From Planctomycetota bacterium (GTDB lineage Bacteria; Planctomycetota; Planctomycetia; Planctomycetales; Planctomycetaceae): a stretch of DNA of 64,000 bases. Below the pieces are notes generated by a model. That model had not been told where the DNA came from. It saw nothing but the letters and a program-made list of their open reading frames with translations, and ran no database searches. The translations under genes and the position numbers were made by a program. The number at the start of each line of letters is the position of its first letter. The first letter of the stretch is position 1. Of the stretch, positions 1 to 64,000 are shown in pieces. The stretch covers positions 1 to 64,000 of the forward strand of contig JAQCEJ010000018.1 of assembly GCA_027618475.1 (NCBI GenBank). Direction: 5' to 3'.

Positions 1-357
1 CATCGCCGTAAAACCGGTAGATTATTAACGTCAGCACTGACTTTGGGGGGAAGAATTGCACAAACAGAGCAAACTGACCTTGCAAAACTCAGTAAATACG
101 GAGAATGTATAGGGTTAGCATTTCAAGTTGTGGACGATCTCCTGGACCTGCGTGGGGAACAGGAAAAGTTAGGAAAAAGCGTGCAGAAAGATGCCCAACG
201 CGGCAAACTCACGTATCCCGCTCTTTTGGGAGAAGCCGAAAGTCGAAAACGGGCTAGTGCATTGGTAGCGGAGGCTATCGCTTGTACGGAACCGTTTGGG
301 GAACGTGGCCGACGTCTGGTCGCTTTAGCGCAGTTCGTTCTGGAACGCGATCATTAG
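1..357 (+). CDS. Polyprenyl synthetase, C-terminal part (5' end outside window)
   Basis: The reading frame is open from base 1 and ends at 357, so only the last 118 residues of a trans-isoprenyl diphosphate synthase are visible. The visible part starts with HRRKTGRLL, the Lys-Thr-Gly helix that precedes the second Asp-rich motif, and contains FQVVDDLLDL, the DDxxD motif that binds Mg and the homoallylic diphosphate, followed by a GKSVQKDAQRGKLTYPAL segment typical of the family. These enzymes condense IPP with allylic diphosphates to make FPP, GGPP or longer chains. The product length cannot be judged without the first Asp motif. The stop is 13 bases before dxs on the same strand, an isoprenoid gene pair seen in many bacteria, so co-transcription is likely. 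An internal TTG at 43 is not a start. Confidence 0.93.
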   Translation, partial: HRRKTGRLLTSALTLGGRIAQTEQTDLAKLSKYGECIGLAFQVVDDLLDLRGEQEKLGKSVQKDAQRGKLTYPALLGEAESRKRASALVAEAIACTEPFGERGRRLVALAQFVLERDH

Positions 358-370
358 GAATGTCCGTTCA

Positions 371-2266
371 ATGCCATTAAAATTATTACCCGCGATAACG
401 TCACCTCGCGATCTCCATCAGTTTTCGAAAGATGAACTCGTACTCCTGTCTCAGGAAATTCGCGACGTGCTTTGCAACGTCGTGCAGGCGCGACCAGCCC
501 ATTTCGCGAGTAATCTCGGTGTCGTCGAACTTTGCATCGCGCTGCATCTGGTCTTCGACTTTTCGAAAGACCGGCTCATCTGGGATACCGGGCACCAGAT
601 TTATCCTCATAAACTGGTGACCGGTCGGTTTCATGAATTTCAGACGATTCGTGAGCGCGGCGGGTTGATGGGGTATCCCAACCCGAACGAAAGCCCGTAC
701 GATTTATTTATGACCGGACACGCTGGGTCAAGCGTTTCGACGGTGCTCGGCCTCAAAGCGGGCGACGACCTGCTCGGCCAGGACGATCGCAAATCGGTCG
801 CCGTCATCGGCGACGGAGCACTCCCTTCGGGGATTGTCTTCGAAGCGATGAACAATGCCGCCGGATTGAACAAAGATCTACTCGTCATTCTCAATGACAA
901 CAAAATGGGAATTTGCCCGCGTGTCGGCGGACTTGCTTCATATCTCGACAAAGCTCGCGTTGCACCGTTTTACAATGGACTGAAGCGCGATATCTCATGG
1001 CTGCTCAATCATGTGCCGCTGGTCGGTGAACCGGTCGAACAGATGCTCGGGCAGTTCAAGGATGGTATCAAGGCGTTTCTGCATGGCGGCATGTTATTTG
1101 AAGAAATGGGCTTCCGTTATATCGGCCCGGTCGACGGTCACGACATCACTTCGCTGCGCCGATCGCTCGAACTGGTGAAAGAAGTCAAAGGCCCTGTGCT
1201 ATTGCATGTCTTCACCGAGAAAGGACACGGTTTCGAACCGGCGTGCAAAGACCCCGTCAAATTCCACACCCCTGCCCCGTTCCGCCGCACCAGCGATAAC
1301 GAAATCGAGCCGATCAAGAAATCGTCCAGCCGCGCTTACACGACCGCAATGAGCGAAGCCATACACGCCGCGATGATCCGTGACGAAAAAGTTACTGTAA
1401 TGACCGCCGCTATGTGTGCAGGAAATGATCTCGGACGCATTCGCGACGAGTTTCCGACGCGGTTCTTCGATACCGGCATCTGCGAAAGTCATGCCGTCGC
1501 ATTTGCTGCCGGCATGGCCAAGGCCGGGTTGCGACCGATCGTCGACATTTACAGCACGTTTTTGCAGCGGAGCTTCGACCAGATCTTTCAGGAAGTCGCG
1601 CTGCAGAATCTTCCTGTCACGTTCTGCCTCGATCGTGCCGGACTGTGTGGTCCCGACGGACCGACGCATCATGGTACATTCGACAACACCTACATGAGGA
1701 CGTTTCCGAACATTACCGTCATGGCTCCCGGTGACGAAGAAGACGTCGCCGCCATGCTTGATTTCTCGCTACATCACGACGGCCCCTGCTCAATTCGTTA
1801 TCCCAAAGCAAACGTCGAACGGGTTAGCCGTTCGCTTACTCCGATGCAACACGGCAAGGCCGAAGTGTTCAGCTGGGGAACCGACGGGATGCTGATCGCC
1901 TATGGTTCGCTGTTCCCCACCTGTGTGCGGGCTGCGCAAAAACTCAAAAACGACGGCCTCGATGTCGGCGTCATCAACGCCCGTTTTCTCCGTCCGCTCG
2001 ATTCGGAGATTTTGCATCGCGCCATCGAAGAAGCGGGATTTGTGATCACGGTCGAAGAGAGTTCACTCAACGGTGGATTCGGCTCAGCCGTACTTGAAGA
2101 TGCGAATGCAGCAGGACTGCGCACCGATCGTATCCGCCGACTGGGAATCCCCGATCGCTTCATCGAGCATGGCGACCGAAATGAATTGCTCGCCGATCTC
2201 AAGCTGAATGAAGCCGGTATCATTGCGACCGCTATGTCGCTGGCCGACCAGGAACAGTTTGTGTAA
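371..2266 (+). CDS. dxs: 1-deoxy-D-xylulose-5-phosphate synthase
   Basis: DXS condenses pyruvate and glyceraldehyde 3-phosphate with thiamine diphosphate, the first step of the MEP isoprenoid pathway, in the cytoplasm. The 631-residue length is normal. The N-terminal half carries PAHFASNLG with the active-site His at about residue 44, WDTGHQIYPHKLVTGR, and the diphosphate-binding GDGALPSG at about residue 147 followed by NDNKMGI. The central transketolase pyrimidine-binding domain has DIYSTFLQRSFDQ and DRAGLCGPDGPTHHG near residues 395-430. The C-terminal transketolase domain follows, with VEESSLNGGFGSAV. The gene lies 13 bases after the polyprenyl synthase stop and is probably translated from the same transcript. 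The sequence GTCCGTTCA just upstream gives no strong ribosome site, which fits coupled translation. Identification is firm. Confidence 0.98.
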   Translation: MPLKLLPAITSPRDLHQFSKDELVLLSQEIRDVLCNVVQARPAHFASNLGVVELCIALHLVFDFSKDRLIWDTGHQIYPHKLVTGRFHEFQTIRERGGLMGYPNPNESPYDLFMTGHAGSSVSTVLGLKAGDDLLGQDDRKSVAVIGDGALPSGIVFEAMNNAAGLNKDLLVILNDNKMGICPRVGGLASYLDKARVAPFYNGLKRDISWLLNHVPLVGEPVEQMLGQFKDGIKAFLHGGMLFEEMGFRYIGPVDGHDITSLRRSLELVKEVKGPVLLHVFTEKGHGFEPACKDPVKFHTPAPFRRTSDNEIEPIKKSSSRAYTTAMSEAIHAAMIRDEKVTVMTAAMCAGNDLGRIRDEFPTRFFDTGICESHAVAFAAGMAKAGLRPIVDIYSTFLQRSFDQIFQEVALQNLPVTFCLDRAGLCGPDGPTHHGTFDNTYMRTFPNITVMAPGDEEDVAAMLDFSLHHDGPCSIRYPKANVERVSRSLTPMQHGKAEVFSWGTDGMLIAYGSLFPTCVRAAQKLKNDGLDVGVINARFLRPLDSEILHRAIEEAGFVITVEESSLNGGFGSAVLEDANAAGLRTDRIRRLGIPDRFIEHGDRNELLADLKLNEAGIIATAMSLADQEQFV

Positions 2267-2329
2267 ATCACGTCAACCAAACTCCAGTCGATCGGTGGAA
2301 CCGATTTGTTTTCAAGGAGGATGAACGCG

Positions 2330-3700
2330 ATGATACGTCGACGGCTCACGTTTGTGATCATCATTTGTGGCTTGACGACGCCGATTTTTGCCGACTCCGT
2401 ATCACTCACCGAATCGGTTAACGATGCGCGCGTATTCGAAGTTGAGGGAACGGTCGATATTTCGGGTACGCTCGAAACGCCGGTCGGTCAGGGAAAATCG
2501 CAGTCTCTACCACTGAAGGCCAAAGGGACAATTCACTTCAAAGAACGGCGACTTCCCGGATCAGGTCGCGATGCGGAATCGCTCCGCATGTTTCGCGAGT
2601 ACCTTCCCGATCTCGGCAGCGAAATTGAAGTCCGCAATCAGATCGCCTCGCTACGATTACGTCCCGCCCGGCGTTTGATCATTGCACAGGGAAGACGTGA
2701 AGGAACCGAATACTTCACCCCGCTCGGCTCGCTCTTATACAACGAACTGGAATTGCTGCAATTCCCCGGTGAATCGTTGTGCTGCATCGGTATGTTGCCG
2801 CTCAATCCCGTAGAGGCGGGAGAAACCTGGCACCCGGAAAGCTGGGTCGTACAGATGCTCACAGGAATCGACGCCGTCCTCAAATCGGAGTTGACCTGCA
2901 CGCTCATAAAGGTCGAGTCAGGCCTCGCCACGATATCGTACACCGGACTTGTTGAAGGCGCTGATGATGGTGCCGAAGGGACGATGGTTATCAACGGTGA
3001 ATTCGATTATGACTTGAAACAGCATCACATCGCCAGATTCAAGCAGGAACAGTCTGAAACGCGCTCGATCGGTGCCGTTTCACCGGGACTCAAAGTCAAA
3101 GCGACAACAACCTGGACCCGCAAACCGACCTCTGAAATCGGCAACCTGACAGACGACCAGACAGACCGCATTCCGCTCGACCCCGAGCCCGAATGGCTGC
3201 TGCTCAGCATGGAATCGCCGTGGAACATTCGCTTCGAATACGATCGCAACTGGCATCTGTTTCACGAAACCGACAAGGCCGCGGTGTTTCGGCTCGTGGA
3301 AGAGGGATCGGTTGTCGCACAGTTCAACATCACCAATATCGACGACGCCTCGCCCGGAGAGCATACCTCCGAAGAGATTTTTCAAGCCGATATTCGTGAA
3401 TCTCTGGGAAGTCGTCTCCAAGAGATAACCAAAGCCGAACAGCTGAAAACCGACGACAATCGTTTTTTGTATCGTGTCACGGCCGTCGGAGCCGCAAAAA
3501 CCAAAAACGATGAAGGTGAAGAAAAGACGATCAACATGACATGGTTTTATTACCTCTGTGCCGCACCAAACGGCGAACAGGTGGCATTCGTGTTTTCGGT
3601 CGAGACCAGCGTTGTCGAGCAACTCGCCAATCGCGACCTGGGAATCGTGCAAAGTTTGAAATTCACGAAACCGGGCAAAGAACCAGAAATTGCGAAGTAG
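2330..3700 (+). CDS. Exported protein of unknown function
   Basis: The frame opens further upstream, but the ATG at 2330 is the best start because AAGGAGG lies at 2314-2320, nine bases before it. The ATG at 2321 directly abuts that site. The 456-residue product starts with MIRRRLTFVIIICGLTTPIFADS, a clear Sec signal peptide with cleavage likely after the Ala-Asp region. The mature part is mostly beta-rich and polar, with no catalytic motif that I recognise. A segment around residues 130-180 (LPLNPVEAGETWHPESW) resembles a type of planctomycete hypothetical protein in which a measured quantity is assigned to an outer-layer beta fold. This is an impression, not an assignment. It follows dxs by 63 bases but is unlikely to be functionally linked to it. 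Confidence 0.85.
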   Translation: MIRRRLTFVIIICGLTTPIFADSVSLTESVNDARVFEVEGTVDISGTLETPVGQGKSQSLPLKAKGTIHFKERRLPGSGRDAESLRMFREYLPDLGSEIEVRNQIASLRLRPARRLIIAQGRREGTEYFTPLGSLLYNELELLQFPGESLCCIGMLPLNPVEAGETWHPESWVVQMLTGIDAVLKSELTCTLIKVESGLATISYTGLVEGADDGAEGTMVINGEFDYDLKQHHIARFKQEQSETRSIGAVSPGLKVKATTTWTRKPTSEIGNLTDDQTDRIPLDPEPEWLLLSMESPWNIRFEYDRNWHLFHETDKAAVFRLVEEGSVVAQFNITNIDDASPGEHTSEEIFQADIRESLGSRLQEITKAEQLKTDDNRFLYRVTAVGAAKTKNDEGEEKTINMTWFYYLCAAPNGEQVAFVFSVETSVVEQLANRDLGIVQSLKFTKPGKEPEIAK

Positions 3701-3856
3701 TTGCAGGGTGGGAATGTCGTCGACCGCAGCTGCGCTGGCTAAACGATACCCCCTCGTCCATTCGCAGGGTTGCTCCCTCTTGGCATGAAGGCTTAGACTG
3801 TCGTTATCCTTGATGGATTTCGATGAACTTCATAGACCTCACGCACGGTAGTCCCT

Positions 3857-6790
3857 ATGACATCCCACCCTTCCAGCGACGGAAAAAATCGACTCTCCAC
3901 TTTCGTATCTTGCGGCGTCATTTTGACATTGTTGTCGGGTACTCCTGGTCTCGTGAACTCACAAGAAATCATTCAACCGGCACATGTTCCAGGATTTTCG
4001 CGGTTGTTCGACAAGAAAGAACAATTACCTCGGGAACGTCACCAACTCGCCGGACGCATTCTGCTTGGCGAACTCAACTGCGTGTCGTGTCATCGTGCCA
4101 AAGAAGCGATGATCACAGCGTCTCCCATTCTCCAACGCTCGGCCCCGGTTCTGGATCATATTGGCAGCCGTGTTCGGCCCGAGTGGTTGCATAATTTTCT
4201 TTCCGATCCCCACGTTTTCAAGCCAGGAACGGCGATGCCTGACATGCTCGCCGGAATGAACGACGACCAGCGTCAATCGACTGTCGAAGCGCTTGTCCAT
4301 TTTCTGGCATCGACGGGTTCCGTCGCCGAAATGATGGCTGACCGCGCCGCTATCGAAAGAGGCCAGACGCAGTTTCATCGACTCGGCTGTGTTGCCTGTC
4401 ACGGTCCCCATCCACTTGATCCACAACTCACCGCCGAAGCTGCGACTGTGAACGATATTCGCGGTGATTCGGAGAGCGACGACGACGAATTTCGACCCTA
4501 CGATCCCGGTCCCTCGTCGTCGGCATTCTTCGTGCCTCTCGGTCGTCCGGCAAAAAAATATACGGTATTTAGCCTCAAGACGTTTCTTCTCGATCCACTC
4601 GCTGTTCGCCCCTCAGGCCGCATGCCCGCGTTTCCATTGACCGAAGACGAGGCGACAGATCTTGCAGCGTACTTTTTTCGAGATTCTGAATTCACACCGA
4701 ATGTTACCTGGAAATACTACGAAGGTAATTGGAATGTTCTACCTAATTTCGACGACCTAAATCCAGCGGCCGAAGGAGTCGCCGTCGGATTTGATCTCTC
4801 CTCCGCCCCGCGTAAAAACCAGTTCGGCATGAGGTTCTCCGGCTATCTGCATCTTGTCGCCAATGGAAAGTATAAGTTTTATCTCGGTTCAGATGACGGC
4901 AGCCGACTGACGATCAATAACCAGGAGATCGTCAATGTCGACGGCACTCATCCGTATCAACAAAAAACCCAAGAGCAGGAATTTTCTGAAGGGATTTACC
5001 CAATCGTCGTCGACTACTTTCAAGGAGGAGGCGAATGGGTTGTAACCGCCGAATATGAAGGCCCAGGTATACCGCGACAGCCGCTGGCCACCGCCGTAAC
5101 ACTGACCGCCGACGAAAAACCACTAACGGCCACACACTTCCATGTCGATCCCGAGTTGGCAGCACGCGGCCGCGTACTGTTCGGAGAACTGGGTTGTGCC
5201 GCGTGTCATACGTTGCGTGAGAACGGATCGCCGATCCCCTTCCCCTCGCATGACAAGATCCCCGCGCTCACGGCACTCGATCCGCGCGCAGCAAGCGGTT
5301 GTCTCGGGGATAATCCTAAACCGATCGTGCCACGCTATCCGCTGAATGAACCGCAATTACTCTCGTTGCGAACGACAATCACAGCATTGAAAAAGCCCTC
5401 CTTCGACAAACCCGCCGACAATCAGCTGGAAGCAGTACTTCAAGATCGCATACATCAGACGCTCGCTATTTTCAATTGTTATGCCTGTCATCGGCGAGGT
5501 GAACTCGGCGGTGTCACACGGGACATCAACGAATACTTCACGACCACAACCCCAGAAATGGGAGATGAAGGACGATTGCCACCGACGCTTACCGGTATCG
5601 GTGACAAGCTGACGACTGAGTGGATGAAAAAAATCTTCAATGAAGGAACCAACGATCGCCCTTATATGCATTCACGCATGCCGAAGTTCGGACTTGAAAA
5701 CGTCGGACACCTCGTCGATGTTCTTCCAAAACTCGATCTGGTTACGGCGAGCAAAAAACCTGAATCTCTCGAATCGCCGCATCGCATGAAATCAAACGGC
5801 CGCTTTCTCGCCGGAGATAAAGCGCTGTCCTGTATCAAATGCCATCGCTTCGGCCAGCATGCCGGCACAGGACTGTCGTCGATCGATCTCACCACCATGA
5901 CACAACGTCTCCGCGAGGACTGGTATTACCGTTACATGCTCAATCCGCAAGATTACCGTCCCGGAACTCGCATGCCCGCGCCGTGGCCGTTCGGTCAGGC
6001 GACGGTACGAAACGTTCTCGAGGGGAACGCGACACAGCAGATGATGGCCGTCTGGGATTATCTTCAAGAGGGCCCGCAGGCCCCTGTACCGACGGGGTTA
6101 ATCGCCGAGGCGATTGAATTGATTCCGGAATCAACGCCAATTGTCTATCGTAATTTTATTGAAGGTGTCAATCCGCGTGCGATTGCCGTCGGATATCCCG
6201 AGAAGGTCCACCTGACGTTCGACGCCGAAAACTGCAACTGGGCTCTCATCTGGCACGGCCAGTTCATCGACGCTTCGAGGCATTGGACCGGGCGCGGGCC
6301 GGGGTTTCAACGCCCTCTTGGAGATCATGTCGTTTCGTTCGACAGTCGTTCTGCATTCGCCGAACTCGAAAATAAAGAGACCGCCTGGCCAACATCGGCA
6401 CCTTCAGAACAAAAGATCTCGTTTCGAGGTTATCGACTCGATGCCAAACGCCGACCGATTTTCCGATACCGCATTTCTTCGTTTGCCGTCGAAGATTACC
6501 CCGAGCCACTGATCGACAATACGCACCCTGAACCGGGCTGGCGTCGAACGGTGACCGTAACAGCCGATGAATCAATTCAAAAGCCAACAAAGTTATGGTT
6601 TAGGGTGGCTAATGGATCGTCGATTTCTCTCATTGATGACGGTTCGTATCTGGTGAATGATACGCTACGGATCAAAATCGACAGCATGACAGAACCGCTT
6701 GTCCGTACAGTCGATAATCATTCCGAACTAATGATTCCCGTCACATTAGTTGACGGCAAGTCGACATTCGTCATCGATATGATCTGGTGA
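3857..6790 (+). CDS. Five-heme c-type cytochrome with PA14 domain
   Basis: The 977-residue product has an N-terminal hydrophobic segment (residues 13-35) consistent with export. Five CxxCH heme-attachment motifs are visible: CVSCH at 75, CVACH at 178, CAACH at 447, CYACH at 541 and CIKCH at 659. A PA14 domain sits at about residues 280-420 (FKTFLLD... then LHLVANGKYKFYLGSDDGSRL, with the SDDGSRL signature of that carbohydrate-binding fold). Met residues following each heme, such as PGTAMPDM and PGTRMPAPWPF, are likely axial ligands. The last 250 residues are beta-rich and resemble no catalytic family. The family context suggests an extracytoplasmic electron carrier or sugar dehydrogenase partner. 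The next gene starts 24 bases downstream and is a propeller protein without heme, so the two probably act together. Five hemes plus PA14 in one chain is a planctomycete speciality. Confidence 0.92.
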   Translation: MTSHPSSDGKNRLSTFVSCGVILTLLSGTPGLVNSQEIIQPAHVPGFSRLFDKKEQLPRERHQLAGRILLGELNCVSCHRAKEAMITASPILQRSAPVLDHIGSRVRPEWLHNFLSDPHVFKPGTAMPDMLAGMNDDQRQSTVEALVHFLASTGSVAEMMADRAAIERGQTQFHRLGCVACHGPHPLDPQLTAEAATVNDIRGDSESDDDEFRPYDPGPSSSAFFVPLGRPAKKYTVFSLKTFLLDPLAVRPSGRMPAFPLTEDEATDLAAYFFRDSEFTPNVTWKYYEGNWNVLPNFDDLNPAAEGVAVGFDLSSAPRKNQFGMRFSGYLHLVANGKYKFYLGSDDGSRLTINNQEIVNVDGTHPYQQKTQEQEFSEGIYPIVVDYFQGGGEWVVTAEYEGPGIPRQPLATAVTLTADEKPLTATHFHVDPELAARGRVLFGELGCAACHTLRENGSPIPFPSHDKIPALTALDPRAASGCLGDNPKPIVPRYPLNEPQLLSLRTTITALKKPSFDKPADNQLEAVLQDRIHQTLAIFNCYACHRRGELGGVTRDINEYFTTTTPEMGDEGRLPPTLTGIGDKLTTEWMKKIFNEGTNDRPYMHSRMPKFGLENVGHLVDVLPKLDLVTASKKPESLESPHRMKSNGRFLAGDKALSCIKCHRFGQHAGTGLSSIDLTTMTQRLREDWYYRYMLNPQDYRPGTRMPAPWPFGQATVRNVLEGNATQQMMAVWDYLQEGPQAPVPTGLIAEAIELIPESTPIVYRNFIEGVNPRAIAVGYPEKVHLTFDAENCNWALIWHGQFIDASRHWTGRGPGFQRPLGDHVVSFDSRSAFAELENKETAWPTSAPSEQKISFRGYRLDAKRRPIFRYRISSFAVEDYPEPLIDNTHPEPGWRRTVTVTADESIQKPTKLWFRVANGSSISLIDDGSYLVNDTLRIKIDSMTEPLVRTVDNHSELMIPVTLVDGKSTFVIDMIW

Positions 6791-6814
6791 ATCAGACAAC
6801 AGGAATACATCGTG

Positions 6815-8287
6815 ATGCGATTCTTGAGTTTTTTATCCGTTCTGGCTATGGGGACGTTACTTCCAGCACAGGAAAACCCGTCGACGGAGGCCGACTATTA
6901 TCGGCTTCTGACACTTCCTATCCCCGAAGAACTCGTGCTTGAAATCGGAGGCATGGAGCTGCTTCCTGACGGAAAACTCGCCGTAGCCACACGACGTGGC
7001 GACATTTATCTCGTGAACAACGCGCTGACCGACCCGATAGAGAAGGTCACCTATCAGCTCTACGCCGAGGGATTACACGAAATTCTAGGGCTCGACTTCA
7101 AAAACGGCTCGCTCTACGCCACGCATCGTTGTGAAGTGACGAAACTCACCGATGAAGATGGCGACGGACAAGCTGACCTCTTCGACACCGTCAGTGCCGC
7201 CTGGGGCATCACCGGCGATTATCACGAATATGCGTTCGGTTCAGACTTCGACGCCGAAGGAAACATCTGGGTTGTGCTTTGCCTGACCGGATCATTTTCC
7301 TCTGAAGCGAAATATCGCGGCTGGTGTCTGCGCATCACTCCTGAGGGCCATGTCATTCCGACGTGCAGCGGCATTCGCTCTCCCGGTGGAATCGAAAGCA
7401 ATCACAAAGGGGAGATGTTCTTCACTGAAAATCAGGGCCCGTGGAACGGCATGTGTGCACTCAAGCATCTCAAACCCGGCGGCTTCGTCGGCCATCCCGC
7501 AGGATTTCGCTGGTACGACCTGCCGGAGGTCGCAAATGTCATGGGCCCAAAACCTCTCGAACCCGAGAGCGGGTCGCGAATTCACATTCAATGCGAGCGA
7601 ATTCCCGAACTCGTGCCTCCGGCAATTCTGTTTCCGTACAAAAAGATGGGGCAATCGGCCAGCGGTATCGCCTGCGATGAAAGCGACGGCAAGTTCGGAC
7701 CGTTCGCCCATCAGATGTTCGTGGGAGACCAATCGGCGAGCACCGTGATGCGTGTTTATCTCGAAGAGGTAAACGGTGTGTATCAGGGTGCATGTTTCCC
7801 GTTTCGCGAAGGATTCGCCTCAGGAACATTGCCGCTCGAAATGATGCCCGACGGCACGATGATGGTCGGCGGTACAAATCGCGGGTGGGGTTCGCGCGGC
7901 CCGGCTCCCTTTTCGCTCGAACGACTGATCTGGACGGGAAAAGTTCCGTTTGAAATCCATGAGATGCACATCCAACCCGATGGTTTTGAGCTGACGTTTA
8001 CACAGTCCATCGACGCCGCAACCGCAGCAGACGTCGCTTCGTATACCATCGAAACGTACACGAATATCTATCAAGCCAGTTACGGCAGTCCCGAAGTCGA
8101 TCACACCGCCCCTCAAATCAACAAAGCCATCGTTGGCGACGACCGAAAAAGCGTCCGCTTGATCATCGACGGCCTGCAGATCGGCCACGTTCATGAACTG
8201 CATGCCGACGGTGTGCGTTCATCCAAGGGATTGCCGTTATTGCATCCTGCCGCATATTACACGCTGAATCAAATTCCCATAAAATAA
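6815..8287 (+). CDS. Exported six-bladed propeller protein (sorbosone/glucose dehydrogenase-like)
   Basis: A GTG at 6812 and an ATG at 6815 are adjacent. I take the ATG, with AGGAATA about ten bases upstream as a weak ribosome site. The 490-residue product begins with a signal peptide ([19 protein letters not shown]). Propeller-type repeats are visible: [43 protein letters not shown], and [15 protein letters not shown], the Asp-rich calcium-loop-like signature common to the planctomycete heme-propeller family. [27 protein letters not shown] is a late blade. Unlike relatives at 10716 and 26587 it has no C-terminal CxxCH domain, so electron transfer would need a partner. The five-heme protein encoded just upstream (24-base gap) is the obvious candidate. 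Substrate is unknown. Confidence 0.88.
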
Positions 8288-8357
8288 AGGGGGTATTCAC
8301 GGCTCTTTGCAGGTGAACGCCTATTTCAATTTCATAAATACATAGCGGTCTTCAAAT

Positions 8358-8420
8358 GCAGATTCACACGGACGAATTTATTCAGGTTCGAATATTGAAT
8401 TTTCATCTGTGTTCATCTGC
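8358..8420. repeat. Imperfect inverted repeat (hairpin) in intergenic spacer
   Basis: The arms begin GCAGATTCACACGGACGAA on the left and end TTCATCTGTGTTCATCTGC on the right, and pair with several mismatches across a short AT-rich loop. The element lies in the 208-base spacer between the propeller gene and the oxidoreductase. Its right arm resembles an interspersed 'ATCTGTGTTCATCTG' motif that I recall from many unrelated bacterial genomes, which would make it a small non-coding dispersed repeat. It lacks a following T-run, so it is not a typical terminator. The spacer otherwise holds only the ribosome site of the next gene. Confidence 0.55.
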
Positions 8421-8495
8421 GAAAATCTGTGGACAGAATCCGCCACCCTCGAAACGGCGAGACACTCACTGTGTAAACACAAAGGAAAAAATGTC

Positions 8496-9479
8496 ATGGC
8501 CAAAATCAAGATCGGACAGATCGGCGTCGGACATGCACATGCGGGCAAACTCGGCGTCTATCGCCGACTGACTGACGATTTCGAAGTCGTCGGTATCGTC
8601 GAGTCCAACGACGATCTACGCAAACGCGCCGAAGGCAAAGATCCCTACCGCGATCTCACATGGATGACGCAAGAACAACTGCTCAATGTCCCCGACCTGC
8701 AGGCCGTGATGGTTGAGACCGAAGTCAAAAATCTCCTCGACACCGCCGAGTCGTGCATCGCCGCAGGAAAGCACGTTCATCTCGATAAACCGGCGGGGGA
8801 GAACTACCCGCAGTACAAGCGAATCCTTAACGAGGCCGCCAGTAAGCACCTGATGGTGCAGATGGGATACATGTACCGTTACAGTCCGGCGATCATCATG
8901 TTGAGAGAATTTCTGAATCGAGGATGGCTCGGTGATGTGTTCGAAGTTCACACGGTCATGAGCAAAGTGGTCGATGCCGGCACACGCAAACAGCTTGCCG
9001 AATATCCCGGAGGGATTTTCTTCGAACTCGCCTGCCACATCACCGATCTTGTCATTGGAATTCTTGGGAAGCCCGACACCGTTCACGCGTACCCACGGCA
9101 CTCAGGCAACTATGATGATATGCTGCTCGATAATATGCTCGCCGTGTGTGAGTATCCTAAAGCGACGGCGACGATCAAATCGGCTTGTATCGAGGTCGAT
9201 GGATTCGCGAGACGGCATCTTGTCGTCTGCGGAACAGAAGGAACTTTTCACATTCAGCCGCTCGATGATCCTGCCGTCCGCATGGCTCTTTCACAACCTC
9301 GCGGAAAATATGTGAAGGGGTATCAGGATGTCACGTTGCCGGCGTTTGAACGATACAGTGCCGATGCCATCGACATGGCAAAGATCATCCGCGGCGAGAA
9401 AGATTCTGACTTCAGTTATGACCACGATCTCGCCGTGCAAGAGACGGTTTTGCGTGCATGCAACTTGCCGCTGGAGTAA
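8496..9479 (+). CDS. Gfo/Idh/MocA family oxidoreductase
   Basis: The start is the ATG at 8496 with AAAGGAAAA about six bases upstream; earlier in-frame sequence is not protein-like. The 327-residue product starts MAKIKIGQIGVGHAHAGK, a Rossmann NAD(P)-binding loop of the GxGxxHxxK variety. HVHLDKPAGENYPQY, at about residue 90, is the family motif in which Lys of the 'EKP' loop helps catalysis (here DKP). The C-terminal alpha/beta domain contains GGIFFELACHITDLVIGILG, where the His-containing helix is typical of the catalytic region. Members oxidise or reduce sugars and cyclitols with NAD(P). It has no signal peptide and is cytoplasmic. Substrate is not predictable. It follows the exported sugar-related genes, so a downstream role in sugar conversion is plausible. 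Confidence 0.93.
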   Translation: MAKIKIGQIGVGHAHAGKLGVYRRLTDDFEVVGIVESNDDLRKRAEGKDPYRDLTWMTQEQLLNVPDLQAVMVETEVKNLLDTAESCIAAGKHVHLDKPAGENYPQYKRILNEAASKHLMVQMGYMYRYSPAIIMLREFLNRGWLGDVFEVHTVMSKVVDAGTRKQLAEYPGGIFFELACHITDLVIGILGKPDTVHAYPRHSGNYDDMLLDNMLAVCEYPKATATIKSACIEVDGFARRHLVVCGTEGTFHIQPLDDPAVRMALSQPRGKYVKGYQDVTLPAFERYSADAIDMAKIIRGEKDSDFSYDHDLAVQETVLRACNLPLE

Positions 9480-9800
9480 AAAAGAAGAGAGGGAGGATAC
9501 GATCTTAGCAAGCTGCGTTCTCTCTTCATTCCCGTCTTTGCGTCGAATGTTTTCGCGTCGTTAGTCTCCGCCGGAGCTGAGGATTTCCATCTGCGAACCC
9601 GCACGAGGCGGGTGACGGCCCATACGTTCAGACGCTCGTTCTCGGCGCACCTGATTGAAGGAGGCTATGATATCAGAACGGTGCAGGAACTGCTGGGGCA
9701 CAGTGATGTTAGAACAACGATGATACATACTCACGTGCTGAATCAAGGGGGTCGCGGAGTTCGCAGTCCCGCGGATTTTGATATGTTGGGTTCCGAATAA
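9480..9800 (+). pseudogene. Remnant of an integron-type tyrosine recombinase (IntI C-terminus)
   Basis: The plus frame directly after the oxidoreductase stop is open to a TAA at 9798-9800, but no recombinase N-terminus or credible start precedes it. The GTG at 9612 begins only a 62-residue fragment. From 9612 the translation reads [19 protein letters not shown] then [18 protein letters not shown], which is box II of tyrosine recombinases with the His-x-x-Arg and LGH residues. It continues [19 protein letters not shown]; the [13 protein letters not shown] ending is highly characteristic of integron integrases. The catalytic Tyr of the consensus MIYTHV is replaced by His (codon CAT at 9726-9728), a one-base change from TAT, so the enzyme would be dead even if full length. 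Upstream of 9612 the frame ([15 protein letters not shown]) is only faintly recombinase-like and looks eroded. Confidence 0.85.
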
Positions 9801-9820
9801 CGTGCGCACGTTATTCGGAA
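9791..9820. repeat. Perfect 30-bp palindrome at integrase/cassette junction
   Basis: Bases 9791-9805 (TTCCGAATAACGTGC) and their exact reverse complement at 9806-9820 form an uninterrupted palindrome. The left arm contains the stop codon of the integrase remnant (TAA, 9798-9800). The right arm contains CGTTATTCGG, which resembles the right-hand integron core found in the attC-like site at 10269 (CGTTCGGC). Its position, between integrase remnant and first cassette, is where an attI or a cassette boundary would lie. It could instead be a rho-independent-type hairpin or a dimer-binding operator. No T-run follows it. Confidence 0.8.
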
Positions 9821-9855
9821 TGGTTCTGGATAAACAATAGTTGGGCAGCATAAAC

Positions 9856-10260
9856 ATGACTCGCATTCGACTTGAATACTTTGACCAAAACGAAGACTTC
9901 GCGCCCTGCCTGCCGTGTGAGGCAACGGTTCTAAAACGTGTCGCAACATCCAACGTTGATGATTGGTATCTTGTTGAACTTGATCAACCTATTGAATACC
10001 AAATCAAGGTCGGAGATCCGTATAGATATAGGTTGGTGGAAACGAATCATTTACTAATCAGGTCACGCTGGACCGATCACCCCATTGGAGACATCGAACC
10101 AACATCCGTGTTTATTGTGCTCGTCGAGCGAGAGCAGTTGCCACTCGTTACACCACTTCAAATTGAGCAGTACCATCATGTTGCATGGGGTATGTGTCAT
10201 ACACTCAGCAATGCTGCCCAACAAGGCGCTCCAGGTGACGACGCAATGCGGCGCGCCTGA
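9856..10260 (+). CDS. Putative integron cassette gene, unknown function
   Basis: The ATG at 9856 gives a 134-residue soluble protein (MTRIRLEYFDQNEDFAPCLP...). A TTG at 9841 is possible but less likely. GGGCAG at 9843-9848 is a weak ribosome site. The protein is acidic, beta-rich in appearance and has no motif that I recognise. VDDWYLVELDQPIEYQIKVG and TSVFIVLVEREQLP suggest a small domain with strands. Its last 15 codons run into the attC-like site and the stop (TGA 10258-10260) lies inside it, which is typical of integron cassette genes. It lies 36 bases after the palindrome and has no promoter that I can see. Codon use and composition are less GC-biased than in the flanking genes, which fits acquisition from elsewhere. 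Confidence 0.6.
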   Translation: MTRIRLEYFDQNEDFAPCLPCEATVLKRVATSNVDDWYLVELDQPIEYQIKVGDPYRYRLVETNHLLIRSRWTDHPIGDIEPTSVFIVLVEREQLPLVTPLQIEQYHHVAWGMCHTLSNAAQQGAPGDDAMRRA

Positions 10261-10275
10261 GCTTGGTCGTTCGGC
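10216..10275 (+). other. attC-like integron recombination site
   Basis: The 60-base segment starts with GCCCAAC (matching the RYYYAAC core) and ends with GTTCGGC (a GTTRRRY-like core with C in the fourth position). Internally, CAAG, GCT and CAGG of the left arm (10221-10237) pair with CCTG, AGC and CTTG on the right (10256-10265). A few bases remain unpaired, giving the imperfect stem with extrahelical bases that defines attC sites. The central loop is GC-rich. The stop codon of the preceding cassette gene lies within it. The pairing was worked out by eye; a folding program has not been run. Together with the integrase remnant upstream, an integron origin is the best reading. Confidence 0.75.
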
Positions 10276-10715
10276 GGCGGAAGCCATGGGATGAGCGGCG
10301 GGGTGGCTGTAGAGGCTTGGCGAGGCCCCAGCGGAGCGCGCGGTCGATGGGGCCCGCCCCTGCCAACCGGCGGCAACAACTACGGGCAGGTTCCCAACAG
10401 CGCAACGTCGCGTGTGATCGGCGAGATTTGTTCGCCGACGAACACCACGGCTAACCGCTGTCGCCGCGTTCGCGGCTCTCATCTTATTGACGCCGCACGG
10501 TTACACGCTATCGCGGCCTTCGCCGCTGAAATCCATCGATCGCAAATTGACAATGCCACAAACCCACCCGGTCAGATGCATTCCGTCTGACTCCCCATCA
10601 CCCCCTCTCTCATTCTCCCAATTTGTGTCTCCGCAATTGCATCCAGACAACCATGTCGGCTATCCTGAAGGATCGAAAACACCCGCCTCCCGTTCACCCG
10701 CCGGAGATACGTTCT
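10276..10715. other. Intergenic stretch after attC-like site, no convincing gene
   Basis: This 440-base stretch holds short open frames without conserved features. One frame from 10291 (MSGGVAVEAWRGPSG) is rich in Gly, Arg and Pro and looks like non-coding GC-rich sequence. Two small perfect hairpins are present: TCGGCGA/TCGCCGA at 10418-10438 and GCCGCG-TT-CGCGGC near 10460-10475. The latter part (10590-10710) is plain leader sequence of the next gene. It may include the eroded end of a second cassette, but no second attC core pair is convincing. Confidence 0.5.
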
Positions 10716-13700
10716 ATGATTCTGCGTTCTCGCACCCTACCGTTCGCTCTGACCATCGTTCTTGCCTCGCTATCAACGACAGCGGCAGACGACTTCCGCC
10801 TTCAGGCCCGCACGCGCATCGAGACCAAACCTGATACGGGGCGCTATCACGCGGTCGTGGAAGACAAGACCTGGGATCCGGCGAAGACCGCTCTTATCGT
10901 TTGCGATATGTGGGATTTGCATCACTGTTTAAATGCCACTCGTCGTGGGGCAGAAATGGCTCCGCGGATGAATGCCCTGCTCAAGGAATGCCGCAGTCGC
11001 GGCGTACAGATCATTCATGCTCCGAGCGGATGCATGGACGCCTACAAAGATCACCCCGCCCGAAAACAGGCGATGCTAATTCCCAGATCGAAAAATCTTC
11101 CCGATGAGATCGGTAACTGGTGTTATAGCATTCCCGCCGAGGAAAAAGGTGTCTACCCAATCGATCAGTCGGACGGGGGCGAAGACGATGATCTCGCCGA
11201 ACATAAGGTCTGGGCCGAAAAGCTGACCGCCATGGGCCGCGACCCGCGCCGACCCTGGAAGTCACAAACCGATCTGCTTGATATCGAAGAGGGAGATCTC
11301 ATCAGCGACAGCGGCGAAGAGATCTGGAGTGCTCTCGAACTTAAAGGAATCGACAACGTCCTGCTGCTCGGCGTGCATGCCAATATGTGTGTTCTCGGGC
11401 GTCCGTTCGGATTGCGGCAAATGTCGCGCAACGGCAAGAACGTGCTGCTCGTCCGCGACATGACCGACACGATGTACAACCCCGAAAAATCCCCGTTCGT
11501 CAGCCATTTCACGGGGACCGATCTGATCGTCGAACATATCGAAAAATTCGTCTGCCCGACGATCACCAGCGATCAAATTCTCGGAGGCGAACCGCTCGTA
11601 TTTGCCGGTGACAAACGCCCTCATCTTGTGATGGTCATTGGCGAAGACGAATACAAAACGGAAGTCAGCCTGCCCAAGTTCGCGCTGAGACATCTCGGCA
11701 AAGATTTTCGTATCAGCACCGTCTTTTCGAGCGAAGAAAATCCGTATGATTTCCCCGGTATGGAAGTGGTCGACGACGCCGACGTGCTGTTGATCTCCAC
11801 ACGCCGCCGAGTAATTCCCGCCACAGACATGGCCCGTATCAGAAAGTTCATCGATGCCGGCAAGCCTGTCGTTGGTATCCGCACAGCAAGTCATGCGTTC
11901 GCTTTACGAAAGGGGCAGGAAATTCCTGAAGGATACGCCGATTGGCCACGGTTCGATCTGGAGGTACTCGGCTGCAACTACAATCTGCACTACAAGAGCA
12001 AACCCGAAGGCGAACCTTCGTCTATGATTTCAATGATCCCGGACGCGATGAAACATCCGATTCTCAAGAATTTCCCTCCCGAAGAATTCGGGGTACGTTC
12101 GACGCTGTATCTTTCCAAGCCCCTCGTCGATTCGGCAACGCCGCTTCTGATGGGGAATTCAGACGATGCCGCTTCCCCTGAACCGGTTGCTTGGACGAAC
12201 AAACGCCCAGACGGCGGGATGGTCTTCTATACCTCAATGGGACACATCGAGGACTTCAATGTGCCGCAATTCCGCCGGTTATTGCGGAACGGCATCTATT
12301 ATGTCGCCGGGTTGGATATCCCTGAGGATCTCCCTGCTGCGGACGATGCCGTTGATTATTCGGCCAACTGGCAACCGCTCAAAGTCCCCGGCACATGGGA
12401 CGAGAACTCGGATGGGGCTCTCAACGACTACGATGGTATTGCCTGGTATCGTTGCTGGGTCAAACTCCCCGAGAACTGGTCGAAACGGGATATGGAACTC
12501 GCCATCGAACATCTCGACAATGCCCACGAGGCCTACATCGACGGCAAGAAACTTGGCGGTGCTGGATCGTTTCCGCCGAATTATGCGAGTGGCCTGGAAG
12601 CCCCACAGCGCTATAAAGTCGCTCGCGAATTATTAGGAAATTACGAATATCATCTCATCGCACTTCGGGTGTACGACCACGACGGTCGCGGTGGATTCAA
12701 GGGACTTCCGCCGAAACTTATCGGCGGTCCCGAGGCAATCCAGCTCAAAGGCGAGTGGATGTTCCATCTCGGAGACGACATGAACTGGGCAACCCCCGGT
12801 CAGGCCACTCCCACCGAAGTAGCCGTCTATTCAAAAGCCATTCCCCTGTCGGAACTCTCACAAGCCGGCCCTGCACGCGGAGAAGGCGATCTCGGCGTAC
12901 AGCCTCCGGAAGAAACCGTCGCCAGATTTGAACTGGCAGAGGGACTGATCGCTGAACCTGTAGTTGCCGAACCCGAGGTCCGTCAACCCCTTTTCATGCA
13001 GTTCGACGAACGGGGCCGATTGTGGGTCATGAATTATCTGCAATACCCCTACCCCGAAGGGCTGACGATGCTCAGCCGCGATCGTTACTGGCGTGCGGTG
13101 TACGACAAAGTGCCGCTGCCGCCTCCGCACGGCGACAAGGGACACGACATCATTTCCATTCACGAAGATACCGATGGTGACGGCCAATTCGATTCGCACA
13201 AACACTTCGTCGAAGGGCTTAATATCGCCAGTTCGTTCGCTGTAGGCCGCGGCGGCGTGTGGGTCGTGAACCCGCCGTATCTCCTCTTTTACCCCGATCG
13301 CGATCACGATGACGTACCTGACGGCGACCCCGTCGTCCATCTCGAAGGCTTCGGTATGGAAGACACGCACTCCGTCGCCAATTCGCTTCGCTTCGGACCT
13401 GACGGCTGGCTGTATGGAGCCCAGGGAAGCACCGTCAGTGGTTCGGTCAAACGCCCCGGAGATAAAACAGCCGTCCATTCGATGGGACAGGCAATCTGGC
13501 GATATCATCCCGAAACGCGGAGATACGAAATTTTCGCCGAAGGAGGAGGTAACAGTTTCAGTTGTGAATTCGACGAAAAGGGACGTGTCTTCTCCGGGAC
13601 CAACGGCGGCGACACGCGCGGTTATCATTACATTCAAGGAGCCTATTATCAAAAAGGGTTCGGTAAGCACGGACCGCTGTCGAATCCGTATGCGCTGGGC

Positions 13701-15782
13701 TATTTCATGGCGATGAAGCATCATCCGGTCCCCCGCTTCACACATAACTTCATTATTTATCAAGAGACGTCGCTTCCCGAGCAATATCAGAATAAAATCT
13801 TCGGGATCGAGCCACTGCAAGGCCGTGTTGTGTTAAGCGATTTTCAACCGTTTGCCTCTTCGTTTGAGACCAATGATATCGGATACGCTGTGGTGAGCGG
13901 CGACCCGTGGTTCCGGCCTGTCGATATCAAGACCGGCCCAGACGGGGCGATCTATATCGCCGATTTTTACGAAGCAAAAATTCAACACCTGCAACACTTC
14001 GGCGGAGAAATCGATAAATCAAACGGGCGCGTTTATCGGCTTAAAAGTGCCGACACAAGGCCTGTGCAACCGTTCGATCTCGCGAAACTCTCGACACCGG
14101 ATCTCATCGAATACCTGAAACATCCGAACAAATGGTATAGGCAAACAGTCCAAAGGTTGCTCGGCGATCGTGTCGATCGTTCGATTGTCCCGACGCTTGA
14201 ACAATGGCTCGATGAAGGCGATCCGCAACTTGCGCTCGAATCGCTGTGGGGCATCCATTTGAGCGGAGGATTCAATGACCGCATCGTGCTCAAGGCCCTT
14301 CATCACACCGATGCGAACGTCCGCTCGTGGGCCGTGCGCCTGATTTGTGACAATCGCACGGTCTCGCCCGTTGTGACGAAGACGCTCGCCGAACTGGCCG
14401 CCACGGAACCCGATGTGCACGTTCGAGTTCAACTGGCGGCCTCTGCAAAACGGCTTCCTGCGGCCAGTTCGCTCCCTATCGTGGCTAATCTCGCAACTCA
14501 TGATGAGGATAACGTCGATCTGCATGTACCACTCTTGCTGTGGTGGGCGATCGAAGATAAAGCGGAATCGAATCGCGAAGCCGTCGTCGAATTGTTCCGC
14601 GATTCAACATTCTGGAATCGAGAAATCGTCAAGTCGACGCTTATCGAACGAGTCATGCGACGGTATGCACTCGCCGGCACGCGCACCGATTTGCTCACCT
14701 GTGCCGAATTGCTAAAGCTCTCGCCGTCACCGGAAGCGACCGACCTCCTTATCGCCGGATTCGAGACGGCATTTAAAGGCCGTTCTCTCGCCGAGTTGCC
14801 GACGGAACTCGCCCAGGCCCTATCGGAAACCGGCCGGTCATCGCCCATCCTGGATCTACGTCAAGGCAAGCCCGAAGCGGTCGAGAAGGCGATCACCCTC
14901 ATCGCCAATGCTAATGAAGACGCACAAAAGCGTCTTGATTACATCCAGGTTTTCGGTGAAATCCACCAACCTTCGAGTGTTCCCATCCTACTGGATGTGA
15001 TCGAGTCTTCTCCCGACGATAGTCTGAGAACCGCGGCCATCATGGCGCTTCAACAATACGGCGATGACGAAATCGCCAGGCGAATCATCGCTTTGTATCC
15101 CCAGCTGTCTGAGGATGTCCGCGGTGTCGCACAGACACTGTTTACCAGCCGTAAATCGTGGACGAAAACATTTTTAGCAGCAATCGAAGCCGGCGTGATC
15201 GATCCTTCCGTGATTTCAATCGACGTCGCCCGCAAGATGACGATTTTCGGCGACGACGAAATCGCCGCCGCCGTCGCCAAGCACTGGGGCGAAATTGAAG
15301 GAGCGACAACCGCCCAGATGCAAGAACAAATCGCCCATTTGACCGATCTCGTGCAGACCGGCGACGCCAACCGTCGTAACGGTAAAGAACTGTTCGCAAA
15401 GACGTGCGGAAAGTGTCACAAACTGTTCGACGAAGGAGGCCAGATCGGCCCCGATCTCACGCCGTTCAAACGCAACGATGTGCAGAATATGGTCGCGAAC
15501 ATCGTGAACCCCAGCGCGGAAGTTCGCGAAGGATTTGAAACCTATCTCGCCGTAACAGTGGATGGCCGCGTCGTACAGGGATTTCTGGTTGATCGTGATC
15601 CGCAAGTGGTGACGCTCCGCGGCGCCGACGGCCAAAACGTGTCGCTTCCCCAGGATGAGATCGACGAAATGCTCCCACAGAAAAAATCGCTGATGCCCGA
15701 GAACGTGCTCAAAGACTTGACCGAACAACAGATTCGCGATCTGTTTTCGTACTTAAGAAGTTCCCAACCGCTGGCGGAATGA
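10716..15782 (+). CDS. Giant exported mosaic: isochorismatase, ThuA, jelly-roll, heme-propeller, HEAT, cytochrome c
   Basis: The ATG at 10716 is chosen because it starts a signal peptide (MILRSRTLPFALTIVLASLS, then TTAADD) and CCGGAG lies ten bases upstream; the earlier in-frame start gives an unlikely leader. The 1688 residues hold, in order, a cysteine-hydrolase domain (about 54-265; TALIVCDMWD and VHANMCVLGRP with the nucleophile Cys), a ThuA-like domain (about 300-500; DADVLLISTRRRV), and a beta-galactosidase-type jelly roll (about 550-670; WQPLKVPGTWDE). Then come a Pirellula/Verrucomicrobium-type propeller (about 730-1110; DTDGDGQFDSHKHF, YGAQGSTVSG), HEAT-like helical repeats (about 1120-1540), and a C-terminal cytochrome domain with CGKCH at 1564, IGPDLTPFKRND and a PAxQ-type end. 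It likely acts outside the cytoplasm, perhaps oxidising a carbohydrate. The substrate is unknown. Confidence 0.93.
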   Translation: MILRSRTLPFALTIVLASLSTTAADDFRLQARTRIETKPDTGRYHAVVEDKTWDPAKTALIVCDMWDLHHCLNATRRGAEMAPRMNALLKECRSRGVQIIHAPSGCMDAYKDHPARKQAMLIPRSKNLPDEIGNWCYSIPAEEKGVYPIDQSDGGEDDDLAEHKVWAEKLTAMGRDPRRPWKSQTDLLDIEEGDLISDSGEEIWSALELKGIDNVLLLGVHANMCVLGRPFGLRQMSRNGKNVLLVRDMTDTMYNPEKSPFVSHFTGTDLIVEHIEKFVCPTITSDQILGGEPLVFAGDKRPHLVMVIGEDEYKTEVSLPKFALRHLGKDFRISTVFSSEENPYDFPGMEVVDDADVLLISTRRRVIPATDMARIRKFIDAGKPVVGIRTASHAFALRKGQEIPEGYADWPRFDLEVLGCNYNLHYKSKPEGEPSSMISMIPDAMKHPILKNFPPEEFGVRSTLYLSKPLVDSATPLLMGNSDDAASPEPVAWTNKRPDGGMVFYTSMGHIEDFNVPQFRRLLRNGIYYVAGLDIPEDLPAADDAVDYSANWQPLKVPGTWDENSDGALNDYDGIAWYRCWVKLPENWSKRDMELAIEHLDNAHEAYIDGKKLGGAGSFPPNYASGLEAPQRYKVARELLGNYEYHLIALRVYDHDGRGGFKGLPPKLIGGPEAIQLKGEWMFHLGDDMNWATPGQATPTEVAVYSKAIPLSELSQAGPARGEGDLGVQPPEETVARFELAEGLIAEPVVAEPEVRQPLFMQFDERGRLWVMNYLQYPYPEGLTMLSRDRYWRAVYDKVPLPPPHGDKGHDIISIHEDTDGDGQFDSHKHFVEGLNIASSFAVGRGGVWVVNPPYLLFYPDRDHDDVPDGDPVVHLEGFGMEDTHSVANSLRFGPDGWLYGAQGSTVSGSVKRPGDKTAVHSMGQAIWRYHPETRRYEIFAEGGGNSFSCEFDEKGRVFSGTNGGDTRGYHYIQGAYYQKGFGKHGPLSNPYALGYFMAMKHHPVPRFTHNFIIYQETSLPEQYQNKIFGIEPLQGRVVLSDFQPFASSFETNDIGYAVVSGDPWFRPVDIKTGPDGAIYIADFYEAKIQHLQHFGGEIDKSNGRVYRLKSADTRPVQPFDLAKLSTPDLIEYLKHPNKWYRQTVQRLLGDRVDRSIVPTLEQWLDEGDPQLALESLWGIHLSGGFNDRIVLKALHHTDANVRSWAVRLICDNRTVSPVVTKTLAELAATEPDVHVRVQLAASAKRLPAASSLPIVANLATHDEDNVDLHVPLLLWWAIEDKAESNREAVVELFRDSTFWNREIVKSTLIERVMRRYALAGTRTDLLTCAELLKLSPSPEATDLLIAGFETAFKGRSLAELPTELAQALSETGRSSPILDLRQGKPEAVEKAITLIANANEDAQKRLDYIQVFGEIHQPSSVPILLDVIESSPDDSLRTAAIMALQQYGDDEIARRIIALYPQLSEDVRGVAQTLFTSRKSWTKTFLAAIEAGVIDPSVISIDVARKMTIFGDDEIAAAVAKHWGEIEGATTAQMQEQIAHLTDLVQTGDANRRNGKELFAKTCGKCHKLFDEGGQIGPDLTPFKRNDVQNMVANIVNPSAEVREGFETYLAVTVDGRVVQGFLVDRDPQVVTLRGADGQNVSLPQDEIDEMLPQKKSLMPENVLKDLTEQQIRDLFSYLRSSQPLAE

Positions 15783-15947
15783 ATTGTCATCCGGTAAGAC
15801 ACAGGTCAGGCAACGGTAAGGCGACAGGAGAAATCACTCAGCTGACGAACGGTACAACCTTTGACACGAGTGTTCATCGTAAATTCGTGATTCGCGCAGA
15901 GCACGTAGACTTGGTTTGAAAACTGAGCATTCGCCGGAGAAATTCTC

Positions 15948-17441
15948 ATGATCGTTCGTCTTGCAATCATTGTTTGCTTCTTCGTCGTGACCCTGAATTC
16001 TTCGGTGTCGATATCTTCTCGGACATATGCTTCACAAGACAATATTCCCCTCCGGCCGAATGTGCTTATCGTCCTTTGCGACGATCTCGGCTACGGCGAT
16101 CTGGCGTGTTACGGACATCCCGAGATCAAGACGCCGAACCTCGATCGTTTCGCGAAAGAGGGTCTACGATTGACGAGCTGTTATGCCTCGCACGCGAATT
16201 GTTCTCCCTCGCGAGCGGGACTGATGACCGGTCGCACACCGTTTCGCGCTGGGATTCATAACTGGATTCCTTATCTCTCACCGATGCACTTGCGTTCGCA
16301 TGAAATCACGATCGCAACAGTTTTGCAACAGGCCGATTACGAAACCTGTCACGTCGGCAAATGGCATTTGAACGGATGGTTCAATCTGCCGGGACAGCCG
16401 CAACCCATCGACCACGGTTTCGATCACTGGTGTAGTACACAAAACAACGCACTTCCTGATCATCGTGAACCTTACAATTTTGTTCGCAATGGTGTGCCGC
16501 TCGGCCCGCAGCAGGGATATTCATCGGAGATCGTCGCTACAGAGTCGATCCGTTGGCTCCGAGATGGACGTGATCCAGGAAAACAATTTTTTCTCTTCGT
16601 CTGTTTTCATGAACCTCACGAACCGATCGCCACACGACCTCGCTATGCGGAGATGTACATGTCATCCGACGATCCCAGCCGGTCGAACTATTTTGGGAAC
16701 GTAACTCAGATGGATGTCGCCTTTGGAAGAATCATGCGAGAGCTCGATCGCACAGGACTCGATGACAACACTTTTGTATTTTTCACCTCCGATAACGGAC
16801 CGGCACGCACCGGATATCACAATGTTGGCTCGTCCGGCCCATTGCGTGAATTCAAAGGACACATGTATGAAGGAGGCCTGCGTGTTCCTGGTATCGTCCG
16901 CTGGCCCGGGCACATCGCACCAGGTTCTGATAGCGATGAACCGGTCTGCGGCGTCGACATATTGCCCACGATTTGCGAGATCGCAGGCATTGCCCCACCT
17001 ACCGAACGTTCGCTGGATGGAACGAGTATTGTCTCGCTCTTTACTGAAAAATCGATCGAACGGTCCATTCCACTCTATTGGCAGTTCAATGGTTCTTCGA
17101 GCGCCCCGAAAGTCGCCCTCCGAAAAGGAGACTGGAAAATTCTCGCCATGCTCGATACCGAACCCAAAGATCGAGCCGGCATTACCGATGAAGATTCCCG
17201 CGGCATTAAATCTGCCAAAATCACCGGCTATGAGCTCTACAATCTCCGCAATGACATTGGAGAAACAACCGATCTCGCCGCGAGCGAACCCGATAAACTC
17301 CGCGAACTGAAACACGAACTGGATAAAAAATACGACGAAGTCCGCGAAGAGACACCCACCTGGCCCGCGTGGATATTCGCACGATACGAAGGCCAGCGAA
17401 TCCGCTGGCCGGAATACAGGGCAAAGCCGAGGGAAAAGTAA
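15948..17441 (+). CDS. Exported arylsulfatase-type sulfatase
   Basis: The ATG at 15948 with CCGGAGA eleven bases upstream gives a 497-residue protein with a signal peptide (MIVRLAIIVCFFVVTLNSSV). It contains RPNVLIVLCDDLGYGDLACYG, whose Asp pair binds calcium, and NCSPSRAGLMTGR at about residue 84. The Cys at 85 lies in C-x-P-S-R, the sequence converted to formylglycine by a maturase. Further family features are GKWHLNG, FTSDNGP and a C-terminal DWKILAMLD region that is typical of the S1 sulfatase subdomain. It hydrolyses sulfate esters, probably of polysaccharides, in the periplasm. Planctomycetes carry many such genes. It starts 165 bases after the mosaic gene on the same strand, possibly from its own promoter. 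Substrate specificity is unknown. Confidence 0.96.
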   Translation: MIVRLAIIVCFFVVTLNSSVSISSRTYASQDNIPLRPNVLIVLCDDLGYGDLACYGHPEIKTPNLDRFAKEGLRLTSCYASHANCSPSRAGLMTGRTPFRAGIHNWIPYLSPMHLRSHEITIATVLQQADYETCHVGKWHLNGWFNLPGQPQPIDHGFDHWCSTQNNALPDHREPYNFVRNGVPLGPQQGYSSEIVATESIRWLRDGRDPGKQFFLFVCFHEPHEPIATRPRYAEMYMSSDDPSRSNYFGNVTQMDVAFGRIMRELDRTGLDDNTFVFFTSDNGPARTGYHNVGSSGPLREFKGHMYEGGLRVPGIVRWPGHIAPGSDSDEPVCGVDILPTICEIAGIAPPTERSLDGTSIVSLFTEKSIERSIPLYWQFNGSSSAPKVALRKGDWKILAMLDTEPKDRAGITDEDSRGIKSAKITGYELYNLRNDIGETTDLAASEPDKLRELKHELDKKYDEVREETPTWPAWIFARYEGQRIRWPEYRAKPREK

Positions 17442-17535
17442 CAACGAAAATCAATCCTGACTTCATGACTATAATTATCTGCTATTCCGGCCGCAGAGGA
17501 AGAAAGTTGTATAATTCCAAAATCGTGCCTCGAAA
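17442..17535. other. Spacer between sulfatase and broken gene
   Basis: The short convergent spacer has no recognisable terminator. I see only AT-rich sequence (ACTATAATTATCTGCTATT) and nothing coding. Confidence 0.4.
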
Positions 17536-18003
17536 TCATGATACGCCGAAGATTTGGGAGTTAACGGCACTCGCCCCCGCAGCGTCATCCTTATAATGCA
17601 CGACGAAAATCCGATCGTCGTCAAGCTGCGTCCACCCCGAATTGCCCTGACCGTACCCTGCCGCACTCGCTTCAATTTCGACGATATAATCGGGCTGGTA
17701 CTGATCGGGATATCCGTTGGTTGCTAACCACGAGAATGCCTGCCGTGTTGCCTGTGGATCGTAGTAAACCGCCGAGAATTTTATCTAGGCGCTATACCCG
17801 GTGACATCAGGGGTAATGTTCGCCGGATACACGTTGGGCATTGTTCGCGAGACTTTCTCGGCTTTTTTCGTTGAGCCCTTCGACTCGTTGCCGAATTCGA
17901 TGCGTAATCGCTTACTGTCCTTACGGAAGTACCCACTCTGACCATGATGTCTTCGCTTCGCCAGAACCAGACAATTAAAGATGTCTCGGTTTATTAAGAT
18001 CAT
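17536..18003 (-). pseudogene. Broken small gene with an in-frame stop
   Basis: On the minus strand a frame starts at ATG 18003 (MILINRDIFNCLVLAKRRHHG...) and meets TAG at 17785-17787 after 72 codons. The same frame then continues without interruption for 82 sense codons (IKFSAVYYDPQATRQAF..., SWLATNGYPDQYQPDYIVEI...) to TGA at 17536-17538. The second half has protein-like composition and ordered hydrophobic spacing. The simplest reading is a roughly 155-codon gene interrupted by one amber mutation. I do not recognise the family. It lies 43 bases downstream of the DUF1501 gene, on the same strand, with a short hairpin (GGCCTC/GAGGCC, 18009-18023) between them. Stop-codon readthrough is possible but has no support here. 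Confidence 0.5.
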
Positions 18004-18046
18004 TGTCCGGCCTCATAGAGGCCAACTACAAAAGCTCACTTGGCCT

Positions 18047-19519
18047 TTACGCCAGAATTCCTTTGACGACTTCCCCATGCACGTCCGTCAGGCGAAAATC
18101 TCGTCCCTGATATTTAAACGTCAGGCGTTCGTGGTCGATGCCGAGTTGGTTTAGGATTGTTGCGTTCAAATCGTGGATGTGGACCGGGTTCTCGGTGATG
18201 TTGTAGCTGAAATCGTCGGTCTCGCCGTAGGTCTGACCTTCCTTCACGCCCCCGCCGGCTAACCAGTAACAGAAATTTCTGGGGTGGTGGTCGCGACCGT
18301 AGTTTTCGTTGGTGAGCGTTCCCTGGCTGTAGACGGTGCGGCCGAATTCGCCTCCCCAGACGACGAGGGTGTCGTCGAGCATGCCGCGCTGCTTGAGGTC
18401 TTTGATCAGGCCCGCCATGCCGTGGTCGACGTCTTTGCATTGCAGCGCGATGTCACCGGGAAGATTGCCGTGCTGGTCCCACCCGCGCAAATAAATTTGA
18501 ATGAACCGCACGTTTCGCTCGGCTAAACGTCGGGCCAACAGACAATTCGCGGCGAATGTTCCCTTCTTGTGCACCTCGGGTCCGTAGAGGTTCAGCGTCG
18601 CTTCGGTTTCGTCGGTGATGTCGGTGAGTTCGGGAATCGAGAACTGCATCCGGTACGCCATTTCGTATTGGGCGATGCGGGTGTTGATTTCGGGATCGCC
18701 GATTTGATCGAGTTGCAACGCGTTGAGTTTCGCGAGTCCGTCGAGCATCTGCCGGCGGGTTTTGTCGCTGACTCCCGGCGAGTTCGACAGGAACAGCACC
18801 GGGTCGCCGCTCGTGCGGAGCGAGACCCCTTGATGCGTCGTCGGCAGGAAACCCGGTCCCCAGAGCCGTTCGTAGATCGCCTGATCGTTGCCGCGCGTCC
18901 AACTCGAATGGAGCACAACATAGGTCGGCAGGTCGCGGTTCATGCTGCCGAGTCCGTAGGAGACCCAGGCCCCTGCACTCGGCCGGCCGGGAAGCTGCGA
19001 GCCGGTCATCAGATACGTGACCGCCGGGTCGTGGTTAATCGCTTCGGTGTAGATCGATTTGACGATGGTGACGTCGTCGACCACTTCGCTGAACTTCGGT
19101 AATAGTTCGGTAACAAGTGTCCCCGACTTGCCGTGGCGATGGAATTTGAATTTTGACGGCGCGACCGGAAACCGCGCCTGCCCCGACGTCATGGTGGTGA
19201 TGCGCTGTCCCATGCGGACCGAATCGGGGAGTTCCTGGTCGAAATGTTCTTTGAGCTGCGGCTTGTGATCGAACAAGTCCAATTGCGAAGGACCGCCGTT
19301 CATCACGAGACTGATGATGCGTTTGGCTCTGGGAGCGTGATGCGGTGTGCCGAGAATGCCGGGGGAGATCCGCGAGAGGTCATCGCCGGCGGGGATGTTG
19401 GCGGCATAGCCGTCGGCGGCAAGCAGTGACGACAACGCCGCCGCCCCAACGCCAAGCGAGGCGTTCTTGAGGAGTTGGCGTCGGGTGTGGAGGAGGGAGT
19501 GCTGGTGAATGGGATGCAT
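18047..19519 (-). CDS. DUF1501 protein with Tat-type signal
   Basis: The 490-residue product starts [20 protein letters not shown] and carries the twin-Arg motif (TRRQLLK) followed by a hydrophobic stretch [17 protein letters not shown], so export by Tat is likely. The mature part contains [21 protein letters not shown], the DUF1501 signature, and [17 protein letters not shown] and [15 protein letters not shown], which match the alkaline-phosphatase/sulfatase-like fold to which DUF1501 proteins are related. No formylglycine Cys is visible. DUF1501 genes almost always accompany DUF1549/DUF1553 cytochromes in planctomycetes, and such a gene lies just upstream here (19759-22877, same strand), with a 239-base spacer. 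The biochemical activity is not established. Confidence 0.95.
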
Positions 19520-19758
19520 GAGTTTGTCTTTCGATTTTGCGACTTCGGTTTAAGGCTTGGCTATATGGTCTGCAATGACGATAACCAGTCTCGTTCCCCT
19601 CTGGACAATGATTTTTGTCGTCCGAGAATTCCAAATCATCGTCAATCAGTGCATGTTCACAGTTTATGTCTTTCAGCGGCGAATGCCGCCCAGAACGTAA
19701 CGATGCAATCTAGAATGAAACCATTTGTTTTTGCTGATTCCTGTCACTCGATTCTTGG

Positions 19759-22700
19759 CTAATTCGTTATCGTCTCGTCCAAATTCAATATCAAATTCGC
19801 AATCATCGTCCACGTGGCAAGGTCGGGGACACTTAATGTTTCGTCTCTGGGTGTCGTGCCGACGGTGACGAGCTTTAACGCCGCTTCGGGGTCGGCGTCG
19901 TATTCGGCTTTGTGCGATTGATAGAGTTGTTCGAAGATCGTCATCTCCTGTTCGGTCGGCGTTCTCGCCGTCGCGAGTTTGAAAGCGTGGGCGATTTTTT
20001 CCTGAGGCGAGGCGGTCGCTTCGGTCATCATCCGTTCGGCGAGATGCCGTGCGGCTTCGACGTATTGTTCGTCGTTCATCAGTGCCAGCGCCTGCAACGG
20101 CGTATTGGTTCTGGCCCGTTTGACGGTGCAGGCTTCGCGCGACGGGGCATCGAACGTCGTCATGGCCGGAGGGGGTGCCGTCCGTTTCCAGAACGTATAA
20201 ATGCTGCGGCGGAACAGGGCATTCCCTTCGTCGCGGGTGTATTTCATCGTGTTGCTGCCGGTGAAGGCGACCGCTTCCCAGATGCCATCGGGCTGATAAG
20301 GCCGCACGCTCTTGCCACCGATCTTGCGGACGAGCAGCCCGCTGATCGCCAGCATGTTGTCGCGAATCATCTCGGCGTCCATGCGATGCCGGGGTCCGCG
20401 AGCGAGCAGAATGTTTTCGGGATCTTTGTCGACGTGTTGTTCGGTGACGTGAGCCGATTGACGAAACGTCGCCGAAGTGACGATCAGCCGCTGCATCGCT
20501 TTGATGTCCCAACCACTCTCGACAAAGCGAACGGCAAGCCAGTCGAGCAGTTCGGGATGCGAAGGCCATTCCCCCTGCGAGCCGAAATCTTCAGTCGTGC
20601 GGACAATCCCCTGTCCGAAATATTGCTGCCAGAATCGATTGACGGCGACGCGCGACGTCAGCGGATGTGCCGGGTCAACCAGCCATTTCGCCAGCGTCAA
20701 CCGATTTCGCGGGGCATCCACCGGAAGCGCCGGCAACACACTCGGCACATCGGGAACGACCGGTTGGTCGTTATCGGGTTTGTCATACTCCCCGCGTGTC
20801 AGAACGAATGTCGGTTTCGGCGTCGGCAGGTCTTCCATCACAAGTGTCGCGGGGATTTGTCCATCGAGTGATGCGATTTTCTGATTGAGGTCGTCTCGTT
20901 CTTTCTGCAACGGAACGAACACATCGCGAGATTTCGAGTAGACGTTTTCGACGAAATAATTCTGCAGTTGTTTCTGCTGTTCATCGCTCCGTTCGGCTGC
21001 CGGTTTCTTGATGATCTCGATGATAGCTGCCGGAGCCGTCGGTTTTTCGGCGGTTCCTTCGACGGTCGACCAGGCGAGGAGAGAATCGTACTCGGTGCCG
21101 GCTTGGGGCGTTTTCGTGACGAGACCGGCTTTGTCCCAATAGACCGTGCCGTCGAACTGAGTGAATGCCCAGCCGTTGACCTGGCTTCCTGATGCGAGTC
21201 CGACGGTCGCGGCGTCGACTTCGAGACGCACCCATTCGCCGGTCTTGGGCAACTCGCCCATGCGGAACCGCGCGGGTGATTCGTCAGCTCCCCATGCGAT
21301 CAGATTTTCGCCCCAGATGGCGCGATGCTCCCACTGGCCGTCGTTCCATTGCAGCATAATTTCGCGCGGCGGATTGGCGGGGTCAAGGTAGACATAGGCG
21401 AAGAATCTATCTCCTTCACCGATGCGCAGCGTCGGATTGGCCCCGGTGAAGAAGTGCTGGCTGAGACCGGTCGCTGTCCGCGTGTGCGATTTCTCGCCGC
21501 TGTAGACCGGTGCATCTTGAGCTGCAACGAACTTCCAGCTCGCCTCTGTGCCGTCGTTCCCTTCGGGTTTAGCGCCGGGGGGAAGTGCGTCGTCGATCCA
21601 GGCGTATTCTTTCGGTTCGGAGAGGTTCAGCGATTCGGAATTTTCGGGCTCGACGTATTCGATTTGTGCGAGGGCCTCGTTGATTTTCTGCTGAACCATC
21701 GGCAGTTGCGATTTCAATGCCGCCATTTCTTCAGACTGTTCGGGCGTAGGGACTTTGACGATCGGCGGCGGCAACAACGCGTTGCCGTCCATCGCCCGTT
21801 CAGTCACGCTGTAGAAGTAGGCATAAAGTTGATAGAACTCTTTCTGCGAAATCGGATCGTACTTGTGTTCGTGGCAAACGGCACAGCCCATTGTCAGGCC
21901 CATCCAGACCGTCGACGTCGTCTCGACGCGGTCGACGGCGTAGCGAACATAATATTCTTCGTCGATCGATCCTCCTTCGCTGGTCGTCACGTTGCAACGA
22001 TTGAATCCCGTCGCAATGCGCTGTTCGAGCGTCGGCTCGGGAAGCAGATCGCCGGCGAGTTGTTCGATCGTAAATCGATCGAATGGCAAATTGCGATTGA
22101 AGGCATCGATCACCCAGTCGCGATACGGCCAGAGAGAACGTTCGTTGTCGAGATGCAGTCCGTGCGTATCGCCGTAGCGTGCCACGTCGAGCCAGTAGCG
22201 GCACATATGCTCGCCATAGGCAGCTGAATCGAGAAGCCGGTCGACCACCTTTTCGTATGCGCCTGGCGACTCGTCGGCGAGAAAGGCGTCGACATCGGCA
22301 GGTGTCGGCGGCAGACCGGTGAGGGCGAACGTCACCCGGCGAATGAGCGTAATCTTGTCGGCTTCGGGATTTGGTGCGAGTCCCTCGGCTTCGAGGCGAT
22401 TGAGAATGAAGTAATCGATTTCGTTTCGCGGAAAACCGGTGCGATGAACCGCAGGAATTTCCGGTTTTTCGGGGCGAATGAACGACCAGTGATTTTCGAA
22501 GACCGCTCCTTGTTCGACCCACTCGCGAATAAGGTTCTTCTGCGCGTCGGTGAGATTGTGATCGAAGCCCGGCGGCGGCATGACGACATCGGGATCGGTC
22601 GAGATCAGACGCTGATAGAGTTCGCTGCCGTCGGGATCGCCGGGGACGACATACGATGTATTCGCCGGGCGCCGAGCGCACCTCGGATATCGAGACGGAG

Positions 22701-22877
22701 GTCGGCTTTGCGTTTTTTGTCGTCCTGACCGTGACAGGCAAAGCAGTTATTCGAAAGGAGCGGGCGAATGTCGCGATTGAAGTCGATCGGTCGGTCGGCG
22801 GCGTGGGCCGTCAGCGCGAAAAACAACGATCCGACCGTCGCAAGCAGAGTGGGCTGGTATTTCATCGTCGTCATCAT
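19759..22877 (-). pseudogene. DUF1549/DUF1553 cytochrome-like protein, interrupted by a frameshift
   Basis: The N-terminal part is in one frame, with likely start ATG 22877 (ATG 22865 is also possible) and AAGGA just upstream. It has a signal peptide ([20 protein letters not shown]) and the PSCyt1 heme motif [20 protein letters not shown]. That frame stops at 22605. The sequence [16 protein letters not shown]..., expected directly after it, is found in another frame that runs to 19759, so one indel lies at about 22650-22690. The long part contains DUF1549 (FPRNEIDYFILNRLEAEGL, with a second CxxCH, CAVCH), a central jelly-roll-like region and DUF1553 (RLTLAKWLVDPAHPLTSRVAVNRFW). It could be a sequencing or assembly error, or a real inactivating mutation. 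It pairs with the DUF1501 gene downstream. Confidence 0.85.
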
Positions 22878-22963
22878 TTCCTTCGCAAAGTTTGGATTGA
22901 TGGTCTGAGAATCCATTCAGCTATTCTAATCTGTCGATCAGGGTGCAGTACAGTGATTTGCCG

Positions 22964-22989
22964 CGTGAAGCTCTCCCCCAGGCTTCACG
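22964..22989. repeat. Short hairpin upstream of two divergent genes
   Basis: CGTGAAGC at 22964-22971 pairs with GCTTCACG at 22982-22989 around a ten-base C-rich loop. It sits in the 256-base divergent spacer between the DUF1549/DUF1553 gene and the DUF1080-ThuA gene. It could be an operator, but nothing else supports a role. Confidence 0.45.
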
Positions 22990-23133
22990 GCGCCGAAAAG
23001 AGACTTTCTGCTGGTCGGCGAACCACTAATCATGTGGTTTGTTTTCGTCCCGGCAAATTGCGTTTAGCGGCCGAAGTGAATATCTTTAAGACGTTTTACG
23101 AACCACGGTCTCTGACACGAAGAGGAACTCGCC

Positions 23134-24918
23134 ATGAACCGTACTCCCGTCATTGCTCCTGTACTCTGTGGATTGCTCGCGCTCGCATTGCTCACCGATA
23201 TCTCGGAAGGGGGACGCCGACGTCGGCGATGCTGTCAACCGGCCGATTCGTGTTGTGTCATACCGACGGCCGGAGACGTTCCGGCGGACGACGCACCGCT
23301 CGAAGCCGCCCCTGCTCCCGAGCCGGAACCATCTGCTGAACCGGACGCTCCTCCCCCCTCCCCAGCAACCGAAGACACGCCCGATGAAAGCGGCGAAACG
23401 ACCGACGTCATTTTCCCCTTCGACGGCGAGACGCTCGACGGCTGGGACGGCAATCCCAAATTCTGGTCGGTCGAAGAGGGATGTATTACAGGCCGCACGA
23501 CAGAAGAAAACCCCACCGAAGGGAATACGTTTCTCATCTGGCGCGGTGGCGAAGTCGGTGACTTCGAACTCGAACTCGAATATAAAATCGTCGACGGCAA
23601 CTCGGGAATTCAATACCGCAGCTTCGAAGTTGAAGATGCCAAATGGGTCATCGGGGGCTATCAGGGGGATTTCGAGGCGGGCGATACTTATTCCGGAATT
23701 CTCTACGGCGAACGCTTCCGCGGCATTCTTGCCAATCGCGGACAGAAGACCGTCATCAATGCTGATCATAAACCCGAAGTCGTCGGCATCGTGGGCGATT
23801 CGGCAGAGATCCAGACACACATCAAAAAAGAAGACTGGAATCACTACAAAATCACCGCGAAAGGTTTTCACTTCGTCCACGAAATCAACGGCGTCGTAAC
23901 CGCCGAGTGCACCGACGAAGATGCCGAAATGCGACGTGCAACCGGTTTGCTCGCGCTGCAGTTGCACGCCGGGCCGCCGATGACGGTGCAGTTTCGGAAC
24001 ATCCAGTTGACACCCCTCGAAGTGGACGATTCAACCGAAGCGACTTCGCTTAAGAAGAAGGCGAAAGTTGTTTTCGTTGCCGGAGTGCCCAGTCACGCCT
24101 ATGGCGACCACGAACATCGGGCCGGTTGTCTGCTGCTCGAAAAAGGATTGAACGAAGGAATGCCCAACATCGAGACGACTGTCGTTATCAACGGCTGGCC
24201 GGAAGATATCACCGTCTTCGACGGTGCAGATACGATTGTCGTTTATTCCGACGGCGGCCAGCGACATCCGCTCAACGAGCATCTCGCTGATGTCGATGCA
24301 CTGATGAAAAAAGGGATCGGGCTGGTCTGCATTCATTACGCGGTTGAAGTGCCGAAAGGTGAACCGGGGAACGCGCTGCTGGACTGGACCGGAGGCTATT
24401 TCGAGACCGACTGGTCGGTCAATCCGCACTGGACCGCCGATTATGAAGCGTTTCCTCAACACCCGATCGCGACGGGGGTGAATCCATTTACGATTAACGA
24501 CGAATGGTACTATCATATGCGATTTCGCCCCGAGATGCAGGACGTCGAACCGATTCTAACTGCCGTTCCACCGGAGGATTCTCTCAGCCGCCCTGACGGC
24601 CCGCACAGCGGCAACCCGTTCGTGCGGGCGAAAATCGGCCAGCCGCAACATATGGCCTGGGCTTACGCTCGACCGGATGGGGGACGCGGCTTCGGTTTCA
24701 CCGGCGGACACGTCCACTGGAACTGGGGAAACGACGATTTTCGCAAACTCGTGCTGAATGCCATCGTCTGGACGGCGGGACTCGATGTCCCTGCCTCCGG
24801 TGTCTACTCGAAACCACTGACACTCGAAGAACTCGAAGCCAATCAGGACGACGAAGTCCCTGCCGATTTCAACCGCGAACGCATTCAGGCGTTGTTGGAT
24901 GAGTGGCATCGCAAGTAA
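23134..24918 (+). CDS. Exported DUF1080-ThuA fusion protein
   Basis: The start is ATG 23134 with GAGGAA upstream. The 594-residue protein has a signal-like N-terminus (MNRTPVIAPVLCGLLALALL), then a Cys-rich basic patch (RRRRCCQPADSCC) and a Pro/Glu/Ala linker to about residue 90. The DUF1080 domain (about 90-290) has DGETLDGWDGNPKFWSVEEG and SGIQYRSFEVED. Its fold is a concanavalin-like jelly roll, and members include 3-keto-disaccharide hydrolases. The ThuA domain (about 308-560) has VFVAGVPSHAYGDHEHRAG and GLVCIHYAVEVPKGE with glutamine-amidotransferase-like folding. Together they suggest a role in carbohydrate cleavage, possibly acting on keto-sugars made by oxidoreductases such as those at 8496 and 38106. 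The gene precedes the small gene insert at 25.0-26.5 kb. Confidence 0.94.
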   Translation: MNRTPVIAPVLCGLLALALLTDISEGGRRRRRCCQPADSCCVIPTAGDVPADDAPLEAAPAPEPEPSAEPDAPPPSPATEDTPDESGETTDVIFPFDGETLDGWDGNPKFWSVEEGCITGRTTEENPTEGNTFLIWRGGEVGDFELELEYKIVDGNSGIQYRSFEVEDAKWVIGGYQGDFEAGDTYSGILYGERFRGILANRGQKTVINADHKPEVVGIVGDSAEIQTHIKKEDWNHYKITAKGFHFVHEINGVVTAECTDEDAEMRRATGLLALQLHAGPPMTVQFRNIQLTPLEVDDSTEATSLKKKAKVVFVAGVPSHAYGDHEHRAGCLLLEKGLNEGMPNIETTVVINGWPEDITVFDGADTIVVYSDGGQRHPLNEHLADVDALMKKGIGLVCIHYAVEVPKGEPGNALLDWTGGYFETDWSVNPHWTADYEAFPQHPIATGVNPFTINDEWYYHMRFRPEMQDVEPILTAVPPEDSLSRPDGPHSGNPFVRAKIGQPQHMAWAYARPDGGRGFGFTGGHVHWNWGNDDFRKLVLNAIVWTAGLDVPASGVYSKPLTLEELEANQDDEVPADFNRERIQALLDEWHRK

Positions 24919-25018
24919 GGTGAGTGGGGCAAGTGCGACTCAAGCTGATTTCTGCGTGTGTACTTGCTTGCTATCGGATCGACGCGAACGGGGATACTCA
25001 ATAGCCGATGGTGTTGTA

Positions 25019-25387
25019 ATGGAAGCAACAGAATTTGTATGGATGTTTCCGTGCTACATCCTCGCCCGCAACTATGCATTTGATGTCAATGGCGAATTGA
25101 TTCTCGATAACAACATCAGGTTTGTCACACCTGAAATCACGGACGGAGGTCCAAGGGGTATTGGTATTTTTACCGATAGCGATCTAGCCGAAAGCTTTCT
25201 CAATGAATCAGTAGATAATGATCAGTTGGCTCTGCTAAAAATCTCGACGCCATCTGAACTTGCGCGATTCTTGCGGTCTGCTCAAGGCACCTATCGCTAC
25301 ATTGTCATAGACAAAAATCGAAAGACTCAAGTTTTACGTTATCTCATCATCCGCGAAGTTATCTCGGAACTCGAAAAATCTGTTTGA
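25019..25387 (+). CDS. Small unknown protein, first of a three-gene insert
   Basis: The ATG at 25019 gives 122 residues (MEATEFVWMFPCYILARNYA...). A longer frame starts at 24899 inside the preceding gene but its first 40 residues are Cys-rich and unconvincing. The protein is acidic with alternating strands and helices: RGIGIFTDSDLAESFLNES and TYRYIVIDKNRKTQVLRYL. A 'FTD..LAE.F' pattern recalls proteins in which a monitored quantity is used by a domain near SseB/YwqJ-like immunity folds, but I would not name a family. It lies 42 bases before the membrane-protein gene and shares its AT-richer, less biased codon use, unlike the flanking large genes. Confidence 0.6.
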   Translation: MEATEFVWMFPCYILARNYAFDVNGELILDNNIRFVTPEITDGGPRGIGIFTDSDLAESFLNESVDNDQLALLKISTPSELARFLRSAQGTYRYIVIDKNRKTQVLRYLIIREVISELEKSV

Positions 25388-25429
25388 CCGTCTCGGTCTC
25401 AAAGGAAAATGCACGGCTTCGCATAGAAG

Positions 25430-25921
25430 ATGGGGGCTATCATGCCAGAATCAATGTCGCGACCGCTCAGCCAGCAAGATTGGTGGAAGTGGATATTGAT
25501 GCCTTTCGCCGCGGTTGCTGGCGCTCTATTTGGTTCGATTCTTGCGGTTTTCGTTCTCTGGATCGCTATGAAATTTCAAGGCGGATGGAGTGAAGATGGA
25601 TTGTACTTTCGGTTTGTGCTTCCGGTCATCTCTTCAGGATTATTTGGATACATATACTCGTACATTGTGTGCGAAATGGCTCCTCATGGTAAGGTTATTG
25701 CCGGCGCGGTTATGGCGACGCTCTTGGGAGTTTTCGGCATAGGTGGGTCGCTCATTTCCTGGACCGCTTCGACGAATTCCACCGGTGAATCGGTTCAAAT
25801 GACCGTCGGATGTGTGGCGATACTGGTCGGCGCTATCATCCCAATTGTCGACCTTAACCAGAAACAGATTACCCAGTTACAAAATGAAATTCATGCTCAA
25901 CGAATGGATTCGGATCCATGA
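25430..25921 (+). CDS. Small integral membrane protein in three-gene insert
   Basis: The 163-residue product has four hydrophobic segments at about residues 20-46 (WILMPFAAVAGALFGSILAV), 63-85, 89-112 and 124-145, followed by a charged C-terminal tail (DLNQKQITQLQNEIHAQRM) that could form a short coiled coil. ATG 25430 and ATG 25442 are both possible starts; the first is used here. The gene overlaps the next by four bases (ATGA at 25918), so translational coupling with the ClpP-like protease is likely. Function is unknown. The coupling suggests a membrane anchor or a partner for the protease. Confidence 0.7.
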   Translation: MGAIMPESMSRPLSQQDWWKWILMPFAAVAGALFGSILAVFVLWIAMKFQGGWSEDGLYFRFVLPVISSGLFGYIYSYIVCEMAPHGKVIAGAVMATLLGVFGIGGSLISWTASTNSTGESVQMTVGCVAILVGAIIPIVDLNQKQITQLQNEIHAQRMDSDP

Positions 25922-26487
25922 TTGAAATGTCCCCAGTGATACCGTCTAAGCCGCTTTTCGGAATATTCTGTTCGCCGATCGACGACATAAACACACAGCG
26001 ATTTGCGAACAATTTTGCTTTCGCAACGCAACAAGGCTACACGGAACTGCATATTTCGTTTCAGACGATTGGTGGCAATGTGTGCGATGGTGTTTTTCTC
26101 TACAATTTGCTACGACAAAGTCCGGTTCCAGTTATTTTCTACAACATTGGCACCGTGCATTCTGCTGGAACCATCGCTTACTTGGGTGCTTCAAAACGCG
26201 TTGTCAATAAGCACGGACTCTTCATGATCCATTCGAGCAGGTTTTCGCTTCAGAACTCCACATCGAGCCAATTTGAAGCTATCTCCAAGCTCGCAGGTCT
26301 TGAAGACCGGCGTATCGAGGCAATCTTCAGTGAAGCCGTGCGAATGAAGGATATCGGTATCTCCGATATTCAAAACAAAGACGTATGGATAGAGTGTGAA
26401 GAGGCGTTGCGTGCCGGAATTGCACATGAGATAGGGGATTTTGCACCACCACCAGGCGCCAAGATATTTTCCTTTACAGCACTTTGA
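25918..26487 (+). CDS. ClpP-like serine protease (S14/SDH fold)
   Basis: The 189-residue protein has the ClpP/crotonase-like fold: HISFQTIGGNVCDGVFLYNLL (the 'N.pGG.v..g..iyd.i' oxyanion-strand region), TVHSAGTIAYLGASKRVV with the nucleophile Ser at 82, and GLFMIHSSRF with His at 105. NKDVWIECEEALRAGIAHEI, near the C-terminus, has Asp 155 at the ClpP catalytic-Asp position. All three catalytic residues are therefore in place. There is no signal peptide and no ClpX/ClpA-docking assessment is possible. It overlaps the membrane-protein gene by four bases. It is clearly divergent from the housekeeping ClpP. A membrane-associated degradative or processing role is an inference from context alone. 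Confidence 0.82.
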   Translation: MIEMSPVIPSKPLFGIFCSPIDDINTQRFANNFAFATQQGYTELHISFQTIGGNVCDGVFLYNLLRQSPVPVIFYNIGTVHSAGTIAYLGASKRVVNKHGLFMIHSSRFSLQNSTSSQFEAISKLAGLEDRRIEAIFSEAVRMKDIGISDIQNKDVWIECEEALRAGIAHEIGDFAPPPGAKIFSFTAL

Positions 26488-26586
26488 AAGCGGTTGGGAC
26501 GCGAAATTCTAATTTATGGATCTTGGTATGTGGGGTCGTTATTCAAAACTATTGGTCATCAGTCATTTTCATAGCTGGAGCTACCT

Positions 26587-29500
26587 GTGAGTAAATACCG
26601 CTCAATCGCTATCGCGATGGTCCTCGTCATCACCACCTCCGCTCTTGCCGACGAAAGCCGCGAGGCGGCGGATGCTGTGAGCAACCTTGATGTCGCTCCG
26701 GGTCTCGAAGCGACACTGTTTACGTCCGAGCCGACGATCTTCAGTCCGACGAACATCGACGTCGACGCCCGCGGGCGGGTCTGGGTCTGCGAGGTCGTCA
26801 ATTATCGACGGTTCGCCAACGCGCAAAACGAGCCACGTGAAGAAGGAGACCGCATTCTCATTCTCGAAGATACCGACGGCGACGGAGTCTGCGATACAAC
26901 CAAAGTTTTCTATCAGGGAACCGACGTCGATTCGGCAATGGGAATCTGTGTCCTCGGCAATACCGTGATCGTCTCGTGCTCGCCGAATGTGATTGTCTTC
27001 ACCGATAACGATGGCGACGACGTTCCCGATAAGAAGGAATACCTTTTCACACAGACCGGCCAGCCGCAGCACGATCACTCGGCTCACTCGTTCGTCTTCG
27101 GACCAGACGGTCGATTGTACTGGAATTTTGGAAACACCGGAAAATCCGTGCACGACGCGTCCGGAAAACCGATCGTCGACGCCGCAGGGAATACCGTCAT
27201 CGACAACGGCAAACCGTATTACGGCGGGATGGTCTTCCGCTGCAACAGAGACGGTTCAGACTTTGAAGTTCTCGCCCATAATTTCCGTAACAATTACGAA
27301 ATCTCGGTCGATTCGTTCGGCACGTTGTGGCAGTCGGACAACGATGACGACGGCAACATGGGCGTTCGCATCAACTATGTGATGGAATACGGCAACTACG
27401 GCTATCTCGACCAGATGACCGGGGCTGGCTGGCGCACACCGCGCACCAATCTCGAAGAGACCGTTCCGCTACGACATTGGCATCTCAACGATCCTGGGGT
27501 CGTCCCGAATCTGTTGCAGACCGGTGCCGGTTCGCCAACCGGCATTTGCGTCTACGAAGGCCGGTTGCTTCCTGAAGTCTTTTGGGACCAGGTCATTCAC
27601 TGCGACGCCGGTCCGAATGTCGTGCGGGCCTATCCTGCGAAGAAACACGGTGCGGGATACACCGCCGAAATGGTCAACATTCTCGAAGGAACCCGCGATA
27701 AATGGTTTCGTCCTTCTGATGTCTGTGTCGCGCCCGATGGTTCGCTGTTCGTCGCCGACTGGTACGACCCCGGCGTCGGCGGACATCGTCAGGGCGATGT
27801 CGAGCGAGGCCGTATTTTCCGCGTCGCGCCGCCGAAGACACCGTATAAAGTAAAACCGATTGACGTGACAACTCCCCAAGGGGCGGTCGCGGCCCTCACC
27901 AACCCTAATCTTGCGACACGATATCTGGCATGGACCGCCCTGCACGAAATGGGAACCAAAGCCGAACGCGAACTCCGCGTGCTGTACGAATCGAAAGAAC
28001 CCCGTCACCGCGCACAGGCGTTGTGGCTGCTCGCGATGATCGACGGACGGAGCGACCAGTACATTCAGCAGGGAATCAAAGACCGTAATCCCGATATTCG
28101 CATCACTGCCATTCGCATCGCTCGCGAACTCGATGCTGACGTCGCGTTGTACATCCGGCAGTTGCTGCGCGATACGGCTCCTGAGGTCCGCCGCGAATGT
28201 GCGATTGCACTGCACAATCTCAAGTCGGCGGAAGCCGCTACGCTCTGGGCCGAACTTGCGACAACTTACAAAGGAAACGATCGCTGGTTTCTCGAAGCGC
28301 TCGGCATCGCGGCCGACGGCCGATGGACTTCTTTCCTCGACGCGTGGCTGAAGAAAGTCGGCCATCGCTGGGAAAATGCGACAAATCGAGACGTCGCCTG
28401 GCGTTCGCGCGGTGAACAAACCCCGAAACTGCTCGCCGAGATTCTGGCCAATCCCGCATGGACGACCGACGACCTTCCTCGCTATCTGCGGGCGTTTGAC
28501 TTTCTGGAAGGGCCCGAAAAAGCAACCATACTCACCGATCTCGCGTTCCATCCCGCCGCCGGCAATGCCGAGCGGCAGATATTCATTTCGTCCGAAGCGC
28601 TCGCACGGGTTCCGGGATTCGACATCAGCACTAAACCCGATTTTGCACCGGCTCTCGATCGCGTGCTCGATCAACTGATCGCAACGCCGCAGTTCATTTC
28701 GCTCGTCGAGAAATTCAAGGTTCGCGATCGTTACTCGCAGTTGCTCGGTCTCGCGCAAGCTCATCCGGACGATACATTCGGTGTCGAAGCAATTCGTGCT
28801 CTGCTCAATCTTGATCAACCCGAATTGATCAAACAGGCATTGGCTGCCACCTACGAAAAGGAACCCGAACGCCCGCTTTACACCGCGCGCGTGCTCGGCA
28901 ACGCCACCGACAACCGAGCCAACAAACTGCTGCTGCCGGTGATTGCCGATGCCAATTACTCGACCGAACTCCGCCGTGAAGCCGTACGGAGCCTCGGCAA
29001 GACGAAACCGGGTGCCGAGCAATTGCTCAAGCTCGTTCGTGCCGACGACTGGGACGATCAGCTCGGCGGCGCAGCCGGAGCAGCGCTGCATGCCGCCAGT
29101 TGGCCGGAAATTCGAGACGAAGGTATCAAACTCTTCCCCCTCCCCCCGACGCGAAACAACGAACCACTGCCGACGATCGACGAACTCCTCAAACGCAACG
29201 GTGACGTGCAGGAAGGGAAAGTCTCGTTCAACACCGTAGCGACCTGCAGCAAATGTCACGTCGTCAACAACATCGGCAAAGAGGTCGGCCCGAATCTTAC
29301 CGAAATCGGATCGAAGCTCAGCAAGCAGGCGATGTGGGAGTCAATCCTCTTCCCAAGCGCGGGGATCAGCCATAATTACGAAACCTATTCGGTGGTTCTC
29401 AACGACGGCAACGTGATCAACGGCATCATGATCAGCCAGACCCCCGAAGCAGTTTCCATCCGCACCATCGAAGCCATCACGCACAACATCAAGGTGAGTG

Positions 29501-29637
29501 ACATCGACGAGATCATCAAACAAAAAATCTCGTTGATGCCGGCGGACATTCAAAAAGTGCTGACGGTCGACGAACTGGTGAATGTCGTCGAATACATGAT
29601 GACGCTTACCAAGAAAACAACCGCCGCGTCGGAGTAA
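26587..29637 (+). CDS. Exported heme-propeller protein with C-terminal cytochrome c
   Basis: The start is GTG 26587 with AGCTGGAG about six bases upstream; the product is 1016 residues, with a signal peptide (VSKYRSIAIAMVLVITTSALA). A propeller domain follows (about 30-420): TLFTSEPTIFSPTNIDVDAR, ILEDTDGDGVCDTTKVF and SAHSFVFGPDGRLYWNFG, which are signature blades of the Pirellula-type membrane-bound dehydrogenase family. HEAT-like repeats occupy roughly 430-860. The cytochrome domain has CSKCH at 887, then VGPNLTEIGSKLSKQAMWES and an end rich in Met-Pro (SLMPADIQKVLT). It likely oxidises a carbohydrate and passes electrons to the heme. It is homologous to the last third of the protein at 10716. 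Confidence 0.95.
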   Translation: MSKYRSIAIAMVLVITTSALADESREAADAVSNLDVAPGLEATLFTSEPTIFSPTNIDVDARGRVWVCEVVNYRRFANAQNEPREEGDRILILEDTDGDGVCDTTKVFYQGTDVDSAMGICVLGNTVIVSCSPNVIVFTDNDGDDVPDKKEYLFTQTGQPQHDHSAHSFVFGPDGRLYWNFGNTGKSVHDASGKPIVDAAGNTVIDNGKPYYGGMVFRCNRDGSDFEVLAHNFRNNYEISVDSFGTLWQSDNDDDGNMGVRINYVMEYGNYGYLDQMTGAGWRTPRTNLEETVPLRHWHLNDPGVVPNLLQTGAGSPTGICVYEGRLLPEVFWDQVIHCDAGPNVVRAYPAKKHGAGYTAEMVNILEGTRDKWFRPSDVCVAPDGSLFVADWYDPGVGGHRQGDVERGRIFRVAPPKTPYKVKPIDVTTPQGAVAALTNPNLATRYLAWTALHEMGTKAERELRVLYESKEPRHRAQALWLLAMIDGRSDQYIQQGIKDRNPDIRITAIRIARELDADVALYIRQLLRDTAPEVRRECAIALHNLKSAEAATLWAELATTYKGNDRWFLEALGIAADGRWTSFLDAWLKKVGHRWENATNRDVAWRSRGEQTPKLLAEILANPAWTTDDLPRYLRAFDFLEGPEKATILTDLAFHPAAGNAERQIFISSEALARVPGFDISTKPDFAPALDRVLDQLIATPQFISLVEKFKVRDRYSQLLGLAQAHPDDTFGVEAIRALLNLDQPELIKQALAATYEKEPERPLYTARVLGNATDNRANKLLLPVIADANYSTELRREAVRSLGKTKPGAEQLLKLVRADDWDDQLGGAAGAALHAASWPEIRDEGIKLFPLPPTRNNEPLPTIDELLKRNGDVQEGKVSFNTVATCSKCHVVNNIGKEVGPNLTEIGSKLSKQAMWESILFPSAGISHNYETYSVVLNDGNVINGIMISQTPEAVSIRTIEAITHNIKVSDIDEIIKQKISLMPADIQKVLTVDELVNVVEYMMTLTKKTTAASE

Positions 29638-29648
29638 AGTCATTTTTT

Positions 29649-29729
29649 GAAACGCAGAGGACGCAGAGATCGCTAAGAGATGATAAGAGGCACATTCTTC
29701 CTCAGCGATTTCAGCGCCCTCTGCGTTTC
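29649..29729. repeat. Long imperfect hairpin, repeat-like element
   Basis: GAAACGCAGAGG at 29649-29660 and its exact complement CCTCTGCGTTTC at 29718-29729 form the outer stem. ATCGCT at 29669-29674 and AGCGAT at 29704-29709 form an inner stem. The rest of the 81-base element pairs poorly. It lies between the heme-propeller gene and the next gene. The GAAACGCAGAGG arm is a dispersed motif that I remember from many bacterial genomes, so this is probably a non-coding repeat. A T-rich run (TTTAGTTTTTTTCGC) lies downstream near 29745-29760, so it could also terminate transcription. Confidence 0.6.
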
Positions 29730-29777
29730 ATAAATCTTCAAATTCTTTAGTTTTTTTCGCGAACCGAGTTTCCTACG

Positions 29778-32700
29778 ATGAAAAACGATCGGACAACTCT
29801 TCTCGTTAGCGCTGCCATCATAACGGTGGTTGTCGCGATAGTTGTCGGTCGGTTCGTCTTTCGTTCTCCTGCACTGGTCCCCGCACCGCAATCTGACCCT
29901 GCAGTAGATACAGGCGATGACGAAGAAATTTATGCCGACCCCCTGCCTGAATTCTCCCGGGAAGAGACGAAACGCCTGCTTTCGCTGCACCATCGCGGCC
30001 TCGGACTGCTCGAGAATGGCGAATACGATAAAAGCGAACCGTTATTAGCAGAAGTGACTAAGAAGTATCCCGATCCGGCGACACTCACAAATCTCGCCAT
30101 CTGTCAGATTCTCTCGCTCGGATCGGTGGAAATCTCTCCTGACGATGCCGAGAAAAACGCGGTTTTCAACCGAGCGCAAGAAACCATCGACCTTTTGATG
30201 AAATCGAGCGAAGCATCGGCACTGCCTTATTACATCAAGGGGCGATTAATTACACTGACGGGGGATCTCCCTGCCGCGATGGAATTCTTTCGCAAAGCAG
30301 CGGAGCACGCGCCAGAAGCTCCCGTGTTCCCATACGCCATTTACGACGCGGTTAAAAACAGTTCGTCGAACGACCTCGCCAACGAGGGAATCGCTGCACT
30401 CAGGAGGACACACGATCTTGTCCCCGATAATCTCTGGATCGTCTGTGAACTGCTGATTGATCAACTCGAACACAAAGACAATTCGATCGTCGAGACTCTC
30501 AAGCAGGCCGATGAGATTTTCGATTTTTTGAAAATCGGCATACGCAAGCGTACGCGGCTTGATCTCGATGTCACCATCGATGCAGCGCTCGAGGCTCTCA
30601 GTCAAAACGATTGGCCCTCCGCCTCGGCGCAAATCCGCCGGATCGTCAACGTTGTGCGTCCCGAAGTCGCCGTGCAACTCGACCGGGGCAAAGCTATGCC
30701 GCATTTGCTGGAGTTCAGCGTTCAGTTCATCGGTCTACACGACTACCCCGAGCCCCCTCAAGAGGTGATCGAAGACCTAGCATTCAACAATGTATCCGAG
30801 ACGACCGACGAGGCGTCGTTACAGATTCCCGGACTCAAGAACATCAAGTTGATCGACTTCGATCTCGACGGAAATCTCGACATCGTTGCCGCGACGGAAC
30901 ATGCGGTTCATGTTCTGTTACAAACCGGTGAAGCAACTACCTGGACTTCCGCTAGCATCTACGAAAGTCCGTACCCGTTCGCCGGACTGTTGTTCGTCGA
31001 TCTTGATCGCGACACGCAGCAGAATACCGTCGCCAACGGGGTCGGCTGCGCAACGGCTGACGTCGACATTGTGACATTCGGCCCACAAGGGGTGCAAGTC
31101 CTCTTGAATGCACTCGACAACGACGTCCGACGACTTATACCGGTCGTTCAGAACGAGGCGTTTCAGGAACTTCGAAACGTGCTGACGGTTGCCGCGGTCG
31201 ATTTTGATCATGAAGGGGATCTTGATCTCGTAATTTCGTCCGATACGGGTCTCACATTCTGGACGAACCTCGGCAATATGCAGTTTGAGAAACTGGATGG
31301 CCGAGCCGGATTGCCACCCACCGAATTTCGTGCGACGCACATCTTGCCGGTCGATGTAAACCGTGATCTCACACTCGACTTATTTCTGCGGAGTGATAAA
31401 ACAAATCGCTCGGGACGCATGATCAATCTTCGACATGGCGAATTCGTCTGGCAGGGATTCGATACGTCGTTTGCGACGACTGATACTGAACTCCCATATT
31501 CGATACGGGCATTGATCGCCGATGTCGGTAATGATGGACGAGTCGACCTTCTCATAGGTGGTTCACAAGGGATTTATCTTTACGAGGCTATTGACCGTTC
31601 GCCCGCGGACCTTGAATCCCCGATGGCATATGAAATCACCACTCTCGCTGTTGATGATCTCAAACTCTGGGACTACGACAACGACGGCCCACTCGATTTA
31701 ATCGCCTGTACGGACGATGGAATCAAAATCTGGCACGGTGCGAGGGATAAGGAATTCACCCTTATGAGCAAACTCATTGATGCCGACGCCACGCTCACGA
31801 ATGTCCAACTCGTCGATGTCGGCGACATCGACAATGACGGTGACATCGATGTTGCGGCTGCGACCGACGAACGCATCGTGATCCTCCGTAACGACGGCGG
31901 CAACCAGAATAACTGGCTCGACGTTGCTCTTCGCGCGCAGGCAACCCCCGACCGTCCGCAGGAACGGGTCAACATTCATGGACTCGGTAGCAGACTCGAA
32001 GTCTTTATCGGCGAAGAATACATGACGCGTATCGTCACCGAACCGATCACCCATTTTGGGCTGGGAATGCACGAATCGGCCGACGTCGTGCGACTGCACT
32101 GGCCGAATGGACTTCCCTATAACGTAATTGAACCGAAAGCAAACATGTCGATCTGCGAAGAACAACGGCTGCTCTCTTCGTGTGCGTTTTTGTATGCCTG
32201 GAACGGCGAACGATTCGAGTTCATCACCGATTTGCTGTGGAACGCACCGATCGGTCTGCCGATTTCAGAAGGAGTTTACATCCCTCCGCGCGAGTGGGAA
32301 TATTTGCATTTATCCAGCGATCAATTGCAGCCGAGGGATGGATATTACACATTGCAGGTGACTGAAGAATTATGGGAAGCGGCCTATTTCGACGAAATCG
32401 AACTGATCGCCGTCGATCATCCCGCTGAAATCGAACTTGTTTCTAATGAAAAGGTCGGTCCGCCGTCGGTCGCCGGTTACAAGTTGCACACCGTCGGCGA
32501 CCGTCGCATACCGATTCGAGCGGTCAATCATCAGGGTCGCGATCTCTTGCCGGAGGTTCTCAACGAAGATGGCCTCTATACCCAACCATTCGATCGCCGC
32601 ATCAAACAAGGACTGGTCGACGAACACTTTATCGAGCTCGATCTCGGCGATCTCGACAGTCCCAAGAATATCACACTGTTTCTTCGCGGATGGATGTATC

Positions 32701-33452
32701 CGACCGGACCGTCGGTCAACATTGCGATTTCACAAAATCCCGATATCACTCCGCCGAAGCCCCCTGCCCTGTCGGTCCCCGATGCGAACGGCGAGTGGAA
32801 AGAAGTCATCCCTTTCACCGGATTCCCCGGCGGCAAAACGAAGACGATCGCCATCGATCTCTCGCAAACGTTCTTAACAGACGACTATCGATTACGATTA
32901 TCGACGAACATGGAGTTTTATTGGGATGCGATCTACTTCACCGTCGACGAGCCCGTGGTCAACCTGACTCAAACCGTGCTGCCAATCGAATCGGCCGAAC
33001 TGCATTTCAGGGGTCTCTCGAACATGACGCCTGATTTATATAATGGTCCCGAACATTTCGACTACAACAGCGTGATAACCGATCCCTTCTGGCCGCCGAT
33101 GGAGGGGAAATTCACACGGTTTGGCGATGTTAAGAATCTGCTCACCGCTACCGATGACAAGTTACTCGTTATGGGAGCAGGCGATGAAGTGACGATTCGT
33201 TGGAAAGTTCCCGAGACGCCGCTCCCCTCGGGGTGGAAACGCGATTTCATTTTGCATAACGTCGGCTGGAACAAAGACGACGATTTGAATACGGCCTACG
33301 GCCATCAGGTCGAACCGCTGCCGTTTGTAGGAATGGAGCATTATCCGTATGATGTCATCCCCGAACGATTGCAATCGCCGGACTATTTGCGATATTTAAA
33401 GACCTATCAAACGCGCAGCCAGTCTGGGCGGTATTTTGGCAGCCGCCCCTGA
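29778..33452 (+). CDS. Membrane-anchored TPR / FG-GAP / UnbV protein
   Basis: The 1224-residue product starts at ATG 29778 with an N-terminal membrane segment (residues 7-29, LLVSAAIITVVVAIVVGR), probably an anchor. Helical TPR-like repeats follow (about 65-300; LLENGEYDKSEPLLAEVTKK). FG-GAP/VCBS propeller repeats with calcium-loop signatures come next: DFDLDGNLDIVAATE, DYDNDGPLDLIACTDD and DIDNDGDIDVAAAT. Then comes the ASPIC/UnbV domain (about 720-790; GLGSRLEVFIGEEYM and HFGLGMHESADVVRLHW). The last 430 residues (CAFLYAWNGERFEFITDLLW...) are beta-rich and unassigned. The whole is typical of a CRTAC1-like planctomycete surface protein that probably binds ligands or other proteins outside the cell. 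Its 3' neighbour, an NHL protein, starts 12 bases after its stop. Confidence 0.92.
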   Translation: MKNDRTTLLVSAAIITVVVAIVVGRFVFRSPALVPAPQSDPAVDTGDDEEIYADPLPEFSREETKRLLSLHHRGLGLLENGEYDKSEPLLAEVTKKYPDPATLTNLAICQILSLGSVEISPDDAEKNAVFNRAQETIDLLMKSSEASALPYYIKGRLITLTGDLPAAMEFFRKAAEHAPEAPVFPYAIYDAVKNSSSNDLANEGIAALRRTHDLVPDNLWIVCELLIDQLEHKDNSIVETLKQADEIFDFLKIGIRKRTRLDLDVTIDAALEALSQNDWPSASAQIRRIVNVVRPEVAVQLDRGKAMPHLLEFSVQFIGLHDYPEPPQEVIEDLAFNNVSETTDEASLQIPGLKNIKLIDFDLDGNLDIVAATEHAVHVLLQTGEATTWTSASIYESPYPFAGLLFVDLDRDTQQNTVANGVGCATADVDIVTFGPQGVQVLLNALDNDVRRLIPVVQNEAFQELRNVLTVAAVDFDHEGDLDLVISSDTGLTFWTNLGNMQFEKLDGRAGLPPTEFRATHILPVDVNRDLTLDLFLRSDKTNRSGRMINLRHGEFVWQGFDTSFATTDTELPYSIRALIADVGNDGRVDLLIGGSQGIYLYEAIDRSPADLESPMAYEITTLAVDDLKLWDYDNDGPLDLIACTDDGIKIWHGARDKEFTLMSKLIDADATLTNVQLVDVGDIDNDGDIDVAAATDERIVILRNDGGNQNNWLDVALRAQATPDRPQERVNIHGLGSRLEVFIGEEYMTRIVTEPITHFGLGMHESADVVRLHWPNGLPYNVIEPKANMSICEEQRLLSSCAFLYAWNGERFEFITDLLWNAPIGLPISEGVYIPPREWEYLHLSSDQLQPRDGYYTLQVTEELWEAAYFDEIELIAVDHPAEIELVSNEKVGPPSVAGYKLHTVGDRRIPIRAVNHQGRDLLPEVLNEDGLYTQPFDRRIKQGLVDEHFIELDLGDLDSPKNITLFLRGWMYPTGPSVNIAISQNPDITPPKPPALSVPDANGEWKEVIPFTGFPGGKTKTIAIDLSQTFLTDDYRLRLSTNMEFYWDAIYFTVDEPVVNLTQTVLPIESAELHFRGLSNMTPDLYNGPEHFDYNSVITDPFWPPMEGKFTRFGDVKNLLTATDDKLLVMGAGDEVTIRWKVPETPLPSGWKRDFILHNVGWNKDDDLNTAYGHQVEPLPFVGMEHYPYDVIPERLQSPDYLRYLKTYQTRSQSGRYFGSRP

Positions 33453-33464
33453 ACCAGGATTCCC

Positions 33465-34310
33465 ATGATTCGCTTCTTTTATATGCTTACCGTCGTTATA
33501 GCCGCGCTCGTCAGCGTGCATCCGACACGTTGCATCGCTCAGGAGATGAACTATCCGCTCGCGGTGACGGCGACAGACACGGGTGCGATCTACATTGCCG
33601 ATCGCCGTCTCCCGGGGGTCTGGAAGTTCGAAGCGGACATCTTATCTCTCTATTTTCAGGGCTCGAAAACGTTTCGTACGCCGCTGAATGCGATACGGTG
33701 CGTTGCCATCGATCACGAAGGCCAACTACTAGCCGGCGATTCATCGACGCGACAATTGTATCGATTCGATGAAGCCGGTCAGCCGCAACCGTTGTTGACG
33801 ACGAAAACCGGAATCGGCATACCGATGGCGTTGATCGCCGATGCCGAGGGAAACATCTTCGTCGCCGATCTCGAACTGCATTGGATCTGGAAGCTCGCTG
33901 CCGACAGCACCGAACCGGTGAAATATGCAGAAGTGACTGCCCCTCGTGGTATCACGCTCGACGCAGACGGTAAATTATGGGTCGTCTCGGGTGGAACGAA
34001 AAACCAACTCGTATGCGTTGAGACCGACGGTACGGTGAATTTGATCGTGAAAGAACCGACGTTTGAGTTCCCGCATCAGGTCGTACTCGATGACGACAAG
34101 ACAGCGTACGTCACGGACGGTTACGCGAAAGCGGTCTGGAAAATCCCGCTGGATGGTACCCCCGAGAAATGGGTCAGCGGTGAACCGTTCGTGAACCCGG
34201 TCGGACTTTGTCGCAAGGGAAAAGATCTGCTCGTGGCCGATCCCCAGGCGAAAGGAGTATTTCAGATCGATAGCGAGGGGAACATCACCAAGGTCGCACC
34301 GTCGAAGTGA
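33465..34310 (+). CDS. Exported NHL-repeat propeller protein
   Basis: The 281-residue product starts MIRFFYMLTVVIAALVSVHP with an evident signal peptide. Repeats with the NHL pattern appear about every 45 residues: AIYIADRRLPGVWKFE, IRCVAIDHEGQLLAGDSSTR, MALIADAEGNIFVADLELHW, GITLDADGKLWVVSGGTKN, and VVLDDDKTAYVTDGYAKAVW. They should form a small beta-propeller of the NHL/SMP-30 type. Such proteins bind ligands or hydrolyse lactones, but no metal-ligand set is obvious here. It starts 12 bases downstream of the 1224-residue gene and is probably co-transcribed with it. It ends 10 bases before the stop of argC, which is convergent. Confidence 0.9.
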   Translation: MIRFFYMLTVVIAALVSVHPTRCIAQEMNYPLAVTATDTGAIYIADRRLPGVWKFEADILSLYFQGSKTFRTPLNAIRCVAIDHEGQLLAGDSSTRQLYRFDEAGQPQPLLTTKTGIGIPMALIADAEGNIFVADLELHWIWKLAADSTEPVKYAEVTAPRGITLDADGKLWVVSGGTKNQLVCVETDGTVNLIVKEPTFEFPHQVVLDDDKTAYVTDGYAKAVWKIPLDGTPEKWVSGEPFVNPVGLCRKGKDLLVADPQAKGVFQIDSEGNITKVAPSK

Positions 34311-34320
34311 ATCTCCGAAC

Positions 34321-35331
34321 TCACAACAACCCCGTCGTTTCCTCAAACCCGGCCATCAAGTTGAAATTCTGCACGGCAACGCCGGCGGCTCCTTTGATGA
34401 GGTTGTCGAGGCAACCGATGACGATCAACTGATCCTTTGAAAAGCGGACCGTCACATCGAAGAAATTTGTATTCGCCGAATCTTTTGTCGCCGGCAGGTG
34501 ATCGACGACACGCACAAACGGCTTTCCGTCATAAAACTTGCGATAGAGCGACAACAACTCGGCTTGCGTCGTCGGCGATTTCATTCGCGGATAAATCGTG
34601 CAGAGAATGCCGCGGTCCATCGGGATCAAATGCGGGGTGAACGTGACAGCGACATCCTGCCCGCTGATATCCGAGAGGACTTGCTCGATCTCGGGAGTGT
34701 GTCGGTGTTTGCCGACGGAATAGGCCGAGAGACTTTCGTTGCATTCCGCGAAAAGGGTGTTTACCTTGGGTGCCCTCCCTGCTCCGCTGACGCCGCTCTT
34801 GGCGTCAATAATGATACCTGTCGGTTCGATGACCCCTTCGCATAAAAGCGGTGCGAGACTTAAGATCGATGTGCTCGTATAGCAGCCGGGGTTGGCGACG
34901 AGTTGCTGGCCGGGAATGCGGTCTGCCCACAACTCGGGGAGGCCATACACTGCCTGATCAAGATTCTGTAAGTCGGTGTGCTGGTGTCCGTACCACTCGG
35001 CGTATACCGCGGGATCCTTCAAACGATAGTCGGCACTGAGATCGACGACGCGAAGGCCCCGCTCGATCAATTGTGGGACAATCTCCATACTCGCCACGTG
35101 AGGGAGCGCACAAAAGACGAATTCGGCTCGCTCGGCGATCTGATCGGCCGATAGATCTTCACATCGAACGTCGAGCCGCCCCGTCAGACTCTGGTGAATC
35201 GAATGAATCGGCGGCGATCCCTCTTGCCGGGTGGTGAGGGCGGTGATTTCAACCTGGGGATTCCGCAGCAGAATCTTGATCAGTTCGAGCGCGGTGTAAC
35301 CGGTGGCTCCCAGAATAGCTGCTTTGACCAT
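34321..35331 (-). CDS. argC: N-acetyl-gamma-glutamyl-phosphate reductase
   Basis: ArgC reduces N-acetylglutamyl 5-phosphate to the semialdehyde with NADPH, the third step of arginine synthesis. The 336-residue protein begins [20 protein letters not shown] with the NADP-binding GATGY loop. The catalytic Cys is in [12 protein letters not shown] (about residue 150). [14 protein letters not shown] and HRHTPEIEQ contain the substrate-binding and catalytic His regions. AAGGAA about ten bases upstream of ATG 35331 serves as ribosome site. It has no arginine-pathway neighbour here, so it is not in an arg operon. It converges on the NHL gene with only ten bases between stops and no terminator that I can see. 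Confidence 0.97.
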
Positions 35332-35614
35332 TGTCGCGAGTTCCTTTCGGCCATCATTCTAAGGGAGCACGGGGTCGACGGTCCAGCGTACCGCGCAGAA
35401 CGCCAAACCGTAAAATTCACGCTGAACGCATTCCGCTCTGGTTGCGAATGAGCGGACTTCACGTCAAAATGAGGCACTTATTCCGGTCACATCGCCGAGA
35501 CCAGTCAAACAACTTTCTCCGACGATACGACAATGAAAAATCCTTGCTGGTTCGATGTCGATTATCGTCGATCTGTCCATAACACTTTGAAATCACAACC
35601 CAGGAGTTTTCACC
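35332..35614. other. Divergent spacer between argC and cupin gene
   Basis: This 283-base spacer must hold the promoters of argC (minus strand) and the sugar cluster (plus strand). I see AGGAGT at 35602-35607 as ribosome site for the cupin gene. No clear hexamer pair, operator palindrome or riboswitch stands out. Short open frames here look like chance. Confidence 0.4.
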
Positions 35615-36844
35615 ATGGCGAACGTCGCAAAACTGGCTGCTAATGCGCTCACCGAAGGTGGCGGAATTTTCCGCCTGGCCCCGACATGGGTGCCCCGTTC
35701 CTTCCTGCAGCCGGGCAAACGAATCAAACTCCACCCCGCCGATTATTACGCACTCGGCACGCATCGCGGCGGGATCGACGAACGCTGGTTCGGCTCGACG
35801 ACCGCCGCAGCAAACGAAGGGGCTCCGCCGGATGAAGGTCTGAGCTATTGTGTCTTCGGTAAGGAGAAATTCACGCTCCGCGACGCCGTCGCCGAGTTGG
35901 GTGAGCAGATTGTCGGAGCGAAAATCTGGAAGAAATACAACCGTTGGCCGGTCTATTCGAAGTTTTTCGATAACATGGGCCCGATTCCTCATCACATGCA
36001 CCAGAACGACAAGCAGGCCAAGCTCGTCGGACAGGAAGGCAAACCCGAATCATACTACTTTCCGCCGCAGCTCAACGCCATCGGTAATAATTTCCCCTAC
36101 ACATTCTTCGGCCTCGAACCGGGAACGACCAAACAAGATGTCATCCGCTGTCTCGACCGCTGGAACCATGGAGACAATGGGATTCTCAATCTTTCGAAAG
36201 CGTACCGCCTGCAACCGGGAACCGGCTGGCTCGTTCCTCCCTGTGTGTTGCATGCTCCGGGCAGTCTTGTCACCTACGAACCTCAATGGGGAAGCGATGT
36301 CTTCGGCATGTATCAGTCGATGGTCGAAGGGCGAGCCGTGCCCCGATCGCTGCTGACGAAAGACTTCCCGAAAGATAAGCACGACAATAACAAGTATCTT
36401 GTTGACGCTCTCGATTGGGAGGGGAATGTGAATCCCAACTTCAAAGATAGCCACTACCTCGAACCGATTGTCGCTTCGGGCTCGGAGAAAGAAGGCTACG
36501 TCGATCGCTGGGTTGTTTACGGCCGCATCGCCGGCAAACAACTCTTCACCGCCAAAGAATTGACCGTCGAACCGGGCAAGAAATGCACAATTAAGGACGG
36601 TGGTGCGTACGGCTGGATTACCGTTCAAGGCGAAGGACACATCGGAAAATTACGCCTGCAGACCCCAGCCATGATTCGGTACGGCCAAATGACGGACGAT
36701 GAAGTCTTCGTCACCGCAACCGCCGCCGCCGACGGGGTGACGATCGAAAACACGGGTTCAGAACCACTGGTCAGCCTCCGTTACTTCGGCCCTGATGCCC
36801 AACCGGACGCCCCGAACGTGGGGGATTATAAGAAGAAAAAGTGA
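35615..36844 (+). CDS. Cupin-type, mannose-6-phosphate isomerase-like protein
   Basis: ATG 35615 has AGGAGT eight bases upstream. The 409-residue protein is cytoplasmic. GPIPHHMHQNDKQAKLVGQEGK, at about residues 125-145, carries the HxH-type metal ligands of cupins in the way mannose-6-phosphate isomerases do. TGWLVPPCVLHAPGSLVTYE, about residue 205, would provide the later His of the metal site. A second, C-terminal cupin-like half follows (WITVQGEGHIGKLRLQTPA). The reaction is unknown; an aldose-ketose isomerisation or epimerisation is the obvious guess. It is the first gene of a plus-strand run with a TIM-barrel isomerase and an oxidoreductase, which suggests a single sugar or cyclitol pathway. 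The gap to the next gene is 151 bases. Confidence 0.82.
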   Translation: MANVAKLAANALTEGGGIFRLAPTWVPRSFLQPGKRIKLHPADYYALGTHRGGIDERWFGSTTAAANEGAPPDEGLSYCVFGKEKFTLRDAVAELGEQIVGAKIWKKYNRWPVYSKFFDNMGPIPHHMHQNDKQAKLVGQEGKPESYYFPPQLNAIGNNFPYTFFGLEPGTTKQDVIRCLDRWNHGDNGILNLSKAYRLQPGTGWLVPPCVLHAPGSLVTYEPQWGSDVFGMYQSMVEGRAVPRSLLTKDFPKDKHDNNKYLVDALDWEGNVNPNFKDSHYLEPIVASGSEKEGYVDRWVVYGRIAGKQLFTAKELTVEPGKKCTIKDGGAYGWITVQGEGHIGKLRLQTPAMIRYGQMTDDEVFVTATAAADGVTIENTGSEPLVSLRYFGPDAQPDAPNVGDYKKKK

Positions 36845-36995
36845 AAAGACGCCTGGAAAGTTGAGTTTTGATCAACATGACACCAGCCGCGACAGGGATA
36901 AAACGGTTTGAGTTTAAGCGTCAGATGATAGACGAACCGCTCCCTCACTAGTTCGGAATACTGGTGGAATCATCGACTGATAAGGATAATCCAAC

Positions 36996-38048
36996 ATGGC
37001 ACACACCAACAATTTTCCCAAGTTGCATAACGCCGCCTGGCCGGGCGTCGTCGGTAAAGGATCTCCCGATGCCGAACCGTTTCTCGATCTCGATACGATG
37101 CTCAATTACACCGCCGCCGCATCGGTCGATGGCGTGAAATTCGACGGCATCGATCTGTTTCTGTTCGATCCGCATGTAAGTATTGACTCGACGAAAGACG
37201 ACCTCAAGAAACTCGCCGATCAAGTGAAAGGACACGGTCTCGTGATCGGAACGGTCGTCGCTCCTGTCTGGCCGCCGACTGGCGGGGGATCGGCCATGGA
37301 TGAAGGGGAAGGCCGAAAGAGCTTTTTGACTCAGGTTCGCAAAGGATGCGGCATTGCGAAGACACTGCGGGAGATCGGCATCCGACCGTACGGTGTTGTC
37401 CGTATCGATTCGGCGTGCGGCACTGGCGACTGGCTCGCCGACCCCGAAGGAAATCAGAAGAAAGTCGCCGAGACATTTCGTCAGGCGTGTGACATTGCCG
37501 CAGATCATGGTGAACGTCTTGCCGCTGAGGGAGAAATCTGCTGGGGCGGCATGCACAGCTGGCGACGCATGCTGCAACTGCTCGAAATGGTCGATCGTCC
37601 GCAGACCCTCGGCTTCCAGGCTGACATGGCACATACCCTGCTCTACATGATGGGCTACAATGCTCCTGAAGACCGGATTACCGCGGAAGGTTTCGATTGG
37701 AAGGACGATAATGCCTACGACACCGCGTATCGCACGCTGACCGATGCACTGCGACCCTGGACCATCGATTTTCACATCGCTCAGAACGATGCCACCGTTA
37801 AAGGGTCGGGATCGCACGACAAGACCGGCCGGCATTGCCTGCCGAACGACCCGAACGGCAAACTCGAAATTACCAAGCGTGCCGGGTATTGGCTCCGCGA
37901 CAGTTACGGCAATCTGACACAGAAAATCAAGCACGTCTGTTGGGACGGCTGCATGTTCCCGAACGACGTAATGTCAAAACCCGATACGTGGAACGACATT
38001 CTGGGAGCAATGCTCGCCGTCCGTGACGCCCACGGCTGGAAAGAATGA
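36996..38048 (+). CDS. Sugar phosphate isomerase/epimerase (xylose isomerase-like TIM barrel)
   Basis: The 350-residue protein starts at ATG 36996. It contains [20 protein letters not shown] and [19 protein letters not shown], which look like early strands of the AP-endonuclease-2/xylose-isomerase TIM barrel. [19 protein letters not shown] with Glu, [20 protein letters not shown] with Asp and His, and [18 protein letters not shown] with late-strand ligands provide the expected metal-binding set. Members isomerise or epimerise sugars or inosose-type cyclitols. It lies between the cupin-type gene and the Gfo/Idh/MocA gene (57 bases downstream). A pair of TIM-barrel isomerase and dehydrogenase is typical of inositol- or keto-sugar catabolism. 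Exact substrate cannot be named. Confidence 0.9.
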
Positions 38049-38105
38049 CGACGGCCACCATCCGAACGACAGAATTCAATTCACGCTTCTACACGAGGAA
38101 CCACC

Positions 38106-39248
<1,143 letters not shown>

Positions 39249-39286
39249 ACCGGCCAAAATGGACTGGTGTTTCCCTTTCAAACGTT

Positions 39287-39292
39287 TATAAT
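39287..39292 (+). promoter_or_regulatory. Probable -10 element for greA
   Basis: TATAAT, a perfect -10 consensus, lies about 100 bases upstream of the greA start. No good -35 hexamer is visible at the expected spacing. A start site near 39299 would produce a leader of about 90 bases that contains the hairpin at 39318-39345. Confidence 0.45.
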
Positions 39293-39317
39293 CGACGAAT
39301 ACGAAATATGACCGAAG

Positions 39318-39358
39318 ACGGGCGACCCCGATACATGTCGCCCGTTTTCATTTTTTTG
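39318..39358 (+). terminator. Hairpin plus T-run between oxidoreductase gene and greA
   Basis: ACGGGCGAC at 39318-39326 pairs perfectly with GTCGCCCGT at 39337-39345, and TTTCATTTTTTT follows. This is a textbook intrinsic terminator shape. It lies downstream of the oxidoreductase stop (39248), whose transcript it would end. It is also downstream of the likely greA -10 element (39287), so it would sit in the greA leader as well and could act as an attenuator. Confidence 0.75.
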
Positions 39359-39387
39359 CCTGGCAGAAATCGAAGGGCTGCGAAAGC

Positions 39388-39864
39388 ATGGATCATCAAC
39401 CAATCTCTCGCGAGGGGTATTTGAAGCTGAAAGAAGAAATCCGTCGCCTTGAGCAGGACGAAATGCCTGTTATCGCCGAAAAAATTGCCGAGGCCCGGTC
39501 CGAGGGGGATCTCAGCGAGAATGCTGAGTATCATGGCCAGCGAGAGGCCCAGGGGTTGCTTCAGGCGAAGATCAATCAACTGAAGAACAAACTGGCCAAC
39601 ACCTTTATCGTCGACAAGGCCGATATGCCCAAAGGGGTCGTTACGTTTGGTTCCCGTGTCTCCGTCAAGAATCTCGACGACGGCGACGTCGAGCAATACG
39701 AATTCGTCGGCCCAGGTGAAGAAGACTACACCGGTGACGTCATGAAGATTCTCACCAGCAGCCCGATCGCCAAGTGCCTGCTTGGCAAGAAGGTCGGTGA
39801 AACCGCTGAATTCACCGCTCCTAAAGGAGTCGTCAGGATGGAAATTACGGAAATCGTCGATTAA
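39388..39864 (+). CDS. greA: Transcription elongation factor GreA
   Basis: The 158-residue protein has the two GreA parts: an N-terminal antiparallel coiled coil (about residues 5-78; [20 protein letters not shown], with the acidic tip [19 protein letters not shown] that reaches the polymerase active site) and a C-terminal FKBP-like domain (about 85-158; [20 protein letters not shown]). The tip residues Asp and Glu in GDLSENAEY are conserved. GreA stimulates transcript cleavage by stalled RNA polymerase. The leader has a hairpin that could attenuate it, and an intrinsic terminator follows at 39898. Identification is firm. Confidence 0.97.
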
Positions 39865-39897
39865 CCGATTCCGTTACCTTTAGACATCGTTTCCTTC

Positions 39898-39930
39898 AGC
39901 CTCTGGTTCCGACAATCAGAGGCTTTTTTT
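39898..39930 (+). terminator. greA: Intrinsic terminator of greA
   Basis: AGCCTCTG at 39898-39905 pairs with CAGAGGCT at 39917-39924 around an 11-base loop and is followed by a T-run. It lies 34 bases after the greA stop and should end its transcript. Confidence 0.85.
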
Positions 39931-40067
39931 GTGCTCGGGGGACTGTACGAATCGCGCGTGCTCTGCTTCAATAACAGAAACATCGAAGTTCGTCGATTTG
40001 ATCTCAGCGTTCACTCCCTCGTAAAACGCGCATAAAACACCGATTTGATCTACAAGGAAGATTGCCA

Positions 40068-41357
40068 ATGAAGCGATTTCTGATGTCCGTTGTCTGTCTG
40101 ATGCTGATCATCGCCGCTTATGAGTCTCCTGGAGTCGTTCGTCAGGCCGTCGCGAATGACTGGGCGGAATTTCGCGGCGGCGACGCTCAGGGCGTCGCTG
40201 TGGAGAGCAAACCTCCCATGACGTGGACCGCCGAGAAAAACGTGGTCTGGAAGGTGGGCATCGCCGGTCAGGGCTGGTCGTCGCCGATCGTGTATCGAAA
40301 CCGAATCTACTTAACTTCGGCCGTTCCACGCGAAGGGGGCAAACCGAAAGATCAATCGCTCCGAACGTTATGCCTCGACCCTGAGACCGGCGCGACGGTA
40401 TGGGACGTCGAGGTTTTTGCTCAAACCGACGATCAAACCGAAAACATCCACGGCAAGAACAGTCATGCCAGTCCCACACCGGTCGCTCGTGACGAACGGA
40501 TTTACATTCACTTCGGCACGCAAGGTTCAGCCTGTCTTTCGCTCGACGGCGAGATTATATGGAGCACAAAAGTGCTCGAATATTCGCCGGTGCACGGTAA
40601 CGGCAGTTCTCCGGTCATCACCGACAACGCCATGATCGTCAGCTGTGACGGCTCGAATGCTCAATTCGTCGCTGCCCTCGATATCGAAAATGGGACGCTC
40701 AAATGGAAAAAGGAACGCCTGCCGACACCTTCCGGCGTACCGCAGAAATTCGCTTTTTGTTCTCCCCGGCTCATCCACATTGACGGGCAGGATCTCGTGG
40801 TCAGCCCGGCCGCAAACAATGTCATCGCTTATTCGCCGGAGACCGGTGATGAAATCTGGAATGTTGAATACAAAGGGTTCTCGGTCGTCCCGCAACCGGT
40901 TTATGGCCACGGTCTGATCTACGTCTGCACCGGTTTCGGTACGCCGTCTCTTTTGGCAATCGATCCCACAGGAACAGGCAACGCCACGTCAACTCACATC
41001 AAATGGCAAACCGATCGTGCCGTGCCGCACACCCCCTCGCTTATGCTGGTGGGGGATGAAATGTATTTTATGAGCGATAAAGGCATTCTGACCTGTGTCG
41101 ACGCAAAGACCGGCAAACAGCACTGGCAGGAACGAATCGGAGGAAACTACTCGGCTTCTCCTGTTTACGCCGACGGAAAAATCTATTTCCCCAGCGAAGC
41201 GGGCGAAACGGTCGTCGTGCGGGCCTCGACCACATTCGAAGAACTGGCCCGTAATACGTTGGATGAGCGTATCATGGCGACATTCACCGTCGACGGAGAC
41301 GCTTTCATCGTCCGCACCGAGACGCAACTCTATAAGATCGCCGAGAGAGTCGAGTGA
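40068..41357 (+). CDS. Exported PQQ-like beta-propeller protein (paralogue 1)
   Basis: The ATG at 40068 is chosen because AAGGAAG lies nine bases upstream (40053-40059) and it starts a signal peptide (MKRFLMSVVCLMLIIAAYES). The TTG at 40062 is less likely. The 429-residue product is a PQQ-like (YVTN/WD-type) propeller. Repeats include DWAEFRGGDAQGVAVE, WSSPIVYRNRIYLTSAV, SASPVYADGKIYFPSEAGE, and LCLDPETGATVWDVEV, showing the WxxDxxTGxxxW-like pattern of the family. Enzyme activity is unknown and the quinone-binding residues are not evident. A related protein lies at 44904 with the same blade order, so the two are paralogues. Confidence 0.92.
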   Translation: MKRFLMSVVCLMLIIAAYESPGVVRQAVANDWAEFRGGDAQGVAVESKPPMTWTAEKNVVWKVGIAGQGWSSPIVYRNRIYLTSAVPREGGKPKDQSLRTLCLDPETGATVWDVEVFAQTDDQTENIHGKNSHASPTPVARDERIYIHFGTQGSACLSLDGEIIWSTKVLEYSPVHGNGSSPVITDNAMIVSCDGSNAQFVAALDIENGTLKWKKERLPTPSGVPQKFAFCSPRLIHIDGQDLVVSPAANNVIAYSPETGDEIWNVEYKGFSVVPQPVYGHGLIYVCTGFGTPSLLAIDPTGTGNATSTHIKWQTDRAVPHTPSLMLVGDEMYFMSDKGILTCVDAKTGKQHWQERIGGNYSASPVYADGKIYFPSEAGETVVVRASTTFEELARNTLDERIMATFTVDGDAFIVRTETQLYKIAERVE

Positions 41358-41412
41358 TTGACCGACAGACTCGAGATGTCCCCCCGGGCGACGTGTGACG
41401 TGTGATACCAAT

Positions 41413-41451
41413 AAAAAACTCCGGAGGCCAAATCGGCGTCCGGAGTTTTTT
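41413..41451 (+). terminator. Bidirectional intrinsic terminator
   Basis: ACTCCGGA at 41418-41425 pairs with TCCGGAGT at 41439-41446. AAAAA precedes and TTTTT follows the stem, so it can end transcripts from either side: the propeller gene (plus strand) and the small acidic gene (minus strand, stop at 41494). Confidence 0.85.
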
Positions 41452-41493
41452 ATAATTCGATGTTGGGTCGATAAAATCAGAGCAGGTTCGCGT

Positions 41494-41784
41494 TCAGGAT
41501 TTTGATCGCGACTTGTTCAACCGTTCGCGTTCGCCCGGTCCGTGATCGTAACAATCTTCACCGTTCCATAACGGCAGGCCGTGGGCATAACGGGCGGCGA
41601 GGGTCATCACTTTGGCTTCAGAACCCGGTTTCGCAACGGTGGGTAGATTGGGATCGAGGCCCATCGCCTGAAAGTCTTCGTCATCGTAACCTTCGACACC
41701 AGTTTCATCATCAGAGAGGACGTCATCCGATCCCAAATCGTCAAGGTAATCGAGATCCGGATCGTCTTCAAACGAAAATGCCAT
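41494..41784 (-). CDS. Small acidic protein of unknown function
   Basis: The 96-residue product has an acidic, Asp/Glu-rich N-terminal half (MAFSFEDDPDLDYLDDLGSD, and VLSDDETGVEGYDDEDFQAM) and a C-terminal half with more order: AKVMTLAARYAHGLPLWNGE followed by DCYDHGPGERERLNKS. GGAG lies about eight bases upstream of ATG 41784. The C-terminal motif (LAARYxxGLPLW) recalls small planctomycete proteins that I cannot name. The gene sits between a bidirectional terminator and a long spacer, so it is probably a single-gene unit. Acidic N-terminal regions of this type often bind basic partners, but this is speculation. Confidence 0.72.
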   Translation of the reverse strand: MAFSFEDDPDLDYLDDLGSDDVLSDDETGVEGYDDEDFQAMGLDPNLPTVAKPGSEAKVMTLAARYAHGLPLWNGEDCYDHGPGERERLNKSRSKS

Positions 41785-42304
41785 GGTCGAACTCCATTCT
41801 TTACTGAGTCAGAGATATCTATAAAAAAAGCCCGTAAATCCTAATTTGATACAAGACTAACGCCTGTCACTCATTCGCTTGCCGATCCCCTGATCCCGCG
41901 TGCAAACGCTAAACTTCACTTCGGTCCGGAAGAACAATTCAGAAAGTCCAACCGGGTCATAAAACCAGATCAATGCGAAACCGAGCGGAAACCTAAGCGT
42001 GGTTGCAGTCGCCGTAACAGACAAATCCAACGTCAAGGCGATTGAAACGGTTCTAATCGAGGATAGTTCAACTGAAGACGGTTCAACCGAAGACAGCTTT
42101 CGCCCCCCCCCTTTTATCAAGAAGGAGAGCATCTGTTTTTCATCTTGAACTGCATCCCTGACAGTTGATGAAACGGCAGGACAATGAGGCAGGTACAAAT
42201 CGAGTATCTTGCTAAGATTGTTGAGTGATTCGCGCGAAATGTCAACAAAAAAATTGAAAAAATTTGACGGGACGTCTGCGGGCTCTTCCCGCTGTGAACC
42301 CTGG
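41785..42304. other. 520-base spacer without a convincing gene
   Basis: It holds the promoter region of the small acidic gene and the downstream region of the sigma54 activator (both minus). A 113-codon minus frame (42198-41857) has no family features and weak composition. A run of nine C bases lies at 42103-42111, and a short imperfect direct repeat (GGATAGTTCAACTGAAGACG then GTTCAACCGAAGACAG) lies just before it at about 42061-42096. No tRNA or terminator is visible apart from AAAAAAAGCCCG near 41824. Confidence 0.45.
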
Positions 42305-44317
42305 TTAACTTGTTCGATGATGCTGCTCGTACCGCTTCAGTTTTCGGTCGAGTGTCGATCGCTCGATTCCCAGAATTTGAGCCGCCCGGGTCTTGTTTCC
42401 ATTTGTTAATTGCAGAGTCGTTAAGATATGTTCCTGCTCGATCACCTCAAGCGGAACCTCTCGATACCCCCCAGACAGCGCAACTCCCGCTGTTGCATCA
42501 GAATCGCTCGACCCTAATGTCGACAATTGGATATCAGACACCTGAATAATGTCACTTGTACAGAGCACGACAGCCCGCTCAACCGCATTCTGCAGCTCGC
42601 GAATATTGCCCGGCCAGTCATATGCCGAAAGTGTTTCCATCGCCTTATCCGAAATCCCACGAATCACCTGCCCCGATTTCTTCGCGAACCGCTCGACAAA
42701 ATATCGAATCAACCGCGGTATATCTGATTTATGCTCACGCAACGGAGGGACGGCGATTTCGACCACATGTAGCCGAAAATAGAGATCCTTGCGAAAGTTT
42801 CCTTCTTCGACCGCTTGTTCGAGATCGCGATTCGTCGCGGCAACGACGCGCACATCCACCTTGATCGGCGTGCTTCCGCCGACCCGTTCGAAGGGATGCC
42901 CCTCCAGAACCCGCAAGAATTTCGCCTGTATCGCCAGGCTCATCTCACCAACTTCGTCGAGAAACAGCGTCCCATTGTGGGCCTGTTCGAACTTTCCGAT
43001 CTTGCGCCCGGTCGCACCGGTGAACGAGCCTTTTTCGTGTCCGAACAACTCGCTTTCCAGCAGGCTTTCACTCAGTGCTGCGCAGTTCATGCAAACGAAC
43101 AACCCCTTGAGGCGATTGCTGGCAAAATGCATGGCACGGGCCACCAGCTCTTTGCCGACTCCGCTTTCGCCGCGAATGAGCACGATCGCGTCGGTGGGAG
43201 CCACGCGGAAGATATTCTGCTTAAGCTGATTAATCTCAGGACTGTCGCCAACCAGTTCGGTTTCCTGTTCCAATTGCCGTCTGAGAGTTTCGTTTTCGTC
43301 GCGGATTCGTGCCAGTCCGTCCGCCAGACTCTCTTTTTCTTTGAGATTCTCCCAGGCGATTCCCAACTGATCGGCGACGGCCAGCGTGAATTCGAGATCG
43401 TCTTCCTGGAGCAAAACATCCGGATTGGTCGAATACAGGTGAATGAGTCCGCACAATTTTTTATCGAGACGAATGGGAGCACAGATGACGCTCTTGACGT
43501 GAATCGTGCCGAGACTGTCGCGGGTGACGAGCTGGCTGTCATCGGCGATATCACGGGCCAGGACGGCCTCTCGTTCGCTGAGAACGGCGTGCGATAACGA
43601 ATCCGACACTTTCTGATACGGCAGCTCTGTGGTCGCCTTATAGACAACCAGACGCAAGTCGCGCGGTTGAGGGTCTGCCTTCTTCTCATCCGAAACGCGA
43701 AGGATTGCACCGATGTCGGCATTCGTGCCTGCCAATAATCCATCCATGACGATTTCGGTCAGGGTTTTGGCGTCGCGTACCGCCCCCATTTCAAGTGCGA
43801 GGCGATACAGTTTTGCGAGAATCTTGCCGGTCTGATCTCTAAAATCGGTATCGTGTTGAATTCGATCGTATCGCGACTTACGTCGTCGGTGCAGAATTTC
43901 GGGTTCGGGATGCGTGTCCGCATTCATCAACGGCATATCGAGCGCGGTATCGGCTTCGTTGATCGGTTCGGAGGCCGGTTCGAACGCCGGAAACGGATTC
44001 GACAAATCGTGCGTAAAGCCCATTGCACACGAGCCGATCTGAATGACTTGATTATCCTTCAGATTGACATCACCGGAGATGCGTTCTCCTTCGAGCAAAG
44101 TCCCGTTTCGGCTCCCCAGATCGCGCAATACCCACGTCGATTCGCTAAGAAAGATTTCACAATGATTCCGGCTGCAGATCTCATCTCGCAACACGATGCG
44201 ATTGGTCGGTGCGCGCCCCAATGTTGTCACCTGACCCGGGACAAGGCGATAAACGTCTCTCCATGTCTTGCCTTCGCGTATGACAAGATATGCGATTTGT
44301 GCTGAGTCTTTTGTCAA
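42305..44317 (-). CDS. FHA-GAF-AAA-Fis sigma54 activator
   Basis: The 670-residue protein has, in order, an FHA domain (about 10-110; [20 protein letters not shown] and [20 protein letters not shown], which bind phosphothreonine), a GAF domain (about 190-345; [20 protein letters not shown]), and an AAA+ sigma54-interaction domain (about 370-595). The latter has Walker [37 protein letters not shown] with GSFTGA at the sigma54-contact loop, Walker [10 protein letters not shown] and an arginine-finger region. A C-terminal Fis-type HTH ([20 protein letters not shown]) completes it. GSFTGA rather than GAFTGA is a tolerated variant. It regulates sigma54 promoters in response to Ser/Thr kinase signals. 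Target genes are unknown; the nearby propeller gene at 44904 is divergent and is a candidate. Confidence 0.96.
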
Positions 44318-44903
44318 TGGTATCTACTTGCCGTGTTAAAGCGCCTGGCCCGTTCGAACCGCTTTCATATTCCGAATGGCAGCAGTTCTACGGATCGAAA
44401 GTCCATAAGTAAAACATCGTTTCTGGAGCAAAAAATCGGCTGGAACCTGTTCAGACCCTGGCTGGCGATGTAACCATTTTCGTATTCCTTCAGAAAATTG
44501 CCCTCCAGAGGGGGATGAATACTGCTTGTTCTTAACTCGGAGGGTGAAGCAATAGATGAAACAACACGCTGAACGATCGAAACATTAACGGCAACACAAT
44601 CCCTCCGATGCGACCAGGTTGCCGTTTGCCCGTCATTCCAGCATAAACGAGCACGGTTCACTCCCGCAAGCGTATCCACTACGTATCTTGGAGATTGGGT
44701 CTCCATCATCGACTGTCGCATGCGGGATAAGAGTCACGGCCTGAATCAACATCGTGAAAACTGAAATGTCCATCACACGGCGGTTTTTTCGAACGGACGA
44801 TTGCAACCTTGCACTTCGCGCCCCAATCCGCCATGCTAATTACTCTGGCCTGAACATCTTACGTATCCGATAGATCTCCCTCATATGTCCAAGGAGGTTA
44901 CCG
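44318..44903. other. 586-base divergent spacer, no gene supported
   Basis: This region separates the sigma54 activator (minus) from the second propeller gene (plus). A 118-codon minus frame (44721-44365) lacks features of a real gene. I looked for GG-N10-GC type -24/-12 elements upstream of 44904 and saw none that is convincing. AAGGAGG at 44892-44898 is the ribosome site of the propeller gene. Confidence 0.45.
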
Positions 44904-46181
44904 ATGGTGTTGCGTTCGAACGACCATTCCGTGGAATCGAAAGCGGGAATGGCGAAATGGTTCGTCATTGCGAGTTTGCTGTCGTGTCTGACGCTGTCAT
45001 CCGTCCAAGCCGACGATTGGCTGCGATTTCGAGGCGTTAACGGATCGGGTATCAGCGACGAAAAGGGGATCCCGACCACATGGAGCATCGGCGATTACGA
45101 CTGGTCGGTTTCGCTCTCCGGAGAGGGACATGGCGCACCGATCATCGTCGGTGATCGGCTGTTCGTCACGTCGGCCGACGACGAAGGGGCGCTGCGATAT
45201 CTATTGTGCCTCGACGCCGACTCGGGAAAGGAAATCTGGACGCGTGTGCTTGGGTTCAATCGCAGTCATAAACACAGTAAAAACAGTTGGGCCTCCAGCA
45301 GCCCGACGTCGGATGGCGAACGAATTTATTTTGCCTTCGCCGATAAAGAAGAGTATTCGCTTTCGGCCTACGATTTCGACGGAGAACTGGTCTGGCGCCG
45401 TCGCCTCGGAGCGTTCGAAAGTCAACACGGTCTGGGTGCATCGCCGATTATTTTCGAAGACAAGGTCATCGCGGTCAACGATCAGGATGGTCCCAGTTTC
45501 GTGATTGCATTCGACCGAAAAACGGGAGAAACGATTTGGAATTCATTGCGAAGTTTCGGTCGCACCTCGTATGCGACTCCGCTGTTAATTGATGAAGAAG
45601 GAGACAACCCACAATTGATTGTCGGTTGCGATTCTCTGGGCATATCGAGCCTTAACCCGCGTACTGGAGAGATGAACTGGTTCAGCGGCGATCTACCGGC
45701 CCGTACCGTAGGATCTCCCGTGTATGGAGAAGGACTGATTTTCCAGAGTTGTGGAGGAGGAGGCATCGGCAAACTCCTGGTTGGTGTCGACCCAACCGGT
45801 CACGGCGATGTCTCCGCGACCCATGTCAAATACACGCGCGACAAAGTCATACCTTATGTCCCCACGCCGGTCGTGTATGAAGGACACCTGTACCTGTGGG
45901 GGGACAACGGGGTCGTCAGCTGTGTGAACATTGCGTCCGGTGAAAATATCTGGACGGAACGAATCGGCGGAAATTACAGTGGCTCTCCCATCTGTATTGA
46001 TGGTAAACTTTATTGTGTCTCGGAAGAAGGAGAGGTAGTGGTTGTTGATGCCTCTCCCACGTTTACTTTGCACGGCAAGTCACCGCTGGGTGATCCCAGC
46101 CATTCGACACCGGCGATCGCAAACGGTAAGCTGTACCTGCGGTCGTTTCACCGACTTTCGTGCCTGTCGGCAAGAAACTGA
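44904..46181 (+). CDS. Exported PQQ-like beta-propeller protein (paralogue 2)
   Basis: ATG 44904 is preceded by AAGGAGG at six bases, a strong ribosome site, giving 425 residues; the hydrophobic export segment lies at residues 16-37 (MAKWFVIASLLSCLTLSSVQ). Blades are LRFRGVNGSGISDEKGIPTT, GHGAPIIVGDRLFVTSADDE, DADSGKEIWTRVLGFNRS, and GGNYSGSPICIDGKLYCVSEE, matching the propeller at 40068 blade for blade (for example RIGGNYSASPVYADGKIYF there). They differ in N-terminus and last blade. It should be an outer-layer or periplasmic propeller. The FHA-sigma54 activator is divergently transcribed from the other side of the spacer. Confidence 0.93.
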   Translation: MVLRSNDHSVESKAGMAKWFVIASLLSCLTLSSVQADDWLRFRGVNGSGISDEKGIPTTWSIGDYDWSVSLSGEGHGAPIIVGDRLFVTSADDEGALRYLLCLDADSGKEIWTRVLGFNRSHKHSKNSWASSSPTSDGERIYFAFADKEEYSLSAYDFDGELVWRRRLGAFESQHGLGASPIIFEDKVIAVNDQDGPSFVIAFDRKTGETIWNSLRSFGRTSYATPLLIDEEGDNPQLIVGCDSLGISSLNPRTGEMNWFSGDLPARTVGSPVYGEGLIFQSCGGGGIGKLLVGVDPTGHGDVSATHVKYTRDKVIPYVPTPVVYEGHLYLWGDNGVVSCVNIASGENIWTERIGGNYSGSPICIDGKLYCVSEEGEVVVVDASPTFTLHGKSPLGDPSHSTPAIANGKLYLRSFHRLSCLSARN

Positions 46182-46334
46182 TACACTATAGAACTCAGAA
46201 AGAACCAGGCGTTGTACCCGCTGATTGCGGGAGACACCCCTTGCAGGGCCGGTCCATGGGAGATAACGTCGAATCTCCAGACCAACTTTTCGATTAAATC
46301 GGTCGTTAGGATAACTGAAAAGTCGAGTGAACCT

Positions 46335-46769
46335 ATGCCCTCTTGGCCCGGTGGACCTTGTCCCATCTGTTCTGAATTTATGCCCGAGAATCTGGTCCAT
46401 TGCCAGGCATGTCGAGCATTGTTGAATCCGGAACTCGTTCCGGACAGCGTTGAATTGCCCGCCTTTCAACCGTTACAGGAGATAGCGGTCATGATTGATG
46501 TCGCGCCCGAAGGCGTATTCGTCAAATGCCCGAAGTGCAACGAATCGTTGCGCGTCAATAAAAAGTACATCGGGCAGAATATTCAATGCAAGCTTTGCTC
46601 CCATCGCTACGAGCTCGATTTATCCGACCCGAAATTCGAATCGTTTTCCATCTTCGCCAGATGCCCTCACTGTGAAAAAGAACTCCGAGCCAGCGAGAAA
46701 TACCTCGGGTCGAAAGTCGCGTGCAAATACTGTCACGGAAAGATCAAGCTGTTACGTCTATCGGATTGA
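46335..46769 (+). CDS. Triple zinc-ribbon protein
   Basis: The 144-residue product from ATG 46335 has three CxxC pairs each about 20 residues apart: CPICSEF with CQAC, CPKCNES with CKLC, and CPHCEKE with CKYC. These should form three small zinc ribbons. The second and third are near repeats (FVKCPKCNESLRVNKKYIGQ versus FARCPHCEKELRASEKYLGS). The upstream ribosome site is weak; a longer frame from 46212 lacks support. Such MJ0042/zinc-finger-like ribbon strings occur in planctomycete proteins that bind nucleic acid or proteins. The function here is unknown. It begins 153 bases after the propeller gene. Confidence 0.78.
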   Translation: MPSWPGGPCPICSEFMPENLVHCQACRALLNPELVPDSVELPAFQPLQEIAVMIDVAPEGVFVKCPKCNESLRVNKKYIGQNIQCKLCSHRYELDLSDPKFESFSIFARCPHCEKELRASEKYLGSKVACKYCHGKIKLLRLSD

Positions 46770-46782
46770 AGCGAGCATCCTG

Positions 46783-47223
46783 TCATCGTACACGCTGGGC
46801 TCGGCCGCCGGTTGATCCGTAAACGGGCGAATTCGGATCGACCGGCACATCGGTCGTCATCATCTCCCCTTCATACGAGCCGGTGTCGGCCTGTCCGGGG
46901 CGGATGTCGTAGAGACTCCCGGCTTCGTCGAAATAGAGCGCGACATTCAAATGCCAGCGTGCTCCATCGGGACGGTCCCAGATGTCGCAATAGTAGATAC
47001 TCTTGCTGATCCCGTAATTCCCTTCGATGCCCGCCTTAGTCAGACGGTCGACGACGTCTTCCCGCGACGTACCAAAAGGTGCCATTTCGAGTATGGCCTC
47101 ATGTTGCTGCGAGTAGGTCCACGGACTTGGTTGAATCGTGTGGAGCCCTACGCAGCCGGCGGAAAACAACCATCCCACGACGAAGATCGCGAACATGCCT
47201 GCATTGAACCGTGGGCCCATCAT
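46783..47223 (-). CDS. Small lipoprotein of unknown function
   Basis: The 146-residue protein has a lipoprotein signal (FAIFVVGWLFSAGCVGLHTI) with the lipobox LFSAGC near residue 24, so it is probably anchored to a membrane through that Cys. The mature part (EDVVDRLTKAGIEGNYGISK and ARWHLNVALYFDEAGSLYDI) has an SmpA/BamE-like flavour, with a helix pair then strands. I would not name it. It ends close to the convergent zinc-ribbon gene (14-base gap) and is on the same strand as pheS but 213 bases downstream. Confidence 0.78.
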   Translation of the reverse strand: MMGPRFNAGMFAIFVVGWLFSAGCVGLHTIQPSPWTYSQQHEAILEMAPFGTSREDVVDRLTKAGIEGNYGISKSIYYCDIWDRPDGARWHLNVALYFDEAGSLYDIRPGQADTGSYEGEMMTTDVPVDPNSPVYGSTGGRAQRVR

Positions 47224-47436
47224 ATTCCGGCCTTTAATGATAAACGATCAACCGACGACGTCAGGTCACAGAGTGAAGCCACAGCGAAGAAGAAAATCGG
47301 CGTGAAATGCTGGTGATATTCGGGAGAAATCGAAGTGAGACCGCGTTGTACGTAGGGGGTAAGTTATCGTCAAGCGCGATCCGTGCCGATAGCCGGCAAA
47401 TCTCGATGCAGTAAGGCCCATGGCAACGCAAACCGG

Positions 47437-48441
47437 CTAAAACTGCCGGAGAAAGCGGACGTCGTTTTCAGTGAAACGTCGAATATCGTTCACCTGGTAT
47501 CGCCGCATGCAAAAGCGTTCGACCCCCAGACCGAAAGCAAAGCCCGTGACCTGCTCTGGATCGTATCCGACCGCCTCGAGCACGTTCGGGTCGACCATCC
47601 CGGCTCCGCCGATTTCCAGCCACCCGTCTTTCCAGCTCATGTCGACTTCGACCGAAGGCTCGGTAAAAGGAAAAAATGAGGGTCGGAACCGGATATGCAC
47701 CCCCTGCCCCAGGTACGTCGTCGCAAACAATCGCAAAACGGTCTTTAGTTGTGCCATCGTGACGTCGTCGCCGATCATCAGACCTTCCATCTGATGAAAC
47801 ATGCAGGAATGCGTCGCATCGATGGTATCGGGACGGTAGACTCTTCCCAGCGACACAACGCGTACAGGAGGGGGTTGCTGTTCCATCACGCGAATCTGAA
47901 CTGTCGATGTCTGACTTCGCATCAACATCGGTTCTCCCGTCGCCACACAAGCCGCGGCGAGGTAGAAATTTTCCAGCGTGTCGCGAGCAGGATGATCGTG
48001 CGGAATGTTAAGCGCTTCGAAGTTATGGCGTTCGTCTTCGAGTTCCGGTCCCTCGATCGACGAGAACCCGAATCGTCCCATGATCTCCTTGAACTCATTC
48101 ATCGTCTGAGTCAGAGGATGAAGTTTTCCGAGAGGCAGCGGCGCTCCCGGAAGCGTGATATCGAATTCCTGTGCCGCTTTTTTCTTCGGCTGAGCAAGTT
48201 CCAGTTGCCGAGCCGAGAGTGCCTGGTCGGCGGCCGTCTTGGCCGTATTGAACTGCTGCCCGATTTTCGGCCGGTCTTCGGGGGGGACTTTGCCGATCAA
48301 GTCCTGCAGTTCACGCAGGCGGCCTTTTTTCTTCCCGAGAAATTCGATGCGCACCTGTTCGAGGGCGTCAGAGGTCGCAGCATCTGCAATGGCGGATAAG
48401 ACCGCTTGCTCGAAATCGCGGATGGCGGAAATCGCATCCAT
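47437..48441 (-). CDS. pheS: Phenylalanine-tRNA ligase alpha subunit
   Basis: PheS charges tRNA-Phe in an alpha2-beta2 complex with PheT. The 334-residue protein has an N-terminal tRNA-binding coiled coil (residues 1-95; [20 protein letters not shown] and [14 protein letters not shown]) and a class II catalytic core with [36 protein letters not shown]-type motif 2 and [13 protein letters not shown] motif 3. Motif 2 TSTVQIR and motif 3 GLGVER are intact. It follows rplT by 120 bases on the same strand, giving infC-rpmI-rplT-pheS order as in many bacteria. The beta-subunit gene pheT does not follow it here. Confidence 0.97.
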
Positions 48442-48561
48442 GTCAAGTCATGCCGGTTCTAAGTACACACGAAGAAAAAACTGGCAATGTCGTCGCCGAC
48501 ACCATGCAGAATCGCTCAAACAAGAATCGTGACCGGCCTGCATGCATTTGAGACGGAGCCG

Positions 48562-48918
48562 CTACGAAGCAACCTTCAATCCACAGCGTTCGACAACTTC
48601 GTCGAAGACCTGCGGATGGCTGATCGCCAGTTCGCTCAACATTTTGCGGTTAAGAGTGATATTCGCCTGGTTGAGGGCATGAATAAACCGCGAATAAGAA
48701 AAGCCGCGTTGGACGCACGCCGCACTCAATCGTGTAATCCAGAGAGCGCGAAAGTCGCGTTTACGGAGACGCCGGCCGATATAGGCATGACAGCGTGCAC
48801 GAACAACAACTTCTTTTACGGTTCGAAACAAACGCCGACGACCGCCAACGTTTCCTTTGGCCTCTTTGAACAGACGCTTTTTCGAACGGTGGCGTGTTTT
48901 CCCCAGTTGAACTCTCAT
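48562..48918 (-). CDS. rplT: 50S ribosomal protein L20
   Basis: The 118-residue basic protein begins [20 protein letters not shown] and contains [20 protein letters not shown] and [20 protein letters not shown], which are diagnostic for L20. It binds 23S rRNA and helps assembly. In many bacteria L20 represses its own operon, but I cannot see a leader structure clearly enough here. It is in the infC-rpmI-rplT-pheS run. Confidence 0.98.
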
Positions 48919-49090
48919 AACCTGACTCTTATCTTCTATGTTCTACTTGCCGTCTGAACGATCTTCAGAAACGAAGAATTATCCTCTTGCAACGAATGTC
49001 GAACTCGTATGTTCTCGAATCTCACGTTCTGGTGTTCAGCCCGACTGAGATGGCCTCCGACGGAATGGAGTACGTGGGATAGAGCACAAT

Positions 49091-49291
49091 TTACAGGCAG
49101 GGACGCAACGCATCGAGAATCTTGCGGGCTCGTACGTCTGTAATGATTCCATCCAATCGATTTTGACGGGTCTTTTTACCACCCTTATGACTTAACAGGT
49201 GGCCACGATTAACCTTACGATGGACGGCCTTCCCTGAAGCGGTAATCTTGAACCGCTTCTTCATTCCCTTATGCGTTTTTTGCTTTGGCAT
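49091..49291 (-). CDS. rpmI: 50S ribosomal protein L35
   Basis: The start is ATG 49291 ([20 protein letters not shown]); an upstream in-frame ATG would only add MFEIKSEI. The 66-residue basic protein has KTHKG, KRFKIT and [15 protein letters not shown], all typical of L35. It is flanked by infC and rplT in the usual order, 261 bases after infC and 172 bases before rplT. Confidence 0.97.
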
Positions 49292-49552
49292 GATTTCAGA
49301 CTTTATTTCAAACAATGACTAGAACTGGATTCGTAACCCGGTTGGCAACAGAATTGAACGCTCAAATTGTCCTAATAAACCTTCGTCCAAAGGGTTATGA
49401 AACGGCCTGTAGAGTTGCAATCCCCCGCCGATCGCACCGGAAGACCTCGTCCGGAGGGGGAAGAACCGGAGATTATATCGCGAGAGGTTGCCTTTTTTCC
49501 ACTCTCACAGGACAAAAAAGAAGCGATTTTCGAGAGCCCCGTCTCTGAACTG

Positions 49553-50062
49553 CTACTTGGGGGCCAAAATCATCGACATGCTGCGGCCACTTTCCATCCC
49601 GGCGCTTTTCTCTACCTTCGCTATATCTTCCAGCATTTTCTGGACCTGTTCAAGGACGCCGCGCCCCAGCTCGTGGTGGGCGTTTTCACGTCCTTTGAAC
49701 TGGACATTCACTTTGACCTTGTCTTTATTCTCCAGAAACTCGCGAGCCTGCTTGACCTTGAAAGCAATGTCGTGTTCGCCAATTTTCGGACGCAATCGAA
49801 TCTCTTTGATCTGCGTCTGATGCTGCTTGGAGGTCTTGGACTGCTGTTTCTTTTTCTGCTCGTATTTGAACTTACCGTAATCCATGATACGACAGACTGG
49901 AGGTTTTTCGGTGGGGGCGACTTCCACCAAATCCATACCGGATTCGGAGGCAATCTGCAGGGCTTGCGAGGTAGGAATGATCCCTAAAATCTCACCGTCA
50001 TGGTGCACGACGCGAACCGGTGTGATCCGGATCTGTTCGTTGAGTCGATGGCTCGTATCGAT
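49553..50062 (-). CDS. infC: Translation initiation factor IF-3 with an apparent AUC start
   Basis: The protein (169 residues) matches IF-3 from the N-terminus [14 protein letters not shown] through [12 protein letters not shown] and the C-terminal domain [20 protein letters not shown]. No ATG exists in the frame between an upstream TGA and the conserved N-terminus. The GTG at 50008 would cut off the conserved RINEQIR segment. An ATC codon at 50062 is preceded by AGAAGGA at 50077-50071 with eight intervening bases and gives [12 protein letters not shown], so ATC is the likely start. Rare start codons (AUU or AUC) are known for infC, where IF-3 discriminates against them and so regulates itself. 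The rest of the run is rpmI, rplT, pheS. Confidence 0.95.
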
Positions 50063-50070
50063 CGCAGTTT

Positions 50071-50077
50071 TCCTTCT
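50071..50077 (-). promoter_or_regulatory. infC: Ribosome site deciding the infC AUC start
   Basis: AGAAGGA on the minus strand, eight bases before ATC at 50062, is the only purine-rich site near the conserved IF-3 N-terminus. It supports initiation at ATC rather than at GTG 50008. Confidence 0.7.
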
Positions 50078-50452
50078 ACATGTTGCTTCAGAACGTAGAT
50101 TATTGCCTGCCGGAAACGCTGACTCCGGTCTTCATAGGGCATCAACCGAGTTCTAAAACGAGATTTAAACCTTCCAACGTTTTCACTCCGCAACAACGGA
50201 GCAAGTATTTCAATGCTTCTGACATGATGCTCGAACAACACGTTTTCACGAAAAAAGTCAACGGTCCGTATCGTGAAAACGTAGCTGCACAATCACTTGT
50301 AACGCTCCGTTATCGGCGCGAGCGCCATGGATTTCAGTCGAGGTTTCGAGCGATGGCTGCTGAAAAATGCCTATATCGCCCGACCACACATTATTCTTCA
50401 TTTATACTTCTAACGCTCACTATGAATTCCGTCAAGCAGATAGGCCCGAAAA
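50078..50452. other. Spacer upstream of infC, no gene supported
   Basis: This 375-base spacer between fliM and infC (both minus) presumably holds the infC promoter. Overlapping frames on both strands have no recognisable features. I see no T-box, tRNA-like or attenuator structure by eye. Confidence 0.4.
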
Positions 50453-51529
50453 TCAGGTTTTCTTGGGAGGGGATCCCTCGGACGCGCCCGCCAATTTGAC
50501 CGTCGGCTGCTGACTCAGCCGGACCGCGACGACGTCGCGAGGACGTTCGAGCGTCTGTGAGATCTGAATGGCTTTATGCCCCTTGTAAACTCCGGGAAAT
50601 CCGATGAAAGCCGGCCGGCCTTCGACCGTAATCTGCAAACCCTGTTGCACCGGGTTTTCGGTGACAATCACGTCGCCTACCGAAAGGTCCATCGTTTCCT
50701 GCATGCGCAAAGAGGTTTTTGCCAGCCTGGCGACCAGATTGACCTTGGTGTGCGTCAGCCCAGTTTCGAGCGACACCTGCTGCCAGGGATCAACAGCCTT
50801 CTTCGTGTAGGCCGACCACGAATCGGACGAGAGTTTTCCGACGAGCGGTTCGATCGAGTTGAATGGAATGCAGAGATTCATGATTCCGCGCATTTCTCCC
50901 AACGAAATTTCGAAGCTGATCAACACGATCACTTCGTTGGGAGGGACGATTTGCACCAGTTGCGGATTGCTTTCGACTTGTGCGATCCGCAACTGCAGAC
51001 TGCAGATATTGGCCCATGCGTTTTCTAATCCGCGCATCGCCAGTTCGATGATCCGCGTTACGAGTTTCAATTCGATATCGGTCAAAGGACGATTCGGATA
51101 GTCCTGCTCGATGTCTCGCCCCCCCCCCAACATACGGTCGAGAATGGGAAAGATGATCGACGGATTCAAATCGAGAATCAAATGGCCTTCCAGACCTTTC
51201 GATTCGAGAAGATTAAAACAGGTCGGGTTTTCCAGACTGAACACGAACTCGCTATACGTCAACTGGTCGACGCTGATCAGCTTTGTTTCGACGATCGTCC
51301 GCAACAATGCACTCGCCGATGCCCCGAATTCTCGGCTGAAGCCTTCATGCAACGCCTGAAACGCGCGCATCTGATCTTTACTGACCCGCTCGGGACGCTT
51401 GAAATCGTAGACGCTGATCTGTGCAAAATTCTCGTACTGACTCTCTGGCCCCGCTGCGGCACTTGCCCCCGAATGATCGAGTGCGGCGAGCAGCGATTCC
51501 ACTTCTGTCTGACTGAGTACATCTGCCAT
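50453..51529 (-). CDS. fliM: Flagellar motor switch protein FliM
   Basis: ATG 51529 ([20 protein letters not shown]) is chosen because AGAGAGG lies five to six bases upstream. The first residues match the FliM EIDSLL-type CheY-binding peptide. The 358-residue protein then has the CheC-like middle domain ([56 protein letters not shown]) and the C-terminal SpoA domain ([29 protein letters not shown] region). A run of ten G bases (minus strand; 51119-51128) encodes the end of Leu and three Gly codons in MLGGGRD. Its neighbours are infC and proA, not flagellar genes, so it is isolated here. It forms the rotor C-ring that binds CheY-P and sets rotation sense. Confidence 0.95.
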
Positions 51530-51550
51530 GTCCGACCTCTCTGTCGACAC

Positions 51551-51736
51551 AGTCTCGACTTAATCTTGTGACTGATTCAGAATCCATCCGTAATCATGGG
51601 TGTAATACAGGCTTAATGACATCGCGTCGTCAACACGCACGCGAACAGCCTGACTTTCTGAAATGCGTATTGATATTCGACTCCGACCTGAGTGTATTCC
51701 GACCACAACTTATAATTTGCCAATGACCCCGAATTT
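51551..51736. other. Short spacer between proA and fliM
   Basis: No terminator or gene is seen. It presumably carries the fliM promoter. Confidence 0.35.
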
Positions 51737-52996
51737 TTATCGGCGAATCTGCCCTTGTCCATGGACAACGTATTTATAACTGGTGAGTTCCTTTAGACCG
51801 CAAGGCCCCCGCGCATGGAATTTGTCAGTGCTGATGCCGATCTCCGCACCGAGACCGAATTCCCCCCCGTCGTTAAACCGGGTACTGGCATTGACGATCA
51901 CTGCAGCAGAGTCGACCCGCGTGGTGAAACGCTCAGCCGATGCCAGATCACGAGTGACAATCGCGTCGGTATGCCCCGAACCAAATTCGGTAATATGCCC
52001 GATCGCTTCATCCAACGAATCGACGATCTTGACTGATAAAATTAAATCGAGATATTCGGTGCGAAAGTCGGCTTCGGTCGCCTGCAAACTCCCCGGCACC
52101 AGGTCGTGCGATCGCTCGCAACATCGCAATTCGACTTTTTTTTCCTTGAGCAACGGAACGGCGTGTGACAGAAAACTGTTTGCCACATCCGCATGAATTA
52201 ACACGGTTTCGGTCGCGTTGCAGACCCCAGGCCGCTGACACTTCCCGTTGATGAGTATAGCCGTCGCTTGCTCCAGATCGGCCGATGAATCCACATAGAC
52301 ATGACACACTCCGTCGAAATGCTTGATCACCGGCATCGAAGCCTCGGCGGTCACACGTTCGATCAACGACTTCCCGCCGCGAGGAATGGTGACATCGATG
52401 TACTGTGAGAGCTTTAGAAAATGACTGACAGCCTCGCGGTCGGTCGTTTCGACCAGTTGCACAGCATGTTCCGGCAATTTTGCATCGATTAGGGCGTTCT
52501 TGAGCACCTGGTAAAACGCAAGATTGCTGTGCAAAGCCTCTTTACCGCCGCGAAGAATTACCGCATTTCCACTTTTGACACACAAAGCCGCGGCGTCGAC
52601 GGTGACGTTTGGTCGCGATTCGTAAATGAAGAACACGACCCCTAACGGTACGCGAACGCGCGTCACCAGCAATCCATTAGGCCTGACATTACTATCGATG
52701 ACTTCACCGATCGGTTCAGGTAGCGCGATGACATCATCCAGTGCTGCGGCGATAGCGTCGAGACGACTTTCGTTCAGCCGCAACCGATCGATGGCTGCGG
52801 TATTCAGTCCATAACCCGGCGCGGCTTTCAGATCCTGGGCATTGGCAGCGATAATCTCAGCAGAACATCGACGAATCCCGTCGGCGGCAAGTTGCAACCA
52901 GCGTGATTTTTGTTCGCCGGTCGCGATGACGAGTTGCCGTGAGGCCTCCCGCGCCTGCAATGCGAGCGAATGGGTGTATTTTACCAAGTCGACCAT
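51737..52996 (-). CDS. proA: Gamma-glutamyl phosphate reductase
   Basis: ProA reduces glutamyl 5-phosphate to glutamate 5-semialdehyde with NADPH, the second step of proline synthesis. The 419-residue length is normal. It shows the aldehyde dehydrogenase-like fold: [38 protein letters not shown], and the catalytic Cys in [37 protein letters not shown] is the usual NADP region. It starts at ATG 52996 with AGG as a weak ribosome site. proB is not adjacent. Identification is firm. Confidence 0.97.
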
Positions 52997-53205
52997 AAAC
53001 TGCCTGAAACTATACCGAAAAAAGATCCGCTAACTCCCCGATTTGATCATCGTCAGGGGAGTATCCGGGAAGTCGCCAACTCTGTCAACGGGGGTTCCGG
53101 TGCACGAAGAAAACTGAACATACGAATCCAATCTCCGCTTGTGTATCGCTGACTTACAGCTACGATACATCGATTCTAACTTGCATCACCTGCCGGAGCC
53201 GCCGC
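52997..53205. other. Divergent spacer upstream of proA
   Basis: The 209-base spacer lies between proA (minus) and a small unknown gene (plus). CCGGAG at 53194-53199 is the latter's ribosome site. Nothing else stands out. Confidence 0.35.
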
Positions 53206-53529
53206 ATGACCGTTTATGTTCAATCGATGACCCATCCCGAACTCGCCGGGTTCGCCATGCCCGACCGGTTTCGACACGATGTCACCTATTTCGCAACTCC
53301 TGCCGGGACTGGTAACGCCCCGGCAAAACTGGGAGACGGTGAATTCTGGATCCCCCTCGACGAGGCCAGAATAACGCTCGACGACGGCGTGATTCGCCTC
53401 GTCTCGCCGCTCGACAGCGAACACACCACCGAAATTGAGATCACCGAAGAGCAGGAACGCTGGCTGGAATGGATGATTCAGCATGAGGTGCAGCACATCC
53501 TGCTGTCGGCACGCAGCGCGTCATCGTGA
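53206..53529 (+). CDS. Small protein of unknown function
   Basis: The 107-residue protein from ATG 53206 (CCGGAG six bases upstream) is acidic and cytoplasmic. It shows beta strands (MTVYVQSMTHPELAGFAMPD, DGEFWIPLDEARITLDDGVI) and a C-terminal helix ending LEWMIQHEVQHILLSARS. Nothing identifies a family. Its stop lies 41 bases before that of the convergent uronate isomerase-like gene. Confidence 0.72.
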   Translation: MTVYVQSMTHPELAGFAMPDRFRHDVTYFATPAGTGNAPAKLGDGEFWIPLDEARITLDDGVIRLVSPLDSEHTTEIEITEEQERWLEWMIQHEVQHILLSARSASS

Positions 53530-53570
53530 ATATACCCGGCTGGATTCTGCCAGTGAGTCGATGCCGGACA

Positions 53571-54854
53571 CTACGAGACGTTGAAAATCGTTTCCACGTT
53601 TCCGCGAAGTGTCTGCTTTCCTAACGCCAGAGCCCGTTCTTCGGTCCAGCCGCGGGCAATCACAAAGTCTTCGACGAGCGTTTTCGCCAGAGCCTTGCGA
53701 TACATGCGAAACTTCGGGAGTGCGAATTCCAGTTTGTACATGTCGCTGTAGTAACCGATCTGCTTGTTTCGCGGCGCGGCTTGCAGCCGGCTGCGGCAGT
53801 CGATTTCGATATACGGCGGAATGTTCGAGTACCACCAGTGGCCATGAGCGATGACATTCGGAAAAATCCAGCAATAACTGACGAGTTCCTGATTGCTGAC
53901 GCTCGCCAGGACCGAGATGGGAAACTTCACCTGAGGAAACGCATTGAAGAGTTTCCGATAGAGAATCAGCGACGTCCGCTGGTCGAACAGATCCTGCCCT
54001 TGATACACCCCGGCTTCGTATACTCTTCGATTCACGCCGATCATCAGATCGAACGGCAGGCCGAAATCGGCACAGTATTCGGCAAGCCTCCAGAACACCG
54101 CACAACTGATCGTTTTTCGCTCATCGATGGTCAATTCGCGTCCAGCCAGAATCGCTTGCAGCACCGGCTCGGCTTCGGAGTCTGAAATCGGTTGCGGCTC
54201 GAAATCAGGCGGCAAAGAAATCGCACACGCCTTTGCGCCGTGTGATGTGAAATGCGTAAACAACCTTCCCAGCGCCGACTTGAGATCGGCGATGCTGCGG
54301 ACATCGGTATCGGTGGCCTTATTGAGCCGTTGCAGCGTGTCGGGCCGGGAGAGATGAAACACCAGATCGTCCGTCCGCAGACAAGGGATGTAACGGTCGG
54401 TATCAAACCCGGTGAGTGGATCGTCGAAATCGTTCGTCAAAAATACTTTCGAAATCCTGCTTCGCTTAAGGACTTCATCTTCCCAGCCAGGACGGGCGAG
54501 AACGGTTTCGACGTGGTCATAAAACGGTTCCCAGTTATCTTCGGTCAGATGGTCGCCGGTAAAACCAAAAAACGAACGGGCGATATCGAGAAACCAGTCC
54601 ATCTGAATAGTGTTGTCGAGATGTGCGAAATACGGCACGAGCCGACGGACTTTTTCCTTCGGTGAAATTCCAGGTTCTTCAATCGCCTCGCGCGGACAGC
54701 CTGCTGAATGTGCCAGCTCGGTGTAGTAGTGATACCCCAGAATGTCGGCAAGAGTCTTCGACGCAGGGGCATGCGGATTGATATGCGTATGGGGATCGAT
54801 CAGTTCGATTTGTTCCAGATCATGCCAAAGCTGCTGGATCAAGGCGTGAGACAT
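53571..54854 (-). CDS. Uronate isomerase-like amidohydrolase
   Basis: Of a longer open frame only the part from ATG 54854 is credible: GAGGAG lies eight bases upstream and the protein starts MSHALIQQLWHDLEQIELID. The 427-residue product has DPHTHINPHAP near residue 22, the metal-binding HxH of the amidohydrolase TIM barrel, and late motifs NVIAHGHWWYSNIPPYIE and RNKQIGYYSDMYKLEFALPK that recall the uronate isomerase (UxaC) group, in which the aldehyde of glucuronate or galacturonate is isomerised. Length is slightly under UxaC. The exact substrate is unproved. It sits convergent to a small unknown gene and upstream of the WD40 gene cluster only by position. Confidence 0.82.
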   Translation of the reverse strand: MSHALIQQLWHDLEQIELIDPHTHINPHAPASKTLADILGYHYYTELAHSAGCPREAIEEPGISPKEKVRRLVPYFAHLDNTIQMDWFLDIARSFFGFTGDHLTEDNWEPFYDHVETVLARPGWEDEVLKRSRISKVFLTNDFDDPLTGFDTDRYIPCLRTDDLVFHLSRPDTLQRLNKATDTDVRSIADLKSALGRLFTHFTSHGAKACAISLPPDFEPQPISDSEAEPVLQAILAGRELTIDERKTISCAVFWRLAEYCADFGLPFDLMIGVNRRVYEAGVYQGQDLFDQRTSLILYRKLFNAFPQVKFPISVLASVSNQELVSYCWIFPNVIAHGHWWYSNIPPYIEIDCRSRLQAAPRNKQIGYYSDMYKLEFALPKFRMYRKALAKTLVEDFVIARGWTEERALALGKQTLRGNVETIFNVS

Positions 54855-55026
54855 CGTTGCGCTCCTCGTAGTTCGTTTCGATTCTTCCCGTATCGAATTG
54901 TAAAAAGAACGCAATCGTCGCGAAACAGTCAACCAGTTGGAGAGACGACGAGACAAAGAGAAAAACGCAATGTCCCATTCCTGACGACGCGGAGACCTCG
55001 TGTGGCAAACCGCATCCGTTATGAAT

Positions 55027-55059
55027 GCCAAACCCCCGGCTGACGACCGGGGGTTTGGC
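55027..55059. terminator. Strong GC-rich hairpin downstream of WD40 gene
   Basis: GCCAAACCCCCGG at 55027-55039 pairs perfectly with CCGGGGGTTTGGC at 55047-55059 around a seven-base loop. It lies 34 bases downstream of the WD40 gene stop (55093, minus strand). No T-run follows on the minus strand, but the strong stem probably helps to end or protect that transcript. Confidence 0.6.
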
Positions 55060-55092
55060 GAAAAATCCGATTCTCTTGTGTTAACTGTGTGC

Positions 55093-57987
55093 CTACTGAG
55101 CGGCTGCCGTCGGCATCGGATTTTCCTCAACCGGTTGAGGAGGTTCGAGGCTTTTCAGCACATTGCCGTTCGTACCGTCCCAGACACGCAGAATGCCGTC
55201 TTCGCCGCCACCGATGATAAGCGATTCGTTGCGAGCCGCAGCAGAGGTGTAGACATAGTCGGGGTTGCCGCTGAAGTTGCGGTAATTGCTGCCGTTAGAG
55301 CCTGTGTGCCCCCGAACGACCGAATCGCCACCGGAAGAGACAATATTATCGCCGACACCGATGTAATGGATCGACGTCACTTGCTTTGAATGAGTGGCGA
55401 TGGTCCGCGCCTGTTCTCCGGTCTCGACATTCCAGATTTTAATGGCATTGTCGGCACCGGCACTGGCGATAAACGCCCCGTCGGCACGAAAACTGACGCC
55501 AAGCACATGGTGCGTATGTCCTTCGAACGCCTTGACGAATTCACCGGTCTCGACGTTGAAGATCTTCACAAACTTATCGGCTCCTCCCGAGAGGATGTAT
55601 TTTCCGTCGCGAGAGAAGTCGACACCGAAAATCGTATCGCTGTGAGCGTTCTCAAACTCACGGATGACCGAACGGCTCGCGACGTCCCAGAGCAGAAGCT
55701 GACCGCTGCGTGACGGGTCTCCACCGCCGGTGATCAGAGTTTTTCCATCGGGACTGAAGGCGAGCGCCAGCACACGGTTGATGAACGGCGACGGGGCCAG
55801 ATCGAGCGGGGCTTCCGGCTTCGGGCCGAGGACTCCCGCCAAATGCCACGCCGGATCGGCGTCCCAGGCGATCACGGCATTATCGGCAGCTCCAGACACA
55901 ACGGTTGTGCCCGACGCGGCGGACAACGCCGCAACGGCGGCCGCATTGCCATTCAGGTTCTCCAGTGGTTTACCGGTCGTGGAGTCCCAGAGGTGAATAA
56001 TATTGTCGTCTCCCGACGTCGCGATAATACTCCCCCCCGCCACAAACTCCACCGATTTCAGTGGTTTAGGGGCTGCGGCATCCGTCGCCTGAACCGCGGC
56101 GAGATCAGCATCGGCCTGAGTTGCTACGGCGTTCGCTGCATCGAGTCCGGCCTTCATTGCGGTCTGCTTTTCTTTTGCCGCGACAAGAGCCTGATCGGCA
56201 CGCTCGACGTTTCGCACCGCACCAGCCTGGGCGTTGGTCGCCGCCTTGACGGCGTCAGTCTGCTTGGTGACTTCCGCTTGAGCATCGGTCGATGCTTTTT
56301 CGAGGTCTTTATTCTCCGGCTCCTTTGCCGCCGCTTCTTTCGCGGCAGCGGCCTTTGTCTCGGCATCGGCCAGGGCGGTTTGTGCGTCGGTGAGAGCCTT
56401 GTCGGCGGCAACTTTCGCTTCGTTCGCCATCTTCTGCCCGTTCTCACGTTCCGTGACACCGGCATCGGCCGCCTTCACCGCGGCATCGGCCAATGCGACC
56501 TTTTGCTTCGAGACGGTTTGACTCTCCGTCGCCAGAATAACCTGCTGCTGAGTATCGAGGTTGCCGATCATTTCGGCGATCTGTGCACCGTTGTCGGCCT
56601 GCCACAATTTGGCCACATTGTTCGCCGCTGCAGACGCGAAGAATTTTCCGTCAGGGCGGACCGACACGTCGGCCACCGGAGCTCCATGATTCATGTTGAG
56701 AGCAACGGCGTTCGTCGTCAGATTCCAAGTGCGAACCGTCCCGTCATCACTGCCGGAAAGGACGATATTCGTATCGGTCGGCACAACCGCCAGCGAGTTA
56801 ACCGGTCCGGTATGACCGGCGAGTTCGGCCAGCGGCGTCGGCGGATTTGCATCGACCGGGATATTCCAGACGCGAATGATATTATCGGCATGAGCCGTTA
56901 CCAAACGAGCCGGAGCGTCGGCCGGTTCAGCCGGTTTGCTGACGACCAGATCGTTGATCGGTGCAGTCGTTGTCGATGTCAGCACAGCGGCACCGTCGGC
57001 AAGATTCCAGATGCGGATCGTCATATCGAGCGACGCCGAATATAACTGCGTTCCGTCCAGCGAGAATTGCAGCCCCTTCACAACGCCGGTATGGCCGGGC
57101 AATGTCAAATGCAGAGTTCCATCCGCTTGTTTGATCAGGACGATCGAGTTATCCGCCAGTGAGACGGCAATATAGTCGGGATGAGAGGCATTGACGGCGG
57201 TTACGGCCGCCGGTGCGGCATATTTCCAGCGTTGAACGTTCTCGCCACGCTGCCAAATCTTGACGGCTTTGAAATCTCCCGTAGCGAGGGTATGACCATC
57301 TGAAGAGAAGGCCATTGAATGTACAAAATCGCGATGAGCGGCTCCGTTCGGATAAAGCGGTTGGCCGTCGACGACGACCGATTGCAGATTCGGATCGAGC
57401 AACTGCGTCATCTTATCGCCATTGAGCAGGTCGAAAATGTAAATTTGATTGACGCGACCGGCCGCGGCAAAACGTCCCCAGGGAGACAAAGCCGAACTGT
57501 AAATTGCCTTTAAATTCGATGGAATCGACTGCCATTGCAGATTCGCCATCCCCGAGCCCGAGCCGGGTTTTGCTCCTTCGGTAATCCACTGCTTGATCAG
57601 ACCGAGTTCCTGTGGGGTGAGCGGCTTCGCTTCGACCTTGTTGGGAAGCGGAGGCATCACCGGTTCTTCGGTGCGCGAGACGACTTTGAAGAGGAGACTC
57701 TCTTCGGGCTTGCCTTCGACGACGACCGGTCCACTGGCCCCCCCTTTGAGGATGTTGTCGACCGTTTCGAGCACAAGATCGCTCTCGTTGATCGCCACGT
57801 TATGGCAGGCGAGACAATTGCGATCCAGAATTGGAAAAATGTCCTGCTCGAAATCGACCGGACGGCCCAAGTCGACCGCAGCCGCTTCAATGGGACCGGC
57901 TGCCTCTTCTTGAGCGGAAACCGTGGAAGCCACTGCCCACCAGGCACACGTCATGACGAGAGCCGTCAATGTCGATCGGTGAAGCAT
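55093..57987 (-). CDS. Exported cytochrome/WD40 protein with Ala-rich coiled-coil insert
   Basis: The 964-residue product has a signal peptide (MLHRSTLTALVMTCAWWAVA). A PSCyt1 cytochrome domain follows (about 40-150), with LDRNCLACHNVAINESDLVL holding CLACH and then MPPLPNKVEAKPLTPQELGL. WD40 repeats follow on both sides of an insert: GHTGVVKGLQFSLDGTQLYS, GHTGPVNSLAVVPTDTNIVL, FVAGGSIIATSGDDNIIHLW, GHTHHVLGVSFRADGAFIAS. The insert at about residues 489-642 is a long Ala-rich coiled coil (VAADKALTDAQTALADAETK; KEPENKDLEKASTDAQAEVT). A similar module is in the next protein. It likely forms an outer-membrane-associated or periplasmic scaffold. Function unknown. Confidence 0.94.
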   Translation of the reverse strand: MLHRSTLTALVMTCAWWAVASTVSAQEEAAGPIEAAAVDLGRPVDFEQDIFPILDRNCLACHNVAINESDLVLETVDNILKGGASGPVVVEGKPEESLLFKVVSRTEEPVMPPLPNKVEAKPLTPQELGLIKQWITEGAKPGSGSGMANLQWQSIPSNLKAIYSSALSPWGRFAAAGRVNQIYIFDLLNGDKMTQLLDPNLQSVVVDGQPLYPNGAAHRDFVHSMAFSSDGHTLATGDFKAVKIWQRGENVQRWKYAAPAAVTAVNASHPDYIAVSLADNSIVLIKQADGTLHLTLPGHTGVVKGLQFSLDGTQLYSASLDMTIRIWNLADGAAVLTSTTTAPINDLVVSKPAEPADAPARLVTAHADNIIRVWNIPVDANPPTPLAELAGHTGPVNSLAVVPTDTNIVLSGSDDGTVRTWNLTTNAVALNMNHGAPVADVSVRPDGKFFASAAANNVAKLWQADNGAQIAEMIGNLDTQQQVILATESQTVSKQKVALADAAVKAADAGVTERENGQKMANEAKVAADKALTDAQTALADAETKAAAAKEAAAKEPENKDLEKASTDAQAEVTKQTDAVKAATNAQAGAVRNVERADQALVAAKEKQTAMKAGLDAANAVATQADADLAAVQATDAAAPKPLKSVEFVAGGSIIATSGDDNIIHLWDSTTGKPLENLNGNAAAVAALSAASGTTVVSGAADNAVIAWDADPAWHLAGVLGPKPEAPLDLAPSPFINRVLALAFSPDGKTLITGGGDPSRSGQLLLWDVASRSVIREFENAHSDTIFGVDFSRDGKYILSGGADKFVKIFNVETGEFVKAFEGHTHHVLGVSFRADGAFIASAGADNAIKIWNVETGEQARTIATHSKQVTSIHYIGVGDNIVSSGGDSVVRGHTGSNGSNYRNFSGNPDYVYTSAAARNESLIIGGGEDGILRVWDGTNGNVLKSLEPPQPVEENPMPTAAAQ

Positions 57988-58066
57988 TTCAATATCCTCT
58001 ACTTTAAAGTGAATACGTGATTTTTCTTAGGGCACGAGAAGCTTGCAATTCAACGTCAATTCGAGC

Positions 58067-61000
58067 TTAAGGAGACACGGTAATCGCCACGGGAACGTCG
58101 ACCTCGGCCCGACCGTCGAACTCCGATACGGCCCGAATGACAAGGTTCGCGAGCGCCCCCTCGGTCGCATCGGCCGAAGCTCGAATCGAGACAACTCCTT
58201 CAGCCTGATCGGCTGGGATGGTCACAAATTCGGACGTCAGTCCGGCATACCCCGGCGGAATCGGGAACGTCAATTGGACCGGCCCCTGAAAGCCGTTGAT
58301 CCGACTGACCGTGACTTTGATATCGATCTGTCCCCCCTTCTTGAGGGCTCCCCCATCGGGAACCGCCGCTGCCAATGTCACTGGGGACGGTTTGACATCG
58401 ATGATGATCGGAGTCGACGGAGAAAAGACGTTAATGTTCGCCGCAGTCGAGACTTTTTCGGCGGCAGCAACTTTGGCATCGAGATCGGTCTTGGCTGCTG
58501 CGGCCGCTTTCGAAGCCGCATCGGCGGCAGCGAGATCGGCCTCTGCTTTGACTTTTGCATCTTCAGCGGCCTTGGCTGCGGCTTCCGCATCGGCTTGCAC
58601 CTTCTTGGCCGCCTCTACTTTTTCGGCGGCGGTTTTCGCAACAGTATCCGCATCAGCAGCGGCCTTGGCAGCTTCTTCAGATGCCTTGGCTAAATCCTGA
58701 TTGTTTGCGTCACCATCGGCGGCCTTCTTGGCTTCCGCCGCTTTTTCGGCAGCAGCCGTGGCCGCGGTCTGAGCGTCGGCTAATTCCTTTTCAGCGGCTG
58801 CAGTCGCTTCCTGTGCCTTCTTTGCGGCTTCAGCCGCCTCGGTCGCCTTCTTGACAGCTTCGTCTTTCGCCGTGGTGGCCGTCGTTAGTGCTTCGGCGGT
58901 CTTGGTGGCTGCTTCGTTCGTCGCCGGTTGCTGTTGCTGAAGAGCTATAAGTTTATCGAGATGGCGACGATACGATACGGCGGCTTGCGATTTCAGATAG
59001 AGCGTATACACACCAGGTGGCGTGTTATTATTCACGAATAACCGATACAACATTTCGGTATTCGCAGCCGGAATCGGTTTGTTCTCGACGGTGATATTGG
59101 CATTGCCGGGCATGCCGACAAACGTCAAAGGAACATCCGCATTAAAACCTTGACGTTTTGCCAACGCGACCGGCACCAGAATCTGATGTCCCTGCCGGGC
59201 ATCAATGCGGAAGACATCGGTAGATAGCTGATAGAAAGCGGGCTCATCCAGAACAGCGAGTTCTATCGATCGCGTCGTGCGAGCGGTTCCAGGAACATTC
59301 GCGGCACCGCTCCAGGCGATCGTCGCACCGCGAGCGGGATGGGAAACGTATTTGGCAGCGGCATCATGAGCGGCTTGAGTCTCGGCGACTTTTGCGTGGG
59401 CCTGCGCGATCACCGCGTCCTGAGCAACTCGGGCATCCTGTGCCGTTTTCAATGCCGCGGCGGCGGCATCAACGGCAGCCTGAGCTTCTGTCGCTTTCTG
59501 AGCCAAAGCAGCATCATCTTTATTGGCTTCAGCCGCCTTCTTCGCTTCGGCTAATACGGCATTGGCAGCGGCCAGCGCTTCGTTCGCCTTTTGCTCGGCG
59601 GCAATCAGAGGAACCAAGGCATCGGTCGCCGGTTTAATGGCGGCCTTCGCTGCAGCGAGGGCATTCGTTGTGGCCAGTGAATCGATTCTCGCGTTGCCGA
59701 CAGCTTGAATGGTTCCCGACCACGGTGCCGCATCTTCTGTCGCCGTCAACACCAGTACGGCTGAGGTCTGATTGGGGCCAATCGTTGTCCCTCGGCACAC
59801 GACTCCTTCGGGTAGCCCTTCGATATTCACGTCGATCGGACCATTAAAACCATCGCGTCGAAACGCCAATACTTCAATTTCGTAGTTGTCACCCCGGCGA
59901 AGATTCGACGACCAGGTTCCTGCGATCTTTTGTCCCGGTGCGACGGGTTGCAGCGGAAGAACGACCAGACGGTAATCGGGAGTCTCCTGACGTATCGCCA
60001 ATCGATACGTCAATCGAGGATCGCCCCGCGTCTCGAAATACTTGTCGCGCACCGAAACTCGATAATTGCCGTCGGCAGGAACGACAAACCGAAAGACCGG
60101 ATCGTCAGCAACAGTATCAAAAACGTTAGGTGCGAGGTTCGTACCGTTGTCGTCTTGTGTGGTAATCGCCGTGACGGTTTCTTCACCCTTGTCATTCACG
60201 GTGACCTGTTCGAGCACGAAATACGGATCGAGCGAGATGCCGTTCCGCTGGCCGAAAACTTCGACGTAATAGACCTCTTGTGCTTTCGCGGTGAATTGAT
60301 ACCAGTCGATGTCACCGCGAATTTGCGACTGCCCTGTCAATTCGATGGGAATCGTCACGGTCTGCGCTTCGGCGGGTGTGTTGTTCGGCTCAACTTCAGT
60401 GGCGGTCGGTGCGGTGGCGAAGAAGATCGTCATCGGATTGGCGGTTACGGTTCCATCCGTGAATATGTACTTGAAACCATCAGCATCGGCCATAACAGGG
60501 TCAAGCAGTTCGGCCGTTAACTGGCTGCTCGGATTCTCCGGAAGCGCGACGGAGACATCGAGTTTTTGCAGAGGTTGTCCGTCGACTTTCATTTCGGTCG
60601 CCTGACCGTTCGGCAGATTTCGCCCATAGAGCGAGTAGGTTCCGGTCGTACCGGCCAGGCCCGACGAGGGAATCACAAAATCGATATGGGGACCGGTATG
60701 AATTGTCAGCCGGTAAAAGTGGTCGGCACTTCCCGAATAGACAACGTCGAAGACTTTAACGAGGTACTCTCCGTCGGCCGGGACTGCAAAATCGAGCAGC
60801 GGATCACGCATGATATCGGCGGTGGCATGCGCCAATCGTTTTCCTTCCGGAGTGTGAATCTCCAGCCGAGGCTGCATTCGCGAATCGATCGTCTTTGCGT
60901 TGCAGTCAAAGAGAATGCGTTGTCCCGCCGTCGCCGTGAATTTGTAGTAATCGAGGTCGGTGGCCGAGTCGGAACGACCGGTGATCGTTGTGTTGAGTTC

Positions 61001-61465
61001 GACGACCTGAGCGTTGGCTGCGGGGTCGTTATTCGGCTCGGCCTCGCGGACTTCCGGTCGTGTTCCGACGACAAATGTGCGCGGGTTGCTGATTCCGAAG
61101 GCTCCGGTAACCCGCAGATCGTAAACGCCTACAGGAACAGCAGGGTCGATTGTGACCAGAAACGTATTCGCGACCGGTTGCTGTTGACCGTTGACATCTT
61201 GCGTTTTTTGAACGGCCGTGATACCGGCGTGACTGAATGACATCGCGGAGATATCGTCGATGTCGGTTCCCCCCACGACGACAACTTCGACGGTCGTCCC
61301 CACCTGTCCTCCCTGAGGCATGGTAGAATTCAACCGAATCTGGGGAAGTTGCGCCTGTGCCGCGTTGAATGCCGGCGTCAGACAGATTCCTCCGCTCAAC
61401 AACAGTGTCCAGGTCATCACAGTTCGGGAGATCGCGACGAATTGCGAATCAGCACGCTGTGCCAT
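58067..61465 (-). CDS. Exported PPC-domain protein with two Ala-rich coiled-coil inserts
   Basis: ATG 61465 (MAQRADSQFVAISRTVMTWT) is chosen because AAGGA lies eight bases upstream; ATG 61471 and an upstream start are alternatives. A hydrophobic segment follows (VMTWTLLLSGGICLTPAF), consistent with a signal peptide. Of 1132 residues, the first 600 hold Ig-like/PPC (pre-peptidase) domains with EVREAEPNNDPAANAQVVEL and TEVEPNNTPAEAQTVTIPIE, each a typical PPC start. Ala-rich coiled coils lie at about 595-708 (AANAVLAEAKKAAEANKDDA) and 835-1008 (EAAKKAQEATAAAEKELADA). The C-terminal part (DVKPSPVTLAAAVPDGGALK and IPPGYAGLTSEFVTIPADQA) is Ig-like. It is likely secreted; no protease domain is seen. 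It is followed by the WD40 gene (79 bases). Confidence 0.93.
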   Translation of the reverse strand: MAQRADSQFVAISRTVMTWTLLLSGGICLTPAFNAAQAQLPQIRLNSTMPQGGQVGTTVEVVVVGGTDIDDISAMSFSHAGITAVQKTQDVNGQQQPVANTFLVTIDPAVPVGVYDLRVTGAFGISNPRTFVVGTRPEVREAEPNNDPAANAQVVELNTTITGRSDSATDLDYYKFTATAGQRILFDCNAKTIDSRMQPRLEIHTPEGKRLAHATADIMRDPLLDFAVPADGEYLVKVFDVVYSGSADHFYRLTIHTGPHIDFVIPSSGLAGTTGTYSLYGRNLPNGQATEMKVDGQPLQKLDVSVALPENPSSQLTAELLDPVMADADGFKYIFTDGTVTANPMTIFFATAPTATEVEPNNTPAEAQTVTIPIELTGQSQIRGDIDWYQFTAKAQEVYYVEVFGQRNGISLDPYFVLEQVTVNDKGEETVTAITTQDDNGTNLAPNVFDTVADDPVFRFVVPADGNYRVSVRDKYFETRGDPRLTYRLAIRQETPDYRLVVLPLQPVAPGQKIAGTWSSNLRRGDNYEIEVLAFRRDGFNGPIDVNIEGLPEGVVCRGTTIGPNQTSAVLVLTATEDAAPWSGTIQAVGNARIDSLATTNALAAAKAAIKPATDALVPLIAAEQKANEALAAANAVLAEAKKAAEANKDDAALAQKATEAQAAVDAAAAALKTAQDARVAQDAVIAQAHAKVAETQAAHDAAAKYVSHPARGATIAWSGAANVPGTARTTRSIELAVLDEPAFYQLSTDVFRIDARQGHQILVPVALAKRQGFNADVPLTFVGMPGNANITVENKPIPAANTEMLYRLFVNNNTPPGVYTLYLKSQAAVSYRRHLDKLIALQQQQPATNEAATKTAEALTTATTAKDEAVKKATEAAEAAKKAQEATAAAEKELADAQTAATAAAEKAAEAKKAADGDANNQDLAKASEEAAKAAADADTVAKTAAEKVEAAKKVQADAEAAAKAAEDAKVKAEADLAAADAASKAAAAAKTDLDAKVAAAEKVSTAANINVFSPSTPIIIDVKPSPVTLAAAVPDGGALKKGGQIDIKVTVSRINGFQGPVQLTFPIPPGYAGLTSEFVTIPADQAEGVVSIRASADATEGALANLVIRAVSEFDGRAEVDVPVAITVSP

Positions 61466-61912
61466 GTTCATGTTCCTTTTCAGGTCGTTTGGATTCATCC
61501 CTATTCACGCCGGGCATCGGGTGCAGCAGAAACAGGATGTCATGCGAGGCAGGGTTACGGCTACCCATTCGGTTCGTCTGAAGGGGTAGCAGATTTTCAA
61601 TCTGGAAGGTATGACGACGGTGGAAAGATTCAAATCAGGATGTTGTTCGGGTCAAGCGTCAACTTCAGCGCAGATGGTTATGTTCCCACAGTCACGAAAT
61701 CTCAACGATCAGAAGCCACTTCTCCGATCGAATATCCATCAATTTTAAGATCTCGATCGAGCCCAGCGTGAGCGCATTTTATGAAATAACGACCAACTTT
61801 TTAAAAGTGATTCGACAGCCGTTATTTTCGATTCGGAATTTGCCCTCCCAAAAGACGCCGTCGGGCCGTTCGTACGACCATGTTGCCGTACGAACGACCG
61901 ATCGGTTGTATC
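61466..61912. other. Spacer upstream of PPC gene, no gene supported
   Basis: The 447-base spacer between the DUF1549/DUF1553 gene and the PPC gene contains chance frames on the plus strand only. It should carry the PPC gene promoter or its leader. GTACGGCAACATGG-type inverted sequences near 61871-61895 (CCGTTCGTACGACCATGTTG / GCCGTACGAACG) form a short imperfect hairpin 20-45 bases after the DUF1549/DUF1553 stop. Confidence 0.4.
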
Positions 61913-64000
61913 TCAGTGGTTAAAGAGGAATTCCTTCGTATTAATTAAGGCCCAGACAATATCTTCGTAGGCGATTTTCACATTCGCTGCTTCCTGCTTG
62001 CCGATGTGATCGAGGGCGATCTTCAACTCGTCGGCGTTCGGCTCGCGTGAATAAACCCAGCGATACAGTTCTCGCACGCGTTCTTCGTGCGGACGGTCTT
62101 CGGCAGCGGCCAGCGTCGCCGCCCGACCGTTACCGTTGCTGATCTTCGATTGCACTTCGCCGCTGTTGAGCAGGTGCAAGCTTTGCGCCAAATTGGCCTC
62201 TTGCGATCGCTCGCATTCGCACGCCGTATCGGCTTGTGGCTGACCAAAGACTTTCAAGAAATAAGGACCAACCGACGGATCAGGCAGCTGTACAGCTTTG
62301 GTTCCGACCGGCTGACCGCTGAAGTTTTCGCTGGTTGCGGTGACCTGATGAAATGCGTCGTACAGCACTTCGGCGGTCAACCGTTTCGGGTAATACCGCG
62401 AAAAGTTCTGCTTGTCCTTCAGATTATAATCGTTCGGCAACGAACTGAGCTGATACGTGCTCGATCGCGCGATTGTCCGAACCAGATGCTTGATGTCGAA
62501 ACCACTGTCGATAAAATCCTGAGCGAGTTTATCGAGCAACTCAGGATTCGATGGCGGGTTCGTCGCCCGCATGTCGTCTTCAGGTTCGACAATACCCCGT
62601 CCGAAGAAGTGCTTCCAGTAACGATTCACCAGGGCCTTGGCGAAGAATGGGTTATCCTTCCGCGAGAGCCACTCGTTGAGTGCGATGCGGGGATCGCGAT
62701 CAGCCGGGATTTCCAGCACTTCGCTCCCTAAACCGGTCGGTTTGAGATCTTTTCCCGAACGGGGGTTGCGGGCTGAGGCCAAGCCGATCTGATGTATGAC
62801 CCGTTTATCACGACCCTGATTGGCCACCGTTCCTTCCAGGTTCTTCTTCCCGACGCGGGAAAAGAACGCAGCGAAGCCGTAATAGTCGTCCTGGCTCCAC
62901 TTTTCGAACGGATGGTGATGACAGCGGGCACATTGGATGCGCAGCCCCAGGAACAATTGAGCAGTATCTTCAACCTGTTCTTCGACCTGATCGACTTCGC
63001 GATACCAAACGACCGGCGGGTTGAATTTCGCTTCGCCCGAAGCGGACAGAATGTCGCCGACGAATTCGTTATACGGTTTGTTTTCGTAAAGAGCCGTCCA
63101 GATCCAACGATGAAATTCGTAAGACCAGACTTGCTCCGGTCCGCCGCGCTGCTTGTTTCGCAGCACCATGTTCCACTTGTTGGCAAAGTAGTCGGCGTAA
63201 GCGGTCGAGTCGAGCAGACGATCGATAACGACGTCCCGCTTGTTCGGATTGGTATCCGCCAGAAATGCTTTTACTTCTTCATCGCTGGGAGTACGACCGG
63301 TGACGTCGATATAAACACGACGCAGAAACGTCGAATCATCCGATAAGTCCGACGGTGGAATACCCAGTAATTTCAGTTTGTTGAAGACCGCGTCGTCGAT
63401 GTAATTGACGACGGCCGGAGTCTGTGCCACATTGACTCCGAGAGGAATCGTCGCACGGAACGTCGACACCTGGCCCTGATACCGCGCCATAATCGCGACT
63501 TCGCCCGAAAGATCGAGCGTCTTGACGAGAGCGGAGGGAGTCACTTCGGCCATTTCGGTATCGTTGGGCTCGTACAACGCCATCTGCGTTACGTCTTCGG
63601 TTGTTCCATCCGAGTAAGTTGCGACAACACAGAACTGCTGTTCGCTACCGCGATCCATAATTCGCCCGGCAGGATAACAGGTGATGCCGGTAACGACGGG
63701 ATCGTCTTCGCTGCCATAGGGAGCCCCCTGTTCAATCCAGCGGTAAATCAGGCGGTATTCGTGGCTGCCAACGTCCATTCGCTTGCCGCCACCGTGGGGC
63801 GAACGACCGGTCGCCTTCGTGAGCAGAAGACTCTGCGAAGGAGACGACGGGAACAATCGACGACCGCGGCCTTCCTTCACGAGAAATTCGTGGTCATCAC
63901 CAGGATAAAATCCGAGCAGCGACAACTTGAAACCGTTTTGGCCGCTCGCCTTTCCGTGACATCCACCGCTGTTGCAACCGAGTTTGGTGAAAATCGGAAC
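61913..64000 (-). CDS. DUF1549/DUF1553 cytochrome-type protein (5' end outside window)
   Basis: The frame is open to the window end at 64000, so the true start lies beyond. The visible 695 residues begin VPIFTKLGCNSGGCHGKASG, a heme motif of the CxxxxCH kind usual in this family. A bacterial Ig-like domain follows (about 95-185; YPAGRIMDRGSEQQFCVVAT). DUF1549 (about 195-385) has FNKLKLLGIPPSDLSDDSTF and RIQCARCHHHPFEKWSQDDY with a second CxxCH. DUF1553 (about 430-695) has NEWLSRKDNPFFAKALVNRY and YWKHFFGRGIVEPEDDMR. It precedes the PPC and WD40 genes on the same strand, the usual planctomycete association. Its function in the cell envelope is unproved. Confidence 0.93.
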   Translation of the reverse strand, partial: VPIFTKLGCNSGGCHGKASGQNGFKLSLLGFYPGDDHEFLVKEGRGRRLFPSSPSQSLLLTKATGRSPHGGGKRMDVGSHEYRLIYRWIEQGAPYGSEDDPVVTGITCYPAGRIMDRGSEQQFCVVATYSDGTTEDVTQMALYEPNDTEMAEVTPSALVKTLDLSGEVAIMARYQGQVSTFRATIPLGVNVAQTPAVVNYIDDAVFNKLKLLGIPPSDLSDDSTFLRRVYIDVTGRTPSDEEVKAFLADTNPNKRDVVIDRLLDSTAYADYFANKWNMVLRNKQRGGPEQVWSYEFHRWIWTALYENKPYNEFVGDILSASGEAKFNPPVVWYREVDQVEEQVEDTAQLFLGLRIQCARCHHHPFEKWSQDDYYGFAAFFSRVGKKNLEGTVANQGRDKRVIHQIGLASARNPRSGKDLKPTGLGSEVLEIPADRDPRIALNEWLSRKDNPFFAKALVNRYWKHFFGRGIVEPEDDMRATNPPSNPELLDKLAQDFIDSGFDIKHLVRTIARSSTYQLSSLPNDYNLKDKQNFSRYYPKRLTAEVLYDAFHQVTATSENFSGQPVGTKAVQLPDPSVGPYFLKVFGQPQADTACECERSQEANLAQSLHLLNSGEVQSKISNGNGRAATLAAAEDRPHEERVRELYRWVYSREPNADELKIALDHIGKQEAANVKIAYEDIVWALINTKEFLFNH

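Follow-up and report, generated by a model that had tools for sequence, protein, structure and literature searches.

NfeD, one of the described proteases to which this locus can be compared, is a single polypeptide with its own membrane domain, usually accompanied by a stomatin partner. A second point of comparison is ClpP1 of Pseudomonas plecoglossicida (PpClpP1, PDB 9UXT), which is reported as an N-terminally truncated homotetradecamer with a 42.7 Å pore (PMC12900304). The same study attributes to this protein a low peptidase activity in vitro without a Clp ATPase, no binding to ClpX, and the formation of mixed, more active rings together with ClpP2 (PMC12900304).

Here, we describe a three-gene islet in a 64,000-nt stretch of planctomycete DNA (the window), which belongs to a host genome of 5.93 Mb (G000, contig C194) and contains planctomycete cytochrome and DUF7133 genes. 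Our main reading, to which we give a probability of roughly 0.55, is that the third gene of this acquired islet would encode an ATPase-independent chamber peptidase resembling PpClpP1, of the stand-alone truncated ClpP1 type and possibly able to mix with the host ClpP. A preliminary description of the locus had held that a small stand-alone ClpP-type protease tied to a membrane protein, with no ATPase in view, matched no described system. However, PpClpP1 is a precedent for such a ClpP: its gene lies apart from an ATPase gene and the protein does not bind ClpX (PMC12900304).

An islet between two genes that are neighbors in relatives

The islet consists of three open reading frames on the forward strand, all of them present at the positions first reported (25019-26487). 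Gene 1 (25019-25387) encodes a 122-aa soluble protein, gene 2 (25442-25921, with an alternative start at 25430) a 159-aa membrane protein with four hydrophobic segments, and gene 3 (25918-26487) a 189-aa ClpP-like serine protease that is N-terminally truncated. On the left lies a ThuA/3-keto-disaccharide hydrolase (DUF1080) gene (23134-24918, forward strand; Pfam PF06439, 2.6e-33, and PF06283, 2e-17), and on the right a DUF7133/HEAT/cytochrome c gene (26587-29637, forward strand; PF23500, 4.2e-57). Both flanks are ordinary exported metabolic genes.

All three frames of the islet are intact and have coding-like codon scores, and for each ORF the annotated frame outscores both alternative forward frames. 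A reverse frame comes close in the case of gene 3 (0.036 vs 0.018), but the Pfam match and the catalytic residues of this gene settle its annotated frame as coding. The start of gene 1 at 25019 is favored over a longer alternative at 24899, as it yields the better codon score and as the only relative of this gene begins at the equivalent Met. Elsewhere in the window, on the reverse strand, a long ORF at 19759-22581 and the start of a planctomycete cytochrome (PSCyt1) at 22605-22916 adjoin each other in different frames, which would fit a single gene broken by a frameshift near 22600, whether genuine or introduced by the assembly.

The composition of the islet sets it apart from its surroundings, with a GC3 of 0.43-0.51 for the three ORFs vs 0.63 ± 0.04 for the long genes in the window, and a local GC content of 45-48% vs 54-60% outside. 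Furthermore, the site is empty in three relatives (G029, G149, and G005), where the DUF7133 gene comes immediately after the ThuA/DUF1080 gene; this junction measures about 136 bp in G029 vs 1668 bp in the window. A paralog within the window (10623-15782) carries ThuA, DUF7133, HEAT, and cytochrome c domains fused in one protein of 1719 aa, indicating that the islet separates a natural pair. Low GC and GC3 together with the empty sites bear out the earlier view of the trio as an insert. No mobility gene, integrase, repeat, or tRNA was recognized at the ends of the islet. The best reading of these data, despite the unmarked ends, is that an islet of about 1.5 kb was horizontally acquired between two genes that neighbor each other in relatives.

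Gene 3 encodes a truncated ClpP with a complete catalytic triad

Gene 3 matches the Pfam family CLP_protease (PF00574) at 1.9e-13, with 51.1 bits vs a cut-off of 20.2, and both this profile and its Ser-His-Asp triad place it in the ClpP peptidase family (MEROPS S14). The triad noted in the preliminary description (Ser82, His105, and Asp155) is intact when gene 3 is aligned with the canonical ClpPs of the same genome, each residue coinciding with a catalytic residue of these proteins. Single-sequence AlphaFold prediction reached a pLDDT of 37.5, and an alignment with viral relatives was substituted; the resulting model has a ClpP fold (pLDDT 78.7, pTM 0.79). Its top Foldseek match is 9UXT (E 5.6e-15, TM 0.83/0.86, 26% identity), and the same entry is the best PDB match by sequence (3.9e-12).

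Two features of canonical ATP-dependent ClpPs are missing from gene 3. The first is the N-terminal axial segment with helix A: gene 3 has only about 12 residues ahead of its first strand and lacks the IYSRLLKDR segment. The second is the hydrophobic pocket in which the IGF loop of the ATPase docks, which we take to be formed in E. coli ClpP by Tyr62, Phe82, and Leu114. At these positions, gene 3 has Ser47, Gln67, and Asn97, whereas the host canonical ClpPs have Tyr, Tyr/Phe, and Leu. The truncation and the loss of the docking-pocket residues lead us to expect independence from a Clp ATPase, and the gene 3 protease probably works without the usual ATP-driven partner. No Clp ATPase was seen near the trio, in agreement with what had first been noted, and the canonical clpP pair of the host lies on another contig (G000:C103). 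Gene 3 has the features of a truncated ClpP1-type gene, namely a short stand-alone ClpP with an N-terminal truncation and no adjacent ATPase gene.

The three genes do not recur together

A search of 170 genomes from the same family, 298 from the class, and 392 from the phylum gave no close homolog of gene 3, nor did one of GTDB contigs, in which the protease was the only query. A GTDB scan with a Rhizobium relative of gene 3 also found nothing, and the plasmid, phage, and viral-contig collections yielded distant ClpPs but no close homologs of the trio. At 20-30% identity, these relatives stand alone, whether on prophages, on megaplasmids, or on chromosomes. On a Rhizobium megaplasmid, the ClpP gene adjoins a diguanylate-cyclase-like gene; elsewhere, its neighbors are oppositely oriented lysis genes in lambdoid prophages, those of Enterobacter included, a peptidase-domain ABC exporter in Pantoea, and a CopG-type regulator in Microvirga. 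Neither a membrane protein like that of gene 2 nor gene 1 was present beside the ClpP relatives among the surroundings examined. Three tblastn matches (L080, L083, and L084) were left out of this comparison, the longest called ORF at each being in another frame or strand.

The preliminary description had presented the trio as a possible system and, more specifically, as a processing or defense module. The co-occurrence search found the three genes together in no other genome searched, and distant ClpPs occur without genes 1 and 2, the outcome that the preliminary description had itself named as refuting the idea. With no close homologs in the sampled genomes, plasmids, phages, or viral contigs, a conserved trio is rejected, and the three-gene group is most likely a one-off acquisition rather than a widespread new system.

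Across a series of prophage contigs (L085-L109), a stand-alone ClpP of 183 aa recurs; in most of the five that were read, its neighbors are oppositely oriented lysis-type genes, an arrangement typical of phage cargo. Separately, in another planctomycete (L077:2929-5278), a related small ClpP gene follows the gene for an AAA_21/AAA_15 ATPase that matches defense ATPases (PADLOC HEC-04, 5e-48), with about 100 bp between the two.

The phage associations bear on the origin of the islet, which could be a neutral or decaying leftover of a prophage or other mobile element, with gene 3 descended from a phage head-maturation protease or from an accessory (moron) gene of a phage. Although head-maturation proteases are the best NCBIfam and PHROGs matches of gene 3, the model for ClpP-related phage head-maturation proteases (NF045542) gives only 56.1 bits, below its cut-off of 120. 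Likewise, ClpP relatives travel as cargo in lambdoid prophages and the islet is both rare and AT-richer, but no capsid, terminase, portal, integrase, repeat, or tRNA was recognized around it, its flanks are metabolic, and its three frames and the triad are intact with coding-like scores. We therefore consider a prophage remnant improbable.

More improbable still is a module for anti-phage defense or stress response, with the protease as its effector and the membrane as the place of release or activation. None of the three genes has a PADLOC match, no defense genes were recognized nearby, and the flanks are exported metabolic genes; neither a conserved sensor nor recurrence of the arrangement was found. 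The islet-like distribution, the prophage cargo positions of the relatives, and the defense-like character of the ATPase upstream of the ClpP in L077 would fit such a role.

Gene 2 as a candidate partner of the protease

The hydrophobic segments of gene 2 lie at about residues 16, 58, 83, and 115 and are followed by a C-terminal tail that is charged and glutamine-rich. Both ends of this predicted four-helix protein are probably in the cytoplasm: with helices even in number, the charged tail would lie on the cytoplasmic side, together with the protease. No credible homolog of gene 2 was found in Pfam, in 298 genomes of the class and 246 of the phylum, or in the plasmid, phage, and viral collections. 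A weak Pfam match to INSIG falls below the cut-off and was rejected.

Gene 2 ends at 25921 and the ATG of gene 3 begins at 25918, a 4-bp ATGA overlap that can be read directly in the sequence. The preliminary description stated from this overlap that the two genes are translationally coupled. The overlap itself stands and speaks for linked translation, making coupling probable. That gene 2 goes on to tether the gene 3 protease to the membrane is a further step that we regard as unlikely.

A related possibility is that genes 2 and 3 form a two-part membrane protease, a split counterpart of the NfeD/SppA type in which gene 2 would be devoted to anchoring gene 3 or to gating its substrates. The adjacency and ATGA overlap of the two genes, the hydrophobic character of gene 2 with its charged C-terminal tail, and a weak match to NfeD among the solved relatives of gene 3 (2deo, E 0.029 in the PDB sequence search) point in this direction. 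However, gene 2 matches no NfeD or SppA model in Pfam or NCBIfam, no stomatin-like gene was recognized next to it, and such a membrane neighbor is absent beside every ClpP relative examined. Weighing these points, we find a split protease somewhat unlikely and retain the truncated, PpClpP1-like peptidase as our reading of gene 3.

Gene 1 has no family above the cut-offs of Pfam, NCBIfam, and PADLOC, and a weak Pfam match to CBS falls below the cut-off and was rejected. Its one credible relative (L021:1483-1866, in the same bacterial family) has 28% identity and shares the motif FTDSDLA. This relative has no protease or membrane-protein neighbor in the 3.3 kb of sequence examined; it stands upstream of a phosphoribosyltransferase-like gene. 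A two-row model built from gene 1 and the L021 sequence recovered no further members in 219 genomes. Weak matches of genes 1 and 2 in G210, G281, and G473 were set aside as chance, with E values of about 1e-3, internal stops in one, or no matching gene at the position. Gene 1 need not take part in one function with genes 2 and 3. A fuller arrangement, in which a two-component, membrane-tethered, ATPase-independent ClpP would consist of a truncated tetradecamer recruited by gene 2, with gene 1 as its regulator or substrate, seems to us decidedly improbable.

Comparison with known ClpP systems

Under our main reading, the islet would be built around a divergent ClpP that stands alone and belongs with the truncated ClpP1 forms found in phages, plasmids, and Pseudomonas. 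The protein would form a tetradecamer with a wide pore and, like PpClpP1 in vitro, cleave peptides or unstructured proteins independently of a Clp ATPase; it may also join the host ClpP1/ClpP2 in mixed rings. More tentatively, the co-translated gene 2 protein might recruit the protease to the membrane. Given only 20-30% identity to PpClpP1-type proteins, the function of gene 3 may also have shifted. Gene 3 provides a usable test case for these alternatives, in which the protease would act alone, in mixed rings with the host ClpP, or at the membrane.

The described systems each share some of these features. The canonical ClpP1/ClpP2 of the host (G000:C103) have the ClpP family and triad in common with gene 3 but keep the axial segment and hydrophobic docking pocket that gene 3 has lost. 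NfeD (2DEO, PH1510) is, like the proposed pair, a ClpP-fold protease with a membrane segment and without an ATPase; genes 2 and 3, however, are separate ORFs that are unrelated to NfeD by profile. The fusion of ClpP to membrane and OB domains beside a stomatin gene, by which NfeD and STOPP proteins are recognized, is not seen in genes 2 and 3. Stand-alone ClpPs of lambdoid prophages and plasmids, represented by the 183-aa Enterobacter protein WP_039270116, are likewise small single-domain proteins sharing the GG, Ser, and His motifs, but they have 20-26% identity to gene 3, a third catalytic position that is not Asp, and a setting among oppositely oriented phage lysis genes.

The likeness to PpClpP1 extends to the short length of gene 3, its missing axial segment, and its location apart from Clp ATPase genes. 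In contrast to gene 3, which adjoins gene 2, no membrane-protein partner gene is mentioned in the available text on PpClpP1 (PMC12900304). The active site of PpClpP1 is Ser-His-Pro rather than Ser-His-Asp. Similarly, four distant stand-alone homologs (alignment A2) have Leu, Ser, Thr, and Arg at the position of Asp155, whereas gene 3 keeps Asp. This retained residue points towards ordinary catalysis and counts against our main reading. Together, these comparisons add a planctomycete to the organisms with truncated ClpPs that appear to be independent of an ATPase, and the planctomycete protein carries the full Ser-His-Asp triad.
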